This document shows positions 1-64,000 of a stretch of 64,000 bases of DNA, piece by piece; positions within the stretch are counted from its first letter, which is position 1, and every line of letters starts with the position of its first letter. Source of the stretch: an uncultured Flavobacteriaceae bacterium (GTDB lineage: Bacteria; Bacteroidota; Bacteroidia; Flavobacteriales; Flavobacteriaceae); contig CANMXP010000004.1 in NCBI GenBank assembly GCA_947501845.1, positions 186,001-250,000 on the forward strand, written 5' to 3'. The position numbers and the translations under genes are program-made. A model generated the notes under the pieces. The model was not told the DNA's origin, did not search any database, and saw only the letters and a program-made list of their open reading frames with translations.

Positions 1-309
1 AACAAGCATTTCACCATACTTATATTTGTTTTCGAATGTGGAAGCACTCGGTTTTTTCTTCGGATTTAGTCCTCCAAAAATTTCCTTAACAAACATTTTA
101 GCAACACGGTTAGGTGTGCCATTTAAGCTGTCGTCTGTTAAATCTAGACCCAATGTTTCCATAATATGACGCACATCATCTTTTATAATGTCTATTTTTT
201 CTTCATTAGAAAGTTTAAAGGCATCATTTCGTAATGGTGTGTTTGAAGAAGTTCCTATATGGTCATCTCCTAAAGATTCAAATTCTTCTATGTTGTTTTC
301 AATTTTCAT
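1..309 (-). CDS. folE: GTP cyclohydrolase I, 5' part only
   Basis: This is the N-terminal 103 codons of GTP cyclohydrolase I; the rest lies beyond the left edge. The enzyme converts GTP to 7,8-dihydroneopterin triphosphate, the first step toward folate or pterins. The translated text (MKIENNIEEFESLGDDHIGT, then DVRHIMETLGLD, TPNRVAKMFVKEIFGGL) fits the family: a variable N-terminal tail followed by the helix carrying the conserved TPxRVAKM signature. The zinc and catalytic residues fall outside the window. The start is the ATG at 309, with an AT-rich stretch upstream and no in-frame alternative nearby. Being incomplete, it cannot be checked for intactness. Confidence 0.9.
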   Translation of the reverse strand, partial: MKIENNIEEFESLGDDHIGTSSNTPLRNDAFKLSNEEKIDIIKDDVRHIMETLGLDLTDDSLNGTPNRVAKMFVKEIFGGLNPKKKPSASTFENKYKYGEMLV

Positions 310-431
310 TAGCTAAAAAAGTGATGTTTTTAGTCTGCAAAGATAAGTAAAACACTTTTGTTATGTTTTGTCTTAACAAACAATTATATAACAAGGTTTG
401 TCTCTAAATTAAATCATAAATTACATTTAAA

Positions 432-469
432 TTAAAAAGCTTGAACTTTTTATGGTTCAAGCTTTTTAA
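432..469. terminator. Bidirectional hairpin terminator
   Basis: A perfect 15-bp inverted repeat (432-446 with 455-469, TTAAAAAGCTTGAAC) has an 8-nt loop and A/T tracts on both sides. It lies just after the stop of the minus-strand porin gene and upstream of folE, so it most likely ends the porin transcript. Confidence 0.75.
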
Positions 470-497
470 TAACGTTTTTATTTAGATATATTTATTT

Positions 498-2036
498 TTA
501 TATATTAAAACTCAATGATAATGTAATGTTAGAGTTCGTTCGGTCTATATTTGCAGTATCAATTAATCCAATATTATATAATGGCGTGGCATCAGTACGT
601 TCAGAACGGTCGTAGGTAACATCTAATTTTGTGTTTCCAAAATTGTAACCAATTCCTAAAGAATACCCATTTAAATCGCCAATAGTAAGACCATTTACAT
701 AAGGACTTTCCTCAAAACGGTAACCACCTCTAAAACTAAATTGTTCGTACTTGTATTCGCCACCAAGTCTATAGGTAGCAGCATCGGTTAAGATATTACT
801 CATTAAATCGTTCTGATCTGCAAAAAAGGTATCAGATGTTGGTCTAAATTTTGTCTTACTGTAATCTTTACGAGAATAATCAAAACTAATTAATCCCTGT
901 TTTCCAAAAACATATGCTAAGCTTCCTGTTAATTTTGCAGGCGTTTGTAATTTATAGCGCGGAAAGACATTTACAACGTTTGGGTTTATAACTTGCGTAA
1001 CATTAGAACCAGCATCGTTTCTTACAGTAGCTAGATATTGTGATGTCTCTTCTTCTATGGTATACCAGGTAGGAGAATCGTAAGTAATACCAACTCTAAA
1101 CTCATTTGATAGTTTCATAATACCTCCCAATTGAAAAGAAAAGCCATTACCCGTGGTAGATAAGTTATTTTCAAACTCCACACTATTAACTATAGAGCCA
1201 ACATTAGAATTGTCTTCAAATAATAAAGAAGAGCGTTCATAATCAATAAAATGTGAGTTTAAGTTTAATCCTAAATATAAATTGTCTTCATATTGAGTTG
1301 CTATGTTAAATGTCACTTTACCATTATAGCCCTTTGCAAAATAAGAGTAATCATGGGCAAAATTTCCAGGGCTTACATTGGCAAAATATAAGGTGTTGGC
1401 ATCATTGTTAACATCATCAGGTTCAAGAATAAATGATTCAAAACCTAAAAATGCTTGTTGGTTAGCGAACCCATAAACAGCTCCAATGTCTTGATAAGCT
1501 TCACTTAAAGATTCATCAGGTAAAGCAGATATTTCGTCTAATCTTCTACCATCTGCATAATCGTAAAAATAACTGGCAATTGAGTTGCTAAAATTACCAT
1601 CATCATTTGTGTTTAAACCATTTGCTCTCCAATTTGTATCGTGGTTATTAGTCCTTTCATAAGCAATAGCAATGGTGAATTTTCGCCAAGGAGAATTATC
1701 ATTACTAGCAAATACAAAGGCTGCCCCGCCTTGATTGATATCAAATCTAGAGTCATTGGAATTATTTAAGCTATTAAAATATTGTGTATTGTTTTCGGTA
1801 TCTGCATTTGAGACCGTAAATGAAGCATGGCTTCTACTAAAAACAGCAGAACCAGCAGGGTTTAGACTAACGGCACTCATATCGCCTCCTAATGCACCAA
1901 AAGCACCACTCATTGCTCTAAAACGAGCTGTTCCTTGAATTTCATCCTGAGAAAATCTTATAGCATCATCAATTTCTTGAGCGTAAATTGTGGACATAGA
2001 TAGAACACCTATGAACAGTAAACATAACTTTTTCAT
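498..2036 (-). CDS. OmpP1/FadL-family outer membrane porin
   Basis: Predicted 512-residue outer membrane beta-barrel of the OmpP1/FadL (hydrophobic substrate) transport family. Residues 1-19 form a signal peptide ending at YAQ. The mature N-terminus (about 30-65) has the family's GTARFRAMSGAFGALGGD and SLNPAG signatures, where the N-terminal plug and first strands lie in FadL proteins. The remainder alternates aromatic and polar residues typical of barrel strands and ends NITLSLSFNI, with a C-terminal aromatic/hydrophobic pattern suited to barrel assembly. The length suits the family. It lies 27 bp after the W/N-rich lipoprotein gene on the same strand, so the two may share a transcript. The transported compound cannot be told from sequence. 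Confidence 0.85.
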   Translation of the reverse strand: MKKLCLLFIGVLSMSTIYAQEIDDAIRFSQDEIQGTARFRAMSGAFGALGGDMSAVSLNPAGSAVFSRSHASFTVSNADTENNTQYFNSLNNSNDSRFDINQGGAAFVFASNDNSPWRKFTIAIAYERTNNHDTNWRANGLNTNDDGNFSNSIASYFYDYADGRRLDEISALPDESLSEAYQDIGAVYGFANQQAFLGFESFILEPDDVNNDANTLYFANVSPGNFAHDYSYFAKGYNGKVTFNIATQYEDNLYLGLNLNSHFIDYERSSLLFEDNSNVGSIVNSVEFENNLSTTGNGFSFQLGGIMKLSNEFRVGITYDSPTWYTIEEETSQYLATVRNDAGSNVTQVINPNVVNVFPRYKLQTPAKLTGSLAYVFGKQGLISFDYSRKDYSKTKFRPTSDTFFADQNDLMSNILTDAATYRLGGEYKYEQFSFRGGYRFEESPYVNGLTIGDLNGYSLGIGYNFGNTKLDVTYDRSERTDATPLYNIGLIDTANIDRTNSNITLSLSFNI

Positions 2037-2063
2037 ATGATAGTATTTTTTCTTTTTAAAATT

Positions 2064-3218
2064 TTAACGACGTCTTCCTCCACCTGAAGAACTTCTACTA
2101 CCTCCAGAGCTTCTACCTCCTCCGTAGCTTCTACTACTGGATGATGACCTGGAAACATTGCCAGAACTTGACCTTGAACTTCTACTAGGCGTATAACCTG
2201 AATTTCTGGAAGGTGAATAAGATCTGGAAGCATTATTACCAGATGACCTTCTGCTAGTATTGGAAGGTTGTCTGTAAACAGTGCTGGAGTTTCTTCTTAC
2301 CGTAGAAGATGATGACCTTCTTACTGAATTTGTTGACGGTGTTCTGGTTGCTACTGTTCTTCTTTGTGTATTGGTAGTGTATCTGCGGGTTCCGTTAGAA
2401 TTGTAGTTTCTTGTGTTATTCGATCTTGATATAGTACCAGTACTACTTCTTCTTGATGTATTGTATTTTGAAGTCGTTGAGCGTCTGTTCAGACTGCCTA
2501 CAGAGCTACGACGAGTTGATGAACTAATATTATTTCTGTTTAAACCTCTTGAGGTATTAGCATAATAGCTACCTCTTCTGCTATTGTTATATGCATAATT
2601 TCTTCTGCTATAATATCTGTTATTTCCATAGTAGCCATAACCTCTATTATTAAATGCCCAACGGTTTCCGTAAAATCCGCCGCCATAATAAGGAGGGCAC
2701 CAAAAAGGATCATAATAGCCCCAACCCCAGTTGTTCCATCTATTCCATCCCCAATTATTCCAACCCCAGTTGTTCCATCCCCAACCAAAACCTGCATTCC
2801 AACCCCAGTTGTTCCAACCGTTATCTACATAGTTGATAGTAACACTGTTACTGTTTTGACCCCAGCCAGCATAGCCTTGGTAATTATTTCCTATGGTGTC
2901 ATTTTCAACATAGTTATTTCCTTCATAGGAATCTATATCGGTAAAAATAGCATCATCAGAAAATATGTTTTCAGCTTCTAAAGATTTATTTCTAAAATGA
3001 TTTTTATAAAAACTACTATTTGAAGTGTTAGGAACTTCAACTGTTGTTCGATTATTTTGTGGAGCGGTTTCAACGCTTACTTGTCTTGGCGTATTACTAT
3101 AAATACCATCATCGTCTGCACCAACATATTGGTAAGAACCACACGAAGCTAAGCTAAAAAGCAAGCCAAGAATGGCAACAAACGATACTTTATCTTTTAA
3201 GTAGTTATTAAATTGCAT
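2064..3218 (-). CDS. Low-complexity W/N and S/R-rich lipoprotein
   Basis: Predicted 384-residue exported lipoprotein of unknown function: residues 7-25 are hydrophobic and end in the lipobox LASC with Cys26. Three regions follow: an ordinary acidic/polar part (27-130), a Trp/Asn/Gly block with repeated WNNWGW units (134-166) running into a Tyr/Gly-rich part, and a very basic Ser/Arg-rich tail (about 205-384) ending GGGRRR. The WNNWGW block is encoded by a short DNA repeat (about 2720-2820). The gene is divergent from proS and upstream of the porin gene. The composition suggests a disordered surface or cell-wall-interacting protein, but that is inference. No catalytic motif was seen. Confidence 0.75.
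   Translation of the reverse strand: MQFNNYLKDKVSFVAILGLLFSLASCGSYQYVGADDDGIYSNTPRQVSVETAPQNNRTTVEVPNTSNSSFYKNHFRNKSLEAENIFSDDAIFTDIDSYEGNNYVENDTIGNNYQGYAGWGQNSNSVTINYVDNGWNNWGWNAGFGWGWNNWGWNNWGWNRWNNWGWGYYDPFWCPPYYGGGFYGNRWAFNNRGYGYYGNNRYYSRRNYAYNNSRRGSYYANTSRGLNRNNISSSTRRSSVGSLNRRSTTSKYNTSRRSSTGTISRSNNTRNYNSNGTRRYTTNTQRRTVATRTPSTNSVRRSSSSTVRRNSSTVYRQPSNTSRRSSGNNASRSYSPSRNSGYTPSRSSRSSSGNVSRSSSSSRSYGGGRSSGGSRSSSGGGRRR
2720..2820. repeat. Intragenic minisatellite coding for WNNWGW
   Basis: The unit CCAACCCCAGTTGTTCCA recurs about four times with variations inside the lipoprotein gene and encodes, on the minus strand, the repeated Trp-Asn-Asn-Trp-Gly-Trp stretch. Such in-frame repeats can expand or contract. 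Confidence 0.7.
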
Positions 3219-3317
3219 ATCTCTAGAATTTAATTGTTGAACATAACAAAAATAGTTAGTTTTGCTGAACTATTCTTTTATTTAACAGAGTCACAATATT
3301 TGTGCCAAAAAATTGAT

Positions 3318-4796
3318 ATGAGTAAAAAACTTACCAGCAGAGCAGAAGATTATTCAAAATGGTATAACGAATTGGTTGTAAAGGCAGACCTAGCTGAGAA
3401 TTCGGCAGTTAGGGGATGTATGGTTATCAAACCCTATGGTTATGCTATTTGGGAAAAAATGCAGGCAGAATTAGATAAAATGTTTAAAGAAACGGGGCAC
3501 CAAAACGCCTATTTTCCATTATTTGTGCCTAAAAGTTTGTTTGAAGCAGAAGAAAAAAACGCAGAAGGATTTGCAAAAGAGTGTGCTATAGTAACCCATT
3601 ATAGATTACAAAATGATCCCGATAAAAAAGGAAAATTACGTGTTGATCCTGAAGCAAAGCTGGAAGAAGAATTAATTGTTCGCCCAACTAGTGAAGCTAT
3701 CATTTGGAATACATATAGAGGCTGGATTCAATCTTACAGAGATTTACCACTTTTAATAAACCAATGGGCCAATGTAGTACGTTGGGAAATGCGTACGCGT
3801 TTATTTTTGCGTACTGCCGAATTTTTATGGCAGGAAGGACATACTGCGCATGAGACAAAAGCTGAAGCTTTGGAAGAAGCAAAACTAATGAATAATGTCT
3901 ATGCAACTTTTGTTGAAAATTTCATGGCAATACCTGTAGTACAGGGTGTGAAAACTGAAAGCGAACGTTTTGCAGGGGCAGAAGAAACGTATTGTATTGA
4001 AGCTTTAATGCAAGATGGAAAAGCGTTGCAGGCTGGAACTTCTCATTTTCTTGGTCAGAATTTTGCAAAAGCTTTTGATGTTAAATATGCTAATAAAGAG
4101 GGTAAGCAAGATTATGTTTGGGCTACTTCTTGGGGAGTATCGACACGATTAATGGGAGCATTAATCATGACGCATAGTGATGATAACGGATTGGTTTTGC
4201 CTCCAAGTTTGGCGCCAAATCAAGTTGTTATTGTACCAATTTATAAGAGTGAAGAAGATTTAAATGCGATTACAGAAGTTGCCAATGGAATATTAAACAA
4301 TTTGAGAGGTAAAAATATTTCTGTGAAATTTGATAATAGGACGACGCATAGGCCAGGTGCAAAATTTGCTCAGCTTGAGTTGCAAGGTGTGCCGTTACGT
4401 ATTGCGATTGGTCCTAAAGATTTAGCTAATGGAACTGTTGAAATAGCCAGAAGGGATATATTGACTAAGCAAACGGTTAATTTAGATGATTTAACAGGAA
4501 CTGTTGAGAACTTACTAAAAGAAATTCAGGAAGCCTTATTTAACAAAGCTTTAAATTTTAGAGATACTCATATTACAGAAGTAGATACTTTTGAGGAGTT
4601 TAAAGAGGTTTTAGAAACAAAAACAGGATTCATTTCTGCCCATTGGGATGGAACAAATGAGACCGAAGAAAAAATTAAGGAGATAACAAAAGCGACTATT
4701 CGTTGTATCCCTTTAGATATGAAGGCAGAAGAAGGCATTTGTATGTATTCTGGTAACCCTTCACAAGGTAGAGTGTTATTTGCAAAAGCATACTAA
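3318..4796 (+). CDS. proS: Proline-tRNA ligase
   Basis: Class II aminoacyl-tRNA synthetase that charges tRNA-Pro with proline. The 492-residue product is the short eukaryote/archaeon-like form usual in Bacteroidota. Motifs visible include the N-terminal [16 protein letters not shown], the [10 protein letters not shown] region, the motif-2 region [29 protein letters not shown], the motif-3 region [17 protein letters not shown], and the anticodon-binding domain from about residue 290. A longer reading from 3234 would add a non-conserved 28-residue extension; the ATG at 3318 gives the normal family N-terminus and is preferred. It is divergent from the lipoprotein gene. Confidence 0.95.
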
Positions 4797-4829
4797 ATAA
4801 AATTTTTTTTAAAAAAAATCACCTAGCTA

Positions 4830-4859
4830 TTGTGACATTTAAAAATAGTTGTATTTTTG
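4830..4859 (+). promoter_or_regulatory. Flavobacterial promoter, distal
   Basis: TTG at 4830-4832, a 19-nt spacer, then TATTTTTG at 4852-4859, an exact fit to TTG-N19-TAnnTTTG. It lies 67 bp upstream of a second promoter of the same form before tRNA-Glu. Confidence 0.7.
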
Positions 4860-4896
4860 CATCCGCAATGGAGACATTGTTAGTTATTTGAAAGTA

Positions 4897-4926
4897 TTGC
4901 AAGTTTAAATTTTATGTTTATATTTG
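4897..4926 (+). promoter_or_regulatory. Flavobacterial promoter of tRNA-Glu/rpsT
   Basis: TTG at 4897-4899, a 19-nt spacer and TATATTTG at 4919-4926, an exact fit to the flavobacterial consensus, ending 18 bp before the tRNA-Glu gene. It probably drives tRNA-Glu and rpsT together. Confidence 0.8.
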
Positions 4927-4944
4927 CGCACTCAAAAAACAAAT

Positions 4945-5016
4945 GGCCCGTTCGTCTATCGGCTAGGACGCCAGGTTTTCATCCTGGTAAGAGGGGTTCG
5001 ATTCCCCTACGGGCTA
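4945..5016 (+). tRNA. tRNA-Glu (TTC)
   Basis: A 72-nt cloverleaf: acceptor stem GGCCCGT/ACGGGCT (first pair G-T) with discriminator A, anticodon stem CCAGG/CCTGG, loop TTTTCAT with anticodon TTC, and T arm with GGTTCGATTCC. The CCA end is not encoded. It lies 26 bp before rpsT on the same strand. Confidence 0.95.
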
Positions 5017-5042
5017 CAATATTTTAATAATAAAAAGAACAA

Positions 5043-5294
5043 ATGGCAAATCATAAGTCAGCGTTAAAAAGAATTAGAAGTAACGAATCTAAGCGTTTAT
5101 TAAACAAGTACCAGCATAAAACGACTCGTAATGCTATAAAAAAATTACGTGAGTTAACTGATAAGAAAGAAGCAGAAGCTTTATTTCCTTCAATAGTATC
5201 TATGCTAGATAAATTAGCTAAGAAAAATGTTATTCACGCTAATAAAGCTGCAAACCTTAAATCTGGTTTGGCTAAGCATATAGCTGCTCTTTAA
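5043..5294 (+). CDS. rpsT: 30S ribosomal protein S20
   Basis: An 83-residue basic protein that binds 16S rRNA early in assembly of the small ribosomal subunit. It begins [19 protein letters not shown], the hallmark N-terminus of S20, and continues with the helical Lys/Arg/Ala-rich pattern ending [13 protein letters not shown]. The length is normal. It directly follows tRNA-Glu and probably shares its promoter; a strong hairpin terminator lies 27 bp after the stop. Confidence 0.95.
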
Positions 5295-5320
5295 AAAGAT
5301 TTAAAGTTTAAAATATTTGA

Positions 5321-5349
5321 AAGCTTCTCAGAAATGAGAAGCTTTTTTT
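5321..5349 (+). terminator. Rho-independent terminator after rpsT
   Basis: A 10-bp stem AAGCTTCTCA (5321-5330) / TGAGAAGCTT (5335-5344) with GAAA tetraloop, followed by a T run. Confidence 0.85.
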
Positions 5350-5501
5350 ATGATTTTTTAACACAGTTTTAATGTGAGAAAAATAATTAAAGCAGTTTTA
5401 GTTTAAAGGAATAAAATCTTAAAAAAAATTGGCATATTTGATTTCTAAAAATATAAATTTGCAAAGTATAATTAGTTAACCATTCAAATAATCTTAACCC
5501 T

Positions 5502-5861
5502 TTGGAAAATAAAAAAGCAATTAAATTAATCGATGAGATTCTAGAAAACCTTGATAAAACGGGTATCAATACAGAAACATTAATCGACGATATAAAAGCA
5601 TTAAGAACTTATGCTCTAGAAGAGCAAATTCCATTAGTTGTAAAGGTGCTTAGATATACTTATGAGCATATAGAAGAAAATAACTCATTTCTTATTCCTA
5701 TTCTTGGTGATGAACCTGTAGATGAAGAAGATATGGAAGAAAAGGAAGCAGCTTCTCCAGTAGAAAGTCTTAAATATTTAATAGCCCTCATTAAAAACCT
5801 TAAAAACAAAGTTAATATTTCAGATCTAAAAGAATATAGAGATCTTTTAAAGGAATATTAG
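5502..5861 (+). CDS. Conserved small acidic protein, function unknown
   Basis: A 119-residue soluble protein with no signal peptide. It reads as alpha-helical (KKAIKLIDEILENLDKTGI at the start, VESLKYLIALIKNLKNKVNI near the end), joined by an acidic linker (DEEDMEEKEAASP, about 77-89). I recognise the type as a small conserved flavobacterial protein but know no function. The start is TTG at 5502: no ATG gives the same N-terminus, and the reading frame is clean from there. It stands alone between two terminators. Confidence 0.7.
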   Translation: MENKKAIKLIDEILENLDKTGINTETLIDDIKALRTYALEEQIPLVVKVLRYTYEHIEENNSFLIPILGDEPVDEEDMEEKEAASPVESLKYLIALIKNLKNKVNISDLKEYRDLLKEY

Positions 5862-5893
5862 TTATAAATACTTTTATAAATGACTTAAAAAGG

Positions 5894-5923
5894 CCTTAAC
5901 AAATACCATGTTAAGGTTTTTTT
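5894..5923 (+). terminator. Rho-independent terminator
   Basis: Stem CCTTAACA (5894-5901) / TGTTAAGG (5909-5916) with a 7-nt loop, then seven T residues; follows the small acidic-protein gene by 32 bp. Confidence 0.8.
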
Positions 5924-6182
5924 ATGTTTGGATACTTCAATTATATAGGAAAAGAGGAGGCATGAATAAGGGAAATTGATAAGAGTCGAGAGCATCAAAT
6001 GGAAATTCAAAATTTTGGTTATTTCTACATTTTATAGCTTGTTTTTTATCTTTCCGAAACATAAATACCTCAAGAATAATAATAAGGGATTTTAAATCAA
6101 TCAATTTTAGAATTAAACTTTTTTTACAAAAAAGAACTTTTTGTCTCAAAGGAATAACTTTTATCAGAATTGTAGCAAGTTA

Positions 6183-6764
6183 TTATTTGTTTAATTGCCC
6201 CAATTTCTCAACTTTTTTCAGCCATTTTATTCTGAATCCCTCTTTAGATAGTCTCATTGGCCCTATACTTGTAATTCGTACCTTTTTTACTCCTACAAAA
6301 TTCATAGTTAATTTTTTCATAGCATTATGACTGGGGCTTTTATAAATCCATTTGTAATACCAACTTGGCTGGTCTAAGGTGCAAATTATCCTAGCGGTTT
6401 TGCCAGTAAAATGTTTATCCCACCACAAAGATTTTTTTCTTTTACTAAAGGCAAATCCTGGAAGTAAAACTCGGTCTAAAAAACCTTTCATAAGTGCAGG
6501 TACAGAACCCCACCAAACTGGATAAATCCAAACTAAATGGTCTGCCCATTTTAATATTTCTTGACTTTTTAATAAATCAGACTCCAGTTTAGTTCTCTTT
6601 CTGTATCCAAATTGTAGGTTCGGATTAAATTCTAAATCCGCAATTATTATTTCCTGAATTTCGGTACCAGAGGCTAATGCTCCTTTTTTGTATGCTTCGG
6701 CTAATGCGAAATTATAACTTTCTTTATCTGGATGGCCAATTATTAGAGCTATGCGTTTATTCAT
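6183..6764 (-). CDS. Flavodoxin-fold NAD(P)H oxidoreductase
   Basis: A 193-residue member of the NAD(P)H dehydrogenase (quinone)/flavodoxin-2 family, predicted to use FMN or FAD in two-electron reduction of quinone-like substrates in the cytoplasm. Evidence: the N-terminal strand-turn RIALIIGHPDKESYNFALA, the WADHLVWIYPVWWGSVPALMKGFLDRV block that contacts flavin in this family, and a typical length. It is the last gene of a run of minus-strand genes from a Crp-type regulator, following a small membrane protein by 7 bp. The physiological substrate cannot be named. Confidence 0.85.
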   Translation of the reverse strand: MNKRIALIIGHPDKESYNFALAEAYKKGALASGTEIQEIIIADLEFNPNLQFGYRKRTKLESDLLKSQEILKWADHLVWIYPVWWGSVPALMKGFLDRVLLPGFAFSKRKKSLWWDKHFTGKTARIICTLDQPSWYYKWIYKSPSHNAMKKLTMNFVGVKKVRITSIGPMRLSKEGFRIKWLKKVEKLGQLNK

Positions 6765-6771
6765 TTTTACA

Positions 6772-7170
6772 TTATTTTAAGATTCCCATTAACGTTAAAA
6801 TTCCAATGATTAAGAAAACCACCCATCCAGGATGTTTTCCTTTTGTTGCGACCAACACCAGGAAGGAAGAACAAAGCATTGAAATTACAATTGCACTTAT
6901 TATGAATTTTATCAATTCAGTATTTAATATCGTTTGTTTATGTGCTGTTTTTAAAAGTATAGCACCTATACACCAACCCAAAAAAGAAGCTAAGTGCCAA
7001 GTAGCCCAAATAATCCTTAGGTGGCTTTCTTTTAGATCGGATTTTACGATTGTAGGTACTATTTGTTTATGACTCTTTTTGTTTTGAAAAATTAAAATTT
7101 CGCCAAGTATTGAGTGAGATAACCCTAAAAGAAAACAAAGGATTCCTGCAATTAATAAAGTGGTGCTCAT
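6772..7170 (-). CDS. Four-helix membrane protein
   Basis: A 132-residue integral membrane protein with about four hydrophobic segments (residues 3-25, 58-78, 86-108, 115-131). A His/Glu loop (GLSHSILGEILIF) lies in the first part and a WATWHLASFLGW segment in the second. The layout of a His-Gly motif, a loop, then a Trp-His helix is shared with the next upstream gene (7217-7609), suggesting distant paralogues. No enzymatic motif was found. It lies 7 bp upstream of the flavodoxin-fold oxidoreductase. Confidence 0.65.
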   Translation of the reverse strand: MSTTLLIAGILCFLLGLSHSILGEILIFQNKKSHKQIVPTIVKSDLKESHLRIIWATWHLASFLGWCIGAILLKTAHKQTILNTELIKFIISAIVISMLCSSFLVLVATKGKHPGWVVFLIIGILTLMGILK

Positions 7171-7216
7171 AAGTATTTTTGCTATGAAGTAAATGGAGGT
7201 TTTTTAATGGTTCAGT

Positions 7217-7609
7217 TTAAGCATGCTGTTTATCAAATGGTTTTTGTAAGCCAACTAACAACAAAATGCCAATAGGCATTAGCAATACCCACTGAAGAGC
7301 AAAAACGCCATACCAATAACTCGTGATTATAAATGGAATTGCTGACAACAAGTAAAGAATAGCGATAGATTTAAGCTGTTCTTTTGATTGATTTGCCACT
7401 TTTTTAAACCCCATTCTTAGAATTAGGAATGAGGTTAAAAACAACAAAATAGTAACGATATGCCACGCGCCTGTTAATTCGCCTTTTTGCTGCATACTAA
7501 TATTACTGTCTAATAAAGGGTTGACCAATTCTATTTGTCCGCCTATTGTGTGAAGAATAGCACCAAAAAGATTTACTATTCCGGCTATTTTAATGTATAT
7601 TCTTTTCAT
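7217..7609 (-). CDS. Four-helix membrane protein
   Basis: A 130-residue integral membrane protein with about four predicted transmembrane segments. The N-terminal IYIKIAGIVNLFGAILHTIGGQIEL and the GAWHIVTILLFLTSFLILR helix recall the neighbouring 6772-7170 product. The C-terminus KPFDKQHA is polar and probably cytoplasmic. The function is unknown. It sits 16 bp after the small 108-residue protein gene and on the same strand as the Crp-type regulator, so it is likely part of the same accessory operon. Confidence 0.65.
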   Translation of the reverse strand: MKRIYIKIAGIVNLFGAILHTIGGQIELVNPLLDSNISMQQKGELTGAWHIVTILLFLTSFLILRMGFKKVANQSKEQLKSIAILYLLSAIPFIITSYWYGVFALQWVLLMPIGILLLVGLQKPFDKQHA

Positions 7610-7625
7610 TATTTTGAAAATTAAA

Positions 7626-7952
7626 CTAGAAGTATGTTTTGATTTTATGTATAAATGGATTGGTTATTAGCTTATCATCTTTGAAGAATTTGTACAGAGT
7701 AAAACAAGCTGGGACAGTTAAATAGAATGTGCAGATTAAGAAAGTGGTTACACTACAAGAAATGGCCAAGATTTGAGCAGTTATTTCTCCGATATAATCT
7801 TGTTGTTCTATAATATAATTATTTACAGCTAGAGCATAATCATAGAAACGAATTGAGGTTTCATAAATTAGCCATGCTGGGTAAAACCATTTTCTAATGG
7901 CTTCCCACCAAGTTCCGAAAATTGACTTTTGATGATTGTTGTATTCTTCCAT
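7626..7952 (-). CDS. Small membrane protein, unknown
   Basis: A 108-residue protein with an amphipathic N-terminal part (MEEYNNHQKSIFGTWWEAIRKW), one or two hydrophobic segments (about 55-85, containing ILAISCSVTTFLICTFYLTV) and a basic tail. I do not recognise the family. It lies 56 bp downstream of the Crp-type regulator on the same strand and heads the membrane-protein pair. Confidence 0.55.
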   Translation of the reverse strand: MEEYNNHQKSIFGTWWEAIRKWFYPAWLIYETSIRFYDYALAVNNYIIEQQDYIGEITAQILAISCSVTTFLICTFYLTVPACFTLYKFFKDDKLITNPFIHKIKTYF

Positions 7953-8008
7953 TTTTTAAATCTTTTTACAAAGATGATTTAAATGGAAGGGGTATCATTT
8001 GATATAAA

Positions 8009-8590
8009 TCAAATTCGAACTTTAGGGTTGCGAATTCGACTTAATGTTTCAAGAGTAATTCCTAAATAAGAAGCAATATGTGTAAGCGGTATTCTTTGAG
8101 TAATGTCTGGATAAATGGTTATTAAGTTCTGATACCTTTCATCTGCTTTTGAAAATTGTATGGTGTGCAACCTTTCGCAAAGCCCTAACATAGTTTCTGT
8201 AACTAGTTTACTAATAAATCGTTCAAAATCATGAAATTTATTTGAAAGTAAGTCTATTGTCTCTTTTGAAAATTCAAGGACAATTGATGCTTCTATGAAC
8301 TCCACGTAATGCGGACTGGATTGGTTGCTAAAAAAACTTACAATAGAAGCCATAAACTGATTTTCAAACGTAAACCAATCAGATATATCTTTTCCATCTT
8401 TCAAATAATACGCCCTTGCACAACCTTTAATAATTAAATATACTTTTTTAGAATATTGCCCTTCACGAACGACGGTATCGCCCTTTTTGAAGGTAATAAG
8501 TTTTGAATTGGCAATGAATTCTTTTTGACATTCAATGGATAGAGGTGAATATATTTCGCCAATTTCATTTAGGATTTTATTAATATTCAT
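8009..8590 (-). CDS. Crp/Fnr-family transcription regulator
   Basis: A 193-residue regulator. The cyclic-nucleotide-binding-like barrel covers about 20-115 (FKKGDTVVREGQYSKKVYLIIKG). A C-terminal winged helix follows at about 145-193, with IPLTHIASYLGITLETLSRIR as the recognition element. The Fnr cysteine cluster is absent, so it is not an iron-sulfur oxygen sensor, and the ligand is unknown. Short proteins of this kind are common in Bacteroidota and often control adjacent genes; here the candidates are the three small membrane proteins and the oxidoreductase downstream. Confidence 0.85.
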   Translation of the reverse strand: MNINKILNEIGEIYSPLSIECQKEFIANSKLITFKKGDTVVREGQYSKKVYLIIKGCARAYYLKDGKDISDWFTFENQFMASIVSFFSNQSSPHYVEFIEASIVLEFSKETIDLLSNKFHDFERFISKLVTETMLGLCERLHTIQFSKADERYQNLITIYPDITQRIPLTHIASYLGITLETLSRIRNPKVRI

Positions 8591-8719
8591 TTTTTTAATT
8601 GGTTACAGCATTGTTGTATAAAATTAGTTAGGTTGTTTAAGGGACTAACTTACTAAAAATAGAATGAACCAGAGGAAAATCCATAGGGTTTTCGGAGTAG
8701 GTAAAACCAAACGATTATT

Positions 8720-8890
8720 TTAACACTCTGTGGAATTAGTTAAGTATCGAATTTTATCTTCTATTACTTTTACCTTTTCATTCCAGTATATTTGGGCTTT
8801 ATGAGTGCTATATTCATTGTTTCCGAACCTCATTTCTTTTGGAATTCTATATAGATATCCCCAATTTTTATGTTTACCTTTATCAACGTT
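8720..8890 (-). pseudogene. Possible gene fragment downstream of TlpA-like gene
   Basis: One reading frame on the minus strand runs without stops from within the end of the TlpA-like gene to a stop at 8720-8722. It translates as protein-like text (KGKHKNWGYLYRIP, then EMRFGNNEYSTHKAQIYW, ending RYLTNSTEC). No plausible start is present other than an internal ATG, so it looks like the C-terminal remnant of a lost gene. The rest of 8591-8719 holds nothing recognisable. Confidence 0.3.
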
Positions 8891-9986
8891 GTTTATTTTC
8901 GTTCATCACTTTTTTAAGGGCATCGATTAAATTCTTATTGGGGTCAAAACCTGAGAATTTCTTTATGATAATCCCTTCTTTATCAATCAAAAAAGAAGTT
9001 GGTATTGCCTGTACTCCATATCGGGATTTAACAGCTCCTTCACCCCCTTCAAAGTCAGATACATTATACCAGGAAATATTATCAGCTGCTGACGCTTTTT
9101 TCCAAGATTCCAAGTTTTTGTCAATTGAAAAGCTAACAATAGATAAATCATTGGGAATACCGTCGAAGTTTTTACTTAAAAATCTATTTTCCATTCGACA
9201 AGGAAGACAACCAGCACTCCAAAAATTTAGGTAGATGTATTTATTTTTTAGAGATGAAAGTTTGAAATTGTTGTTGTCGATTGTCTTTGCGGTAAAATCT
9301 ATGTATTTACTATCAGTCTTTGCAACCTCTTCATATAGAAATATTTCTAATGCTTTTGCTGTTGTTGTTCCTTTAAATGGGGTTTTTAGATTTTGATAGA
9401 TAAATTTTAATGAATCTTTTGGTATACTCTTTCTATTCATATAAATAATCTTTAAACCTAAATATGAGTCTGGATGTTGCTTTCCAAAATAAACATAAAT
9501 ATCATGGGAAGTTGATTGAGATTCATTGAATCGCTTAATCAATTTTTGCTTTTCAACATCATTTGTGTATTTTTTGTTCATTAGACTATCATAAGCCCCT
9601 AAATAAATTATATCATGTGGTTTTTGAAGTTTTTTAAGTTCGTTTTGTAATTCTTGTTCCTTACCACCGGTAACCTTACTATCAACACGTAAATTATTAA
9701 TTTTTGATTTAAATGTCATTTCTACATTCTCAACTTGTATTGTTGTTGATTGTCCGTTTACTTGAATCCAACAGCCTGTAGGTGTTTCTACTTTTCCTGT
9801 AAGAGTAAAATCTTCATTACTAGAATAGGTTGAGTCAATTTTGGATTGACGGTCAATATCATAAAGTTTGATTAATGTGCTATCTTTAATTCCTTCAATA
9901 TGCCCTGTAATTGTGAAGCCGTTGTTTTTTGTCTTACAACTTGTTAATATAATAATAATTACAAGCGACTTAAATATTTTTTTCAT
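8883..9986 (-). CDS. TlpA-like thioredoxin lipoprotein with DUF4369
   Basis: A 367-residue exported thiol-disulfide protein. Residues 1-17 are a lipoprotein signal (LTSC, Cys17). Residues about 22-120 fit the DUF4369 beta-rich domain (FTITGHIEGIKDSTLIKLYD). A helical middle leads to a TlpA/AhpC-type thioredoxin domain from about 229, with active site GCLPC (Cys260, Cys263) and the cis-proline segment VQAIPTSFLID. Such proteins reduce or oxidise periplasmic thiols, often for cytochrome maturation or stress defence. It follows an XRE-type membrane regulator by 8 bp, and the two are probably co-transcribed. Confidence 0.85.
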   Translation of the reverse strand: MKKIFKSLVIIIILTSCKTKNNGFTITGHIEGIKDSTLIKLYDIDRQSKIDSTYSSNEDFTLTGKVETPTGCWIQVNGQSTTIQVENVEMTFKSKINNLRVDSKVTGGKEQELQNELKKLQKPHDIIYLGAYDSLMNKKYTNDVEKQKLIKRFNESQSTSHDIYVYFGKQHPDSYLGLKIIYMNRKSIPKDSLKFIYQNLKTPFKGTTTAKALEIFLYEEVAKTDSKYIDFTAKTIDNNNFKLSSLKNKYIYLNFWSAGCLPCRMENRFLSKNFDGIPNDLSIVSFSIDKNLESWKKASAADNISWYNVSDFEGGEGAVKSRYGVQAIPTSFLIDKEGIIIKKFSGFDPNKNLIDALKKVMNENKQR

Positions 9987-9994
9987 GCTTTTGT

Positions 9995-10792
9995 TTATTC
10001 TATGATAATTATAATTTCGTCTGCTATGATTAATTCATTTTGAAGTGATACTAGTTTTGCATTTCCTTTTAATGTTATTTTATTCTTAGTTTTGGTCATA
10101 CTATCATCAGCTTCAAATTTTATTAATTCTTTATCAATCCATTTTTTGTAAGTTATTACTTTAACTTTATTGTTTAAGAAAGTACCTTTGACAAATCCTG
10201 CATTAAACTCACCTGTTTTTATATTAAGTTTTATTAATCGCACATCTATACTAACTCCATTTTTTTTTAACTTAACCCCATGACCAATCATATCATCATT
10301 ATCATAAAAGCAATTTATACAAGAAAAATCACCTTCGTTTATTTTTAAGTCAGTAATATTGATTATATTTTTACTTTCTCCATTGCGGTTTGTTTTATCC
10401 GTTATATCTTGGTTTTTATTCTTTTGCATTGTTGTAAACAGTCCAAATACTATAGTAGAGATCAAAAGAGATAAAGTAAATATTTTTTTTATCGAGAGGG
10501 TTTTTAGATTAAATAAATTATAAAATTTTTCAAGTAAATGTATAATAGATAGAGTGTTACCTTCACTAGAAACTTGGTTGAAACTTTCAAAATCAAGTTC
10601 TAATGCTTCAAAAATCAACTTTATTGTATAGATTCTGGGAGTAGCTTTGCCCGTTTCTATTCGTTGTAGAGTTCTAACACTTAGATTACATTTTGCAACT
10701 AACTCTTCTTGTGTTAATCCTTTAATTTTTCTATTGTATGCAATTTTCTTTCCTAGTTTTGGTTGTTGCATTATTTTAAAATTTTTTAGCAA
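9995..10792 (-). CDS. Membrane-anchored XRE-type regulator
   Basis: A 265-residue protein with an N-terminal Xre helix-turn-helix (about 15-70: GLTQEELVAKCNLSVRTLQRIE), a linker, one transmembrane helix (about 100-120, FTLSLLISTIVFGLFTTM) and a C-terminal domain outside the membrane (about 145-265). This layout suggests a one-component sensor: an envelope signal passed to a cytoplasmic DNA-binding domain. The neighbouring gene, a TlpA-like thiol protein, is the obvious candidate target, but this is inference. A shorter start at the second ATG (MQQPKLGK) is possible. Confidence 0.75.
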   Translation of the reverse strand: MLKNFKIMQQPKLGKKIAYNRKIKGLTQEELVAKCNLSVRTLQRIETGKATPRIYTIKLIFEALELDFESFNQVSSEGNTLSIIHLLEKFYNLFNLKTLSIKKIFTLSLLISTIVFGLFTTMQKNKNQDITDKTNRNGESKNIINITDLKINEGDFSCINCFYDNDDMIGHGVKLKKNGVSIDVRLIKLNIKTGEFNAGFVKGTFLNNKVKVITYKKWIDKELIKFEADDSMTKTKNKITLKGNAKLVSLQNELIIADEIIIIIE

Positions 10793-11039
10793 TTTTAGTG
10801 TTTAGCTTAAAAACTTTACACGAATTTTATTGGTTTTTTACCCGACATTAACACGTCATTCAGTTTATATTGTCTAGGTTTATAAGAATTTAATATCAAT
10901 TATTTTATGAGATTTTCATTTGATGTAGTTGTAGTGTTTATTAATGAATGTTAACGTTTTGTGTAAGAATAGTAAGGGGTTGTAAAATACTTGCTTTTCA
11001 GTTTAGTATTGAGCGAAATTTACAATTTTTTCAATAAAT

Positions 11040-11073
11040 AAAGCCCGCAAAATTGTAAATTTTGCGGACTTTA
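11040..11073. terminator. Hairpin between two gene groups
   Basis: An imperfect inverted repeat (AAAG-C-CCGCAAAATT against AATTTTGCGG-A-CTTT) with a 3-nt loop and flanking A/T, in the gap 10793-11139. It may end the DoxX-ArsR operon on the minus strand. The rest of the gap shows nothing I recognise. Confidence 0.55.
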
Positions 11074-11139
11074 TAAAATGTATTGGACTTTGAGTTAAGT
11101 ACTAAAGCTCTTATTGTTTTTGCACCTCGTTAGTAACAG

Positions 11140-11508
11140 TTAATGTGTTTCTTTCAGTCCTTTCTTCCAAAGTAGAAATGACGTTAAAAGCAAAATTAAT
11201 GCAATAGGAGGAGAGAGGTAGTCTGGAGCAGGAGCATTAATTTCTGCAAACATTGCTAATATAAAAAGAAAGAAAAATCCTGAATAAGCCCATTCTTTCA
11301 AGAATTGAGATTTGTTTGCCCATATTGCTATTAACCCTAAAAATTTTGCTGTCATTAATGGTATGATTAAATAAGTCGGAAAGCCAATTTCCCCAAACCT
11401 CATTGCGAATTCAGGATTGAATATGCTATTTCCAATTGTTGCAAGCATTATTAATGTAAGTAAACTTGTTGCAATTAGGTAAATAACTTTCTTTGTTTTA
11501 GTATTCAT
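11140..11508 (-). CDS. DoxX-like membrane protein
   Basis: A 122-residue DoxX-like integral membrane protein with four hydrophobic segments. Its FAMRFGEIGFPTYLIIPLMTAKFLGLIAIW stretch contains the Gly-Phe-Pro turn and Lys-helix common in this family. The role is not settled; DoxX-like proteins are linked to redox or stress functions. It is the third gene of a compact ArsR-SRPBCC-DoxX unit, 3 bp after the SRPBCC gene, an order seen repeatedly in Bacteroidota. Confidence 0.8.
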   Translation of the reverse strand: MNTKTKKVIYLIATSLLTLIMLATIGNSIFNPEFAMRFGEIGFPTYLIIPLMTAKFLGLIAIWANKSQFLKEWAYSGFFFLFILAMFAEINAPAPDYLSPPIALILLLTSFLLWKKGLKETH

Positions 11509-11511
11509 TAT

Positions 11512-11967
11512 TTATTTGGTTAATATGTCTAATAGTGTTTCTAACCTGTCTAATGCAGAACCCCAGCCATAATAGAATCCCATTTCTTCTTGTTGTTTGC
11601 AATATTCAGGTGTAGCGTGAATTACACTAAAAGTAAATTTTGTTTTCTCTCCATCTGCTTCAAAATATGCGTGTAATTCCACATCTTCTGTCATTGGTTT
11701 AAAATCTGCTGAAGTAATTACTTTTTTCAGTTCTACGATTTCTTTATAAATTCCTTCAGATATAAATTCGTTTCCATCTGGCATTGGCATTGAATATTTC
11801 CATTTTCCGCCAACCTTAAAATTATGTTCAATGACTTTGATGTTCATTCCATTTGGTGCCCACCATTTTAAAATGTGTTCCGATTGTGTCCAAGCATCCC
11901 AAACTAATTTTACAGGAGCATTAAATGTTTTTTCAATTGTTAGTGTTCTGTTTGTTAAATCACTCAT
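11512..11967 (-). CDS. SRPBCC/AHSA1-family protein
   Basis: A 151-residue START-like (AHSA1, activator of Hsp90 homologue) protein with the signatures LTIEKTFNAPVKLVWDAWT at the start, HILKWWAPNG, and a C-terminal GWGSALDRLETLL helix. These form a hydrophobic ligand cavity; no ligand can be assigned. Its start overlaps the end of the ArsR-type regulator gene by 4 bp, which points to translational coupling. Confidence 0.88.
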   Translation of the reverse strand: MSDLTNRTLTIEKTFNAPVKLVWDAWTQSEHILKWWAPNGMNIKVIEHNFKVGGKWKYSMPMPDGNEFISEGIYKEIVELKKVITSADFKPMTEDVELHAYFEADGEKTKFTFSVIHATPEYCKQQEEMGFYYGWGSALDRLETLLDILTK

Positions 11968-12290
11968 TTTTTATCTTTTTTTGTTTGTATTTGATTAATA
12001 TAATTTTCAAAAGAATCTATTCTATCTTCCCATAATTTATTGTATTGTTTTATCCATAAGAAAGCAGGAATTAATTTTTGAGGTTGGATTAAACATAAAC
12101 GCGCTCTCCCAATTTGGTTAAAATCAATTATTCCACATTCATTTAATATTTTTAAGTGTTTAGAGATTGCAGGTCTGCTGATTTCAAACTTTTCTGCTAC
12201 TTCATTTACGCTTAAAGTATCTGTTGCGAGTAATTCAATAATATCTCGTCTAATTGGGTCTGCAATTGCTTGAAAAACATCTCTTCTCAT
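11964..12290 (-). CDS. ArsR-family winged-helix regulator
   Basis: A 108-residue ArsR-type regulator with the helix-turn-helix DPIRRDIIELLATDTLSVNE followed by VAEKFEISRPAISKHLKIL. The metal-binding cysteine box of ArsR/SmtB (ELCVCDL) is absent, so it probably senses something other than metal, as is usual for ArsR proteins paired with SRPBCC genes. It heads the operon and likely controls it. The promoter region upstream holds an AT-rich stretch with repeated GTAACCnnnnGGTTAC-like halves (about 12298-12340: TGTTTGGTTACA, TTCGGTTACG), possible operator sites. Confidence 0.85.
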   Translation of the reverse strand: MRRDVFQAIADPIRRDIIELLATDTLSVNEVAEKFEISRPAISKHLKILNECGIIDFNQIGRARLCLIQPQKLIPAFLWIKQYNKLWEDRIDSFENYINQIQTKKDKK

Positions 12291-12297
12291 AATTTAT

Positions 12298-12342
12298 GTA
12301 ACTGTTTGGTTACAAATATATGTGTAATCATTCGGTTACGCA
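12298..12342. promoter_or_regulatory. Repeated GGTTAC half-sites before arsR-like gene
   Basis: Two direct copies of a TnnGGTTAC motif (CTGTTTGGTTAC and CATTCGGTTAC) lie about 25 bp apart immediately upstream of the ArsR-type gene. They are plausible binding sites for that regulator; no palindrome was found. Confidence 0.35.
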
Positions 12343-12391
12343 AATAATTGTAAAAAAAAATTAGTTGTTGAATTTGTAAAGTTTGAGTGGT

Positions 12392-12490
12392 AATTGTTGC
12401 CAACGGTTGGATATGTTTTCGTTGAGAAAATTCCGAAGGAATTTTCCAAATAGGTACTTGCCAAAGCAATTAACTATATACGTTACCAAC
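12392..12490. repeat. Cassette-boundary inverted-repeat element A
   Basis: The element runs from GTTGCCAACGGTTGGATAT to ACTATATACGTTACCAAC, ends that are imperfect inverted copies of each other. Inside is a hairpin GAAAATTCC-GAA-GGAATTTTC (12426-12446). The stop codon of the gene at 12483 lies within it. It shares its plan with elements at 13330-13467 and 55085-55215. Confidence 0.5.
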
Positions 12491-13325
12491 TGGTGTTTTT
12501 CAATTCGGTTGTAATTTTATTTTTTTCAGAGTAATTATGCTCAAAAATAATTCCATCCTCAATAACTTCTTCGATATATAATGTGCTTTCTAAACAGATA
12601 TAATTAGCAAAATTGTTCTCTATGTCAAATTTTAAAGTTCCATTTACATTCAGTTCATAATTCCGATTTTCAGTTTGATGGTCAGGCGAAATTCTAAAAT
12701 GAGCTATACCTTTTTTGACTTTGACTAATGTTGCTATACAATTTTCGCTATAGAAATTATTTCCCTCAAGTGGGAGGTTATAGTAAATAGTATGTTCAAA
12801 CGATATAGTTTCTCCAATTCCGATTTTATGCTCAGGAAAATGAATTCCGATTTCTCTGTTTTCTATTTTTCTAATAAACTCATTTTCCTTTTCACTTTGT
12901 TTATTGTCAACTAAAAGTTCATTAATTGTAAGGTTGTTTTCTGAATTCACATAACCTTTGGCTTGAAGTGATTTGATTTTAAATGTTTCGTCAACTTTAT
13001 CTTTATTCAAAGTTCCTTTAAAGTTAAAATCAAAAGCCAAAATCCCTATTGGAATAGTTTGATTTTCTTTCAGTTCTTTTGTTTTGGTTGAGACACTATA
13101 ACTCTCTTTTTTATTCCCTTTTTGAAATCTTTTTACTCCAAGTGAATCGAAATATTTTAGTGTTTCTTTATCCGCTTTTTTTTCTACTTTAAGCTTTGTA
13201 GTTTTTTCGAAATCAGATAAGTATTCTGAATTCGGATGATGTTTTAGTTCAAAAATGAAATCATTTTTTTGAGCAAAACAAATTACAGAAAATAAAAAAA
13301 GTAAGTAGGTTGGTAGTTTGTTCAT
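12483..13325 (-). CDS. Exported protein of unknown function
   Basis: A 280-residue protein with a signal peptide (NKLPTYLLFLFSVICFAQ) and a soluble, beta-rich, Lys/Glu/Asn-rich remainder; I do not recognise the family. The start is placed at the ATG at 13325, because a longer reading to 13400 would run through the boundary repeat and lack a signal peptide. The gene fits closely between two inverted-repeat elements: its start codon is 4 bp from the GTTGGTAAC end of one, and its stop codon lies inside the other. No promoter is visible. This suggests a mobile or shuffled single-gene cassette. Confidence 0.65.
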   Translation of the reverse strand: MNKLPTYLLFLFSVICFAQKNDFIFELKHHPNSEYLSDFEKTTKLKVEKKADKETLKYFDSLGVKRFQKGNKKESYSVSTKTKELKENQTIPIGILAFDFNFKGTLNKDKVDETFKIKSLQAKGYVNSENNLTINELLVDNKQSEKENEFIRKIENREIGIHFPEHKIGIGETISFEHTIYYNLPLEGNNFYSENCIATLVKVKKGIAHFRISPDHQTENRNYELNVNGTLKFDIENNFANYICLESTLYIEEVIEDGIIFEHNYSEKNKITTELKNTSW

Positions 13326-13329
13326 TCTC

Positions 13330-13467
13330 ACTTGTTGGTAACGTGTTCGTGTATGGTTTTGTTGCGTTGAGACTAAGATAGCAAAAAAGCAAGAACCCAT
13401 TGTTCAGCAGCTTAGATTTTCCGAATAGGAAAATCGAACGCAATGAACTATACACGTTGTGCTTAGT
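13330..13467. repeat. Cassette-boundary inverted-repeat element B
   Basis: It begins ACTTGTTGGTAACGTG and ends TATACACGTTGTGCTTAG. Nested inside are TTGCGTT/AACGCAA and the hairpin GATTTTCC-GAATA-GGAAAATC (13415-13435). Its right end GTTGTGCTTAGTAC is repeated in inverse as GTATTAAGCACAAC at 14331-14344, bracketing the HxlR and NTF2-like genes. Confidence 0.5.
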
Positions 13468-13472
13468 ACTTT

Positions 13473-13913
13473 TTAACAGAAATTTTGACTATCAAAGCTT
13501 CTAACGGAAACGATTATTTCGTCCAAAAGAGCTTCTTTGTCATTCCATATTCTATCTACAATACTTATTCTATCGTCTGGAATGAGTAAAGTTTCATCAT
13601 TACTAAATCCCCAGGCCATCATTTCTAATAAAATAGGGATTAATCCAATACCTTTTTCAGTTAGTTTATATAGTTTCTTAGTCTTTAGATGTTGATATTT
13701 TTCACTTGCTATAAATTGGTTTAATTCTAATTTTTTTAACCGATCCGATAACACATTTGTTGCAATTCCTTCTCCAGATTCTAAAAATTCATTGTAAAAA
13801 TGATATCCTTTAAAAACAATATCTCTTATAATAAGTAGGGACCATTTATCCCCAAATAACTCTAATGACAAACTAATAGGACATTCAGAACGTTTATCTT
13901 TTATTTTTATCAT
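13473..13913 (-). CDS. HxlR-family regulator
   Basis: A 146-residue MarR-like winged-helix protein of the HxlR family, with the N-terminal CPISLSLELFGDKWSLLIIRDI signature (family form: CPvxxaLxliGgKWtllIlrdL) and the wing LKKLELNQFIASEKYQ. Many HxlR proteins respond to reactive electrophiles through the conserved N-terminal cysteine, here Cys11. It is divergent from the small NTF2-like gene with a 50-bp gap, so it probably regulates that gene. Confidence 0.85.
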   Translation of the reverse strand: MIKIKDKRSECPISLSLELFGDKWSLLIIRDIVFKGYHFYNEFLESGEGIATNVLSDRLKKLELNQFIASEKYQHLKTKKLYKLTEKGIGLIPILLEMMAWGFSNDETLLIPDDRISIVDRIWNDKEALLDEIIVSVRSFDSQNFC

Positions 13914-13963
13914 TCACTTGTTTTTTGCAAGTGATAAATTTACTAATTAAAATTTAATTAAAA

Positions 13964-14320
13964 ATGAAAAACGTAAATAATTCAATAGAGGTAGTAGAAA
14001 ATTTTTTTAAGGCAATAAACAAAGGCGATTTCGAAGAAGCAAAAACATTTATGTCTAATAATCATTATTATTCTGGTCCGATGTTCTCAACTGAAAACCC
14101 AGAAGATTATTTTGAGAAATTAAGAGCTTTCAAAATGGAATTTGAAGTTGAGACGCAAGATATGTTAGTTGCAAAAACTGGTGTTACTCATAGATCTTTG
14201 TTAAAGGTTATTTCTCCTGTGCAGGCTACGATTCCTTGTTGTGAAGTATTTGTTGTTTCAGATAATAAGATTACTCATCAATATTTCTATTTTGACACAG
14301 CTTTATTTCCGAAACCGTAA
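13964..14320 (+). CDS. SnoaL/NTF2-like protein
   Basis: A 118-residue protein with the cone-shaped NTF2/SnoaL-like fold pattern: the N-terminal helix VENFFKAINKGDFEEAKTFM, then alternating strands ending ITHQYFYFDTALF. Such proteins serve as small hydrolases, isomerases or stress proteins, and the substrate cannot be inferred. It is transcribed away from the HxlR-type regulator, its probable controller, and both are flanked by inverted copies of a TAAGCACAAC motif. Confidence 0.7.
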   Translation: MKNVNNSIEVVENFFKAINKGDFEEAKTFMSNNHYYSGPMFSTENPEDYFEKLRAFKMEFEVETQDMLVAKTGVTHRSLLKVISPVQATIPCCEVFVVSDNKITHQYFYFDTALFPKP

Positions 14321-14330
14321 AGTTTATTCG

Positions 14331-14344
14331 TATTAAGCACAACA
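14331..14344. repeat. Inverted partner of element B
   Basis: GTATTAAGCACAAC is the near reverse complement of GTTGTGCTTAGTAC at 13457-13470; together they bracket the HxlR/NTF2-like gene pair. Confidence 0.45.
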
Positions 14345-14469
14345 AAAATATATAGCTAATATTAACTATATATCTATTATATACACTCTAAAATAACAAA
14401 TCTCTTGACATAATCAGTTATCATCTTATAAAAAACATATAGTGAATACAAAATGTTTTGCAAAGAAAA

Positions 14470-14494
14470 AGCCTTAGCAGTAAATGCTAAGGCT
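14470..14494 (-). terminator. Terminator after rho
   Basis: Stem AGCCTTAGCA / TGCTAAGGCT with a 5-nt loop, read on the minus strand and followed by TTTTTC. It lies 45 bp after the rho stop; a fourfold TTTAG tandem repeat (14501-14520) sits between. Confidence 0.8.
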
Positions 14495-14539
14495 CTCAAG
14501 TTTAGTTTAGTTTAGTTTAGTTGGATTGTTTATGTTAAT

Positions 14540-16195
14540 TTATCCATTCATAGAGATTAAAAACTCTTCGTTGTTTCTCGTTTGTTTAAAGCGATCGTTA
14601 ATAAATTCCATAGCTTCAACAGGGTTCATATCTGCAAGATATTTACGCATAACCCACATACGTTGAATCGTATTTTCATCTAACAGGATATCATCACGAC
14701 GCGTGCTTGATGATGTCAAATCGATAGCTGGGAAAATTCTACGGTTAGAAATTTTTCTATCTAATTGCAGTTCCATATTACCTGTTCCTTTAAACTCTTC
14801 GAAAATAACTTCGTCCATCTTAGAACCAGTTTCTGTTAATGCAGTTGCAATAATAGTTAAAGAACCACCATTTTCGATATTTCTAGCTGCACCAAAGAAA
14901 CGTTTTGGTTTATGAAGCGCATTAGCATCTACACCACCACTTAGTATTTTACCCGAAGCAGGCTGAACTGTATTGTAGGCTCTTGCTAAACGTGTAATAG
15001 AATCTAAAAGAATAACAACATCATGACCGCATTCAACCAATCTTTTTGCCTTTTCAAGTACAATGTTTGCAATTTTTACGTGTTCATGAGCTTCTTTATC
15101 GAAAGTTGAAGCAATTACCTCCCCACGTACATTACGTTGCATATCTGTTACCTCTTCTGGACGTTCATCTATAAGCAAAATCATTTGGTATACCTCAGGA
15201 TGATTTGCTGCAATAGCATTTGCAACATCCTTCAATAACATTGTTTTTCCTGTTTTTGGTTGTGATACAATCATACCACGTTGCCCTTTTCCTATTGGGG
15301 AGAACAAATCCATTATTCTCGTAGAAATAGTGCTTTGCTTTTCGGCGATATCGAATTTTTCTTGCGGAAATAATGGCGTTAAATGCTCGAAAGAAACACG
15401 GTCTCTAACAACATTGGGGTTCTGACCATTAATTTTGCTTACCTTAATTAATGGGAAATATTTTTCTCCTTCTTTTGGAGGTCTCACATGACCAAGGACA
15501 GTGTCACCAGTTTTTAAGCCAAATAATCTGATTTGTGATTGTGACACATAAATATCATCAGGTGATGACAAGTAGTTATAATCTGAAGAACGTAAAAAAC
15601 CATAGCCATCCTGCATAATATCTAAAACACCTTCACTCTCTATAATGGCATCAAATTCAAAATCTGGTTCTCTGTAGCGGTTTCTACCATCTTTATTACC
15701 AGAATCAACATTACCATTTTTTTGGTTTCTATGTTGATTTTTTTGTTGATTTGGATTGTTGTCCCGCCTTTGATGAGGCTTTTGCTGATTATTGTCGTTT
15801 TGGTTTTTTTGTTTTGGCTTATTATCTTGTTTTTGCTCTTCCTTGTTCTGTTTGACTACAGGATTAGGAACATTAACTTTTTCAGCAGGCTTGGTAGCTT
15901 CAACTTTTTTATCGGTAGTAGCCTTTTCTTCATTTTTAGCAGGTTCATTTTTTACAGGTTTTTGAACACGCTGTCTAGGTTTTCTTGCTGCTGGTTTATT
16001 TTCTGTTTTGTTTTCTGCTGTTTCTGTTGGTGTGACCGCAGCTTTAACTGCTTTAGGGTCTGAAGCTTGTTGATCCAGGATTTGGTAAACTAAATCTAGT
16101 TTTTTTAATGAACGATATTTGGGTACGTTCATTTTTTTAGCAATCTCTTGTAAATCAGAGAGTTTTTTTCCTTTTAATTGTGAAATTTCAAACAT
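14540..16195 (-). CDS. rho: Transcription termination factor Rho
   Basis: Hexameric RNA-dependent ATPase that ends transcription. The 551-residue product is longer than the roughly 420 of E. coli Rho because of a Lys/Gln/Asn/Pro-rich, probably disordered insertion (about 55-175) between the N-terminal [20 protein letters not shown] helical domain and the cold-shock-like RNA-binding domain (about 185-260, [12 protein letters not shown]). The ATPase core holds Walker [10 protein letters not shown], Walker [17 protein letters not shown] and the Q/R-loop region. Such insertions are typical of Bacteroidota Rho. The gene is monocistronic with its own terminator and is divergent from the DUF4293 gene. 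Confidence 0.95.
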
Positions 16196-16402
16196 TTATG
16201 TTTAATTGAATATGATATGTAATATTTTTTGAATATAAACTTTTGAGTAATTCTGAAAAATGATTTCTTATTCTGAAGAATTAACCACTTGTAATAGCGG
16301 TTGTTGAGAATTATTACTGCAATTATACAACTTTATTTTAAGTTTTTGGGGTATTTTTATAAAAGAAACTATTATTTTTGCTTTCTAGTTTTTTAAAATT
16401 AT

Positions 16403-16813
16403 ATGCTACAGCGTATCCAAACCATATATCTTTTAATAGCTGCAGGGGTTTCTGCGGGCTTAATTTTTGTATTTCATTTATGGATTACAAATGAAAGTAT
16501 TAGTGTTTATGCTAAAGATAATATGCTTTATTTTGGTCTGTTTATAGGCTCTGCAATATTATCTTTAATAGCTATTTTTATGTACAAAAATAGGAAGTCT
16601 CAGTTTGTTTTGGGGCGACTTAACATCATATTAAACTTTATTTTACTAGGATTTTTTGTATATCAATCTCTAAACATATCTGGAGAAACGGCGGTTTCTG
16701 AGAAAGGTATTGGGATGCTTCTTCCTATTGTTTCTATCGTGTTTTTGGCGTTAGCCAATAAGGCCATCAAAAAGGATGAAGATCTTGTAAAATCTGTAGA
16801 TCGATTGCGATAA
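16403..16813 (+). CDS. DUF4293 membrane protein
   Basis: A 136-residue protein beginning MLQRIQTIYLLIAAGVSAGL, the characteristic start of the DUF4293 family, with four transmembrane helices (about 7-25, 44-62, 72-92, 104-120) and a charged C-terminus. The function is unknown. Location next to rho is typical in Bacteroidota. A TATTTTTG -7-like element ends 22 bp upstream, without a well-spaced TTG. A hairpin terminator follows. Confidence 0.85.
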   Translation: MLQRIQTIYLLIAAGVSAGLIFVFHLWITNESISVYAKDNMLYFGLFIGSAILSLIAIFMYKNRKSQFVLGRLNIILNFILLGFFVYQSLNISGETAVSEKGIGMLLPIVSIVFLALANKAIKKDEDLVKSVDRLR

Positions 16814-16842
16814 ACCTAACATCTTAGTAGTATTAGTGCGTT

Positions 16843-16872
16843 AAAACCCAAAGTGAAAACTTTGGGTTTTTT
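16843..16872 (+). terminator. Rho-independent terminator
   Basis: Twelve-bp stem AAAACCCAAAGT / ACTTTGGGTTTT with a GAAA loop and trailing T residues, 29 bp after the DUF4293 gene. Confidence 0.85.
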
Positions 16873-17044
16873 ATCGAAAAAACTCTTCGAAGTTTTATCC
16901 CGAGGTCTCCATTGAAATTGTTATTTTATCGGAGGTGTAAATCTAAATAAAGAATTTTGATTTTTAATCCTATTAAAGTAAAGATGAACAGATGATTCTT
17001 CTTGCAAGTATATTTGAAGAATGAAAGGTAACAGGAGTTCTCTA

Positions 17045-17539
17045 TCAACGTTTATTAAATTCGATAACCTCTAAATTGTCAATTTTGTTGCCATTAATAG
17101 TAAAACGGAGCATGGTGCGTGTTTTGTGAAAGCCATGTTTTCCAACAGCCCCAGGATTCATATGGAGCAACTGTAATTTCTTGTCTGGCATTACTTTTAA
17201 TATATGCGAATGCCCACAAATAAAAAGTTTAGGAGGGTTTCGTTTTATTTCGTCTCGAATCTTCATATTATAAGCATTAGGATATCCACCAATATGTGTG
17301 ATCCATACATCGACACCTTCACACATAAAACGGTTGTTTTCTGGAAACTCCATTCGCACGTTAACATCATCAATATTGCCGAAAACAGCTCGTAAAGGCT
17401 TTAGGTTGTTTATTGCATCTGTTACTTTTAAATCACCAATGTCACCAGCGTGCCATACTTCATCTACTTGCTTTACATATTTTAAAATATCGTTATCAAT
17501 ATAACTATGTGTGTCTGAAAGTAATAATATTTTTGTCAT
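17045..17539 (-). CDS. YfcE/MJ0936-type metallophosphoesterase
   Basis: A 164-residue phosphodiesterase of the calcineurin-like superfamily. Metal-binding motifs appear in order: D-x-H at 9-11 (LLSDTHSYID), GD at about 34 (VWHAGDIGDL), GNxD (VFGNIDD, where the usual His of GNHD/E is replaced by Ile as in YfcE-type enzymes), and GHSH (ICGHSHILKV). The family hydrolyses phosphodiesters in vitro; the natural substrate is unclear. It is divergent from truA and its length is normal. Confidence 0.88.
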   Translation of the reverse strand: MTKILLLSDTHSYIDNDILKYVKQVDEVWHAGDIGDLKVTDAINNLKPLRAVFGNIDDVNVRMEFPENNRFMCEGVDVWITHIGGYPNAYNMKIRDEIKRNPPKLFICGHSHILKVMPDKKLQLLHMNPGAVGKHGFHKTRTMLRFTINGNKIDNLEVIEFNKR

Positions 17540-17753
17540 ATTAACTTAGTAGGTAAGCTATTTGTTTTATAGCCAAATAAGCTTGTTTTTATATGTTGTT
17601 TCAATTTTGATTAAAAGATATGAGATCGTTGCTAATCGTAAAAGGGTATTACTGTTACAATTTTAATATATAATTAAGGTTGCTACCTTCGCAGGAATAA
17701 CAAAACTATCTATCTTTGCATACCAAATCATTTAACAAAAGTATTAAATCAGA

Positions 17754-18500
17754 TTGAGGTATTTTATAGAACTTTCTTATAATGGTGCTGCGTATCATGG
17801 CTGGCAAAATCAACCCAATGATATATCAGTACAAGAAGTTGTTGAAAAAGCATTGTCCATACTTTTAAAAGAAACGATTTCTATTATGGGGGCAGGTCGT
17901 ACGGATACAGGTGTACACGCTTCTCAAATGTTTGCTCATTTTGATACCCATGCTGTTTTTAATGAAACAAATTTAGTCTTTAAATTGAATTCTTATTTAC
18001 CAAAGGATATTGCCATACGTAATATTTTTAAAGTAAAAGACGAGGCACACGCTCGTTTTGATGCGGTAAGTAGAACTTATTTATATAGAATAGCACTAAA
18101 AAAGGATGTGTTTTCGTTTAATAATAGCTTTTTTGTAAAGCAAGAACTGGATCTAGAAAAAATGAATGAAGCTTCAGAGATTTTATTCAAGTATAAAGAT
18201 TTTCAATGCTTTTCAAAAAGTAATACCGATGTAAAAACGTATTATTGCGATATAATGAAAGCAAAATGGACTTTAGAGAAGAATGAACTTCATTTTGTGA
18301 TAAAAGCCAATCGATTTTTACGCAATATGGTTCGGGCCATTGTAGGCACTATGATTAATATTGGTTTAGGTAAAATAGATGTCCAAGATTTACACACCAT
18401 TATAAAGTCTAAAAATAGGAGTGAAGCAGGATTTTCGGTCCCTGCACATGGGTTATATTTAACTGAAGTGGAATATCCTAACGATATTAAAGATACATGA
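17754..18500 (+). CDS. truA: tRNA pseudouridine(38-40) synthase
   Basis: TruA converts uridines 38-40 of the anticodon stem-loop to pseudouridine. The 248-residue product shows the N-terminal ELSYNGAAYHGWQNQPN, the catalytic-aspartate motif GAGRTDTGVHA (Asp in RTD) and the RFLRNMVRAIVGTMINIG helix. The start is TTG at 17754, giving the normal RYFIELSYNG N-terminus; no ATG is available at that position. A TATCTTTG -7-like element is at 17711-17718. The gene overlaps the following ABC transporter gene by 4 bp. Confidence 0.93.
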   Translation: MRYFIELSYNGAAYHGWQNQPNDISVQEVVEKALSILLKETISIMGAGRTDTGVHASQMFAHFDTHAVFNETNLVFKLNSYLPKDIAIRNIFKVKDEAHARFDAVSRTYLYRIALKKDVFSFNNSFFVKQELDLEKMNEASEILFKYKDFQCFSKSNTDVKTYYCDIMKAKWTLEKNELHFVIKANRFLRNMVRAIVGTMINIGLGKIDVQDLHTIIKSKNRSEAGFSVPAHGLYLTEVEYPNDIKDT

Positions 18501-20266
18501 GTAAAAAACAAGATAAAATATTTGACGTAACCCTGTTTAAACGTCTTTTTCAATATATAAAACCTTATAAATTTGTTTTTTTAGGGTTGGTGCTTTTGGT
18601 GATTCTACTGGCTGTTTTTAGTGCAGCAACGCCTCGTGTCACACAATTTGCTATAGATGATAGTATCACAGGAGAAAACCCTAAAGAGTTTCTCTTTTAT
18701 ATAACGATCATGTTTGCTATTTTAATTTTGCAAACCATATTTCAATTAACATTTATTTATTACGCAGCCTGGTTAGGACAAAGTTTGGTTGTTGATGTAC
18801 GAATAAAATTATTCGATCATTTGTTGCGCTTTAAAATGAAGTATTATGATAATTCTTCGGTAGGCGTACTTATCACAAGAGCAGTAACCGATATGGAGCG
18901 TATTGCAGATATTTTTGGACAGGGTTTATTCATGATTTTTAGAGATTTACTTACCATGGCAGTGGTTTTTGGAATCATGGTTTATACGAATTGGCGCTTA
19001 AGTTTAATCGTATTTATTATGCTGCCTATATTATTGTACGCAACACGTATTTTTCAAAAGTATATGAAGAAAGCTTTTGAAGAAGTTAGAACAGAAGTCT
19101 CCAATTTAAATTCTTTTGTACAAGAGCGACTAACAGGTATGAAGATTCTACAATTATTTACCCGTGAATCTGTTGAACATGAAAACTTTAAAAAAATAAA
19201 CGAACGCCATAAAAAAGGCTGGCTTAAAACTGTTTGGTATAACTCTATTTTTTTTCCGTTAGCAGATTTATCTTCATCGGTTACTATTGGTTTGATAGCC
19301 TGGTATGGTGGTTTAAATGTTGTATTGGAAGGAAAAGTAACCGAAGGGGTTTTAGTAGCATTCATCATGTACATTCCTATGTTGTTTAGGCCCCTGCGTC
19401 AAATAGCAGATAAGTTTAATACACTTCAAATGGGCATGGTAGCAGCTACCAGAGTGTTTAAGGTTTTAGATACAACTTCACAGATTGATGATTTAGGAAC
19501 CCACGTGGCAGAACACTTTAAAGGGCATATAAAATTTGATAATGTCTTTTTTAGCTATGTAGAAGACGAAGAAGTTTTAAAAGGCATTTCTTTTGATGTA
19601 AATGCAGGTGAAACCGTTGCTATAGTAGGAGCAACTGGTGCAGGGAAGTCTACTATTATTAATTTATTGAATCGTTTTTATGAAATTAATGATGGTGTTA
19701 TTTATGTTGATGAGATTGATATTAAACAAGTTACTTTAGAATCTTTACGTACTCAGATAGCAGTGGTACTGCAGGATGTATTTTTATTTGCCGATACCAT
19801 TTTAAATAATATCACATTAAATCATCCAGAGATTACTGAAGACCAAGTTCAACAAGCGGCAAAAGAAATTGGAATTCACGATTTTATAATGAGTTTACCA
19901 AATGGTTACCACTATAATGTAAAAGAAAGAGGGGTAATGCTCTCCTCGGGGCAACGACAACTTATATCGTTTTTAAGAGCCTATGTAACAAACCCGAGTA
20001 TTTTGGTATTGGATGAGGCGACATCATCTGTCGATTCGTATTCAGAACAGCTTATACAAAATGCTACAGATAAAATTACTAAGGGTAGAACCTCTATCAT
20101 TATAGCACACCGATTGGCAACAGTTAAAAAAGCTGATAAAATTATTGTGATGGATGCTGGTAATATTGTAGAGCAAGGAACGCATAAAGAGTTGCTTAAA
20201 AAAGCGGATGGCTATTACAAGAATCTATATGAAGTTCAGTTTTTACAAGAAGAAGAGGTTATATAG
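18497..20266 (+). CDS. ABC exporter, fused permease and ATPase
   Basis: A 589-residue half-transporter of the MsbA/MdlB type that works as a dimer to expel lipids, drugs or peptides. Residues about 20-310 form a six-helix membrane domain. The nucleotide-binding domain (about 345-585) has Walker A GATGAGKST, the signature LSSGQRQL (in place of LSGGQ), Walker B SILVLDEATSSVD and the switch IIAHRL. Coupling to truA by a 4-bp overlap (ATGA) indicates co-transcription, an arrangement common in Flavobacteriaceae. The substrate is unknown. Confidence 0.9.
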   Translation: MSKKQDKIFDVTLFKRLFQYIKPYKFVFLGLVLLVILLAVFSAATPRVTQFAIDDSITGENPKEFLFYITIMFAILILQTIFQLTFIYYAAWLGQSLVVDVRIKLFDHLLRFKMKYYDNSSVGVLITRAVTDMERIADIFGQGLFMIFRDLLTMAVVFGIMVYTNWRLSLIVFIMLPILLYATRIFQKYMKKAFEEVRTEVSNLNSFVQERLTGMKILQLFTRESVEHENFKKINERHKKGWLKTVWYNSIFFPLADLSSSVTIGLIAWYGGLNVVLEGKVTEGVLVAFIMYIPMLFRPLRQIADKFNTLQMGMVAATRVFKVLDTTSQIDDLGTHVAEHFKGHIKFDNVFFSYVEDEEVLKGISFDVNAGETVAIVGATGAGKSTIINLLNRFYEINDGVIYVDEIDIKQVTLESLRTQIAVVLQDVFLFADTILNNITLNHPEITEDQVQQAAKEIGIHDFIMSLPNGYHYNVKERGVMLSSGQRQLISFLRAYVTNPSILVLDEATSSVDSYSEQLIQNATDKITKGRTSIIIAHRLATVKKADKIIVMDAGNIVEQGTHKELLKKADGYYKNLYEVQFLQEEEVI

Positions 20267-20267
20267 T

Positions 20268-21074
20268 TTATTGTACTTGTTTCGAAATTGCTATAGCTGC
20301 TTTTTGAGCCTCTTTAATTTGATCTAACGTACCATTGTAATACATCGTTATTGCAGTAAAAAAACTAAACACTATAAGTAAAACGGTTAGGATTAGCGAA
20401 AAGAAAAGGGTCTTTAATACCATAATTTTAAAACTTAAGCTAAAAAGACGTTTAAAATAGTATGCCGTACACAAAATCTGTGCAGGGATTGATATGAGAC
20501 TAATAATTCCGAAATTAATACCAAAAAACAAGGCCAAGAAGACTAGAATGGAACTACAGATAGCTAGGTGTGTGGTGATATACATATTGGCTACTAAATG
20601 TTCGGTATAGTTATATTTTTTATAATCGAAAAAAACAATTTTTGAAATTAAAGCATACCCAGGAACTATAAGCATGTATACGAAGGACTGATATTCCTGA
20701 ACAAAATTCATATTGTTCCTTTGAAAATCTTCAGCACCTTTTTGAGCAAGAAAATCTACATTCATTAATTCAGGAAAAAACTTATTAGAAATAAACATCT
20801 GGAAACCAGATAGAGTAAGCGCTATGGCGAAATAACTAATAACATCAACATGTTTTTTTCGTGTCCCTTGAATATAACTTTCAATAACGACCTCTGGCTT
20901 TGTAAAAAGCGTTATGAAAGTTTGAAGCAGTTTGTTGTCATAATTAAGAAATGTTTCGCTAAAATGTTCAAATAGGTTTTTAATAGTAAGCCTATTTCTA
21001 ATTACTTTGGCACCGCAAAGCCCACAGAAGTTGGTATCGGGATTCAAATCTTTATTACAGTTTTTACACAGCAT
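20268..21074 (-). CDS. DUF3667 zinc-ribbon membrane protein
   Basis: A 268-residue protein starting with a four-cysteine zinc ribbon (Cys3, Cys6, Cys17, Cys20 in CKNCNKDLNPDTNFCGLCG), followed by a short RLTIKNLFEHFSETFLNYDNKLLQTF segment and about four to five transmembrane helices (from 75 to 250). This is the DUF3667 pattern. The function is unknown. Its start overlaps the end of cdaA by one base, so it is likely translated from the same message; it converges with the ABC exporter gene. Confidence 0.85.
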   Translation of the reverse strand: MLCKNCNKDLNPDTNFCGLCGAKVIRNRLTIKNLFEHFSETFLNYDNKLLQTFITLFTKPEVVIESYIQGTRKKHVDVISYFAIALTLSGFQMFISNKFFPELMNVDFLAQKGAEDFQRNNMNFVQEYQSFVYMLIVPGYALISKIVFFDYKKYNYTEHLVANMYITTHLAICSSILVFLALFFGINFGIISLISIPAQILCTAYYFKRLFSLSFKIMVLKTLFFSLILTVLLIVFSFFTAITMYYNGTLDQIKEAQKAAIAISKQVQ

Positions 21075-21859
21075 TAAGATAGGTCATTTTTAATCATTGC
21101 GATAAGTTGGTTAGCATCTTCAAAAACCACAAATTCACCATCTTTAAAATACGAAATATGTCCTGTTTCCTCACTCACAACAAGAGAAAGCGCATCTGTT
21201 TTTTCGGTAACACCAATAGCTGCTCTATGTCGAAGACCAAAGCGTTGTGGAATATTTTTTTCATTATTTACCGGAAGAATAACTCGTGTTGCTTTTACAA
21301 TATTGTTATTGACTATAATGGCACCATCATGTAACGGACTGTTTTTAAAAAAGATGCTTTCTATTATGGGCTGGGTGACCTTTATATTCATTTCATCTCC
21401 CGACGATGATAAAAAATCCAGACTATTATTTCTCTCAAAAACGATTAAGGCTCCAGTTTTAGACATGGACATTTTGTTGCAAGCTGAAACAATGGCATCA
21501 ATATCGGTTTCATCATTGGTTTCGGTTTTTAAAAACTTAAGTTGTTTTAAAAACTTGCGCCGTCTGTTAAAATTGGTAGAGCCTACCATTAATAAAAACT
21601 TACGGATTTCTGGCTGAAATACAACGATTAAAGCAATAATCCCTACTTTCATAAAACCACCAAAAATACCAGTCAACAACTGCATATCAAGAAATTCGGT
21701 AAGTTTCCAAACCAAATAAATAATGATAATACCTATAAAAATATTAATGGCTACAGTACCTTTTACGAGCTTATAAACATAATAGAGTAAAAGGGCTACA
21801 AGAACGACATCAACATAATCGATGAGGCGTAAGTCTAAAATGTCTTTAAAAATATCCAA
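21074..21859 (-). CDS. cdaA: Diadenylate cyclase CdaA
   Basis: A 261-residue membrane enzyme making cyclic di-AMP from two ATP molecules. Three N-terminal transmembrane helices (about 12-75) precede a DisA_N catalytic domain (about 100-245). Its conserved DGA (LHDGAIIVNN) and RHR (FGLRHRAAIG) motifs are both intact. Cyclic di-AMP controls potassium and osmotic balance and cell-wall stress in many bacteria. It is upstream of the DUF3667 gene with a one-base overlap and downstream of a lipoprotein gene on the same strand. Confidence 0.93.
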   Translation of the reverse strand: MDIFKDILDLRLIDYVDVVLVALLLYYVYKLVKGTVAINIFIGIIIIYLVWKLTEFLDMQLLTGIFGGFMKVGIIALIVVFQPEIRKFLLMVGSTNFNRRRKFLKQLKFLKTETNDETDIDAIVSACNKMSMSKTGALIVFERNNSLDFLSSSGDEMNIKVTQPIIESIFFKNSPLHDGAIIVNNNIVKATRVILPVNNEKNIPQRFGLRHRAAIGVTEKTDALSLVVSEETGHISYFKDGEFVVFEDANQLIAMIKNDLS

Positions 21860-21894
21860 TAGTAGTGGGTTTTGGTAAATTTAAGAAAATATGG

Positions 21895-22587
21895 TTAATC
21901 TGTTATGAATTCGTGGTTCGATATTTTTACAAGTCCTAATTCAAAACTATTCAATTTAGATTTAATGCTTATATAATCTTGAAAAGACAAATTTTTGTTG
22001 TAGCCTACACTTATTATGATGTTTCCATGGTGAAGTAAATCAGATTTAATACCATTAAGTAAGTCCTCCTTTTTTGAATAGTAACTTGTAGAACATTTAC
22101 CAGTAGCGAAATTAATAGGGATTGAGTCATTTGAAACCACATGTACGTATATTTCTTGATTTGGTTCTATTTCATATTTAGTATGCTTACCAATCTCCCT
22201 GATGGTTTCTTCATGATAAATGACATCTGTAAACTCAATAAACCCTAAATTTTTTCTACTAGTATCGCTGCAGGTAAAGTAGTTTTTGGCATCTTTATTT
22301 TTATGGCTTGCATTTTGTTTTTTCTCTTGAAGAAACTTGATGTGTGGAATTGCTTGTCTAAGCGTTAAACGCTTATCAACATTAACCAGCCAGTTTGTGG
22401 TGCTAATCAGGTTTTTTCTATTTAACTCAACACTATCTTTTTGAGTTTCATCATAAAATAAATAAGCAGGAGATACATCATTTATTTCTGTGATTTCAGA
22501 ATGACTTATTTCTGGTAGGAGAATAACCTTTTCTTTTCCGCAGGAAATCATAATCAAAAATAATCCAAGTACTAAGAACTGTTTCAT
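21895..22587 (-). CDS. Lipoprotein with ExbD-like C-terminal part
   Basis: A 230-residue predicted lipoprotein: signal MKQFLVLGLFLIMISC with Cys16. The middle is Lys/Asn-rich. The C-terminal segment (IIISVGYNKNLSFQDYISIKSKLNSFELGLVKI) resembles the periplasmic fold of ExbD/TolR-type proteins, where a strand, a helix and a second strand repeat. That likeness is by eye and tentative. It lies 1 bp after folP and 35 bp before cdaA on the same strand, so all probably belong to one transcript. Confidence 0.65.
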   Translation of the reverse strand: MKQFLVLGLFLIMISCGKEKVILLPEISHSEITEINDVSPAYLFYDETQKDSVELNRKNLISTTNWLVNVDKRLTLRQAIPHIKFLQEKKQNASHKNKDAKNYFTCSDTSRKNLGFIEFTDVIYHEETIREIGKHTKYEIEPNQEIYVHVVSNDSIPINFATGKCSTSYYSKKEDLLNGIKSDLLHHGNIIISVGYNKNLSFQDYISIKSKLNSFELGLVKISNHEFITD

Positions 22588-22588
22588 A

Positions 22589-23413
22589 TTAGGTATTTAA
22601 AAATTCAGCCAATTTAATACATTCCATAGCTTCCTTAACATCATGAACTCTTAAAATCGAAGCATTTTTTTGTAAGGCAATCGTGTTTAAAATGCTGGTG
22701 CCATTAAGAGATTCTTTAGCCGAAGTTTTTAAGGCTTTGTATATCATAGATTTTCTGGAAACACCAACTAATAATGGTTTTTCTATTATTTTAAAAAGAT
22801 CAAGCTTATTGAGTATTTCGTAATTCTGTTCTAAAGTTTTGGCGAACCCAAATCCTGGATCAACGATAATATCAGCCATCCCAAGCTGTTTGGTAGTAGC
22901 TATACGTTCGGAAAAATAATAAAGCATTTCTTTAATAATATCATCGTAATCTGTTTGTTGCTGCATGGTTTTTGGGGTGCCCTTCATATGCATCATGATA
23001 TACGGAACCTGCAGATTGGCAACAGTTTGCAACATGTTATGGTCTAATTTTCCAGCAGAAATATCATTAATTAATGCAGCTCCATATTCTATACATGCCT
23101 TTGCGATGTTACTTCTAAAGGTATCAATAGAAAGTAGAGTATCAGGAAATTCCTTTAAAATTAATTGAACAATAGGTAAGATTCTGTTAAGTTCGTCTGC
23201 TTCACTCACATGGCCTGCATTAGGGCGCGAACTATAAGCACCAACATCAATAAAAGTAGCCCCTTCATTAAGCATTAATTCAACATGCTTTAAAATATCA
23301 TGCTCGTTTTTATGTTGTCCGCCATCGTAAAACGAGTCGGGTGTAATATTTAGAATACCCATCACTTTTGGTGATGTTAAATCAATGAGTTTTCCTTTAC
23401 AATTTATCGTCAT
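22589..23413 (-). CDS. folP: Dihydropteroate synthase
   Basis: A 274-residue TIM-barrel enzyme joining 4-aminobenzoate to dihydropterin pyrophosphate in folate synthesis, the target of sulfonamides. Signatures: the first, LTSPKVMGILNITPDSFYDG; the second, FIDVGAYSSRPNAGHVSE; and later MHMKGTPKTMQ, DPGFGFAKT and LVGVSRKSMI. All key residues seem present and the length is normal. It probably heads the folP-lipoprotein-cdaA-DUF3667 transcript. It is divergent from the DUF1599 gene. Confidence 0.95.
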   Translation of the reverse strand: MTINCKGKLIDLTSPKVMGILNITPDSFYDGGQHKNEHDILKHVELMLNEGATFIDVGAYSSRPNAGHVSEADELNRILPIVQLILKEFPDTLLSIDTFRSNIAKACIEYGAALINDISAGKLDHNMLQTVANLQVPYIMMHMKGTPKTMQQQTDYDDIIKEMLYYFSERIATTKQLGMADIIVDPGFGFAKTLEQNYEILNKLDLFKIIEKPLLVGVSRKSMIYKALKTSAKESLNGTSILNTIALQKNASILRVHDVKEAMECIKLAEFLNT

Positions 23414-23518
23414 TTATACCTTTTTGTATGGTGTTTGTACTAAGTTAAAAACTTTAATACTGAAACCTTGATGGTTAAGCTTTTTTATGCGAAATTTACG
23501 CAAAATACATTTTAATTC

Positions 23519-24055
23519 ATGCAAGATACTTCAAAACAATATGATGCCGTAATTGATACGTGTAAAAGTTTATTTATTAAAAAAATGTCGGATTATGGTA
23601 GTGCTTGGCGCATCTTGCGTTTGCCATCACTTACCGATCAAATTTTTATTAAAGCACAGCGTATAAGAGGACTTCAGGAAAATGATGTTAGAAAAGTAGA
23701 TGAAGGCGAGGTGAGTGAATTTATTGGTATTATTAACTACTGCATTATGGCTTTAATACAGTTAGAGAAAGGCGTGGTTGAACAACCCGATTTATCTACA
23801 GAAGCAGCTACTAAACTATACGAGAAACAAGTAGCCATTACCAAGCAACTCATGCAGGACAAAAATCATGACTATGGTGAAGCGTGGCGGGATATGCGAG
23901 TAAGTAGTTTAACCGATTTAATTTTACAAAAATTATTGCGAGTTAAACAAATAGAGGATAATGCAGGTAAAACTTTGGTGAGTGAAGGTATTGATGCGAA
24001 TTACCAGGATATGATAAATTATGCCATTTTTGCGTTGATTCATTTAAACGAATAA
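23519..24055 (+). CDS. DUF1599 protein with internal duplication
   Basis: A 178-residue soluble protein built of two similar halves. KKMSDYGSAWRILRLPSLTD (about 22-41) is matched by DKNHDYGEAWRDMRVSSLTD (about 115-134). Each is followed by a basic helix (KAQRIRGLQ and KLLRVKQIE) and an I/MxxxINYxIxALIxL helix. This is the DUF1599 repeat, conserved in Bacteroidota. The helical pattern with conserved acidic and Tyr residues recalls MazG-like nucleotide folds, but this is only a hint. The stop is 1 bp before the next gene, so the two are co-transcribed. Confidence 0.85.
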   Translation: MQDTSKQYDAVIDTCKSLFIKKMSDYGSAWRILRLPSLTDQIFIKAQRIRGLQENDVRKVDEGEVSEFIGIINYCIMALIQLEKGVVEQPDLSTEAATKLYEKQVAITKQLMQDKNHDYGEAWRDMRVSSLTDLILQKLLRVKQIEDNAGKTLVSEGIDANYQDMINYAIFALIHLNE

Positions 24056-24056
24056 T

Positions 24057-25388
24057 ATGAAAACACTTGTTACTATTTGTCGGGGTTTAGTTGGCGGACT
24101 ATTTATTTTTTCGGGACTTATTAAACTAAACGACCCATTGGGAGTGTCTTATAAACTACAAGAATATTTTAGTCCCGATGTGTTAAACATGCCTTCTTTT
24201 GAGCCTTATGCTTTGATAATAGCAATCTTAATGGTCGTGTTAGAGGTGGTTTTGGGTGTTTTTTTGTTAATAGGCTATAAGCGAAAGTTTACTGTTTGGA
24301 GCCTGTTTGTTTTAATTGTGTTTTTTACATTCTTAACGTTTTATGCTTGGTATTTTGATAAAGTTAAAGATTGCGGGTGTTTTGGTGATTTTTTAAAGCT
24401 AAAACCTTTTGAGAGTTTTATTAAAGATTTAGTTCTGTTAGTATTAATTGTTATTTTGCTATTTGGAATAAAACACATTAAGCCCGTTTTTAGCAAATTT
24501 ACAACTACAATAATAGCTTTGGTTGGTTTTCTTGGAAGCCTTTGGTTTGGATATCATGTTATCATGCATTTGCCAACTTGGGATTTTAGGGCCTATAAGA
24601 TAGGAGCTAATATTCAAGAAGGCATGAGTGTTCCCGAAGATGCGGATAAACCTATTGTAGAATATAGTTGGAAGTTTAATGTTGGAGGAGAAGAGAAAAT
24701 TGTTGTTACAAATGGTTCTTACCCATCAATAGAAGGAGACTTTGTAAGCGTTGATACTAAAGTTGTTCAAGAAGGGTACCAACCGCCTATTTACGATTTT
24801 TCAATAGAAAGCGAAGGAGAAGATTTAACACAACAGTATTTAGAAGAAGAAAATCTTATAGTGGTTGTATCGTATAGTTTGGAAAAAATAGAGCCAAAAG
24901 GGGCAATGAAGTTAAAAGCTTTATCTCAAGAAGCAACAAAGAATGGTTATAAGGTTATTGGTTTAACAGCTTCGGGAGAAGACGCTAAAAAACGTATTAA
25001 AGAAGCTTATAACATTGATTTCGAATTTTATTTATGTGACGAAAAAGCGCTTAAAACTGTCGTGCGTTCTAATCCTGGGGTTTTAGAATTAGACGCTGGG
25101 ACAGTTAAACAAAAAGTACATTGGAATGGTATAGAGGACTTAGAGCTACCAAAGGTTGAAAGAAAACCAGAAATCATTAAGGACGATGGTATTTTATATT
25201 TAATTGATGGAGCGTCTTTTAAGGAAGAAGATCTAGAGTCTTTAGAATTAGAAGAAGGAGATTTAGAGGAAGCTCATGTTTTAAAAGATAGAAGTGTTTT
25301 AGATTCAATAAACGCAGCAAACAATACTAATTATAGTGGCTTTGTTGAAATTAAACTTAAAAGTAAAGACGTAAATTCAACTAACTAA
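24057..25388 (+). CDS. BT_3928-type DoxX/thioredoxin-fold protein
   Basis: A 443-residue membrane protein. The first 150 residues form a DoxX/MauE-like four-helix bundle with the motifs FSGLIKLNDPLGVSYKLQEY and DCGCFGDFLKL (Cys pair CGC). A long soluble C-terminal part follows, whose IVVVSYSLEK and VIGLTASGED segments fit a thioredoxin-like fold. In the MauE-like families such a Cys-bearing helix bundle relays electrons across the membrane. The gene precedes an ABC permease and a TlpA-like lipoprotein, which would fit a role in extracytoplasmic thiol chemistry. Confidence 0.8.
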   Translation: MKTLVTICRGLVGGLFIFSGLIKLNDPLGVSYKLQEYFSPDVLNMPSFEPYALIIAILMVVLEVVLGVFLLIGYKRKFTVWSLFVLIVFFTFLTFYAWYFDKVKDCGCFGDFLKLKPFESFIKDLVLLVLIVILLFGIKHIKPVFSKFTTTIIALVGFLGSLWFGYHVIMHLPTWDFRAYKIGANIQEGMSVPEDADKPIVEYSWKFNVGGEEKIVVTNGSYPSIEGDFVSVDTKVVQEGYQPPIYDFSIESEGEDLTQQYLEEENLIVVVSYSLEKIEPKGAMKLKALSQEATKNGYKVIGLTASGEDAKKRIKEAYNIDFEFYLCDEKALKTVVRSNPGVLELDAGTVKQKVHWNGIEDLELPKVERKPEIIKDDGILYLIDGASFKEEDLESLELEEGDLEEAHVLKDRSVLDSINAANNTNYSGFVEIKLKSKDVNSTN

Positions 25389-25398
25389 GGACTAGGAA

Positions 25399-26475
25399 CT
25401 GATAAGCTATTTACTAAATAAAATCGCATATGCTCTACTCACGTTATTTGGGGTAGTTACCGTTATTTTCTTTTTATTTAATGTGCTGCCAGGAGATCCT
25501 GCTCAAATGATGCTCGGACAAAATGAGGACAGTGAGCAATTAGCAATCGTAAAACAGAAATACGGATTCGATAAGCCTATAACAACACAGTATTTCTATT
25601 ATATTAATGATTTATCTCCTATTTCATTTCATTCAAAAAAAGAAGCGGATTATACTTTTTTAGGAACAGGAAAGTATAACGCAGCCACGTTGTTTTCAAT
25701 AGGAAATACAACCATTGTTTTAAAGTTTCCGTATTTACGGGAGTCTTTTACAAAACAAGGTAAAAAAGTAAGTCAGGTGTTAGCAGAAACACTACCCAAT
25801 ACCTTTGTTTTAGCTGTAACAGCTATTATAATCGCTATGATTTTAGGTATTTTATTCGGTATAGTATCTGCACTATATAAGGATAGGTGGCTAGATAAAA
25901 CGATTCAAATTTTTAGCACTTTAGGAATGAGTATTCCATCTTTTTTTAGTGCTATTCTATTTGCTTGGTTTTTTGGGTATATATTGCACGAGTATACAAA
26001 TCTGGAAATGACAGGAAGCTTATATGAGCTAGACAATTTTGGTGAAGCCATGCATGTTAAATGGAAAAATTTAATACTCCCAGCGGTTGTATTGGGTATT
26101 CGTCCGTTAGCTGTAGTCATTCAACTCATGCGAAATTCATTGTTAGAAGTTTTTAATCAAGATTATATTCGTACTGCAAGAGCAAAAGGTTTAAGTGAAT
26201 TTCAAATTATAAAAAGACACGCTGTAAAGAATGCTCTAAACCCTGTGGTTACCGCCATATCTGGTTGGTTTGCTTCCATGTTAGCTGGAGCCGTTTTTGT
26301 AGAGTATATTTTTGGCTGGAATGGCTTGGGGAAAGAGATCGTAAATGCTTTAAATACCTTAGATTTGCCAGTCATTATGGGGTCGGTATTAATTATAGCC
26401 TTACTCTTCATAATAATTAATATTTTTGTAGACTTAATTTATGTATGGTTAGATCCAAAAGTGAAGTTGCAATAA
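25399..26475 (+). CDS. DppB/OppB-type ABC permease, noncanonical start
   Basis: A predicted 358-residue inner membrane permease of the dipeptide/oligopeptide ABC family, with the EAA loop RTARAKGLSEFQIIKRHAVKNA and a normal C-terminus. Starting at the GTG at 25483 would remove most of the first transmembrane helix. The frame is open upstream to a TAG at 25393, and the intervening codons read ISYLLNKIAYALLTLFGVVT, the normal family N-terminus. No ATG, GTG or TTG exists there, so translation should begin at CTG (25399) or the next codon ATA. An AAGGA-like sequence is 5-10 bp upstream. No partner DppC, ATPase or binding protein is adjacent. Confidence 0.8.
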   Translation: MISYLLNKIAYALLTLFGVVTVIFFLFNVLPGDPAQMMLGQNEDSEQLAIVKQKYGFDKPITTQYFYYINDLSPISFHSKKEADYTFLGTGKYNAATLFSIGNTTIVLKFPYLRESFTKQGKKVSQVLAETLPNTFVLAVTAIIIAMILGILFGIVSALYKDRWLDKTIQIFSTLGMSIPSFFSAILFAWFFGYILHEYTNLEMTGSLYELDNFGEAMHVKWKNLILPAVVLGIRPLAVVIQLMRNSLLEVFNQDYIRTARAKGLSEFQIIKRHAVKNALNPVVTAISGWFASMLAGAVFVEYIFGWNGLGKEIVNALNTLDLPVIMGSVLIIALLFIIINIFVDLIYVWLDPKVKLQ

Positions 26476-26482
26476 AAGATAT

Positions 26483-26968
26483 ATGAAAAAAATGAACTAT
26501 CTACTTATACTGTTCATCAGCTTTTTGAGTTGTAATACAACAGCTCCAGTACAATTTTCAGAAGAGGCTTTAAACGATACATTTATTACTCAAGAAGGTG
26601 ATCTTATAGCATTCAAAAGTATTTTAGAAAATCATCAAGGGAAAACATTAGTAATTGATGTTTGGGCATCATGGTGCAGGGACTGTATAGAAGGGATGCC
26701 AAAAATTAAAAAATTACAGGAAGAATATAATGATGCGACTTATATTTTCTTGTCTTTGGATAAAACTCAAAAAGCTTGGGAAAGAGGGATTAAAAAGTAT
26801 CAAATAGAAGGCGCGCATTATTTTATGAAATCTGGTTGGGAAGGTGCTTTTGGCAAGTTTTTAGATCTCGATTGGATACCACGTTATATGGTTGTAGATG
26901 CCAAGGGAAACATTAAACTATTTAAAGCTGTTAAAGCTGACGATATAAGAATTGAAGAAAATTTATAA
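26483..26968 (+). CDS. TlpA-like thioredoxin lipoprotein
   Basis: A 161-residue exported thiol protein: lipoprotein signal MKKMNYLLILFISFLSC with Cys17, then a compact thioredoxin domain with active site WASWCRDC (Cys61 and Cys64 approximately) and cis-Pro segment DWIPRYMVVD. It is predicted to act in the envelope as a thiol oxidoreductase. It begins 7 bp after the ABC permease and 37 bp before tpiA. Together with the BT_3928-type protein it suggests a thiol-redox theme in this operon. Confidence 0.85.
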   Translation: MKKMNYLLILFISFLSCNTTAPVQFSEEALNDTFITQEGDLIAFKSILENHQGKTLVIDVWASWCRDCIEGMPKIKKLQEEYNDATYIFLSLDKTQKAWERGIKKYQIEGAHYFMKSGWEGAFGKFLDLDWIPRYMVVDAKGNIKLFKAVKADDIRIEENL

Positions 26969-27005
26969 TAATTAATAAAGTCCTTTTTTAAAGGTTTAAA
27001 TTAAA

Positions 27006-27755
27006 ATGAGAAAACAAATTGTAGCAGGTAACTGGAAGATGAATAATGATTTATCGCAAACAGAATCATTAATAGATGCATTAAAAAGTAAAGCTCAAAC
27101 TTCGAATGCCGAAGTTATGGTAGCGCCAACATTTACTAATTTATATCCTGCTTTTGAAGCATTAAAAACCACCAATATAGAAGTTGTTGCACAAAACATG
27201 CATTTTGCAGAAAATGGTGCTTATACAGGTGAAATAAGTGCAAATATGCTTAAAGGTGTAGGAGTTCAGACAGTTATTTTAGGCCATAGTGAGCGTCGTG
27301 AGTATTTTAATGAAACAGACGAATTACTGGCTAAAAAAGTTGATGCAGCTTTAGCAAATAATATGCGTGTTATTTTCTGTTTTGGTGAAGAATTAGCCGA
27401 TAGAAAATCTGGAAACGAAGAAACGGTTGTTGGTAACCAAATTAAAAATGCTTTATTTCATTTAGAGTCTTCAGCATTTAAAAATATAGTATTGGCTTAC
27501 GAGCCTGTTTGGGCTATTGGAACAGGAGAAACGGCTAGTCCAGAGCAAGCACAAGACATGCATGCGTTTATTAGAAAGACATTGGCAGATAAATATGGAA
27601 ATGATGTTGCTAATAGTGTTTCAATTCTTTATGGTGGTAGCGTTAAGCCAGCCAATGCAGAAGAAATTTTTTCTAAACCAGATGTAGATGGTGGTTTAAT
27701 AGGAGGAGCTTCTCTTAATGCAGACGACTTTTTCGCCATAGTAAATGCTTTTTAA
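27006..27755 (+). CDS. tpiA: Triose-phosphate isomerase
   Basis: A 249-residue glycolytic TIM barrel interconverting dihydroxyacetone phosphate and glyceraldehyde 3-phosphate. Seen: the N-terminal GNWKMNNDL with the catalytic Lys, LGHSERREYF with the catalytic His, loop-6 AYEPVWAIGTGETA with the catalytic Glu, and the phosphate loop YGGSVKPAN. It is complete and of normal length, and is followed by a strong hairpin terminator. Confidence 0.97.
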   Translation: MRKQIVAGNWKMNNDLSQTESLIDALKSKAQTSNAEVMVAPTFTNLYPAFEALKTTNIEVVAQNMHFAENGAYTGEISANMLKGVGVQTVILGHSERREYFNETDELLAKKVDAALANNMRVIFCFGEELADRKSGNEETVVGNQIKNALFHLESSAFKNIVLAYEPVWAIGTGETASPEQAQDMHAFIRKTLADKYGNDVANSVSILYGGSVKPANAEEIFSKPDVDGGLIGGASLNADDFFAIVNAF

Positions 27756-27816
27756 ATAAAAAACATTTCCAATTTAACTGATGCAAATTAAGTGATTGCC
27801 TAAAAGATAGTTAAAT

Positions 27817-27856
27817 GTCAGTTCGAGTACAGACGATGTACTCGGACTGACGTTTT
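27817..27856 (+). terminator. Terminator after tpiA
   Basis: Stem GTCAGTTCGAGTAC (27817-27830) / GTACTCGGACTGAC (27838-27851) with one G-T pair and a 7-nt loop, then a T run. Confidence 0.85.
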
Positions 27857-27881
27857 TAGACAACCATTTTAAATTAAAACA

Positions 27882-28718
27882 ATGTCAAACATTATTTATA
27901 TAGGTTACGAGTTTAAAGTAACTCCTATGCAATCAGGTGTAGAAATACTTGTAGCAGAATTGGGGTATTCAGGATTTGAAAGTTTTGTTGAAACAGAAAC
28001 TGGGGTTACAGCCTATATTCAAAAAGAGGACTGGAATGCATCTATACTAGATGATGTTCAGATTTTAAGTTCTGATGAATTTGAAATTAGTTTTTCTTTT
28101 AACGAAATTGAGCAAACCAATTGGAACCAGGAATGGGAAAAGAATTTTAACCCTATTGTAGTTGATAATGTATGTGCTGTTCGTGCTTCATTTCACGAAA
28201 AGCCCAATACTGAGTTTGATATTATTATTGAGCCCAAAATGAGTTTTGGTACTGGACACCATGAAACAACTCATATGATGATTCAGCATATTTTAAATAA
28301 CAACTTTACAAATAAATCTGTTTTAGATATGGGCTGTGGTACAGGCGTACTGGCTATTTTGGCCGAAATGAAAGGAGCAAAGCCCATTGATGCAGTAGAT
28401 TACGATAATTGGTGTTATTTAAATAGTATAGAGAATGTTGCCCGTAATAATTGTGAGCATATAACCGTTATTGAAGGTGATGCGTCGGTTTTAAAAAATA
28501 GGAAGTATGATATTATTATAGCAAATATTAATCGCAATATCTTGCTAAAGGATATGGCTACTTATGCATCTTGTTTAAATAAAAATGGGGTATTGTTTTT
28601 AAGCGGATTTTATAACGATGATATTCCTGTGATTACCGATGAATGTAAAAAGCATTTGTTAAATTTTGAAGAAAAATTAGAAAGAAACAATTGGGTTTCC
28701 TTAAAATTTTTAAATTAG
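27882..28718 (+). CDS. prmA: Ribosomal protein L11 methyltransferase
   Basis: A 278-residue S-adenosylmethionine-dependent enzyme that methylates ribosomal protein L11. The N-terminal domain precedes IEPKMSFGTGHHETTHMM, the family's signature, then motif I VLDMGCGTGVLAI, motif II DAVDYDNW and IIIANINRNIL (NPNR-like motif). Complete. It is followed after 15 bp by clpS, a conserved pair in Bacteroidota. Confidence 0.93.
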   Translation: MSNIIYIGYEFKVTPMQSGVEILVAELGYSGFESFVETETGVTAYIQKEDWNASILDDVQILSSDEFEISFSFNEIEQTNWNQEWEKNFNPIVVDNVCAVRASFHEKPNTEFDIIIEPKMSFGTGHHETTHMMIQHILNNNFTNKSVLDMGCGTGVLAILAEMKGAKPIDAVDYDNWCYLNSIENVARNNCEHITVIEGDASVLKNRKYDIIIANINRNILLKDMATYASCLNKNGVLFLSGFYNDDIPVITDECKKHLLNFEEKLERNNWVSLKFLN

Positions 28719-28733
28719 TATAAAAATTGAAAA

Positions 28734-29009
28734 ATGAGTTCTAAAGAAAAAACATCAGAAGAATTACTACTTGAAGAAGAAGTGTTAACTCAGAACGAAA
28801 TTGTTTTGTTTAATGACGATGTTAATACCTTCGATCATGTTATAGAAACGCTTATTTATGCTTGTGATCATACTGCAGAACAAGCAGAGCAATGCTCGCT
28901 TATAGTCCATTATAAAGGGAAATGTACAGTTAAAACAGGTTTATACGACGATTTAAAACCACGTTGTTCCATGCTACTTGAAGCAGGGTTAAGTGCTGAA
29001 ATTATTTAA
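28734..29009 (+). CDS. clpS: ClpS protease adaptor
   Basis: A 91-residue adaptor that delivers N-degron substrates to the ClpAP protease. The core VLFNDDVNTFDHVIETLIYACDHTAEQA holds the ClpS signature (family: LxNDDxTPMdFVVxxL, here N-T-F in the loop), with the pocket residues Asn-Asp-Asp present. The N-terminus is acidic and flexible. The length is normal. It converges with the heavy-metal-domain gene, 4 bp apart. Confidence 0.92.
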   Translation: MSSKEKTSEELLLEEEVLTQNEIVLFNDDVNTFDHVIETLIYACDHTAEQAEQCSLIVHYKGKCTVKTGLYDDLKPRCSMLLEAGLSAEII

Positions 29010-29013
29010 CATA

Positions 29014-29283
29014 CTAGCTGCTCATTCTGCCAATGGCACAACTAACAAAAGATTTAGCTTTTGTAGTTAATGCGTTTTTTTCTCCAACAATAGGATACCC
29101 GATTTTATGCAATAATTGTTTAGCTTCTAAAAATGCTTTGTCATCTTTGTAAGAAAAGGACACGGTATAGGCTTCATTGTTAATGGTTACATCCCTAATA
29201 TATTCAATATGGGATAGTTTATCGATAATGGTGTGTGCACAACCACCGCATTTAAGATTTTGTATTTCTAGGGTTATTTCCAT
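29014..29283 (-). CDS. HMA-domain metal-binding protein
   Basis: An 89-residue heavy-metal-associated domain protein beginning MEITLEIQNLKCGGCAHTII, with the CxxC site KCGGC and the usual beta-alpha-beta-beta-alpha-beta layout; it may carry copper. A C-terminal tail with one more Cys (SFVSCAIGR) follows. The ATG at 29283 is preferred to the one at 29337, which would overlap the upstream gene and add a nonconserved tail. It lies 35 bp after the rhodanese-fused hydrolase gene on the same strand. Confidence 0.85.
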   Translation of the reverse strand: MEITLEIQNLKCGGCAHTIIDKLSHIEYIRDVTINNEAYTVSFSYKDDKAFLEAKQLLHKIGYPIVGEKNALTTKAKSFVSCAIGRMSS

Positions 29284-29318
29284 AATAGATTTTTTGTCAA
29301 TTATACCGTAAAAGAGAC

Positions 29319-30728
29319 TTATAAAGTTGACGGACAAACAAAATTAGTAGTTGGTAAGTCTGAGTTTTTTATGGCACCAAAACCACCAGCTACATCTACA
29401 ACATGAAACCCTCTGGCCTTTAAAATAGATGCGGCAATAACCGATCGATACCCTCCTGCACAATGTAAATGGTAGGTTTTAGCCTTATCTATTGCATTCA
29501 TATTATCGTTAATATAATCTAAAGCAAAATGTTGTACAGAATCACTATCTAGGTGTTCCGATTTATATTCGCCATCTTTTCTAACATCAAGGATGTTAAT
29601 GGAGTCGTTTTTAAAACGATTTGAAAACTCATCAATTGCTATAGATTCAATAGTTTCAATGTCTTTACCAGCGTCTTTCCAAGATTTCATACCACCTTTT
29701 AAGTATCCAAGGGTATTATCATAGCCAACACGAGATAATCGAGTTACCGTTTCTTTTTCTCTTCCTTCTGGTACAATAAGCAGAATAGGTTGTCTTAAAT
29801 CGGTAATTAAAGCACCAACCCACGGTGCGAATCCACCGTTAATTCCTATAAAGATAGAATTTGGAATATGTTCTTTTACAAATTCTTTTTCAGTTCTAAC
29901 ATCAAGTACCAGTGCATCTTCTTGATTTGCAATAGCTTCGAATACTTCTGGACTAAGTTCGGTATCACCTTTTTGCAGAACCGTTTCGAAATTATCATAT
30001 CCAGATTTATTCATCATTGCATTTTTTTCAAAATACTGGGGTGGAGGTGCAATACCGTCCAAGACTTCCTCAACAAACTCTTCTTTAGTCATATCTGTCC
30101 GCAAAGCATAGTTTGTTTTTTTCTGGTCACCTAAAAGACCAACAGTCTCTTTGCTCAAGTTTTTTCCACAGGCAGAACCAGCACCATGTGCAGGGTACAC
30201 AATAATGTTATCGGCTAATGGCATGATTTTATGGCGTAAAGATTCATATAGCATCCCAGCTAAGTCTTCTTTTGTAAGATCCGATTTTATTGCTAAATCA
30301 GGACGTCCCACATCCCCTAAAAATAAGGTGTCTCCACTAAAAATAGCATGATCGTTTCCTTTCTCATCAATTAAAAGGAATGTTGACGATTCTAATGTAT
30401 GGCCAGGTGTGTGTAAAACTTTAATGCTGATATTACCAATTTTAAATGTTTCGTTATCCGATGCTATATAAGCATCATAATTTGTTTCGGCACCAGGACC
30501 AAAAACAATGGTTGCTCCTGTCTTTTTAGCCAAATCGACATGCCCTGATACAAAATCTGCATGAAAATGGGTCTCAAAAATATATTTGATCTTGGCATTT
30601 TCTTTTTTTGCTTTATCAACATATTGCTGGGTTTCCCGCAATGGATCAATAATGGCAACTTCACCGTTAGATTCTATATAATAAGCTCCTTGAGCCAAAC
30701 ATCCTGTATAAATTTGTTCTATTTTCAT
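29319..30728 (-). CDS. Metallo-hydrolase fused to two rhodanese domains
   Basis: A 469-residue cytoplasmic protein of the persulfide dioxygenase-rhodanese type. The N-terminal metallo-beta-lactamase fold (1-250) holds FETHFHADFVSGH (His54, His56, Asp58, His63) and GDTLFLGDVGRPDL, as in ETHE1-like persulfide dioxygenases. Two rhodanese domains follow. The first (about 262-360) lacks a catalytic cysteine in its loop (IVPEGREK). The second (about 375-455) has HCAGGYRS with Cys423. It should oxidise glutathione persulfide or a similar compound and pass on sulfane sulfur. Neighbouring sulfur transporters support this. Confidence 0.88.
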   Translation of the reverse strand: MKIEQIYTGCLAQGAYYIESNGEVAIIDPLRETQQYVDKAKKENAKIKYIFETHFHADFVSGHVDLAKKTGATIVFGPGAETNYDAYIASDNETFKIGNISIKVLHTPGHTLESSTFLLIDEKGNDHAIFSGDTLFLGDVGRPDLAIKSDLTKEDLAGMLYESLRHKIMPLADNIIVYPAHGAGSACGKNLSKETVGLLGDQKKTNYALRTDMTKEEFVEEVLDGIAPPPQYFEKNAMMNKSGYDNFETVLQKGDTELSPEVFEAIANQEDALVLDVRTEKEFVKEHIPNSIFIGINGGFAPWVGALITDLRQPILLIVPEGREKETVTRLSRVGYDNTLGYLKGGMKSWKDAGKDIETIESIAIDEFSNRFKNDSINILDVRKDGEYKSEHLDSDSVQHFALDYINDNMNAIDKAKTYHLHCAGGYRSVIAASILKARGFHVVDVAGGFGAIKNSDLPTTNFVCPSTL

Positions 30729-30830
30729 AATCTATTTTTATTTTAGAGTCAGCAGAAGTCCTTTCAAATTGAAATATTTCAAAATTACGAATCCTAAATG
30801 ATTCACTTTGTTACTTATGTCACATTGCCA

Positions 30831-31622
30831 TTACTTAAGCTCTTTATACATAATATAAACAGCCATTATTAAAACAAAAAAACCAAAGCTTTTTTTAAGT
30901 TTTTTTCCACTTATAAATTTAGATATAAACACACCTAAAATAATTCCTATAATAGAAATTAAAGTAAAGCAAAGCAGAAAAAACCATTCAATTTCTAAAG
31001 TTTGAATGTCTCCTATAAACCCTATCAAAGAATTAATCGTTACAATAATTAAAGAGGTACCCACAGCTTTTTTCATTGGGATATTTGCCCAGACAACTAA
31101 AGCAGGGACATATAAAAAACCACCACCAGCACCAATGATACCTGTTACGGTGCCTATAATTAAACCTTGAATAAATGTTTTATAATAAGGTTGGGGATTT
31201 GAAACCTTGTTGGTATTGTTGCCATTTTTTATCATAGAAAATGAAGCTAAAAACATGATAATAGCAAAAAATATCATGATACTCATTTCTTTTGTAAGCG
31301 TATAATCACCAAAATTTAAAATAGTATCTGGAATTCCTGGAACGAGATAGCGTCTGGATAAATAAACAGCAACAAAAGATGGAAATGAAAAGGCCAGACC
31401 TGTTTTAAAATCGACCAATCCTTCTTTGTATTTTTGATAGGTACCTACCATAGAGGATGTGCCAACTACAAAAAGAGAATATGCTGTTGCTATAACTGGG
31501 TTATAGCCCAGAAGGTATACCAATAACGGTACGGTGAGTATAGAGCCTCCGCCTCCTATTAACCCTAAAACTAACCCTACTATTAAAGCTCCAATATATC
31601 CTAAGAGTTGTGTGGAATCCAT
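30831..31622 (-). CDS. TSUP-family (TauE/SafE) sulfur anion exporter
   Basis: A 263-residue membrane protein with about eight transmembrane helices. It has the duplicated TSUP signature: GLIGGGGSILTVPLLVYLLG in the first half and GIIGAGGGFLYVPALVVWANI in the second. The family moves sulfite, sulfoacetate or thiosulfate-like anions. It overlaps the preceding DUF6691 gene by one base and lies 102 bp upstream of the persulfide dioxygenase gene, so export of sulfite formed by that enzyme is a fair guess. Confidence 0.88.
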   Translation of the reverse strand: MDSTQLLGYIGALIVGLVLGLIGGGGSILTVPLLVYLLGYNPVIATAYSLFVVGTSSMVGTYQKYKEGLVDFKTGLAFSFPSFVAVYLSRRYLVPGIPDTILNFGDYTLTKEMSIMIFFAIIMFLASFSMIKNGNNTNKVSNPQPYYKTFIQGLIIGTVTGIIGAGGGFLYVPALVVWANIPMKKAVGTSLIIVTINSLIGFIGDIQTLEIEWFFLLCFTLISIIGIILGVFISKFISGKKLKKSFGFFVLIMAVYIMYKELK

Positions 31623-32035
31623 TAATGAGGAAGTTTATCTTTTAAAATCCCATAAATAAATGTGCCTAAAATAGCAGCAGCAATTACAATAATCATACTT
31701 AGTACGCCAGTACCTAAAAGTATGTACATGGGGCCAGGACATGCCCCAACGAGCGCCCAGCCAAATCCGAAAAAAATGCCCCCAATAATATACCTAAAAG
31801 TGCCTTTTTCTTTTTTAGGGACAAAAATATTGGCGCCTTTAATATTTTTTAGGACGCCTCTTTTAGAAATTTGAAGAAATAAGATGCCGGAAGCTATTGC
31901 GGTACCAATGATACCATACATGTGAAATGATTGAAACCTGAACATTTCATAAATTCTATACCATGAAACGGCTTCAGATTTCACCAAAACAATTCCGAAG
32001 AAAATACCAACTAATAAAAATTTGAGATATTTCAT
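31622..32035 (-). CDS. YeeE/YedE-type transporter half (DUF6691)
   Basis: A 137-residue membrane protein with four helices and the conserved FFGFGWALVGACPGPMYILLG motif (Cys in ACPGP) found in the second half of YeeE-like thiosulfate transporters. It is the split partner of the gene 3 bp upstream; together they would form a pair of sulfur-compound channels. The N-terminal signal-like helix is the first membrane segment. Confidence 0.85.
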   Translation of the reverse strand: MKYLKFLLVGIFFGIVLVKSEAVSWYRIYEMFRFQSFHMYGIIGTAIASGILFLQISKRGVLKNIKGANIFVPKKEKGTFRYIIGGIFFGFGWALVGACPGPMYILLGTGVLSMIIVIAAAILGTFIYGILKDKLPH

Positions 32036-32038
32036 TTT

Positions 32039-32596
32039 TTAAAAGATTAAAGGGAAAATAAAATTAGCCATGATTAATCCGCCTATAAAAAAACCTATAA
32101 CTGCTATTAACGATGGTTTTTGTAAGCTACTAAGCCCTGTTATGGCGTGTCCAGATGTGCATCCACCAGCATAACGTGTGCCAAAACCAACTAGTAAACC
32201 ACCTAAAATTAAGAGGAGCAGACTTTTAGGTGAGGTTAAAACTTTTATGTCATACATTTCATTAGGAACTAATGTTGCTCCTGAATTTTCAAAGCCCATA
32301 TTTTGAAGTTCTGCAATGGTTGTTGGGTTTAAATTAGTTACACTATCGTTTGATAGATATTGTGTAGCTATAAAACCCCCAATAATAGCACCAAGTACAA
32401 CAGTCAAGTTCCATATTTGTTCTTTCCAATTAAATTTAAAAAAGGATGCTACTTTTTCGGCTCCCATCATTGAGCACATGGTTCTAAGGTTAGAAGACAT
32501 GCCAAATGTCTTACCAAAATAGAGTAACAATGCCATAACCAAGGCGATTAATGGGCCTGATATGTACCATGGCCATGGGTTTAAAATATATTCCAT
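32039..32596 (-). CDS. YeeE/YedE-type sulfur transporter
   Basis: A 185-residue membrane protein with about five helices and the diagnostic GFGTRYAGGCTSGHAITGLSS motif with a conserved Cys that passes thiosulfate in the YeeE family. It is the first gene of the minus-strand sulfur module (YeeE, DUF6691, TSUP, then the rhodanese-fused hydrolase and HMA genes). It starts 94 bp downstream of the Crp/Fnr regulator, its likely controller. Confidence 0.87.
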   Translation of the reverse strand: MEYILNPWPWYISGPLIALVMALLLYFGKTFGMSSNLRTMCSMMGAEKVASFFKFNWKEQIWNLTVVLGAIIGGFIATQYLSNDSVTNLNPTTIAELQNMGFENSGATLVPNEMYDIKVLTSPKSLLLLILGGLLVGFGTRYAGGCTSGHAITGLSSLQKPSLIAVIGFFIGGLIMANFIFPLIF

Positions 32597-32690
32597 ACTT
32601 GCTTAATTTATTACAAATGTAGAGTTAAACCCAAGGAAGTTTTGTAATAAATGTTACTTATTAAGACAGAGCTTAATGCGGTTGGTCGTA

Positions 32691-33320
32691 TTATAAAACT
32701 TCAATTTTATTTCTGCTAAGCTTAATTTTGTTTTCGTTTTCAAACTGTTTTAAAAGTCTGGAAATGACAACGCGCGATGTATGTAGGTCTTCGGCGATAT
32801 CTTGATGTTTTGCAATAATAGTTTTAGACGTATGAAGTTTAACTTTGTTGATTAAGTATTTGTAGAGCCGTTCATCCATTTTCATAAATGCTAAATTATC
32901 TATTGCTTCCAGCATTTCATCAAAACGTGTTTGGTAGCTTTCTAATATGAAATTTCTCCAACTCTCGTTATTATGAAACCATGCGTGCATGTTTTGAACA
33001 GGAATCATAATAAGACTTGAATCTTTTTCAGCTACTGCTCTAATTTTACTTCTAGAAGCACCCATACAGCAAGTGAGTGACATGGTACAAGTTTCTCCTG
33101 CTTCTAAAAAATAGATAAGCAATTCGTTACCGTCATTGTCTTCTCGAAGTATTTTAATATTTCCGCTTAATAAAAGTGGTATGTATTGTAAAGGTTGGTC
33201 AATATCTATAATGATATCATTTTTTATAAACGTACTAATGGTACCTATTTTTTCAATCTCATCTATTAAGTCCTTATCAAAAATATGACTGAATTTTTGA
33301 TGTAATAATTCCTTTCCCAT
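32691..33320 (-). CDS. Crp/Fnr-family regulator of sulfur module
   Basis: A 209-residue regulator. The nucleotide-binding-like barrel is at about 15-120 and has SLTCCMGASRSKIRAVAEKDSSLIMIP with adjacent cysteines that could sense sulfane sulfur or redox state (inference). The C-terminal winged helix (about 150-205) has KHQDIAEDLHTSRVVISRLLK. The ATG at 33320 is chosen; a longer reading to 33425 would cross a 51-bp repeat shared with the tRNA-Arg promoter region and gives nonconserved residues. It lies upstream of the sulfur transporters and probably regulates them. Confidence 0.85.
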   Translation of the reverse strand: MGKELLHQKFSHIFDKDLIDEIEKIGTISTFIKNDIIIDIDQPLQYIPLLLSGNIKILREDNDGNELLIYFLEAGETCTMSLTCCMGASRSKIRAVAEKDSSLIMIPVQNMHAWFHNNESWRNFILESYQTRFDEMLEAIDNLAFMKMDERLYKYLINKVKLHTSKTIIAKHQDIAEDLHTSRVVISRLLKQFENENKIKLSRNKIEVL

Positions 33321-33322
33321 AG

Positions 33323-33373
33323 TCAAAAATAATGATTTAGAAATTTGGAGTAAAATTTGGTGTGGTTTTAATA
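33323..33373 (+). repeat. Left 51-bp direct repeat around DUF5060 gene
   Basis: It matches 35385-35435 at 47 of 51 positions in the same orientation. The right copy includes the -33 part of the tRNA-Arg promoter; the left copy lies against the start of the Crp/Fnr gene. Confidence 0.85.
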
Positions 33374-33529
33374 GAGAGTTAAGGGCAAAAACAATATAAA
33401 AATTAGGACAATCACAAGCAGTCAATTGTTTTTTAAGTTATATTAGTTGGAATTTATAAATAACGTTGTTTCATGCTGTTAATGCCTATAGGAAGCAAAA
33501 TTCATTAAAAACTAAAAGATGAAAAAAAC

Positions 33530-35350
33530 ATGAAGAAATCGGTTAACTTATTTGTTAAAACGTGCATAATAACCCTTTTTTTTACCCAATTAAATGCACA
33601 AAAAATAAAAGGAGAACTTAAAAAGTGGCATAAAGTTACTCTAGAATTCAAGGGACCAGAAACCTCTGAAAAAGCTGAAGATAATCCATTTTTAAATTAT
33701 AAATTGGACGTAACCTTTAAGCATAATGTTTCGGGTAAAACCTATGTAATTCCAGGGTTTTACGCAGCAGATGGCGTTGCAGCCAATACTAGTGCCATAG
33801 CTGGGAATGTTTGGAAAGTTCATTTTGCGCCAGATGAAGAAGGGGAGTGGACCTATAATGTGAGGTTTGTAAAAGGTAAATGGGCGGCGATAAGGACTTC
33901 GAACAAATTGAAATCTGCTGGATTCATGGATAAAGTTAATGGTGATTTTACTATTGCTCCTTCAGACAAAACTGGACGGGATATGAGATCCAAAGGCCGT
34001 TTGCAATATGTTGGAGAGCGTTATTTAAAATTTGCCGAGACTGGAGAATATTTTTTGAAATGCGGTTCTGATGCCCCTGAAAACTTATTATCTTATGTAG
34101 ATTTTGATGGTACATTTAAAAAAGATGGTATAAAAGACAATTTGGTTAAAACCTGGGAGGCTCATAAAAAGGATTGGAAACCTAGCGATCCTGTCTGGAA
34201 GGATACCAAAGGCAAAAGCATTATAGGAGCTGTTAATTATTTAGCTTCAAAAGGGATGAATGCCTTTTCCTTTATTACGATGAATATTGAAGGAGATGAC
34301 AAAAACGTATTTCCATATATAGACTATCATACTCTAGATCGGTTCGATGTGTCTAAATTGGATCAATGGGAGATCGTTTTTGAGCATGGTGAAAGCTTGG
34401 GAATGTTTTTACACTTTAAAACTTTAGAGGCAGAGAATCAAGGGCTTTTAGATAATGGAGGTGTTGGACTCTATACCAAATTGTACTACAGAGAATTAAT
34501 TGCCCGTTTTGGGCATCATTTGGCCTTAAATTGGAATTTATGTGAAGAAACTGGTGATTGGCAAAACCCGCCCAGAACGTTTCCTGTTGATGTACAGGGG
34601 CGTTTAACATTGGCTAATTATGTTAATTCTATTGATTCGTATAAGCATCACATAGTAATACACAATGGTAATTGGTTTACAGAAATCTATGGAAAAGACA
34701 GCAAATTTAGTGGAGCATCGCTTCAAACGAATAGGGAGGATTTTGGCAATGTACATGGTAAAGTATTACAGGTTTTAAAAGAGGCAGAGGCTGGCGGAAA
34801 AACATGGGCTGTAGCGTGTGATGAGCCTGGAGATGCACAACATGCTTTGGTGCCAGACGCTGATGATCCAGAACATAATAATGCTAGGAAAAATGGTTTA
34901 TGGGGAGCCATGCTAGCTGGAGCCTGGGGAACAGAATGGTATTTTGGTTATAAACATGCACATTCCGATTTAACTTGTCAGGATTTTCGATCTCGGGACC
35001 TGTTCTGGAATCAAGGGAAGATTTGCTTAGATTTTTTTAATGATAACAAGGTTCCTGTTTGGGAAATGACATCTAGAGATGATTTAATATCTAACAAAGG
35101 AGACTATGTTTTAGCTAAACCAGGGAAAATATATGTGGTTTTCTTAAAAAATGGAGGTACGTCACAGCTTAATCTGGAAAATAATAATACCAGCTATAAA
35201 GTATTTTGGTATAACCCACGAAAAGGAGGGAAACTATTAAAAGGGAAAGTAACATCAATTTCAGGAGAGGGACCCCAGTCGTTAGGATTACCACCAAAGG
35301 ATAAAGACAAAGATTGGGTTGTACTTATCAAATCAATGTCTAAATCATGA
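33530..35350 (+). CDS. Secreted DUF5060 putative glycoside hydrolase
   Basis: A 606-residue exported protein. The signal peptide ends at LNAQ (about 24). An N-terminal beta-sandwich of DUF5060 type (about 28-150) has PGFYAADG and WKVHFAPDEEGEWTYNVRF. A probable TIM-barrel follows, with HLALNWNLCEETGDW (Glu candidates near 337-338) and ACDEPGDAQHAL (Asp/Glu near 435-436) where catalytic acids would sit. The C-terminal beta part (about 530-600, VLAKPGKIYVVFLKNGG) resembles a collagen-binding-like domain. It likely cuts a marine polysaccharide, which cannot be identified. It stands alone between direct repeats, just before tRNA-Arg. Confidence 0.75.
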   Translation: MKKSVNLFVKTCIITLFFTQLNAQKIKGELKKWHKVTLEFKGPETSEKAEDNPFLNYKLDVTFKHNVSGKTYVIPGFYAADGVAANTSAIAGNVWKVHFAPDEEGEWTYNVRFVKGKWAAIRTSNKLKSAGFMDKVNGDFTIAPSDKTGRDMRSKGRLQYVGERYLKFAETGEYFLKCGSDAPENLLSYVDFDGTFKKDGIKDNLVKTWEAHKKDWKPSDPVWKDTKGKSIIGAVNYLASKGMNAFSFITMNIEGDDKNVFPYIDYHTLDRFDVSKLDQWEIVFEHGESLGMFLHFKTLEAENQGLLDNGGVGLYTKLYYRELIARFGHHLALNWNLCEETGDWQNPPRTFPVDVQGRLTLANYVNSIDSYKHHIVIHNGNWFTEIYGKDSKFSGASLQTNREDFGNVHGKVLQVLKEAEAGGKTWAVACDEPGDAQHALVPDADDPEHNNARKNGLWGAMLAGAWGTEWYFGYKHAHSDLTCQDFRSRDLFWNQGKICLDFFNDNKVPVWEMTSRDDLISNKGDYVLAKPGKIYVVFLKNGGTSQLNLENNNTSYKVFWYNPRKGGKLLKGKVTSISGEGPQSLGLPPKDKDKDWVVLIKSMSKS

Positions 35351-35384
35351 TTGGTTTTTAGAGATAATGCCCCCTTTCTTTTGT

Positions 35385-35435
35385 TCAAGAATAATGATTT
35401 ATAAATTTGGAATAAAATTTGGTGTGTTTTTAATA
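35385..35435 (+). repeat. Right 51-bp direct repeat, at tRNA-Arg promoter
   Basis: Copy of 33323-33373 (4 mismatches). It ends 31 bp before tRNA-Arg and contains the TTG of its promoter. Confidence 0.85.
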
Positions 35436-35451
35436 AAAATATTTATATTTG
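35419..35451 (+). promoter_or_regulatory. Promoter of tRNA-Arg
   Basis: TTG at 35419-35421, a 22-nt spacer and TATATTTG at 35444-35451, ending 14 bp before the tRNA. The spacer is longer than the N19 seen elsewhere in the window. Confidence 0.6.
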
Positions 35452-35465
35452 CAGCCACTTAAAAA

Positions 35466-35539
35466 GGCCACGTGGCGCAACTGAATAGCGCACTTGATTA
35501 CGGCTCAAGAGGTTACAGGTTTGAATCCTGTCGTGGTCA
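35466..35539 (+). tRNA. tRNA-Arg (ACG)
   Basis: A 74-nt cloverleaf: acceptor GGCCACG/CGTGGTC (one G-T pair) with discriminator A, anticodon stem CTTGA/TCAAG around TTACGGC (anticodon ACG, read as ICG), and T arm ACAGG-TTTGAAT-CCTGT. CCA is not encoded. A palindromic terminator follows. Confidence 0.95.
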
Positions 35540-35561
35540 CAAATAACAGTTCGATAAGAAA

Positions 35562-35591
35562 AACACTCAAGTATACTTGAGTGTTTTTTGT
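35562..35591 (+). terminator. Terminator after tRNA-Arg
   Basis: Perfect palindrome AACACTCAAG / CTTGAGTGTT with TATA loop (35562-35585), followed by six T residues. Confidence 0.85.
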
Positions 35592-35635
35592 TTGAATTAT
35601 TCTCAAAGTAGAGCTTCACTTGGGACTTCTTTGAA

Positions 35636-35652
35636 AATCCTGTCGTAATCAC
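35636..35652 (+). other. Diverged copy of tRNA-Arg 3' end, att-like
   Basis: AATCCTGTCGTAATCAC matches AATCCTGTCGTGGTCAC at the tRNA 3' end (35524-35540) at 15 of 17 bases, same orientation, 112 bp downstream. It may be a decayed attachment site. Confidence 0.4.
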
Positions 35653-35720
35653 TCTAGTAGATAATTTATTAAAATTAAAGGGGCATTCGATTTTTAGATT
35701 TTAAAAGGATGAATTGCTTT

Positions 35721-35828
35721 TTAACTTGCACTCTTTTTTCTTACTTCTTTGGTGATGAGACCATAAGTATATCTTTTTGGTGCTACATTTATAATAGTCA
35801 TTTTCTGAGTAACTTTACTAGGAATCAT
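35721..35828 (-). CDS. Candidate 35-residue small protein
   Basis: A short minus-strand frame from ATG at 35828 (internal ATG at 35801) reads IPSKVTQKMTIINV then APKRYTYGLITKEVRKKS. The text is more protein-like than chance frames here, with a basic tail, but there is no recognised family, promoter or neighbour in support. It could be a gene remnant in the tRNA-proximal region. The rest of 35653-35928 shows nothing I recognise. Confidence 0.25.
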   Translation of the reverse strand: MIPSKVTQKMTIINVAPKRYTYGLITKEVRKKSAS

Positions 35829-35928
35829 ATTACGACAAGTACGTGAAGTTTTCAGCCTTTATTTAGTTTTAAATACTAATAAATTAATTGTTGGGCTATT
35901 ATTGAAAAATTTTTTAACAAAATTAAAT

Positions 35929-35958
35929 TTGGAAAATATTTATTAATGATTATATTTG
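35929..35958 (+). promoter_or_regulatory. Promoter P1 of alginate lyase operon
   Basis: TTG at 35929-35931, a 19-nt spacer, TATATTTG at 35951-35958; an exact consensus promoter. Its -7 element runs into the first operator. P2 at 42457-42486 has the same spacing and -7 sequence. Confidence 0.8.
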
Positions 35959-35993
35959 GAAAACCAATCTGGTAAACCAAATTGGGAAACCAA
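35956..35993 (+). promoter_or_regulatory. Triple 13-bp-phased operator O1
   Basis: Three 12-bp sites start at 35956, 35969 and 35982: TTGGAAAACCAA, CTGGTAAACCAA, TTGGGAAACCAA, each separated by one base. They overlap the -7 box of P1 and extend past the likely start of transcription, so a bound protein would block initiation. FadR-type GntR proteins bind TGGTnnnACCA-like palindromes, and the only such regulator here is at 50576. Confidence 0.7.
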
Positions 35994-36020
35994 AAAAACC
36001 ACTAAACTAAATAGTATATT

Positions 36021-36224
36021 ATGAAAACAAAAAATGAAGACGGCGTTCTTGATGGCGCTGCCTTATTTTGGGCAATTATTCCCAGTACTCCTTTAATAGG
36101 AGAAAACCTTAGTGATTTTAGAGCACTGCCTTATGTCAATATTTTTCATTTTAATTCAGGTATGTATTTATTAAAAATAGTTGCTGACAGTGGTAGCTTA
36201 AATAGAAAAATTTTAGTTGAATAG
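36021..36224 (+). pseudogene. Remnant ending in a T9SS-type sorting signal
   Basis: A 67-codon frame directly behind P1/O1. The last 30 residues (NIFHFNSGMYLLKIVADSGS, then LNRKILVE) match the end of type IX secretion sorting domains, whose usual form is L.sGiYilki...g....Kiiie. The first half has no signal peptide and no recognisable domain. The likely explanation is a secreted enzyme or binding protein that lost its main part by deletion, leaving promoter, start region and tail. It precedes the PL6 gene by 85 bp. Confidence 0.55.
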
Positions 36225-36309
36225 TATATTTGATTTTATTAATATTAAGAAAATATTTATTTATTAAATAAAGGTTTTCTTATATCTTACATTAAATTTT
36301 AGAAAACAT

Positions 36310-38619
36310 ATGAAAATCTTTTTCTTTTTTCTTTTAACAAGCCTAAGTGTAGTATCCTGTAATAATGTAACTGTTGACAATGACATTATAGCCCATAATG
36401 GTGTTGAGTTGGAAACAGCAATAAAATATGCACAGCCTGGAGATGTAATAACTTTAGCTAATGGTACTTGGAAAGACGTTCAAATAAAGTTTATTGCTAA
36501 CGGAACCGAAAAGAATCCAATTACTATAAAAGCCGAAACACCTGGGCAGGTATATATAGAAGGTGTTTCCGATTTAAAATTTGGCGGACAATACCTTATT
36601 GTAGATGGCTTACATTTTAGAAATGGGTATTCCCCTAGCGAAGCTGTAGTGGCTTTTCAAGTAAACAAAGAAAGAATAGGCAACCATTGTACTTTCACCA
36701 ATAGTGTTATTGAAGATTTTAATAAACAGGAACGCGACGATTCCGATCATTGGATACAATTCTGGGGAAGACATAATACGTTGAGTAATTGTTATATCAC
36801 AGGAAAAACCAATCGTGGGCCTACCATTAGAGTGTATTTAAAAGGTAACGAACATATTAAGAATTATCATCAAATAATTAATAATCATTTTGGCCCAAGA
36901 CCCCCAAAAGGCGGAGCCAGCGGTGAAACTATACAAATAGGTGATAGTACTTCGTCTATGGCACCATGCCATACCCTGGTGGCCAATAATTTATTCGAGG
37001 AATGCAATGGCGAAGTTGAAATTATTTCTAGCAAATCCAACTTTAATGAATTTAGAAATAATGTATTCTTCAAAAGCGAAGGATCATTGGTAACAAGGCA
37101 TGGAAATTACTGTACTATTGATGGAAATTATTTTATTGGTGATGGCAAAAATGAAAACATAGGGGGCATCAGGATTATCAATACTGGGCATTGGGTGACT
37201 AATAATTACTTCTATAATTTAAAAGGAAAGAATTTTAGAAGTCCGTTAGCAGTCATGAACGGTATTCCTAAATCGTCTTTAAACAGATATTTACAAGTAA
37301 CGGATTTAGTTGTGGCCTACAACACATATATAAATTGTAAGTCGCCTTGGCAATTTGGTGTTGGTGTTAACACGGATCAAAAAGAAGTACTACCACCTTC
37401 AGAGATTCGTTCTGCCAGACCATTAAGATCTTTAGTGGCCAACAATGTACTTTATAATGAAACTGGAGATAAATCACCAATAATTGAACATGATAAAGCC
37501 GATGGCATATCATTTAAAAATAATGTTATAAATAATCAAGGAGAAGTTTTTAGAAACCAAGAAGGATTTCAAGAAGTCAGTTTTAAGTTAAGCGAAGTTG
37601 CAGAACATATTTTGATGCCTTCATCAGGTTTTGATGTGGCTCCTTATCAAGGTTTTGAGTTTGAAAAAATCACAAAAGACCTCTTTGGTAATTCAAGAAG
37701 TTCAAATAATAGCATTGGTGCCGTGGTAAATATCAATGCTAATTCCTCTTCAATTTTAGACAAAGCTAAATATGGACCAAGTTGGTATTCTGATGAAGTT
37801 GAAACCAAAACGCCCAAAACAATCAAAGTAACACCTGAAGATGACCTTCAATCTAAAATAAATGTGGCTGATAATGGTGACATTATTGCTTTAGAAGCGG
37901 CTTCATATCAAGTGGTTAAATCTATAAATATAAACAAATCACTTACAATTAAAACAATGGGTGATGGTAAGGCGTATATTTTGTTTTCTGGCAACGAAAA
38001 CACACCTTTATTTCAATTACACCCAAAAGGTTTCTTGAAGTTAGAAGGTGTTATTTTGAAGGGGAATAAAAGTAATCAAGCTTTTGCCTCTTTAAAAAAA
38101 AACATGTACACCCATTTCGGATTGGAAGTTTCTCAATGTGAAATAAGCAGTTTCAATTTCGCTTTAAAGGTTTACAAACAGTCTTTTGCAGAACGTATTA
38201 CTTTTAAAAACACGTCTATTTCAAACTGTGAAAACGGATTGGAATTATCAGAAGAAACCAATGACAAAGGCGACTACAACACAGAGTATCTTACAGTAGA
38301 CAACTGCCAATTTACCAATATAAAACAGAATGTTATTGATTATTACAGAGGTGGTTATGATGAGTCTACTATAGGAGGGAATCTAATCCTTTCCAACAGC
38401 ACCTTCACAAACTGTGGCTCTGAAGAAGAAAACGGTATTTTGATAAATACGAGGGGTATTATTAATGTAGATATATCAAATAATACCTTTAAAAACAACC
38501 CCGTAAAATTGGTAGCCCTACTTTGGGGAGCTAAAAACAATTCGCATGCCAATAATACTATTTCTAATTCTGGTAAAATCCTAGTAGAGAATAACTTAAA
38601 ATTAAAGGTGATTTACTAA
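36310..38619 (+). CDS. PL6 alginate lyase lipoprotein, two beta-helices
   Basis: A 769-residue lyase of polysaccharide lyase family 6 (chondroitinase B-like parallel beta-helix), predicted to cleave alginate by beta-elimination at the cell surface or in the periplasm. Lipoprotein signal with Cys17 (VVSC). The catalytic helix covers about 25-480; EVEIISSKSN gives Lys242 and LVTRHGNY gives Arg263 and His264, the 21-residue Lys-Arg spacing of known PL6 enzymes. A second helix domain (about 505-765) starts with TPKTIKVTPEDDLQSKINVA, as in two-domain PL6 enzymes. It is the first intact gene after P1. Confidence 0.92.
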   Translation: MKIFFFFLLTSLSVVSCNNVTVDNDIIAHNGVELETAIKYAQPGDVITLANGTWKDVQIKFIANGTEKNPITIKAETPGQVYIEGVSDLKFGGQYLIVDGLHFRNGYSPSEAVVAFQVNKERIGNHCTFTNSVIEDFNKQERDDSDHWIQFWGRHNTLSNCYITGKTNRGPTIRVYLKGNEHIKNYHQIINNHFGPRPPKGGASGETIQIGDSTSSMAPCHTLVANNLFEECNGEVEIISSKSNFNEFRNNVFFKSEGSLVTRHGNYCTIDGNYFIGDGKNENIGGIRIINTGHWVTNNYFYNLKGKNFRSPLAVMNGIPKSSLNRYLQVTDLVVAYNTYINCKSPWQFGVGVNTDQKEVLPPSEIRSARPLRSLVANNVLYNETGDKSPIIEHDKADGISFKNNVINNQGEVFRNQEGFQEVSFKLSEVAEHILMPSSGFDVAPYQGFEFEKITKDLFGNSRSSNNSIGAVVNINANSSSILDKAKYGPSWYSDEVETKTPKTIKVTPEDDLQSKINVADNGDIIALEAASYQVVKSININKSLTIKTMGDGKAYILFSGNENTPLFQLHPKGFLKLEGVILKGNKSNQAFASLKKNMYTHFGLEVSQCEISSFNFALKVYKQSFAERITFKNTSISNCENGLELSEETNDKGDYNTEYLTVDNCQFTNIKQNVIDYYRGGYDESTIGGNLILSNSTFTNCGSEEENGILINTRGIINVDISNNTFKNNPVKLVALLWGAKNNSHANNTISNSGKILVENNLKLKVIY

Positions 38620-38636
38620 AAACGCTATATCACAAA

Positions 38637-39656
38637 ATGAAACAAATTTTATTCACTATAGTTGTACTTTTTACAATGTTTACCTGTAAAAACAATTCTA
38701 AAACTAATGAAGAAATAACGCAAACAAAAACGGTTAAAAAGTACCCAAGTGATGTTATCCCTTTTATGGGTAAATGGCAGATACTTTTAGGAGATGGTTC
38801 GCGTTCAGATTCCCTAGTAAATTTTGATAAACAAGCTTTTTTCTATGTTCAAAATGAAGACGAAACAGATTGGGTAGTATACAAAACACCTAATTCAGGA
38901 ATAACTTCTCCAAATTCAAGTAATACAAGGACTGAATTAGGAGAAAAAAAACGTTGGGTACCAGAAACAGGAGGTAAATTAACAGGAACATTAAAAGTAC
39001 AGCATGTATCAACAACTGGTGATGCAAGGGTATCCTCTTCTTATTCGGTTGTAGTTGGTCAAATACATAGTGACGAAGGCCATGAAAATGAACCATTAAA
39101 GATCTTTTACAAAAAATTTCCTGGACACAAAAAAGGATCTGTTTTTTGGAATTATGAAATAAATACAGAAGGCGATAATTCAGGTAGATGGGATTTCTCA
39201 ACAGCTGTTTGGGGTTATGATTTTTCGGTAGTTGGAACAAGTCCAGAGACCTATCCAGAAGAACCAAAAGATGGTATTGCTTTGGGTGAAGAATTTAGCT
39301 ATGAAGTTAACGTTTATCAGGGTGTTATGTATCTAACCTTCACAAGAGAAGGCCGTCAACCTAAAAAGTTCATTAAAAATTTATTGAAATCGGATTTTTC
39401 AAAAAAATCAGATACACCTCAACAGGTATTGGAGGCATCTGTTTCAAAAGGTCGAGATGGTGTTGAACGTAAAAATGCCTATGCAGGCGAAAAACAGTTT
39501 TTTAAGCAGGGCGCTTATAATCAAGCTAACGGAAAAGCTACTAAATCAAAAACTTATAATGGAGACATCCCTAAGCAATATGAAAATGGAAGTTATGCAG
39601 AAGTCTGGTTTAAAAAAGCAACTTTAGGATCTGGAACATTGCCAAACAAAGAGTAA
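38637..39656 (+). CDS. PL7 alginate lyase lipoprotein
   Basis: A 339-residue lyase with lipobox Cys17 (FTCKNN) and a jelly-roll PL7 domain. Family motifs: SNTRTELGEKK (the usual RTELR, here with Gly for the last Arg), VVGQIHSDE with the catalytic Gln-Ile-His, and near the end FFKQGAYNQANG (usual YFKAGxYxQ). The early Gly substitution and longer loops suggest a different PL7 subfamily from the two tandem lyases at 48445 and 49375. It follows the PL6 gene by 17 bp and is co-transcribed. Confidence 0.9.
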   Translation: MKQILFTIVVLFTMFTCKNNSKTNEEITQTKTVKKYPSDVIPFMGKWQILLGDGSRSDSLVNFDKQAFFYVQNEDETDWVVYKTPNSGITSPNSSNTRTELGEKKRWVPETGGKLTGTLKVQHVSTTGDARVSSSYSVVVGQIHSDEGHENEPLKIFYKKFPGHKKGSVFWNYEINTEGDNSGRWDFSTAVWGYDFSVVGTSPETYPEEPKDGIALGEEFSYEVNVYQGVMYLTFTREGRQPKKFIKNLLKSDFSKKSDTPQQVLEASVSKGRDGVERKNAYAGEKQFFKQGAYNQANGKATKSKTYNGDIPKQYENGSYAEVWFKKATLGSGTLPNKE

Positions 39657-39810
39657 TTAAATTCTGGTGATGCACTAAAAATAAAATATAAACTAGGTAA
39701 CCTTTATAATGGAGTGCTAATTTTAATGACGATTTCAGTTATCTAAAACTCTTCCTTAAGAATAAAAAGGAGCATATGGATTGGAGCTTGTTATAATTTC
39801 AAATAATAAT

Positions 39811-42087
39811 ATGGAAGTATTAAAACATATAAAGTCAAGTTTTTTAATAGCACTTGTTATAGTTATTATCGTTTCGTGTAAAGAAAATGACAGTACTAAA
39901 AATATTGAGTCTTCTAAATTAGAGCACCCTAGTTTAATATTGACCCAACAAGGGGTTAAAGAAATTAGAGCTAACTTAGGTTCCTTACCCATTTTTGATG
40001 AATCCTTAGCGGAAACAAAAGTGGAGATAGATGCAGAAATAGAAAACGGCATTGAGGTACCAATTCCTAAAGATTATTCAGGTGGATACACACATGAGCG
40101 TCATAAAAAAAATTTTTTGATGATGCAGAAAGCTGGTGTTTTATACCAGATTTTAGATGATGAAACATATGCCAAATATGTAAAAGATATGTTGTTTGAA
40201 TATGCGAAAATATATCCAACATTACCAGTACACCCTAAACCACGTTCGTACGCTAGAGGAAAACTGTTTTGGCAATGTTTAAACGATGCTAACTGGCTTG
40301 TCTATACTAGCCAAGCTTACGATTGTATTTATGATTTTCTAGCGGAAGCAGAACGGAATACTTTAGAAAAAGATTTATTCAAACCGTTTGCAGATTTCAT
40401 TTCAAAAGAAAACCCAAAGTTCTTTAACAGAGTTCACAACCACAGTACATGGGGTAATGCGGCTGTAGGAATGATGGCTTTAGCAATGGATGATGACAGC
40501 TTATTACAAAGAGCATTGTATGGTTATAAAGAAGCAAAAATAGACCCTAATTTAAAAGATGATGATGGTGGTTATATAAATAGAGATGGGAAAATGGGGT
40601 TCTTAGCAAATCTTTATGAACCATTTTCTCCAGATGGCTATTTTACTGAAGGGCCTTATTACCAACGTTATGCCTCTTATCCTTTTTTAATATTTGCTCA
40701 GGCGCTTCAAAATAAAAAACCTGAGCTAAAAGTTTTTCAGTATAAAGATAGTGTGCTTTTAAAGAGTGTTACAGCATTAATAAACCTATCCGATGCTAAT
40801 GGCGAGTTCTTTTTATTGAACGATGCACAAAAAGGGATGTCTTATTATTCAAGATCATTGGTTTCAGCAGTAGATATAGGGTATCATTTTGGAGGCAATA
40901 ATTCAGAATTGTTAAGCATTGCAGAAAAGCAAGGAAAGGTAACCTTAGATGATGCAGGTTTAGCCGTAGCCTTAGGAATTAAAGAAGGAAAATTACAACC
41001 TTTTAATAAAAAATCTATCGAGTTATCTGACGGGCCAAATGGAGACCAAGGTGCTGTCGGTATTGTTAGAAGTGGTGATTTAGAATTGGTTTATAAATAC
41101 ACGGCCCATGGTTTAAGTCATGGACATTTCGATAAATTATCATATGCATTATTTGATGAAGGCGATGAAGTTGTGCAAGATTACGGATTAGCACGTTTTG
41201 TAAATATTGAACAAAAAGGCGGCGGAAATTATTTAAAGGAAAATAAGACTTGGGCTAAACAGACTATAGCGCACAATACTCTAGTTCAAAATGAAACCTC
41301 ACATTTTAAAGGGAAGTATGATATAGGAAGCAAATACCATTCAGAAAAATATATTTTTAGAGCTGAAAATATAAGTCTTCAGGTAGCTAGTGCCAAGGAG
41401 AATAATGCTTATCCCAGTACCCAACTTCATAGAACCATAGCTACCATTAAAGATGAAGATTATAACAATCCGTATGTGTTGGATATCATGCGAGCAACTT
41501 CAGAAACTTCAAACCAATACGATTTGCCTTTTTACTATATCGGGCAAATCATGCAAACCAATTTTGAATATTCAAAACTGGATGTTCCTGAAGTTCTTGG
41601 GAAAAATCACGGCTATCAGCATTTGTACAAAGAAGCATCGGCTATAGCTGATGGCAATAATGTAAAGTTGAATTGGTTACTCAATAACAAATTCTACTCG
41701 TATACAGCAGTAACATCAAAAGGAGACGAAATTATTTTTGGTAGAATTGGTGCAAACGATCCCGAGTTTAATCTTAGAAATGAACCAACCTTAATCCTTA
41801 GAAAAAAGGATAATAAAGATGCGTTATTCGTTTCAACGGTTGAATCACACGGAACTTATAGCCCAGTATCAGAATCAGCCGTTAATGCCTATAGTAACAT
41901 CAAGAATATTCTTGTAGTTCATAATTCAACAGAATACACTGGTGTTGAAATTGAAATGAATGATGGAAAACAAAATCTATTCATTATTTCAAACGAAAAT
42001 GCTAATACAGATAAAGAACACAACCTTACCGTAGAAAATGAAAACCATCAATGGAAAGGTCCATGTACATTAATAAATTTAAAATAA
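39811..42087 (+). CDS. PL17 exo-oligoalginate lyase
   Basis: A 758-residue lyase of family PL17 that releases unsaturated monouronates from alginate oligomers. Lipoprotein signal with Cys23 (IIVSCKEN). An (alpha/alpha) barrel (about 35-380) holds RVHNHSTWGN (Asn210, His211) and YFTEGPYYQRYASYP (Tyr candidates 277-284). The heparinase II/III-like beta-sandwich follows, with AHGLSHGHFDKLSYALFDEG. These match the known catalytic Asn, His and Tyr positions of PL17. The ATG at 39811 is chosen over the TTG at 39781 as it gives the signal peptide directly. Confidence 0.93.
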   Translation: MEVLKHIKSSFLIALVIVIIVSCKENDSTKNIESSKLEHPSLILTQQGVKEIRANLGSLPIFDESLAETKVEIDAEIENGIEVPIPKDYSGGYTHERHKKNFLMMQKAGVLYQILDDETYAKYVKDMLFEYAKIYPTLPVHPKPRSYARGKLFWQCLNDANWLVYTSQAYDCIYDFLAEAERNTLEKDLFKPFADFISKENPKFFNRVHNHSTWGNAAVGMMALAMDDDSLLQRALYGYKEAKIDPNLKDDDGGYINRDGKMGFLANLYEPFSPDGYFTEGPYYQRYASYPFLIFAQALQNKKPELKVFQYKDSVLLKSVTALINLSDANGEFFLLNDAQKGMSYYSRSLVSAVDIGYHFGGNNSELLSIAEKQGKVTLDDAGLAVALGIKEGKLQPFNKKSIELSDGPNGDQGAVGIVRSGDLELVYKYTAHGLSHGHFDKLSYALFDEGDEVVQDYGLARFVNIEQKGGGNYLKENKTWAKQTIAHNTLVQNETSHFKGKYDIGSKYHSEKYIFRAENISLQVASAKENNAYPSTQLHRTIATIKDEDYNNPYVLDIMRATSETSNQYDLPFYYIGQIMQTNFEYSKLDVPEVLGKNHGYQHLYKEASAIADGNNVKLNWLLNNKFYSYTAVTSKGDEIIFGRIGANDPEFNLRNEPTLILRKKDNKDALFVSTVESHGTYSPVSESAVNAYSNIKNILVVHNSTEYTGVEIEMNDGKQNLFIISNENANTDKEHNLTVENENHQWKGPCTLINLK

Positions 42088-42094
42088 AACGAAT

Positions 42095-42442
42095 ATGAAA
42101 AGTTTCGGATCAAGTAAAGAATTTTTATTAGATGAAGCCCAAGACTGGGAACCAGTAGGAGAAGGCGTAAAAAGAAAAATCATGGGTTATGATGACAAAA
42201 TCATGCTTGTAAAAGTACACTTTGAAGCAGGTGGTATAGGTTACGAACACAAACATTATCATTCTCAAGTAACATATTGCCTGGATGGCGAATGGGAATT
42301 TACCATTGGAGGCGTAACACAAACTGTAAAAGATGGTGATTCTGTATACATTCCACCAAACGTACTTCATGGCGCAAAATGTACAAAAGCAGGTATACTA
42401 ATTGATGTTTTCAGCCCTATTCGCGAAGATTTCATGGAATAA
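42095..42442 (+). CDS. kdgF: Cupin KdgF, unsaturated uronate linearisation
   Basis: A 115-residue cupin that converts cyclic 4,5-unsaturated monouronate to linear 4-deoxy-L-erythro-5-hexoseulose uronate (DEH). The metal site is visible: GYEHKHYHSQVTY (His52, His54, Gln58) and VLHGAKC (His92). Length and N-terminus fit KdgF. It follows PL17 by 7 bp, which fits the product-to-substrate order. It is the last gene of the P1 operon; P2 begins 15 bp after its stop. Confidence 0.9.
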   Translation: MKSFGSSKEFLLDEAQDWEPVGEGVKRKIMGYDDKIMLVKVHFEAGGIGYEHKHYHSQVTYCLDGEWEFTIGGVTQTVKDGDSVYIPPNVLHGAKCTKAGILIDVFSPIREDFME

Positions 42443-42456
42443 CACTGTTAAAATTT

Positions 42457-42486
42457 TTGTTTTAACAAAAATTTAATATATATTTG
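42457..42486 (+). promoter_or_regulatory. Promoter P2 of susCD operon
   Basis: TTG at 42457-42459, a 19-nt spacer, TATATTTG at 42479-42486. It gives a leader of about 300 nt before susC. Confidence 0.8.
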
Positions 42487-42521
42487 GTAAACCAATCTGG
42501 AAAACCAATTTGGTTTTCCAA
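42484..42521 (+). promoter_or_regulatory. Triple 13-bp-phased operator O2
   Basis: Sites start at 42484, 42497 and 42510: TTGGTAAACCAA, CTGGAAAACCAA, TTGGTTTTCCAA, one base apart, overlapping the -7 box of P2. The arrangement is the same as O1. Confidence 0.7.
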
Positions 42522-42575
42522 AAACTAAATGTATAACACTTCTAAAAAATCATTTCTATATGAATTAAAAATGAA

Positions 42576-42635
42576 AAAAGGATAGGTGCACGCCTATCCT
42601 TTTAAACAATTTACTTCTTGTTGGAGGGAAGTAAA
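42576..42635 (+). promoter_or_regulatory. Leader element: GGTGCACGCC hairpin and GGAGGGAAG box
   Basis: In the 356-bp gap before susC, an 11-bp stem AAAAGGATAGG/CCTATCCTTTT (42576-42586, 42593-42603) carries loop TGCACG. TTGGAGGGAAGTAAA follows at 42621-42635. The same core and box recur at 51294-51354 before the MFS gene. It could attenuate transcription or bind a regulator. No start codon follows the GGAGG. Nothing more was seen in 42636-42798. Confidence 0.55.
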
Positions 42636-42798
42636 AATTTAATACACATTATTGCTATACAATAAATATGCATTTTCAAAATTACAAAAATTTGTTGGAA
42701 GATCTGTTTTTATTTAGCGATTGATGTTAGTTGATAAACCGATGTATTAGTAAAAAAATACTAATCAGACTAAACAATTTTAACTAAAAAGACAAATT

Positions 42799-45700
42799 AT
42801 GAATTTAAAATTTAAGCTAACTCTAATTACAATACTGTTTTTCAATATTGTATTGATTGCACAGAGAGGAATTACTGTTAAGGGGGCAGTAGTGTCTGCC
42901 TCAGATAACGTTCCGATTCCAGGTGTAAATGTAATTGTGCTGAACACTACTAAAGGAACTACAACAGATTTTGATGGTAACTACCAGATTAAGGTTGATA
43001 AAGGTGATGCTTTACAATTTTCTTATATTGGATTTCAATCTCAAACTGTAATAGTTGGAGATCAAACAACAATTAATGTATCGCTAACCGAAGATTTAGC
43101 GAAACTTGATGAGGTTGTTGTTGTTGGATACGGTACTCAAAAGAAATCACATTTAACAGGATCTATTTCAAAAATAACTAATGAGAACTTAGATCAAATT
43201 GCTGTAGCAAGGGTTGATGATGCTTTAGTTGGGCAAGTGTCTGGTGTAAATATTCAAGCTACTGATGGTTCTGCGGGTGCTGCACCTACTATTACTATTC
43301 GTGGTGTTGGTTCTATGGCTGGTGACTCTACACCTTTAATTGTAGTTGACGGGGTAATAGTAGACTCAGATTTTTTAAGTACACTAAACATGAATGATGT
43401 AGCATCCTTTGAAATTTTAAAAGATGCAGCATCTTCTTCTATTTATGGTTCTAAAGGTTCTAATGGTATTATTATGATTACCATGAAAGAAGGTGTTGAG
43501 GGAAAAACACGTTTCAATTATAGCACCTTTGTTGGTTTTAAAGAAGCCAGACATAGTGATGCCTATACTTTTTCTATTGCGGAAACGGCGGCAGCTGAGT
43601 TGGAAGCAAATGGCGTATTATCAGACAGAACAAGATACAAGCAACTAATTGGTGTTGATCGTTCTTGGCAAGATGTTATTTTTGATGGAGGTACTATTAC
43701 ATCTCACTCACTTTCGTTAAGAGGAGGTAATTCCAAAACAAAATATAGTATGAGTGCTAACTATTCTGATGATGAAGGTGTTTTATTAACAGATTACTTT
43801 AAAAGATATGGCGCAAGGCTTAAAGTTGACACTAAGATAAATGATAAGCTAAAAGTTGGTGTTAGTTTTACACCATCTTACACTATAAGAAGACGTTTTG
43901 ATGGTTCTACACATGATATTAACAGACAAACAAACTGGTTACCTGTGTATCATGATGCAAATACCATTCGGTATGTAGACAGAAATATTTACCCCGATGT
44001 TCAAATTGGAGATTATGCGACGCAGCGTCATTTTGATAATTACGATTTATATGGAGATGGTAGTGCGCTTGTAGATATTAGTAATACATCTAATACCAAT
44101 CCAGCAGCTAAGGTAATAGAACGTGAGCGTTTTGATAAAAAATTCAAAATGTTCGGAAGTGTTTATGGTGATTACTCAATCATTCCAGGGTTGAATTTTA
44201 GAACCATGTTATCAGGGTCGGTTCAGGATACCAAAAGAACAAGGTGGCAAGGAGTACTATCAAGTAGAAACGGAGCTGCAGGAACAAGAATGGATGAAAT
44301 TACTCAAAGAAATATTTACTTTATTTGGGATAACTTCCTTAATTATAATGCCACTATAGGAAAGCATGACATTGGAGCTACGCTTGGTGTGGTTCTTGAA
44401 GATACAGATGCTTTTAATTCAAGCATAACAGGTACAGGTTATACCAATGATGCCGTAAAACAAATCACAAATGCTGCTTTAATTTCTGCAGCAGATGCAT
44501 TTGAATGGGAGAAAAGAGGTATTTCTTATGTATCGAGACTTAACTATGCGTACGATAATAAATACTTGGCTTCTTTAAGTTTTAGACGTGACGGAAGTTC
44601 AATCTTCGGTTCAGAATATAAGTATGGTAACTTCCCTGCTGCTTCTATTGGTTGGAATGTATCTAATGAAAGTTTCCTTGAGGATAGTGAGGTCGTTAGT
44701 AATTTAAAGCTAAGAGCCAGTTATGGTGTTACAGGGAATGATCGTTTAAATACAGGTAGTATTGACCCAGATGGAAACAACACGTCTAATAGCTTGAGTA
44801 CAGGTAATATCTTAGTGGATTACTATCCTTATTTAGCCTTATTAGCTGCCACTACTTCTAGTATTGATGGAAGTATTACATCTGGTTTTGCGCCTTTAAA
44901 CATAGCAAACCCTGAACTAAAATGGGAAAGACTGGTTGAGTTTAACCCTGGTATTGATTTCGGTTTATTTAACAATCGTATAACAGGTTCAGTTGATTAC
45001 TATGAGCGAACAAGTGATCAGTTATTATTAAACAATCCAATTTCTTATACTACTGGATTCAATAGTGCTTTGGTAAATTTGGGAGAAGTTAAAAACGAAG
45101 GTCTTGAGTTTGAGTTAAGAACTAGAAACATATCTTCTGAAGGTTTTAGCTGGAAATCTGGTATACTGGTTACTACTAACAAAAACACATTAGTTGATTT
45201 TGCCGATTCAAACGGGCAAATTACCAATATAGATGAAAAAAGAGCTGCTGAGTGGATTAACTTAGAAGGGTTACCAATTTCGACATACTATGGTTGGGTT
45301 GTAGATAGAGATATTCCATTAGAATATTTGAATAATGCATACCATCCAATTGGTGGTGAAGCACAAGATGTGTATGTTAAAGATTTAAATGGAGATGGTA
45401 TTATTGATGATGAAGATAAAGCTCCATTAGGGAATCCATATCCAGAATTGATCTGGAGTTTTACAAATGAGTTTAAAATTGGACAAGTAGACTTCAGTTT
45501 CATGTTCCAAGGTTCTCATGGTGCAGAAGTAAGAAATATGGGAGATCAATATTTGTTTAATCATTTTAATAGTTCTCAGGATTTTAACACCACAACAACA
45601 CCTGATCAACAATTCATTAAGCAAAAAATCTTTACAGACGACATTATTCAAGATGCATCTTACATTGCATTGCGTAATGTAAACATAGGATACAATTTCC

Positions 45701-45903
45701 CAAAAGATGTATTATCTAAGTTCAACATTACTAATTTAAGAGTATATGCTTCTGGACAAAACTTAATGTACAAAACGGCAGATGATTATACAGGTTTCAA
45801 TCCAGAATCTCTAGACAAAACAAGTCCGACCAATTATGGATACCAAAGAGCTGGTTCTCCAATATTTAGAACGATTTCATTCGGATTAAACTTAGACTTT
45901 TAA
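42799..45903 (+). CDS. SusC/RagA TonB-dependent oligosaccharide importer
   Basis: A 1034-residue outer membrane receptor. A signal peptide (ending about 22, LIAQ) leads to a carboxypeptidase-regulatory-like domain (about 24-100, ITVKGAVVSASDNVPIPGVN), the TonB-box region DEVVVVGYGTQKK (about 104-116), a plug (about 115-230) with VDGVIVD and ILKDAASSSIYGSKGSNGII, and a barrel ending RTISFGLNLDF. It should take up alginate oligomers with the SusD-like partner 25 bp downstream. Its expression would be controlled at P2/O2. Confidence 0.95.
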   Translation: MNLKFKLTLITILFFNIVLIAQRGITVKGAVVSASDNVPIPGVNVIVLNTTKGTTTDFDGNYQIKVDKGDALQFSYIGFQSQTVIVGDQTTINVSLTEDLAKLDEVVVVGYGTQKKSHLTGSISKITNENLDQIAVARVDDALVGQVSGVNIQATDGSAGAAPTITIRGVGSMAGDSTPLIVVDGVIVDSDFLSTLNMNDVASFEILKDAASSSIYGSKGSNGIIMITMKEGVEGKTRFNYSTFVGFKEARHSDAYTFSIAETAAAELEANGVLSDRTRYKQLIGVDRSWQDVIFDGGTITSHSLSLRGGNSKTKYSMSANYSDDEGVLLTDYFKRYGARLKVDTKINDKLKVGVSFTPSYTIRRRFDGSTHDINRQTNWLPVYHDANTIRYVDRNIYPDVQIGDYATQRHFDNYDLYGDGSALVDISNTSNTNPAAKVIERERFDKKFKMFGSVYGDYSIIPGLNFRTMLSGSVQDTKRTRWQGVLSSRNGAAGTRMDEITQRNIYFIWDNFLNYNATIGKHDIGATLGVVLEDTDAFNSSITGTGYTNDAVKQITNAALISAADAFEWEKRGISYVSRLNYAYDNKYLASLSFRRDGSSIFGSEYKYGNFPAASIGWNVSNESFLEDSEVVSNLKLRASYGVTGNDRLNTGSIDPDGNNTSNSLSTGNILVDYYPYLALLAATTSSIDGSITSGFAPLNIANPELKWERLVEFNPGIDFGLFNNRITGSVDYYERTSDQLLLNNPISYTTGFNSALVNLGEVKNEGLEFELRTRNISSEGFSWKSGILVTTNKNTLVDFADSNGQITNIDEKRAAEWINLEGLPISTYYGWVVDRDIPLEYLNNAYHPIGGEAQDVYVKDLNGDGIIDDEDKAPLGNPYPELIWSFTNEFKIGQVDFSFMFQGSHGAEVRNMGDQYLFNHFNSSQDFNTTTTPDQQFIKQKIFTDDIIQDASYIALRNVNIGYNFPKDVLSKFNITNLRVYASGQNLMYKTADDYTGFNPESLDKTSPTNYGYQRAGSPIFRTISFGLNLDF

Positions 45904-45928
45904 TAAGACACATTAAAAATATATTATC

Positions 45929-47362
45929 ATGAAAAACATAAAATTTATAATAATAATATGGCTTGTTGGTGTAATCTCATCTTGTAGTGAGGATTATTTA
46001 AATCCTATCCCTAGCTCTGGTATAACATCAGCGTCTTATTATACAAACGCAGATGAAGTAGAAACAGCTTTAATTGCAATATATGATGGTGTTCAAGGCG
46101 TTAACAGCACGAGAACCCAAGATTTACACGCTATACAGTACGAATTCTATCTTACAGAAATGCGAAGTGATAACACACGTACTAAAAGTCAAGAAGGTGA
46201 AGCCGCTCAATTCGAGTTTTATAATGTAGAAGCTACAAACGGTATCGTTTCTAATTACTATGGAAGCTTTTTCAACGTTATTATGAGAGCTAACGTTGTT
46301 TTAGACAACTTAGGTGTGGTTACAGATTCTGGTACCGCTGTGGCTTTTGAAGCAGAAGCTAAATTTTTAAGAGCTTATGCATATTTTAATTTAGTTAGAT
46401 TATTTGGAGATCTACCATTAATCGATAAGGTAATTACTCCTCTAGATAAAGAAGTTCAATTTACAAGACAACCAGTATCTGCTATCTATGCTTTAATTGA
46501 AAGCGATTTAGAAACAGCTGTTGCTGGTTTGGATAACGGTAACAAAACTAGAGCATCCAAAGCTGCCGCTCAGACGCTTTTAGCTAAAGTGTATCTTACA
46601 CATAGCAAAAACTATTCTCAAGCGCAAGGGCTTTGTGAGGACGTCATGGAAAGTGGGTTTAGTTTAATGACAAACTTTAACGATGTTTTCTATAGTGAGA
46701 GAAATGCTGAAATCATTTTCGCCATAGGTTTTGAGTCTGGCTTAACTGCTGATAGTCAAAACTTCTCTGCCGAATTTTTAAATGGGGTGGGTAGAACCGT
46801 TGGTGTAAACTATGTTACACAAAGTGCAGCCACTGCTCTAGATGAAAATGGAGGAGACAGAACACAATATTCTTATAGGATCGATCCATTTCAAGTAAGT
46901 CAAAGACAAAGTATAAAATATTTACCAGACGGTAAAGATGGTGGAGCAGACGGAAAAACTTTTGAAGAAGGGGATCCTAGATTAGCTGGTAACGATTGGA
47001 TTGTTTTAAGATATGCTGATGTGTTGTTAATGCATGTTGAAGCTATTATGGCAGGAGCGGCAGACACATCAAGTTCTAATGCTTTAGATTCCTTTAATAT
47101 AATTAGAAACAGAGCAGGTTTAGATGATGACGATGATGGTACAATTACTGTTGAAGAATTACTATTAGAAAGACGTGTAGAATTAGCTTTTGAAAACCAA
47201 AGATTATTTGATCTTATTCGCTTAGGACAAGCAGAATCTGTCTTATCAACGTTTTCAGCTGATAATGGTTTAGGGTATTCTTCAACAGATTTATTATTGC
47301 CCATTCCACAGAGAGAAATTAACTTAAGCCAAGGCTTAATGAGCCAGAATCCTGGTTATTAA
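45929..47362 (+). CDS. SusD/RagB surface glycan-binding lipoprotein
   Basis: A 477-residue lipoprotein (Cys19 in VISSC) forming the lid over the SusC channel and capturing oligosaccharides. The N-terminal SEDYLNPIPSSGITSASYYT and the helical repeats (FLRAYAYFNLVRLFGDLPLI) are typical SusD, as is the C-terminal RVELAFENQRLFDLIRLGQAE followed by LLPIPQREINLSQGLMSQNPGY. Paired with susC in the usual order. Confidence 0.95.
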   Translation: MKNIKFIIIIWLVGVISSCSEDYLNPIPSSGITSASYYTNADEVETALIAIYDGVQGVNSTRTQDLHAIQYEFYLTEMRSDNTRTKSQEGEAAQFEFYNVEATNGIVSNYYGSFFNVIMRANVVLDNLGVVTDSGTAVAFEAEAKFLRAYAYFNLVRLFGDLPLIDKVITPLDKEVQFTRQPVSAIYALIESDLETAVAGLDNGNKTRASKAAAQTLLAKVYLTHSKNYSQAQGLCEDVMESGFSLMTNFNDVFYSERNAEIIFAIGFESGLTADSQNFSAEFLNGVGRTVGVNYVTQSAATALDENGGDRTQYSYRIDPFQVSQRQSIKYLPDGKDGGADGKTFEEGDPRLAGNDWIVLRYADVLLMHVEAIMAGAADTSSSNALDSFNIIRNRAGLDDDDDGTITVEELLLERRVELAFENQRLFDLIRLGQAESVLSTFSADNGLGYSSTDLLLPIPQREINLSQGLMSQNPGY

Positions 47363-47396
47363 TAATTATACAAGCCTTAATTTAAATAAAGAAAAC

Positions 47397-48407
47397 ATGA
47401 AAAAAATGAGTGATTTAAATAAGAACATAGCGAAGTCTATGTTGGCTATCACAGCTATTCTGGCCTTTAGTCTGTGGTCTTGTGATCCAACAATAGAGTC
47501 TTTGTCATATGATTTGCCAGACGCAAACTCTAAAGTAGACCTTACACCTCCAGCAGCTAGCTTTTCTGCTGCTGTTACGGCTGATTATTTAACATATACT
47601 TTTGCAAATACATCCATTAGTGCCACAGATTATAGTTGGGATTTTGGTGATGGCAATACAGTAACAACCAAAGATGCTACTAATACCTTCCCTTCGGTAG
47701 GGACATATACAGTAACTTTAACCGCTTCAGATAAGTTAGGGGTTGCTAGTATTTTTTCTACAGATATAGAGGTCGTTGAGCCTCCCACTCCAGCGGCTAT
47801 AGTGCCAGTAATTGTTAATGCAGATTTTGACAAACTTCCGAAATCTTCTGGATCAGATTGTGCTTGTTCGGCGTGGATTAACAAAAGTTTAGGAGCCCAA
47901 GGTGAGTCTTCTTCAGGTAACGGAGGATCAGATAATGTTGTTAAGTATGATAATGATGAGCAAGATTTAACCTACCAAGAATTTGAGATTAGTCCAAACA
48001 CAGATTATTCAATTACATTGGTTGCGGCTTGGAAAGCTTTAGAAAGTGGAACATTTCCTAGTCAATTAGAAATAAGAGTACTTGCAGGAGAAGGCTATGT
48101 AGACGGGTATACTCCAGTTTATTATGCTACAACAGCTGAATATCCTCAAGAAGGATTCGGTTATACTTCTGTAGCGCAAATGGAAGACCCAGACAACAAT
48201 CTTTTTACTCAGGTAATAGACCATCCTAATGATACAAGTTATCTTACTTTAACCTATTCATTTAATACAGGAAACAATAGTAGTGTTGCTTTAGTGATGA
48301 GAGGTGTTGGTGGAGATGGTACGCCAAGTGACGATAAAGGGTTCTTATGGAACAGTGGCGAAGAAGAAATAAGAGTGGACTCTGTTGTTGTAGAACCTAT
48401 AGATTGA
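47397..48407 (+). CDS. PKD-domain surface lipoprotein
   Basis: A 336-residue lipoprotein (Cys29, LWSC). A PKD domain (about 52-127, with YSWDFGDGNTVTTKDATNTF and GTYTVTLTASD) is followed by a beta-sandwich-like C-terminal half starting VIVNADFDKLP with a CAC pair. Its position right after susD is where SusE/SusF-type surface glycan-binding proteins are found, so it probably binds alginate outside the cell. No catalytic motif. Confidence 0.82.
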   Translation: MKKMSDLNKNIAKSMLAITAILAFSLWSCDPTIESLSYDLPDANSKVDLTPPAASFSAAVTADYLTYTFANTSISATDYSWDFGDGNTVTTKDATNTFPSVGTYTVTLTASDKLGVASIFSTDIEVVEPPTPAAIVPVIVNADFDKLPKSSGSDCACSAWINKSLGAQGESSSGNGGSDNVVKYDNDEQDLTYQEFEISPNTDYSITLVAAWKALESGTFPSQLEIRVLAGEGYVDGYTPVYYATTAEYPQEGFGYTSVAQMEDPDNNLFTQVIDHPNDTSYLTLTYSFNTGNNSSVALVMRGVGGDGTPSDDKGFLWNSGEEEIRVDSVVVEPID

Positions 48408-48444
48408 AGTTAAGTAGAATTAATAATAGCTTAGTTAATACACC

Positions 48445-49362
48445 ATGTTTAATATCCGAAAAAAAATATTATTAGCAACTTTAATAGTTTTTATATCTGT
48501 AAATGCTACTTGTCAACACAAGAAGGGTAGCGTTTCAGATTCGGATGTAAAAATTGAAAAGAAACGTAAGAAGAAAAAAAAGAAGAAGGTAAAACTACCT
48601 AACATAGATTTAAGCCATTGGAAAGTTACCTTACCAATAACAAATGAAGAGGGTAAACCTGTGGAAATTAATCCACCTGAGATTTTTGATTTTGCTAAAA
48701 TGGAAATTGCAAAACCATACATGTATATAGATTCTACTAGAGGTGCTATTGTATTTCATGCAATGCCAACAGACTCTAAAACTAGAAATACTAAGTATAC
48801 TCGATCTGAATTAAGGGAGCAAATGGAACCAGGTAATAACAATGTTAATTGGACTTTTGCGGATGGTGCTTATATGCGAGGAAAATTGGCTATGGATGCT
48901 ACCACTAAAGACGCTAACGGGAAATATCATAGAACAATAATTATGCAAATACATGGGCGTTTAACCAATGAACAACGAGATTTAATTGGGGAAGATGACA
49001 ATAATGCGCCACCAATATTAAAAATATATTGGGATAAAGGCAAAATTAGAGTAAAAACTAAGGTGCTTAAAAATAGCAATGCAAGCGTACCTGAGATACT
49101 TCATGAAGATGCTTGGGATGATGATGACGGTTTTAATTTTGAAGAAGAAGTAGGTTTTAAAAAGTTTACGTTAGAGGTTAAGGTATCCGAAGGAAAGATG
49201 GTAATCGTTCTTAACAAGAATGAATATAAGGTTTACGAAAATGTTCATATTAGAAAATGGGGTGTCTTTGAAAACTATTTTAAAGCGGGCAACTATTTTC
49301 AGACTCGAGATAAAGGCGCTTTTTCAAAAGTGAGATTTTACGAACTGGAAATAAGTCATTAA
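48445..49362 (+). CDS. PL7 alginate lyase with poly-lysine linker
   Basis: A 305-residue exported PL7 lyase. The N-terminal signal ends near Cys23 (NATC), a probable lipobox. A strongly basic linker (38-50, seven consecutive Lys) precedes the catalytic jelly roll starting LPNIDLSHWKVTLPI. All three motifs are intact: RSELR (120-124), QIH (168-170) and YFKAGNYFQ (278-286). It should cleave alginate by beta-elimination, tethered at the surface. It is a tandem paralogue of the next gene (12 bp downstream), closely matching throughout the domain. Confidence 0.92.
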   Translation: MFNIRKKILLATLIVFISVNATCQHKKGSVSDSDVKIEKKRKKKKKKKVKLPNIDLSHWKVTLPITNEEGKPVEINPPEIFDFAKMEIAKPYMYIDSTRGAIVFHAMPTDSKTRNTKYTRSELREQMEPGNNNVNWTFADGAYMRGKLAMDATTKDANGKYHRTIIMQIHGRLTNEQRDLIGEDDNNAPPILKIYWDKGKIRVKTKVLKNSNASVPEILHEDAWDDDDGFNFEEEVGFKKFTLEVKVSEGKMVIVLNKNEYKVYENVHIRKWGVFENYFKAGNYFQTRDKGAFSKVRFYELEISH

Positions 49363-49374
49363 TTTTTTGAAAGT

Positions 49375-50310
49375 ATGTTTGAATCAAATAAAATAAAGAT
49401 GTTTTTCAAATTGCCACTATGGTCATTGGTACTAGTTATATTTTTCATGGCTTGTCAACCTGGAGGTTTACCAGATAGACCTGTTCCAAATGGCGAAGAC
49501 AATCCTAATATCTCCGAACAAGAGGATGAGGAAGACAAGGAGCCAAGTTATAAATTACCAGATATTGATTTAAGTCATTGGAAAGTAACGTTGCCAATTG
49601 GAAACCCAACTGAGGTTCATCCCCCAGGGATTTTAGATTATGGAACTAATGAAACTTTGAAATCTTTCTTCTATAATGATTCAATTAACGGCGCATTGGT
49701 ATTTTATACCTATCCAGGTGCCTCAACGGCTAACTCATCTTATTCAAGAACAGAGTTAAGAGAGCTAATGAATCCATCGGATAAAGGAAAAACCAATTGG
49801 ACCTTTAAGCAAGGGGGAAACATGAAAGGGAAATTACAAATGGATGATGTAACGAAAGATAGTAATGGTAAGTACCATAGAACCATCATCATGCAAATTC
49901 ATGGTAGGTTGACCGATGCTCAACGGGATTTAATTGGCGAAGATGATAATAATGCACCGCCAATGTTAAAAATATATTGGACTTATGGATATGTTAGAGT
50001 GAAGACAAAGGTTCTTAAAGACTTAAATGCAACAGATACAGAAATATTACATACGGATGCTTGGGGAGATGACGAAGGACATACGTTTGATGAGTATGTT
50101 GGTTTTGAGTCATTTACATTAGAAGTAAAAGTAAAAGAAGGAAGGATGGAAGTGATTTTAAATAATGATGAGTCTGTAGTTTATGATGATATTCACATTC
50201 AAAAATGGGGTGTATTTGAGAACTACTTTAAAGCTGGAAATTATTTAGTTACCAAAGACGAAGGTGCTTTTGCAACAGTAAAATATTATGAGTTAGAAGT
50301 AGCTCACTAG
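49375..50310 (+). CDS. PL7 alginate lyase with acidic linker
   Basis: A 311-residue PL7 lyase lipoprotein (Cys27, FMACQ). The linker (41-57) is strongly acidic, unlike the basic linker of its tandem partner. Motifs: RTELR (125-129), QIH (174-176), and YFKAGNYLV where the usual terminal Gln is replaced by Val, which may alter substrate binding. The start could instead be the ATG at 49399, 8 residues in; both leave the signal intact. It is the last gene of the P2 operon. Confidence 0.9.
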   Translation: MFESNKIKMFFKLPLWSLVLVIFFMACQPGGLPDRPVPNGEDNPNISEQEDEEDKEPSYKLPDIDLSHWKVTLPIGNPTEVHPPGILDYGTNETLKSFFYNDSINGALVFYTYPGASTANSSYSRTELRELMNPSDKGKTNWTFKQGGNMKGKLQMDDVTKDSNGKYHRTIIMQIHGRLTDAQRDLIGEDDNNAPPMLKIYWTYGYVRVKTKVLKDLNATDTEILHTDAWGDDEGHTFDEYVGFESFTLEVKVKEGRMEVILNNDESVVYDDIHIQKWGVFENYFKAGNYLVTKDEGAFATVKYYELEVAH

Positions 50311-50366
50311 ATAAAAAATTAATAAAAAAGAGAGAATAATTATAGTTGTTTGAGTTTGTTTTAGTT

Positions 50367-50404
50367 CAAGTTTTACTGTTTGTTAATAATACCAGTAAAA
50401 CTTG
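50367..50404. terminator. Inverted repeat after tandem PL7 genes
   Basis: CAAGTTTTACTG (50367-50378) pairs with CAGTAAAACTTG (50393-50404) across a 14-nt loop. There is no T run directly after, so it may be a weak terminator or an mRNA-stabilising structure. Confidence 0.5.
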
Positions 50405-50438
50405 GCTAAAAAACAAAACACAGTTTAACCATTTTTTT

Positions 50439-50463
50439 TAATTTAGCTAAATTGGTTAACCAC
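50439..50463 (+). promoter_or_regulatory. Possible autoregulatory operator O3
   Basis: Palindrome TGGTTAACCA (50453-50462) lies about 110 bp before the GntR gene. Preceding it in 13-bp phase is the weaker TAATTTAGCTAA. It resembles O1/O2 sites, so the regulator may control its own gene. Confidence 0.5.
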
Positions 50464-50575
50464 CAAAACAAAAGGGATTAAGAGATTAAGTATCAAAAAA
50501 AAAACAATAATTTAGAGGTATAATAGCATAGAAATGTTAACACCTACATTTTTAATTAGGTAAATTTTTTAGGAC

Positions 50576-51274
50576 ATGAAGATAGAAGCCATCACATCAA
50601 ACGATAGTCATAAAGTACAAAATATAATCATCACTAAGATTAGGGATTTAATAAACTATAAAAACCTTGAACCCGGTGACAAGCTACCTTCAGAAAGAAT
50701 GTTAGCCGAAAAATTTGAGGTAACGAGAAGCAACGTTAGGGACGCTATACAAAAATTAGAGTTTTATGGACTTTTAAAATCCATACCTCAAAGTGGAACT
50801 TTTGTAGCCAACATTGGGGTCATTGCCTTAAACGGAATGATTGAGGATATTCTAAGGTTAGATGAACCCGATTTCAAATCGTTGGTGGAGACTAGAATTC
50901 TTTTGGAATTAAAAACAGCGAGCTTAGCAGCCACCAGAAGAACACAAGAAGATCTTGAACATATGAAAAATACCTTAGATGCCTATGAAAAAAAAGTCTT
51001 GAATAATGAAGATGCCGTTCAAGAAGATCTGTTGTTTCATTTGGCAATTGCAAAGGCAAGCGGTAACAGCACTATGAATACATTGATGTTAACCATTACG
51101 CCAGAAATCATCACCAACTTCGAAAAGTATCATGTATGTGATGAAAACCAAGCATTTTTAGGTATTCAGGAGCATACAGATATTTATGAAGCCATTAAAA
51201 ATCAAGAACCTGCTTTAGCGAAAGAAAAAATGAAAATTCATTTTAAGGCATTGTACCAATTTTGCTATAGCTGA
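50576..51274 (+). CDS. FadR-type GntR regulator of alginate genes
   Basis: A 232-residue GntR-family repressor of the FadR/FCD subgroup. The winged helix (about 15-80) has GDKLPSERMLAEKFEVTRSN. The FCD effector domain (about 95-225) carries a complete metal site, Asp151, His155, His200 and His222 (DLLFH, EHTDI, KIHFKAL), as in acid-sugar-sensing members. It likely binds O1-O3 and is released by a uronate such as KDG or DEH (inference). It sits between the susCD operon and the uptake/reductase genes. Confidence 0.88.
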   Translation: MKIEAITSNDSHKVQNIIITKIRDLINYKNLEPGDKLPSERMLAEKFEVTRSNVRDAIQKLEFYGLLKSIPQSGTFVANIGVIALNGMIEDILRLDEPDFKSLVETRILLELKTASLAATRRTQEDLEHMKNTLDAYEKKVLNNEDAVQEDLLFHLAIAKASGNSTMNTLMLTITPEIITNFEKYHVCDENQAFLGIQEHTDIYEAIKNQEPALAKEKMKIHFKALYQFCYS

Positions 51275-51293
51275 AAAAGAATAAATATAACTT

Positions 51294-51354
51294 CTGAGGT
51301 TAGGAGGTGCACGCCTTAACTTCAGCTAAAAAACAATTTTGGAGGGAAGTAAAT
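51294..51354 (+). promoter_or_regulatory. Second GGTGCACGCC hairpin and GGAGGGAAG box
   Basis: Hairpin 51294-51325 (CTGAGGTTA paired with TAACTTCAG, one G-T) with apex GGTGCACGCC, then TTGGAGGGAAGTAAA at 51339-51353. Copy of the element before susC. A palindrome ATTGAATgATTCAAT lies further down at 51406-51420. Confidence 0.55.
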
Positions 51355-51505
51355 ACTTTATAGTATTTCTTCATTAAAAATTAAAAGATAAAGTACCCAT
51401 TAAGTATTGAATGATTCAATGCCCTAGGATTATATTGTTCAGTTTTTAGTCAAAAACAACGAATAATTAAACTAAATAAAGACATAACTAATAAAAATTA
51501 ATAAT

Positions 51506-52789
51506 ATGAAAATTAATGGTTTACGTTGGTGGATAATAGTGCTGATTTTTATAGCAACTGTTATAAACTATATCGACAGAACAGCTTTTGCTTTGTTATG
51601 GCCAGAAATGGGTAAAGACCTAGGTATGGACAAGTCAGATTATGCCATTATGCTAAACGTATTTATGGCATGTTATGCGATAGGTAAATTTGCTTCTGGT
51701 AAATTATACGATACTATAGGTACCCGTTTAGGTTTTACAGTGTCCATTATTGTATGGTCTGTAGCATCAGCATGTCATGCATTTGCAAGAGGATTAATCT
51801 CACTTTCTATTTTTAGAGGATTACTAGGTATTGGAGAAGCTGGTAACTGGCCTGGAGCTGTAAAAAGTAATGGAGAATGGTTTCCAATAAAAGAACGTGC
51901 AACAGCCCAAGGTATCTTCAATGCAGGGGCATCTATAGGAAATGTAATCGCACCTTTTGTCATAGTTTTTCTTTACACGCAATTTGGTTGGAAAACCACC
52001 TATATCATATTAGGAGCTGTCGGAATGCTTTGGGTAATTCCATGGTTGTTCTTAAATAAATCTACACCAGAAAAACACCCTTGGATAACAGAAAAAGAAA
52101 GAAATTTAATTCTATCAAGTAGAATTGATAACGATAAAGAGGACGATACCAAAAAAGCTAAAAGCTTGAGTGTTGGAAAAATATTGAGTTACAAACAATC
52201 TTGGGGCGTACTGTCTTGCCGCTTCTTTATAGAGCCAATTTGGTGGTTTTTTGCTGGGTGGATGCCAATTTATCTCAATGACAAGTTTGGTTTAAGTATA
52301 GAAGAAATAGCAAATACCATGTGGATATCCTATCTAATGGCTGCTGTTGGTAGTATTGTAGGCGGCATGTTTGCAGGGAAATTAATGAAAAAGCATTCTG
52401 TTGATTTCTCAAGGAAAGCAACTATTGCTGTGGGAGGTGTTTTAATCTTAGTTGCCTTTGTGTGTATCATTACCATGGTAAGAGAAGATAACTTTATGGC
52501 TTTCATTTATTTGGCAGGGCTAGCTTTATTCGGGTTTCAATTTGCTATTGGAAACATTCAAACCATTTCTAGTGATTTGTTTAGAGGGCCTTCTGTAGGG
52601 ACTCTAGCTGGGTTGGCTGGAACTGTAGCAGCAATGTCCCCTATGATTATGAATTGGTTTGTGGGGCAAATAACAACAAGCTCATATACTCCAGCATTTA
52701 TAGCAATATGTATTGCCGTTGCCTTGGGAGTATTGTCAATATTCGCATTTATCAAAAATATAGGACCTGTAAGAAAACATATAGATTAA
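51506..52789 (+). CDS. MFS hexuronate transporter, ExuT-type
   Basis: A 427-residue inner membrane carrier of the anion:cation symporter family with twelve transmembrane helices. Signatures: VINYIDRTAFALLWPEMGKD in helix 1 and RGLLGIGEAGNWPGAVKSNG in helix 4, with ASGKLYDTIGTRLG between helices 2 and 3. Within this family they point to hexuronate uptake, and here the substrate would be unsaturated uronate or DEH from the periplasmic lyases. It precedes the two SDR genes (37 bp) and may share their transcript. Confidence 0.9.
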   Translation: MKINGLRWWIIVLIFIATVINYIDRTAFALLWPEMGKDLGMDKSDYAIMLNVFMACYAIGKFASGKLYDTIGTRLGFTVSIIVWSVASACHAFARGLISLSIFRGLLGIGEAGNWPGAVKSNGEWFPIKERATAQGIFNAGASIGNVIAPFVIVFLYTQFGWKTTYIILGAVGMLWVIPWLFLNKSTPEKHPWITEKERNLILSSRIDNDKEDDTKKAKSLSVGKILSYKQSWGVLSCRFFIEPIWWFFAGWMPIYLNDKFGLSIEEIANTMWISYLMAAVGSIVGGMFAGKLMKKHSVDFSRKATIAVGGVLILVAFVCIITMVREDNFMAFIYLAGLALFGFQFAIGNIQTISSDLFRGPSVGTLAGLAGTVAAMSPMIMNWFVGQITTSSYTPAFIAICIAVALGVLSIFAFIKNIGPVRKHID

Positions 52790-52826
52790 ATCAACAATAA
52801 AAACAAGTAATAAAAAAATAAAGGAT

Positions 52827-53591
52827 ATGAGTAATTTAAATAGAAAAATAGCAGTAGTTACTGGTGCAACCGGAGGTATTGGGTTTCAAGTTTCAAAAAG
52901 ACTTGGACAAGATGGATATACTGTAATTTTAAATGGTATAGAAGATAAAGTTGGTGCAGAAAAAGTTAAAGAACTTAAAGCCGAAGGAATTGAATCCGAG
53001 TACTATGGTTTTGATGTTACTAACGAAGAAGCAGTAACTTCAAATATCAACAAGATTGGTGAAAAATATGGCAAAATAGATGTTTTGATAAACAATGCTG
53101 GAGGTTTAGGCGGGAGGTCTAGATTTGAAGATATGACTACCGAGTTTTACAGATTCGTAATGGCATTAAATTTAGACTCAACATTTTTCGCTTCAAGAGC
53201 AGCCATTCCATTTCTTAAAAAAAGTGATAATGCATCAATCATTAACTACACATCAAATGCAGGATGGAATGCTGGTGGGCCTGGAGCTGGAATTTATGGA
53301 ACATCTAAGGCAGCGGTACACACAATAACTAGAGCATTAGCAAAAGATTTAGCCGAATATGGTATTAGAGTTAATGCTGTATCACCTGGTACAATTGACA
53401 CTGATTTTCATAAACAAATTAAATCCACAAAACCAGAAGTTTTTGCTTCTTGGAAAAACAATATCATGTTAGGCAGATTAGGACAACCTGAAGAAGTTGC
53501 TGGTGTTATTTCTTTTTTAGTAAGTAAAGATGCTTCGTTCGTGACTGCCGAAACTGTACAAATTGGAGGAGGACAAGGTTTGGGAATATGA
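52827..53591 (+). CDS. SDR oxidoreductase, probable DEH reductase
   Basis: A 254-residue short-chain dehydrogenase with TGATGGIG (nucleotide loop, about 12-19), NNAGG, the catalytic SNAGWNAGGPGAGIYGTSK (Ser, Tyr-x-x-x-Lys) and the VSPGTIDTDFH loop. In alginate loci an SDR of this kind reduces DEH to 2-keto-3-deoxygluconate with NAD(P)H, which I propose here from context. It has a paralogue immediately downstream sharing the NNAGGL and the STxF segments. Confidence 0.85.
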   Translation: MSNLNRKIAVVTGATGGIGFQVSKRLGQDGYTVILNGIEDKVGAEKVKELKAEGIESEYYGFDVTNEEAVTSNINKIGEKYGKIDVLINNAGGLGGRSRFEDMTTEFYRFVMALNLDSTFFASRAAIPFLKKSDNASIINYTSNAGWNAGGPGAGIYGTSKAAVHTITRALAKDLAEYGIRVNAVSPGTIDTDFHKQIKSTKPEVFASWKNNIMLGRLGQPEEVAGVISFLVSKDASFVTAETVQIGGGQGLGI

Positions 53592-53641
53592 TTCTGCAAG
53601 GTTTTGGTTAAATTTGATAGTTTATAATTAAAAGAGGTCTT

Positions 53642-54397
53642 ATGGGGCATTTAAAAGGAAAAACAGCTGTTGTTACTGGAGGTTCAAGAGATATTGGTAG
53701 GGCCATATCTATTAAGCTAGCTAATGAAGGAGCTAAAGTCGTGGTAAACTACCATAATTCTGAATCTGGAGCGAATGAAACCATAGACGAAATCAAATCT
53801 TTAGGAGGAGATGCCATTGCTGTTAAGGCTGATGTTTCGAATTTAGCTGATATACAAAACCTAAAAGCAAAAACAGTAGAAGCCTTTGGAGGTAAAGTGG
53901 ATATTCTAGTAAACAATGCCGGGGGGCTGTTCGCTAGAAAGACGCTGCAGGAATTAGATGAGTCATTTTATAACCTAGTAATGGGGGTTAACTTCAAATC
54001 TACTGTTTTTGTAATGCAAGCCTTTGGGCCTTTAATGGGGAAAGGGGGGGCTATCGTCAATATTTCTTCCCAAGCAGCAAGAGATGGCGGTGGAGGCGGA
54101 TCTTCATTATATGCTTCTTCTAAGGGAGCTGTCACTACATTTTCCAGATCAATGGCAAAAGAGCTAGGGCCTAAAGGAATTCGAGTAAATGCTATTTGTC
54201 CTGGGTTGATTGGAACAAAATTTCATGACGATTTTACTAAAACCGAGGTAAGAACTAAAGTAGCTGGAAGCACGCCTTTAAGAAGAGAAGGTGATCCAGA
54301 AGAAGTAGCGGATTTAGTTGCTTATTTAGTATCAGATGAGGCTTCATTCATTACTGGAAATAATATTGATATTAATGGGGGATTAGCCTTCTCATAG
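53642..54397 (+). CDS. SDR oxidoreductase, second paralogue
   Basis: A 251-residue short-chain dehydrogenase. The nucleotide loop reads TGGSRDIG, with Asp where most SDRs have Gly, followed by VVNYHNSESGA typical of NADP(H) preference. The catalytic Ser and LYASSKGA (Tyr-x-x-x-Lys) are present, as is NGGLAFS at the end. It either shares DEH reduction with the upstream paralogue under a different cofactor or acts on another uronate; the sequence does not decide. It lies 50 bp after the first SDR and is the last gene of the alginate locus. Confidence 0.85.
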   Translation: MGHLKGKTAVVTGGSRDIGRAISIKLANEGAKVVVNYHNSESGANETIDEIKSLGGDAIAVKADVSNLADIQNLKAKTVEAFGGKVDILVNNAGGLFARKTLQELDESFYNLVMGVNFKSTVFVMQAFGPLMGKGGAIVNISSQAARDGGGGGSSLYASSKGAVTTFSRSMAKELGPKGIRVNAICPGLIGTKFHDDFTKTEVRTKVAGSTPLRREGDPEEVADLVAYLVSDEASFITGNNIDINGGLAFS

Positions 54398-54560
54398 GTA
54401 AAAGAGCATCTGTATATTTACCATTTCAGCTTCCATTATTTATACGAAATCTTGTGAACAATGTTTTGTTGGTTTCGAAATTACAATTTCTATACACGGT
54501 TTTCAGTGAAACTAACTAGGTATTTCTTATAGCCATCTTTGTGCTTTTGTTACTTCTTTT

Positions 54561-55064
54561 TTAGAAACAAGGTTTTTTTCCGTAGGGATCGGAATTATGG
54601 TCAATTGTAAAATTGAATATTTTTCCGTCTTTTCCTCTAGTATATTCTACGTAATCCCAATTTCCTGAATGAGTTAATTTGTAAATACCATTAACTTTTC
54701 CGTTATATAATTCGGAATAGTATTTAATGATTGTAGGGTGGGCACCTCCTTCAATATATTCTTCTTTATCAAAAATTAGTTGTATCGAATCTGTTTGCCC
54801 TTTATATTTAATTCCAATTGCTTTGTCTTTTTCTGTAAAACTTATCCATATTTTTATTGAAGATGTTTCATTGTCTAAATAACAAATATAATGATGTGCC
54901 AATGAATCCTTTCCAATTTCATCTTTGGGGATTTGAATATCTAATGAATCTGAGTTATTTTTTTTAAACTCTTTTTGCATTTCTAATTCTGTACTGGTTT
55001 TCTCTTTTTTATTTACGCAAGAGAAGATCGAAAATAATGTTAATATTAAAAATATTTTTCTCAT
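54561..55064 (-). CDS. Small lipoprotein, unknown
   Basis: A 167-residue predicted lipoprotein (MRKIFLILTLFSIFSC, Cys16) with a Lys/Glu-rich spacer and a beta-rich C-terminal domain ending YGKKPCF. The family is not recognised. The ATG at 55064 is preferred to the one at 55091 as it starts the signal peptide. It is a single gene beside a boundary element containing ACATACACGTTC (55085-55105), like the other cassette-like genes at 12-14 kb. Confidence 0.6.
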   Translation of the reverse strand: MRKIFLILTLFSIFSCVNKKEKTSTELEMQKEFKKNNSDSLDIQIPKDEIGKDSLAHHYICYLDNETSSIKIWISFTEKDKAIGIKYKGQTDSIQLIFDKEEYIEGGAHPTIIKYYSELYNGKVNGIYKLTHSGNWDYVEYTRGKDGKIFNFTIDHNSDPYGKKPCF

Positions 55065-55084
55065 TTTAGTTTTTGTTATAATGA

Positions 55085-55215
55085 AATACAATGTGAACGT
55101 GTATGTTTTAGTCGTGAGGTTTATGTACTAAATTTAGTAAATAAAAACAAGCCTTTGTGGTATCCGAGGGTTTTCCTTATGGAAAAATCCGCGCAATTAT
55201 ATATACATTATTGAG
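55085..55215. repeat. Cassette-boundary inverted-repeat element D
   Basis: It runs from GTGAACGTGTATG to ATATATACATTATTGAGCAC, with inner hairpin GGTTTTCC-TTAT-GGAAAAATCC (55169-55190). The stop codon of the gene at 55208 lies within the right end, in AATAATGTATATA, matching the place of the stop in element A (GGTAACGTATATA). Confidence 0.5.
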
Positions 55216-55651
55216 CACTGGTTTTTCTTTTCTTTTTTATAAGTCCGTAAATAATGTTAATCGGAAAAATTAATTGTCCAAAAATTATAAGCAAAATAAT
55301 TAGCTTAATGATTAAAGTTAGATTATCATTGAACCCATATTCCATAATTTCAGTCCGATAAAATTGAGCTAAAATCCACACAATAAGTATTCCACCAAAA
55401 GTCAACCCAACATGAGTCCAATTAAGCCTTTTTGATAATTTTCTATCCGCTTTTTGCATAATCCAATATCCAAATCCGATTATTCCAAATAGTATTGAAG
55501 CTAATATTGCTAAATGCAAATGAGCAATAATATAATAAGTGTCATGAACATTTATGTCCAATGCTGCGTCTCTACTCAAAATTCCAATCAGCATTATAAT
55601 TAGAGTAGCGAATAAAAAAATTATATGTGGCTTTTTAATTAATTTGTTCAT
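55208..55651 (-). CDS. Mini heme-copper-oxidase-like membrane protein
   Basis: A 147-residue membrane protein with four helices. DINVHDTYYIIAHLHLAILASILFG closely resembles the VxDTYYVVAHFHYV segment of cytochrome oxidase subunit I, including the His pair that ligates heme a3 and CuB; however, the rest of the twelve-helix subunit is missing. Such stand-alone proteins are known in Bacteroidota but their role is not. Its start is 3 bp from an ACTTGTGGGTAAC end, and its stop is within element D, so it is a cassette-type gene. Confidence 0.7.
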   Translation of the reverse strand: MNKLIKKPHIIFLFATLIIMLIGILSRDAALDINVHDTYYIIAHLHLAILASILFGIIGFGYWIMQKADRKLSKRLNWTHVGLTFGGILIVWILAQFYRTEIMEYGFNDNLTLIIKLIILLIIFGQLIFPINIIYGLIKKKRKTSAQ

Positions 55652-55654
55652 TCA

Positions 55655-55720
55655 ACTTGTGGGTAACAATCGAATATGTGTACAGGTACATATATATTCA
55701 TTATGCTTTTCACAAATTTA
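55655..55720. repeat. Cassette-boundary element E
   Basis: ACTTGTGGGTAAC (55655-55667) followed by CGAATATGTGTAC repeats the start-side end of element B (ACTTGTTGGTAAC at 13330-13342), at the same distance from a start codon. Confidence 0.45.
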
Positions 55721-55735
55721 GGGCATTTCTAATAT

Positions 55736-56854
55736 TTAGTCAGAAGAAACATAAGATTTCGACCAATCTTTCCAAACCACTTCGTAACCTTGCAATTGAA
55801 TCATCTGTTTAATTTGCTCGGTAGTGCGCTCGTCCGAAATTTCAAATTGCTCTAGCGATTCAGGTTCGACACTATAACCTCCTGGATTTGTTTTGGATTC
55901 TGCACTTATGGAAGTAATACCTAAGTGAATGCAGTGGTTCCTGAAAATTTCACTTTCGCGAGTAGATAAGGATAGTTCCACATCTTCATCTAATAACCTG
56001 TAAGCACAAATTAACTGGACCAAATCAGTATCGGTCATTTCTACTTTAGGATCTAATCCGCCTTGATGTGGCCTAAGTCTAGGGAAAGAGATAGAATATT
56101 TTGTTTTCCAATATGTTTTTTGCAAATATTTTAAGTGAAGTGCTGTATAGAAACTATCCACGCGCCAATCTTCGAGACCGAAAAGAGCCCCCAGTCCAAT
56201 TTTATGAATTCCAGCTTTACCCAGACGATCTGGTGTGTCTAACCGATAATCAAAATTCGATTTTCTACCCTTTGGGTGATGCGTTTTATAAGTCGCTTTA
56301 TGATAGGTTTCCTGATACACCAATACGGCATATAGCCCAGATTGAATCAAAGTTTCATAATCTTCTTGGTCTAAGGGTTGTACTTCAATACTTATATTTG
56401 AAAACCGAGACCGAATCAAATCTATAGCATGTTTTATGTATGGTACACCAACAGTTCTGTTGGCTTCACCAGTAACTAAAAGAATATGGTCATAGCCTAA
56501 TTTTTTAATGTGCTCAACTTCTTTTAATATTTCAGCATCGCTTAAAGTCTTTCTCCTAATACCGTTATTCATGCTGAATCCACAGTAAGTACAGATATTT
56601 TGACATTCGTTGGATAGATACATTGGGATATACATTTGAATGGTATTCCCAAAACGTTTTTTGGTAATGGTATTACTCCTTTGTGCCATATGTTCTATAT
56701 ATGGTTTGGCCGCTGGAGAAATAAGTGTTTTAAAGTCCTCTAACTCAATTTTGTCCTTAAGGAGTACCTTTTCAACTTCTTGGCTAGTGACTTCATAAAT
56801 CTCTTTTTCTAAAGCATTCCAATCGTATTTTTCAAATGTGTTTTTAAAAGACAT
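55736..56854 (-). CDS. thiH: 2-iminoacetate synthase ThiH
   Basis: A 372-residue radical SAM enzyme that splits tyrosine to give dehydroglycine for thiazole synthesis. The cluster motif CQNICTYCGF holds three cysteines for the [4Fe-4S] cluster. The N-terminal SQEVEKVLLKDKIELEDF and the C-terminal ESLEQFEISDERTTEQI fit ThiH. It is the last thiamine gene present on this strand; thiF, often in such operons, does not follow. A cassette-like region lies immediately beyond. Confidence 0.95.
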   Translation of the reverse strand: MSFKNTFEKYDWNALEKEIYEVTSQEVEKVLLKDKIELEDFKTLISPAAKPYIEHMAQRSNTITKKRFGNTIQMYIPMYLSNECQNICTYCGFSMNNGIRRKTLSDAEILKEVEHIKKLGYDHILLVTGEANRTVGVPYIKHAIDLIRSRFSNISIEVQPLDQEDYETLIQSGLYAVLVYQETYHKATYKTHHPKGRKSNFDYRLDTPDRLGKAGIHKIGLGALFGLEDWRVDSFYTALHLKYLQKTYWKTKYSISFPRLRPHQGGLDPKVEMTDTDLVQLICAYRLLDEDVELSLSTRESEIFRNHCIHLGITSISAESKTNPGGYSVEPESLEQFEISDERTTEQIKQMIQLQGYEVVWKDWSKSYVSSD

Positions 56855-56862
56855 GCTTTGTA

Positions 56863-57645
56863 CTAATTTAAATCGTTTAGAAAAGAGGTGAATGGGCTAC
56901 TGGCTTCTGCTTGATTATTAATGGGGGCCAGTTTTGCATTATAAGCCATCCTACCAGCTTCAACAGCCATTTTAAAAGCAATTCCCATTTCAACGGGGTT
57001 CTGAGGTACGGCAATAGCGGTGTTTACTAAGACAGCATCTGCTCCTAATTCCATAGCCAAAGCAGCGTGAGAAGGTGCGCCAATCCCAGCATCAACAATT
57101 ACGGGAACATTGCTTTGTTCGATAATAATTTCCAAAAACTCAAGGGTTTTGATGCCTTTGTTGCTTCCAATGGGGGCACCTAGGGGCATAACACATTGTG
57201 TTCCTACATCTTCCAAACGTTTACATAATACAGGATCGGCATGAATGTAAGGCATCACTACAAATCCAAGTTTTACCAATATCTCAGCAGCTTTTAAGGT
57301 TTCAATAGGATCGGGGAGTAGGTATTTGGGATCTGGATGTATTTCTAGTTTCACCCAATTGGTTTGAAGTGCCTCCCTAGCTAATTCGGCAGCAAATATC
57401 GCTTCTTTAGCAGTTCTAACACCAGATGTGTTTGGAAGTAAATTAATTTGATTTCCCTTTAAATGGGAAAGCATGTCGTCCGATTCATTTTCTAAATCCA
57501 CACGCTTTAATGCTACGGTAACCAATTCACTTTCTGAAGCGATGATGGCTTCTCGCATTTTATTGGTACTACTAAATTTACCAGTTCCTGTGAATAATCT
57601 CGATTTAAAAGTCTTATCTGCTATTTTAAGTGTATCTATTGTCAT
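56863..57645 (-). CDS. thiG: Thiazole synthase ThiG
   Basis: A 260-residue TIM-barrel enzyme that builds the thiazole phosphate ring from deoxyxylulose phosphate, dehydroglycine and ThiS-thiocarboxylate. Signatures: [28 protein letters not shown] with the catalytic Lys, [13 protein letters not shown] and [20 protein letters not shown]. Complete. It follows thiE by 1 bp and precedes thiH by 8 bp. Confidence 0.95.
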
Positions 57646-57646
57646 T

Positions 57647-58297
57647 TTATATTTTTTGATTAGGATGCCAAACCTGTTCTTGTTCAGAAGGACTGTTTAA
57701 AAGTTTGTTGAATTGACGAATTTTATTAAAATCTTTAGTAATGTCCCCTGAAACCGCAATACCATGTATTCCAGTTTTTAAAATACTTGGAATATCCTCT
57801 ATAATAATACCACCAATAGCAATAATTGGAGTTTCTGTTTGTAATGCTTCAAGAATGGTCAGGTAGCCGTTTATGCCTAAAATAGGACTTAAATTATCTT
57901 TGGTTGTGGTAAAGCGAAAAGGTCCCAAACCTATATAATTCACTTTTTTTCCAATGAGCGCTTCACAGTCTTCGAGTGTGTTAGCAGTACCTCCAATAAC
58001 TTGCCAAGTTTCTAAATGTTTTCTTGCAATTGTTGGGCACACATCAATTTTTCCCAAATGGACCCCATCTGCCTTTATTTTCTTTGCAATTTTATAATAG
58101 TCATTAATAATTAAACGTGTTTGAAAATGCCCAGTAATTTCTCTAGCTTCTTCAGCAGTTTTTAAAATCTTTTTTTCGGATAGGTTCTTTAAGCGCAATT
58201 GTACTAGCTCTGCGCCACAAGTACATGCTTTTTGAATGTTTTCAAGGTGTTCTTTTGTAGTATTTCCTTGTGATATATAATGGAGTTTAGAGATCAT
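57647..58297 (-). CDS. thiE: Thiamine-phosphate synthase ThiE
   Basis: A 216-residue TIM-barrel enzyme coupling pyrimidine diphosphate to thiazole phosphate. Seen: [33 protein letters not shown] and [13 protein letters not shown], with the phosphate-binding loops. The ATG at 58297 is chosen over the one at 58336, which would overlap thiD and is not conserved. It is one of two TenI/ThiE-type genes in the operon. Confidence 0.9.
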
Positions 58298-58304
58298 ATT
58301 TTTG

Positions 58305-59099
58305 TTATTGACTGTTTGGGTTTGTAACTTGGGCATGTTGAATAGTGTTGTAGCTGTGCTTTCCTAACAAGCCATGATTTGAATTTAAAAACAGTTCTGT
58401 ATAATGCTTTGCATTTTTGGCAGCGTCTTCTAATTCGGTTTTCAAAACAAGATGACTTGCCAGAGAAGCAGACAATACACAACCGCTTCCATGCTTTTCG
58501 TAAACTTTATCCGTGTTAGGAGGTATGTTTATCATAACAATTCCACTGTGGTATAGGGCATCCCAACCTTTTTTATAGGTACGGTGTCCGCCTTTTAAAT
58601 AGATATTAGTGAATTTAGAAATATGTTCAATCGTGTTTTCAATAGTTAAATTGGGGTATAAACTTTGAATTTCGTCATAGTTAGGCGTTATGATGAAACA
58701 CTGTTTCCATAGGTTGTCTAACAAACTTTGGTTTTCGGTTTCGTGAAAATCAAAACCAGCACTGGCTTTAATAATGGGATCTAAAACAATTTTTACATCA
58801 GAATTTAATAGATGCAATTTCTTTAATATATGATCTAATACTTTCCAAGATTCCACAATGCCAATTTTCACAATATTAATATCAAAGCGTTCAAAAAGGA
58901 TTTCAATTTGAGCAATAATCACATCGACTTTTGTCCAAACACATTGCTTAAAATCAATGTCATTTTGTATGGTAACTGCCGTACAAACAGACAAACCATA
59001 TAATCCATGCGCTTCAAAGGTCTTGATGTCTGATGTTAATCCTGCACCGTTCGAAGGATCGTGACCAGCTATGGTTAATATGTACTTATTGTCGCTCAT
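58305..59099 (-). CDS. thiD: HMP/HMP-phosphate kinase ThiD
   Basis: A 264-residue ribokinase-like enzyme phosphorylating hydroxymethylpyrimidine and its phosphate. Signatures: TIAGHDPSNGAGLTSDIKTF, TAVTIQND, VLDPIIKASAG, IITPNYDEIQSLYP and the anion-hole motif KHGSGCVLSASLASHL. It abuts the tenI-like gene without a gap. Confidence 0.93.
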   Translation of the reverse strand: MSDNKYILTIAGHDPSNGAGLTSDIKTFEAHGLYGLSVCTAVTIQNDIDFKQCVWTKVDVIIAQIEILFERFDINIVKIGIVESWKVLDHILKKLHLLNSDVKIVLDPIIKASAGFDFHETENQSLLDNLWKQCFIITPNYDEIQSLYPNLTIENTIEHISKFTNIYLKGGHRTYKKGWDALYHSGIVMINIPPNTDKVYEKHGSGCVLSASLASHLVLKTELEDAAKNAKHYTELFLNSNHGLLGKHSYNTIQHAQVTNPNSQ

Positions 59100-59690
59100 T
59101 TATTGTTCAAAATAACTTTTCATTTTCATGAAAGCTTCTACGGGTTTGCTATTATTCCATATGCCCCCTAAAACACCAACACCTTTAAAGCCTAGTTTGG
59201 CAAATTCAGAGAGGTTATTTGTGGTAACACCACCCATTCCAACGATGTATTTATCTATATCATTGACATCAAAACCCTTTCCCTCATAGCCTTCTTTTGA
59301 AATTGAGGAAAAAACAGGGCTTAGCAAATGATAGTCAAATTCAAATTCACAATTACCTAAATCATCAGGTTCATGAAATGAGCTGCTAATTGTTTTGCCA
59401 AACATATTTAACCCTTTAAAATACTGCCCTGGATTATCTATGTTGTCCCTTCTTTTTTGTTCTTGAAAATGAATGCCTTTTAAATCGTATTCATTGATTA
59501 ACTCATGAAAATAGTGAACCACAATTCGGCTGTGGTATTTAACATTAATTTTATTTATATAGTCACAATGTTCCTGATAGTTTTTTTTAGGTTTTCTTAA
59601 ATGATAGTATTCTAAACCAGCTTCGAAAAGCTGATTTAGAATTATAAACTCATTGTGAATATCTTCCTCAGGAGCAATTAATACGATCAT
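59100..59690 (-). CDS. ThiE/TenI-like protein
   Basis: A 196-residue TIM-barrel protein of the ThiE/TenI superfamily. Motifs are a diverged YYHLRKP (ThiE: lRek), GIHFQEQ, SSSFHEPDDL, HLLSPVFSSISK and GMGGVT. The ThiE pyrophosphate-binding residues (GP...T.tK) are not conserved, so it fits better with TenI-type thiazole tautomerases than with a second synthase. Flavobacterial thiamine operons often carry this pair. It lies 3 bp after thiC. Confidence 0.82.
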   Translation of the reverse strand: MIVLIAPEEDIHNEFIILNQLFEAGLEYYHLRKPKKNYQEHCDYINKINVKYHSRIVVHYFHELINEYDLKGIHFQEQKRRDNIDNPGQYFKGLNMFGKTISSSFHEPDDLGNCEFEFDYHLLSPVFSSISKEGYEGKGFDVNDIDKYIVGMGGVTTNNLSEFAKLGFKGVGVLGGIWNNSKPVEAFMKMKSYFEQ

Positions 59691-59693
59691 GGC

Positions 59694-61583
<1,890 letters not shown>

Positions 61584-61787
61584 TTAACCACCCTGTGTTG
61601 CTTGAATAATTAAAACTTGATCGTTTGAATTGAAGTTATGGGAATCCCAGAATTCTTTTGCTATAATATTGTTGTTGATAGCAAAAGCGATACCCGCAGT
61701 TGGAGACTTGATTTTAGTAAGTAGTTTAGAAATTGTGATGGTTTCTTCAACTTCTAATTCGGTCTCATTCACCAATATTTTAATCAT
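61584..61787 (-). CDS. thiS: Sulfur carrier protein ThiS
   Basis: A 67-residue ubiquitin-like carrier ending in Gly-Gly (QATQGG), the end that is adenylated and thiocarboxylated to bring sulfur to ThiG. The body (IKILVNETELEVEETITISK) and FAINNNIIAKEFW fit. It is the first gene after the TPP riboswitch. The adenylating enzyme ThiF, needed for its activation, is not in the window. Confidence 0.92.
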   Translation of the reverse strand: MIKILVNETELEVEETITISKLLTKIKSPTAGIAFAINNNIIAKEFWDSHNFNSNDQVLIIQATQGG

Positions 61788-61893
61788 AAATAATACATTT
61801 TAATGATTTTTATAACTAAAAGGGTTGAGACAGAATACTTTGAAATGAAAGTACAGCCATTATAAATAATGTGTACTTAAATAAGAAGCATGT

Positions 61894-61912
61894 AAATGCA
61901 TAAGATGCATTT
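61894..61912 (-). promoter_or_regulatory. Hairpin after TPP riboswitch
   Basis: AAATGCAT / ATGCATTT with a 3-nt loop directly 3' of the riboswitch core on the minus strand; possibly part of the expression platform. No T run follows. Confidence 0.4.
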
Positions 61913-61918
61913 TTAACT

Positions 61919-61990
61919 TTTTCCTTCGTTGGTACTAACCATATCAGGTTCAAAGGGACTCTCTCAGTTCCAAATAGGAACACCCCTAAA
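61919..61990 (-). ncRNA. TPP riboswitch (THI element)
   Basis: On the minus strand the stretch reads GGGGTGTTCC, then AACTGAGAGAGTCCCTTTGA, ACCTGATATGGTTAGTACC and AACGAAGGAA, the conserved CUGAGA and ACCUGAU...GGuUAGUACC blocks of the thiamine pyrophosphate riboswitch. It lies about 130 nt before thiS and should shut down the thi operon when thiamine pyrophosphate is plentiful. A TAAGTTTG -7-like element sits just upstream (62002-62009), without a well-placed TTG. The 62010-62275 gap beyond holds nothing else I recognise. Confidence 0.95.
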
Positions 61991-62275
61991 GTTTTACGAT
62001 ACAAACTTAATTTAAAAATCTGAATTTTGACTACATTTTTTTTACAAACATGATAGTGCTTTTGAAAATCAGTAGATTAATTGGTTATGGGGGATTTAAC
62101 GTAAAATACACTATCAAAATAGACTCTTTTTAGATAATAAATGGTTAATGTGCTTATATTCAGGTGTTTATTTCTATATGTCTTGAAGGAAAACACCACA
62201 GTGTTTAGTTTTAATCCAGTTGCTTTATTGGGGGCTTTTACAAATACTGCGATATTTGTTTGTAAATAACTAAGC

Positions 62276-64000
62276 ATGAGAAATTTATATTTACTTTTTC
62301 TTATACCCTTCCTTATTCTTCATAGCAGATCTATTGCTCAAGTAAATGTAAATGTGAATCTCAATGTTAAACATTCAGTAGAAAATTTTTCTGAATTTGA
62401 TAGGGCGAAATTTATAACAATTCATGCTAATCAAGGGTCAAACGAGTGGGAGGGAGATAATTTTTCATCAGATTTAAGAGATGACTTTTTAAATGGTTAT
62501 GATGTCTATTTAGGTAGAGATACAGGAGGTATCACTTGGAACTTAAATCAAGCACAACAGGACCCTTCTAGGCCAGGTTATGCAGACCCAACTGATATTG
62601 TTTCCAGAGGGACATATTATTCTAGCTTATTTGCATCAAATACAGCTTTGCATCCATATGAAAACAGGAAAAATTTAGTGATCGCTGGACAACTGCATCC
62701 TTTTTGGACTGGTGAAAGCCAACGTGCAACAGGCCAAGGGTGGGAATTGGCTAATGCTACTGCTGTTGGGGAGTATATGGGGCATTATATAAACGAATTT
62801 CATGGTGGGAATGGTCAAAAAATACCTGCTTATGTTGAGGTTATTAATGAGCCCGCTTACGAAGCATTAGGAGGGAAACTGGATTATACCAATTCGATTC
62901 AAGAAATAGCTGACTTTCATGTGGAAGTAGCCGATGCTATTAGAATACAGGCACCAAACTTAAAAATAGGTGGGTATACTGCAGCTTTTCCTGATTTTGA
63001 AGTTGGGGATTTTCAAAGATGGCATAACCGATGGAAATTATTTATGGATGTTGCGGGAGACAAAATGGATTTTTGGTCCATTCATTTATATGATTTCCCT
63101 TCCATACGAAATGGGCAGAAAGAATTGCGTTCGGGAAGTAATATAGAAGCTACTTTTGATATGTTGGAACATTATAGTAAGCTATCATTTGATGTTGTAA
63201 AGCCAATAGTCATTTCAGAATATGGTGCGCAAATGCACGATTATGCAAGAGAAAAATGGAGCCCTTTCAGGGATTGGTTGCACATAAAAGCTTCAAGCTC
63301 TCAATTAATGTCATTTTTAGAAAGACCAGAAACTATAGCTTCTGCTATAAATTTCATTATCGTAAAAGCAGAGTGGGGGTATGATGGTGCGCTAGATATA
63401 CCATACAACCACCGCTTAATGCGTAAAGAAAATGAACCTTCAAGCTATACTGGTGAATGGGTATATACTGATATGGTTAAGTTTTATCAATTATGGCAAA
63501 ATGTTGAAGGAACTAGGGTTGATACGACTTCCGATGACCTTGATATTCAAGTTGATGCCTATGTGAAAGACAATAAAGGATATGTTATATTGAATAACTT
63601 GAATTTTGAACCGACTACCATTAATCTAAACGTATTTGATGAAGCGAATAGAGATGTTAATAGTATTCTGAAAAGACATTTAACACTATCTGGAAATATG
63701 CCTGTTTTGAATGAAGAAACATTAACCTCTTTTATACCTTCCGTAGAATTGGGAGCAGAATCTACCATGATTTTAGAGTATACGTTTAATGATGTTATTC
63801 CTATTGATAAAACCTCCGATGAAAAAAAATACTATGCGACATCTTATCTTAAGCCCATAAATGCTAATCAGGATATCACATTTAATATCAACGATGTTTC
63901 AAAAGCAACAACTTATGGAGAAGCCGTGTTACGCATAGGAGTTGGAAGAGAACATGGTAAGTCGTTACATCCTACCGTAAAAATTAATAATCAGGATATA
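62276..64000 (+). CDS. GH86 beta-agarase/porphyranase-type, 5' part
   Basis: The first 575 codons of a secreted glycoside hydrolase resembling family GH86, which cuts agarose or porphyran; the gene runs off the right edge. A signal peptide (ending SIAQ, about 21) precedes VNVNVNLNVKHSVENFSEFD and a TIM barrel. Candidate acid/base Glu192 is in VEVINEPAYE and nucleophile Glu315 in IVISEYGAQM. A C-terminal beta domain starts at about 425. The start ATG is at 62276. It is divergent from the thi operon and may open another polysaccharide locus. Confidence 0.85.
   Translation, partial: MRNLYLLFLIPFLILHSRSIAQVNVNVNLNVKHSVENFSEFDRAKFITIHANQGSNEWEGDNFSSDLRDDFLNGYDVYLGRDTGGITWNLNQAQQDPSRPGYADPTDIVSRGTYYSSLFASNTALHPYENRKNLVIAGQLHPFWTGESQRATGQGWELANATAVGEYMGHYINEFHGGNGQKIPAYVEVINEPAYEALGGKLDYTNSIQEIADFHVEVADAIRIQAPNLKIGGYTAAFPDFEVGDFQRWHNRWKLFMDVAGDKMDFWSIHLYDFPSIRNGQKELRSGSNIEATFDMLEHYSKLSFDVVKPIVISEYGAQMHDYAREKWSPFRDWLHIKASSSQLMSFLERPETIASAINFIIVKAEWGYDGALDIPYNHRLMRKENEPSSYTGEWVYTDMVKFYQLWQNVEGTRVDTTSDDLDIQVDAYVKDNKGYVILNNLNFEPTTINLNVFDEANRDVNSILKRHLTLSGNMPVLNEETLTSFIPSVELGAESTMILEYTFNDVIPIDKTSDEKKYYATSYLKPINANQDITFNINDVSKATTYGEAVLRIGVGREHGKSLHPTVKINNQDI

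Follow-up and report, generated by a model that had tools for sequence, protein, structure and literature searches.

How does a marine flavobacterium bring two alginate operons under common control? The window, that is, the whole 64,000-nt stretch of DNA analysed here, holds two alginate-degrading operons that carry operator arrays, and one of them also carries a leader element at the start of its message. All coordinates given below are positions in this window, and all listed parts lie on the plus strand. Both promoters, P1 and P2, have the form TTG-N19-TATATTTG, a sequence-only reading that we confirmed base by base, together with the positions it assigned to three 12-bp sites that follow each other at exact 13-bp steps, the first starting inside the -7 box. 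The parts of the two promoters, and one further site, are as follows.

35929..35931, plus strand: P1 -33 element, TTG, with N19 to the -7 box (read base by base)
35951..35958, plus strand: P1 -7 box, TATATTTG (read base by base)
35956..35967, plus strand: P1 candidate operator O1, TTGGAAAACCAA, its TTG common to O1 and the -7 box
35969..35980, plus strand: P1 candidate operator O2, CTGGTAAACCAA
35982..35993, plus strand: P1 candidate operator O3, TTGGGAAACCAA
42457..42459, plus strand: P2 -33 element, TTG, with N19 to the -7 box (read base by base)
42479..42486, plus strand: P2 -7 box, TATATTTG (read base by base)
42484..42495, plus strand: P2 candidate operator O1, TTGGTAAACCAA, its TTG common to O1 and the -7 box
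42497..42508, plus strand: P2 candidate operator O2, CTGGAAAACCAA
42510..42521, plus strand: P2 candidate operator O3, TTGGTTTTCCAA
50452..50463, plus strand: possible single, imperfect operator before the regulator gene, TTGGTTAACCAC, with one mismatch

The sigma-A consensus, as described in PMC9723704, is TAnnTTTG at -12 to -5. Each operator unit is a 12-bp palindrome, YTGGnnnnCCAR, in which GT and AC are separated by 2 nt; the units are at the same time direct repeats at 13 bp, and both arrays also appear in the TRF output as tandem repeats. The pattern that had been proposed as common to O1, O2 and O3 held overall, except that O3 of P1 retains an AAACC half and the looser TTGGnnnnCCAA is needed for O3 of P2 only.

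Lone TTGGN4CCAA-like sites are common: allowing one mismatch at most, the window has 43 where 30.9 are expected, and 1 of 100 shuffles reached that number. The triple at 13-bp steps, searched with up to three mismatches, occurs in only two places in the organism's own genome (5.37 Mb), namely P1 and P2, and its reversed-pattern control in none. At up to one mismatch, the triple is present in 59 of 299 family genomes and the reversed pattern in none of the 299 rows, so a chance origin is ruled out. A wide single-site regulon in the same genome is unproven, given 31 places for YTGGNAAACCAA vs 18 for its control, and 13 places for the boxed pattern TAnnTTTGGN4CCAR vs 9.

The geometry of the arrays is conserved in relatives. 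In 80 homologous regulator loci (1.5 Mb), taken from the best 80 of 273 relatives, exact sites up to 80 bp apart form pairs at 13 bp (126 pairs), 26 bp (34) and 39 bp (1) and at no other distance, while the reversed pattern in the same 80 loci gives 49 sites and no pair. Arrays comprise two to four sites (137 arrays). Of the 80 loci, 73 have an array with two sites or more, and 47 have one with at least three. Since the genomes are related to each other, neither these numbers nor the other genome and array counts stand for independent events. The genome search suggested by the sequence-only reading, for three sites at 13-bp steps, thus recovered the second and third sites and the step in relatives, and the loss of these sites or of their spacing, named there as the outcome that would speak against it, did not occur.

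The register with the promoter is also widely kept. TAnnTTTGG starts 118 of the 128 distinct arrays, the first site sharing TTG with the box, and the full box is missing from the other 10, a count favoured by our choice of array strand, which used the box as one criterion. TTG lies exactly 19 bp upstream in 43 of the 118 boxed arrays, and at a different distance or nowhere in the others. TAnnT adjoins 9 of 177 lone sites and 1 of 49 control sites. The spacer bases are A or T in 204 of 204 cases, compared with an A/T share of 85% in the 24 positions that precede the box. For 98 of 99 distinct arrays in loci L003-L082, the chosen strand has an ORF no more than 500 bp downstream. A pair search with open spacing matched 100 of 299 genomes; by hand count, the 75 places among the matches listed had offsets of 26 (30), 13 (26), 24 (13), 21 (2) and 28, 29, 36 and 38 bp (1 each), and the 13 places at offset 24 are one coding-like repeat. 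With a forward control column that sums to 14 over the 299 rows (hand count), the open-spacing search gives more noise than the triple search.

Which protein might read the arrays is suggested by the genes around them.

36310..38619, plus strand: chondroitinase B family lyase (PF14592, E 6.1e-194), first large ORF after P1, which we take to be PL6-like
38637..39656, plus strand: alginate lyase by domain match (Alginate_lyase2), presumably PL7-like
39781..42087, plus strand: oligoalginate lyase-like protein with Hepar_II_III_C and Alginate_lyase domains (660.9 bits against the NCBIfam oligoalginate lyase, under the cut-off of 1400), assumed by us to be PL17-like
42095..42442, plus strand: short ORF (115 aa) resembling a cupin, for which NCBIfam gave nothing beyond a weak match to mandelonitrile lyase and which we assume to be KdgF-like
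42799..45903, plus strand: SusC/RagA TonB-linked outer membrane protein (TIGR04056, 763.7 bits, cut-off 368.25)
45929..47362, plus strand: SusD-family lipoprotein (SusD_RagB, E 2.4e-27)
50576..51274, plus strand: GntR/FCD regulator P0001, 232 aa, AusR-like, by domain search

An MFS transporter gene follows at 51506. As in the AusR regulon, a GntR/FCD gene lies within an alginate locus together with susC, susD and alginate lyases. P0001 combines an N-terminal GntR winged helix (PF00392, 62.7 bits, cut-off 27, E 2.5e-17) with a C-terminal FCD domain (PF07729, 83.5 bits, cut-off 24.3, E 2.1e-23), the layout of the FadR/FCD type of the GntR superfamily. A close P0001 homologue (E <= 1e-60) is encoded in 59 of the 59 genomes that bear a triple, and no triple was found in the 226 genomes without a homologue; 14 of 73 regulator-bearing genomes have no triple under the search pattern. 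This one-way co-occurrence supports the view that the arrays and P0001 are linked. For a view of conservation within the protein, 63 of 80 loci passed a filter requiring PGDKLP and GTFV; because the filter demanded both motifs, their conservation is no evidence, and we used only the weakly conserved N-terminus.

The AusR gene of Zobellia galactanivorans reportedly sits with the alginate PUL, and UxuR-type regulators belong to a hexuronate-related pathway. AusR is described as repressing via single, double or triple operators (PMC7874173), and its complexes as being inhibited by alginate breakdown intermediates (PMC7874173, PMC8286568); the regulon work is that of Dudek et al. 2020 (NAR 48:7786), as cited in both. 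By this description our locus is alike, with a gene for a GntR-family repressor in an alginate PUL and, from its sequence, several site copies at the promoters, although the organism is another and the likeness rests on the cited description, not on protein alignment. A multi-site operator layout is in kind already described for AusR, and the present one has a sharper anatomy.

In the account of E. coli NanR in PMC8012715, three dimers sit side by side on one compact (GGTATA)3 operator, a defined spacing is required, an effector weakens binding, and cooperativity depends on a 32-residue N-terminal extension. Like NanR, P0001 is of the GntR/FCD type and has three sites on one compact operator, whose occupancy is predicted only. 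Unlike the direct GGTATA repeats of the NanR operator, the sites here are complete palindromes, and P0001 is without the 32-residue extension before the winged helix; its GntR domain match begins at residue 18, and residues 13-225 align to residues 31-247 of the NanR chain. P0001 stays below the cut-offs of the NCBIfam models for NanR (114 bits, cut-off 260) and UxuR (70.7 bits, cut-off 442). The 2-nt distance between half-sites is that given for UxuR-type GntR sites in PMC4494728, and does not match the TGGTnnnACCA-like spacing first invoked. The accompanying statement that FadR-type dimers normally bind singly is contradicted by PMC4494728, by the single, double and triple operators of AusR (PMC7874173) and by the three NanR dimers (PMC8012715).

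In our reading, P1 and P2 are probably both repressed by the AusR-like protein encoded at 50576 through the sites at 13-bp steps. The sites themselves are directly observed, as are the exactness of their 13-bp step, the A/T base between them, the way O1 overlaps the -7 box and the restriction of triples to genomes that have the regulator gene. We infer that P0001 is the binder, each YTGGnnnnCCAR palindrome taking one dimer with an A/T base on either side, so that at a 13-bp step neighbouring sites would share a single flanking A/T base pair. Because O1 and the -7 box are fused, the TTG of TAnnTTTG being also that of O1, a dimer on O1 and sigma-A would be mutually exclusive, and this overlap fits repression. 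O2 and O3 lie just past the expected start site, where extra dimers could raise occupancy and, as a roadblock, stop promoter escape; all three sites may be filled at once, with cooperative binding. An alginate breakdown product would weaken DNA binding and open both operons together. The filament-like polymer originally proposed was rejected and the term dropped, because the 137 arrays end at two to four sites, with no sign of cooperativity or of an open-ended polymer.

A rather unlikely alternative is that the array is occupied by just one or two dimers at any moment and offers them alternative registers, as a reservoir that increases occupancy with no contact between dimers. Adjacent 13-bp sites would then be too close, and dimers would take O1 or O2 or O3, or O1 and O3 on nearly opposite faces. 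FadR-type dimer footprints are usually wider than 13 bp, the A/T flank base shared in all 204 spacers points to a one-pair overlap of full sites, and many arrays have two sites (57 of 104 in L003-L082). Yet a reservoir has no need for one exact step, and only 13, 26 and 39 bp occur; in the case of NanR, a compact operator does accommodate three adjacent dimers (PMC8012715).

We regard it as very improbable that the array is the target of some regulator other than the GntR protein, such as one that recognises direct repeats and reads the 13-bp unit. The direct repetition of the units would suit such a protein, but triples were found only in genomes with the GntR homologue, each unit is a palindrome with the half-site spacing of UxuR-type GntR sites, and, among two-site arrays before AusR-sized ORFs, 15 of 16 directly precede the regulator gene itself. 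Equally hard to credit is that the constant step is merely inherited from tandem duplication by slippage and has no functional meaning: the units are similar and adjacent, and TRF calls both arrays tandem repeats, but the central four bases and the Y/R ends vary between units and genomes, and against this variation the step, the class of spacer base and the register with the -7 box are all retained.

Besides the putative AusR-like operators, the region between P2 and susC contains a conserved leader with two hairpins (42576-42634).

42576..42603, plus strand: leader RNA hairpin H1, with a UGCA loop
42611..42634, plus strand: leader RNA hairpin H2, whose loop region contains GGAGG
51290..51371, plus strand: second, weaker leader copy (E 3.9e-5), which has no operator array and precedes the MFS transporter gene (51506)

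We found the leader element in 59 of 299 family genomes, every one of which also has the regulator, and in some genomes the array-leader cassette also precedes the regulator gene. Rfam 15 at gathering score gave three matches in the window, none at the leader, and the 13 Rfam matches at 42400-42850 were all below their own gathering scores. H1 was rejected as an intrinsic terminator on the coding strand, a simple scan listing it on the minus strand only. Among the titles and abstract beginnings listed, none dealt with operator spacing or an alginate leader RNA. From its sequence, the leader looks like an undescribed alginate-specific leader RNA. We see an even chance that the alginate susC of flavobacteria is controlled in two layers by a linked cassette, a rigid 13-bp AusR lattice fused to the -7 box and, close behind it, a member of an undescribed alginate-specific family of two-hairpin cis-regulatory RNAs.

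For marine flavobacterial alginate regulons, the arrays provide a precise, testable rule, by which a promoter is predicted to be regulated where palindromes at 13-bp steps follow TAnnTTTGG. They would also represent a second architecture, besides the one described for NanR, by which one operator could take up several GntR dimers, in this case with no counterpart of the N-terminal extension of NanR. Should the leader prove to be a regulatory RNA, a marine polysaccharide utilization locus that the cited work describes by its repressor alone would gain a further, RNA-based level of control.

Both alginate-locus promoters, P1 and P2, carry three operator sites (O1, O2 and O3) at 13-bp steps, as a sequence-only reading had proposed, and every coordinate of the two arrays was borne out. 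Downstream of P1 lie, in order, genes for three lyases (PL6-like, PL7-like and a PL17-like oligoalginate lyase) and a small ORF with a cupin-like product, and downstream of P2 lie susC, susD, a gene for a PKD-domain protein and two more for PL7-like lyases. The regulator (50576-51274), a putative counterpart of AusR, the alginate repressor of Zobellia galactanivorans, combines a GntR winged helix with an FCD domain, and its closest named relatives among the best 80 of 273 homologous loci are in Seonamhaeicola (L003 and L004, 95% and 90% identity), which makes Seonamhaeicola or a neighboring genus the probable source of the window. A 67-aa ORF is possibly a gene remnant; its end presumably corresponds to a C-terminal domain of the type IX secretion kind.

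Additional features of the window (RNA features from an Rfam 15 search)
4945-5016, plus strand: tRNA gene
35466-35539, plus strand: tRNA gene
36021-36224: 67-aa ORF, after P1 and before the PL6-like gene
61904-61997, minus strand: TPP riboswitch

The spacing was analyzed in the 80 best of the 273 regulator loci (L003-L082, 1.5 Mb), in which the exact pattern YTGGnnnnCCAR occurred 398 times, as 177 lone sites, 64 two-site runs and 31 three-site runs. Pairs of sites no more than 80 bp apart were separated by 13 bp (126), 26 bp (34) or 39 bp (1) and by no other distance; the reversed-pattern control gave 49 sites and no pair. With one mismatch allowed in neighbors, the window, L003-L082 and the further loci L083-L111, which were retrieved by the triple pattern itself and are thus usable for box and spacer counts, not for the step, together held 137 arrays of two to four sites, 128 of them distinct by sequence once nine repeats were removed. 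Arrays were present in 73 of the 80 regulator loci, with three or more sites in 47, and no array was found in the other seven (L032, L033, L042, L048, L056, L073 and L076). All 204 spacer bases between sites were A or T, as was the base after the last site in 127 of 128 arrays; for comparison, the A/T share of the 24 bases upstream of the promoter box was 85%. Given these A/T spacers and flanks, the unit is best written W-YTGGnnnnCCAR-W, the 13-bp step being neighbors that share one W. An open-spacing pair search in family genomes also returned a recurring coding-like sequence (13 of 75 among the matches listed, e.g. G107:C8:683545-683580), which carries TTGGnnnnCCAA twice, 24 bp apart, in a register unrelated to the arrays.

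Single operator-like sites are frequent and carry little information: with at most one mismatch, the window held 43, versus 30.9 expected. The triple at 13-bp steps was found at two places in its own genome even when three mismatches were allowed (control, 0) and in 59 of 299 Flavobacteriaceae genomes, with none for the reversed pattern across all 299 rows. A regulator homologue (E <= 1e-60) was present in 73 of these genomes, including all 59 with the triple, which was absent from the 226 regulator-less genomes (Fisher P = 2e-49, relatedness of genomes ignored). Under the pattern used, 14 of the 73 regulator-bearing genomes had no triple, and the leader element (see below) was present in 11 of them. 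The array observation is correct and well conserved.

TAnnT preceded the first site in 118 of 128 distinct arrays, so that TTG is common to TAnnTTTG and the site, a count favored by the use of box and downstream ORF as criteria for picking the array strand. The same motif stood beside 9 of 177 lone sites (either strand) and 1 of 49 control sites. As in P1 and P2, TTG lay exactly 19 bp upstream of the box in 43 of the 118 boxed arrays, with distances of 18 bp in 7 and 20 bp in 4. PMC9723704 places TAnnTTTG, the box read by sigma-A, at -12 to -5, from which O1 would span -7 to +5, O2 +7 to +18 and O3 +20 to +31.

Before ORFs of SusC size (at least 950 aa), arrays in L003-L082 (n = 64) had three sites in 42 cases, two in 20 and four in 2, and before ORFs of AusR size (225-260 aa) they had two sites in 16/16. 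By position, 15 of these 16 lie directly 5' of the regulator gene (the exception is L075), which suggests autoregulation through a putatively weaker operator. In the window, the regulator gene is preceded by one imperfect site only (TTGGTTAACCAC, 50452).

An AusR-like dimer on O1 would shut sigma-A out of the -7 box, and dimers on O2 and O3 would raise occupancy and may block promoter escape. The DNA helix turns once per 10.5 bp, and the suggestion that the dimers spiral round the DNA proved geometrically sound, since a 13-bp step sets neighbors about 86 degrees apart and brings O3 almost to the face opposite O1. The leading alternative is that no more than two dimers are bound at a time. Three dimers on one operator are described for NanR in PMC8012715, with cooperativity through a 32-residue N-terminal extension. 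Unlike NanR as described there, the window regulator has no such extension, and conservation over its first 17 residues is weak (63 of 80 loci and the window), so another surface must account for any cooperativity among three side-by-side dimers. AusR represses most alginate genes according to PMC8286568, which, like PMC7874173, cites Dudek et al. 2020. Mechanisms of this kind are known, and the new element is anatomical detail.

P2 and susC are separated by a leader of about 280 nt. Across 46 leaders of 240-330 nt, drawn from 65 before large ORFs, strong conservation falls on two hairpins, H1 (42576-42603) and H2 (42611-42634), and a short CAAAA-TA block; no Rfam 15 family matched the element at gathering score. 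A core word of the element occurs in 44 of the 80 regulator loci, where the next ORF follows at 161-234 nt. A covariance model built from 40 sequences (E <= 0.001) matched 59 of the 299 family genomes, each of them one of the 73 that have the regulator, and no match came from the 226 regulator-less genomes. In this search species may be shared with the training loci, and scoring was limited to 15 first-look candidates per genome, under stricter filters. The triple was also present in 48 of these 59. An order-level sample of 296 genomes yielded 8 with a match, all from the same family, and the three newly met ones all had the regulator. The core word was found in 26 of 30 retrieved matches, each with two or three exact operator sites upstream, starting 37-123 bp before it; judged by N-termini, the following ORF was SusC-like in 24 and regulator-like in 2.

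The element (42570-42640) is predicted to fold at -25.1 kcal/mol (z -5.45), and 96.9% of cells in its two helices pair. Three pairs changed on both sides, versus a shuffle mean of 1.0 (2/500 shuffles reached 3), and nine cells held such changes, a number reached by 0/500 shuffles. Against an RNA reading, seven of the nine double changes fall in one pair, the number of further pair types (5) is below that in shuffles (5.9), the covariation score of 0.051 is slightly exceeded by that of one slid control (+2; 0.053), and RNAalifold alone recovers H1 only, with a covariation term of -0.15. H1 could also act at the DNA level, as a palindrome bound by another protein; it is terminator-like on the minus strand only.

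A second, weaker leader copy in the window (51290-51371, E 3.9e-5) follows the regulator gene and precedes a gene for an MFS transporter, with no operator array; H1 and the GGAGGGAAGTAA word are preserved in this copy, whereas the 5' arm of H2 is missing. The leader element is a more novel lead than the operator arrays. In two loci, L131 and L148, array and leader stand upstream of an ORF resembling the regulator, not susC, indicating that the array and leader cassette also occurs at other alginate genes.
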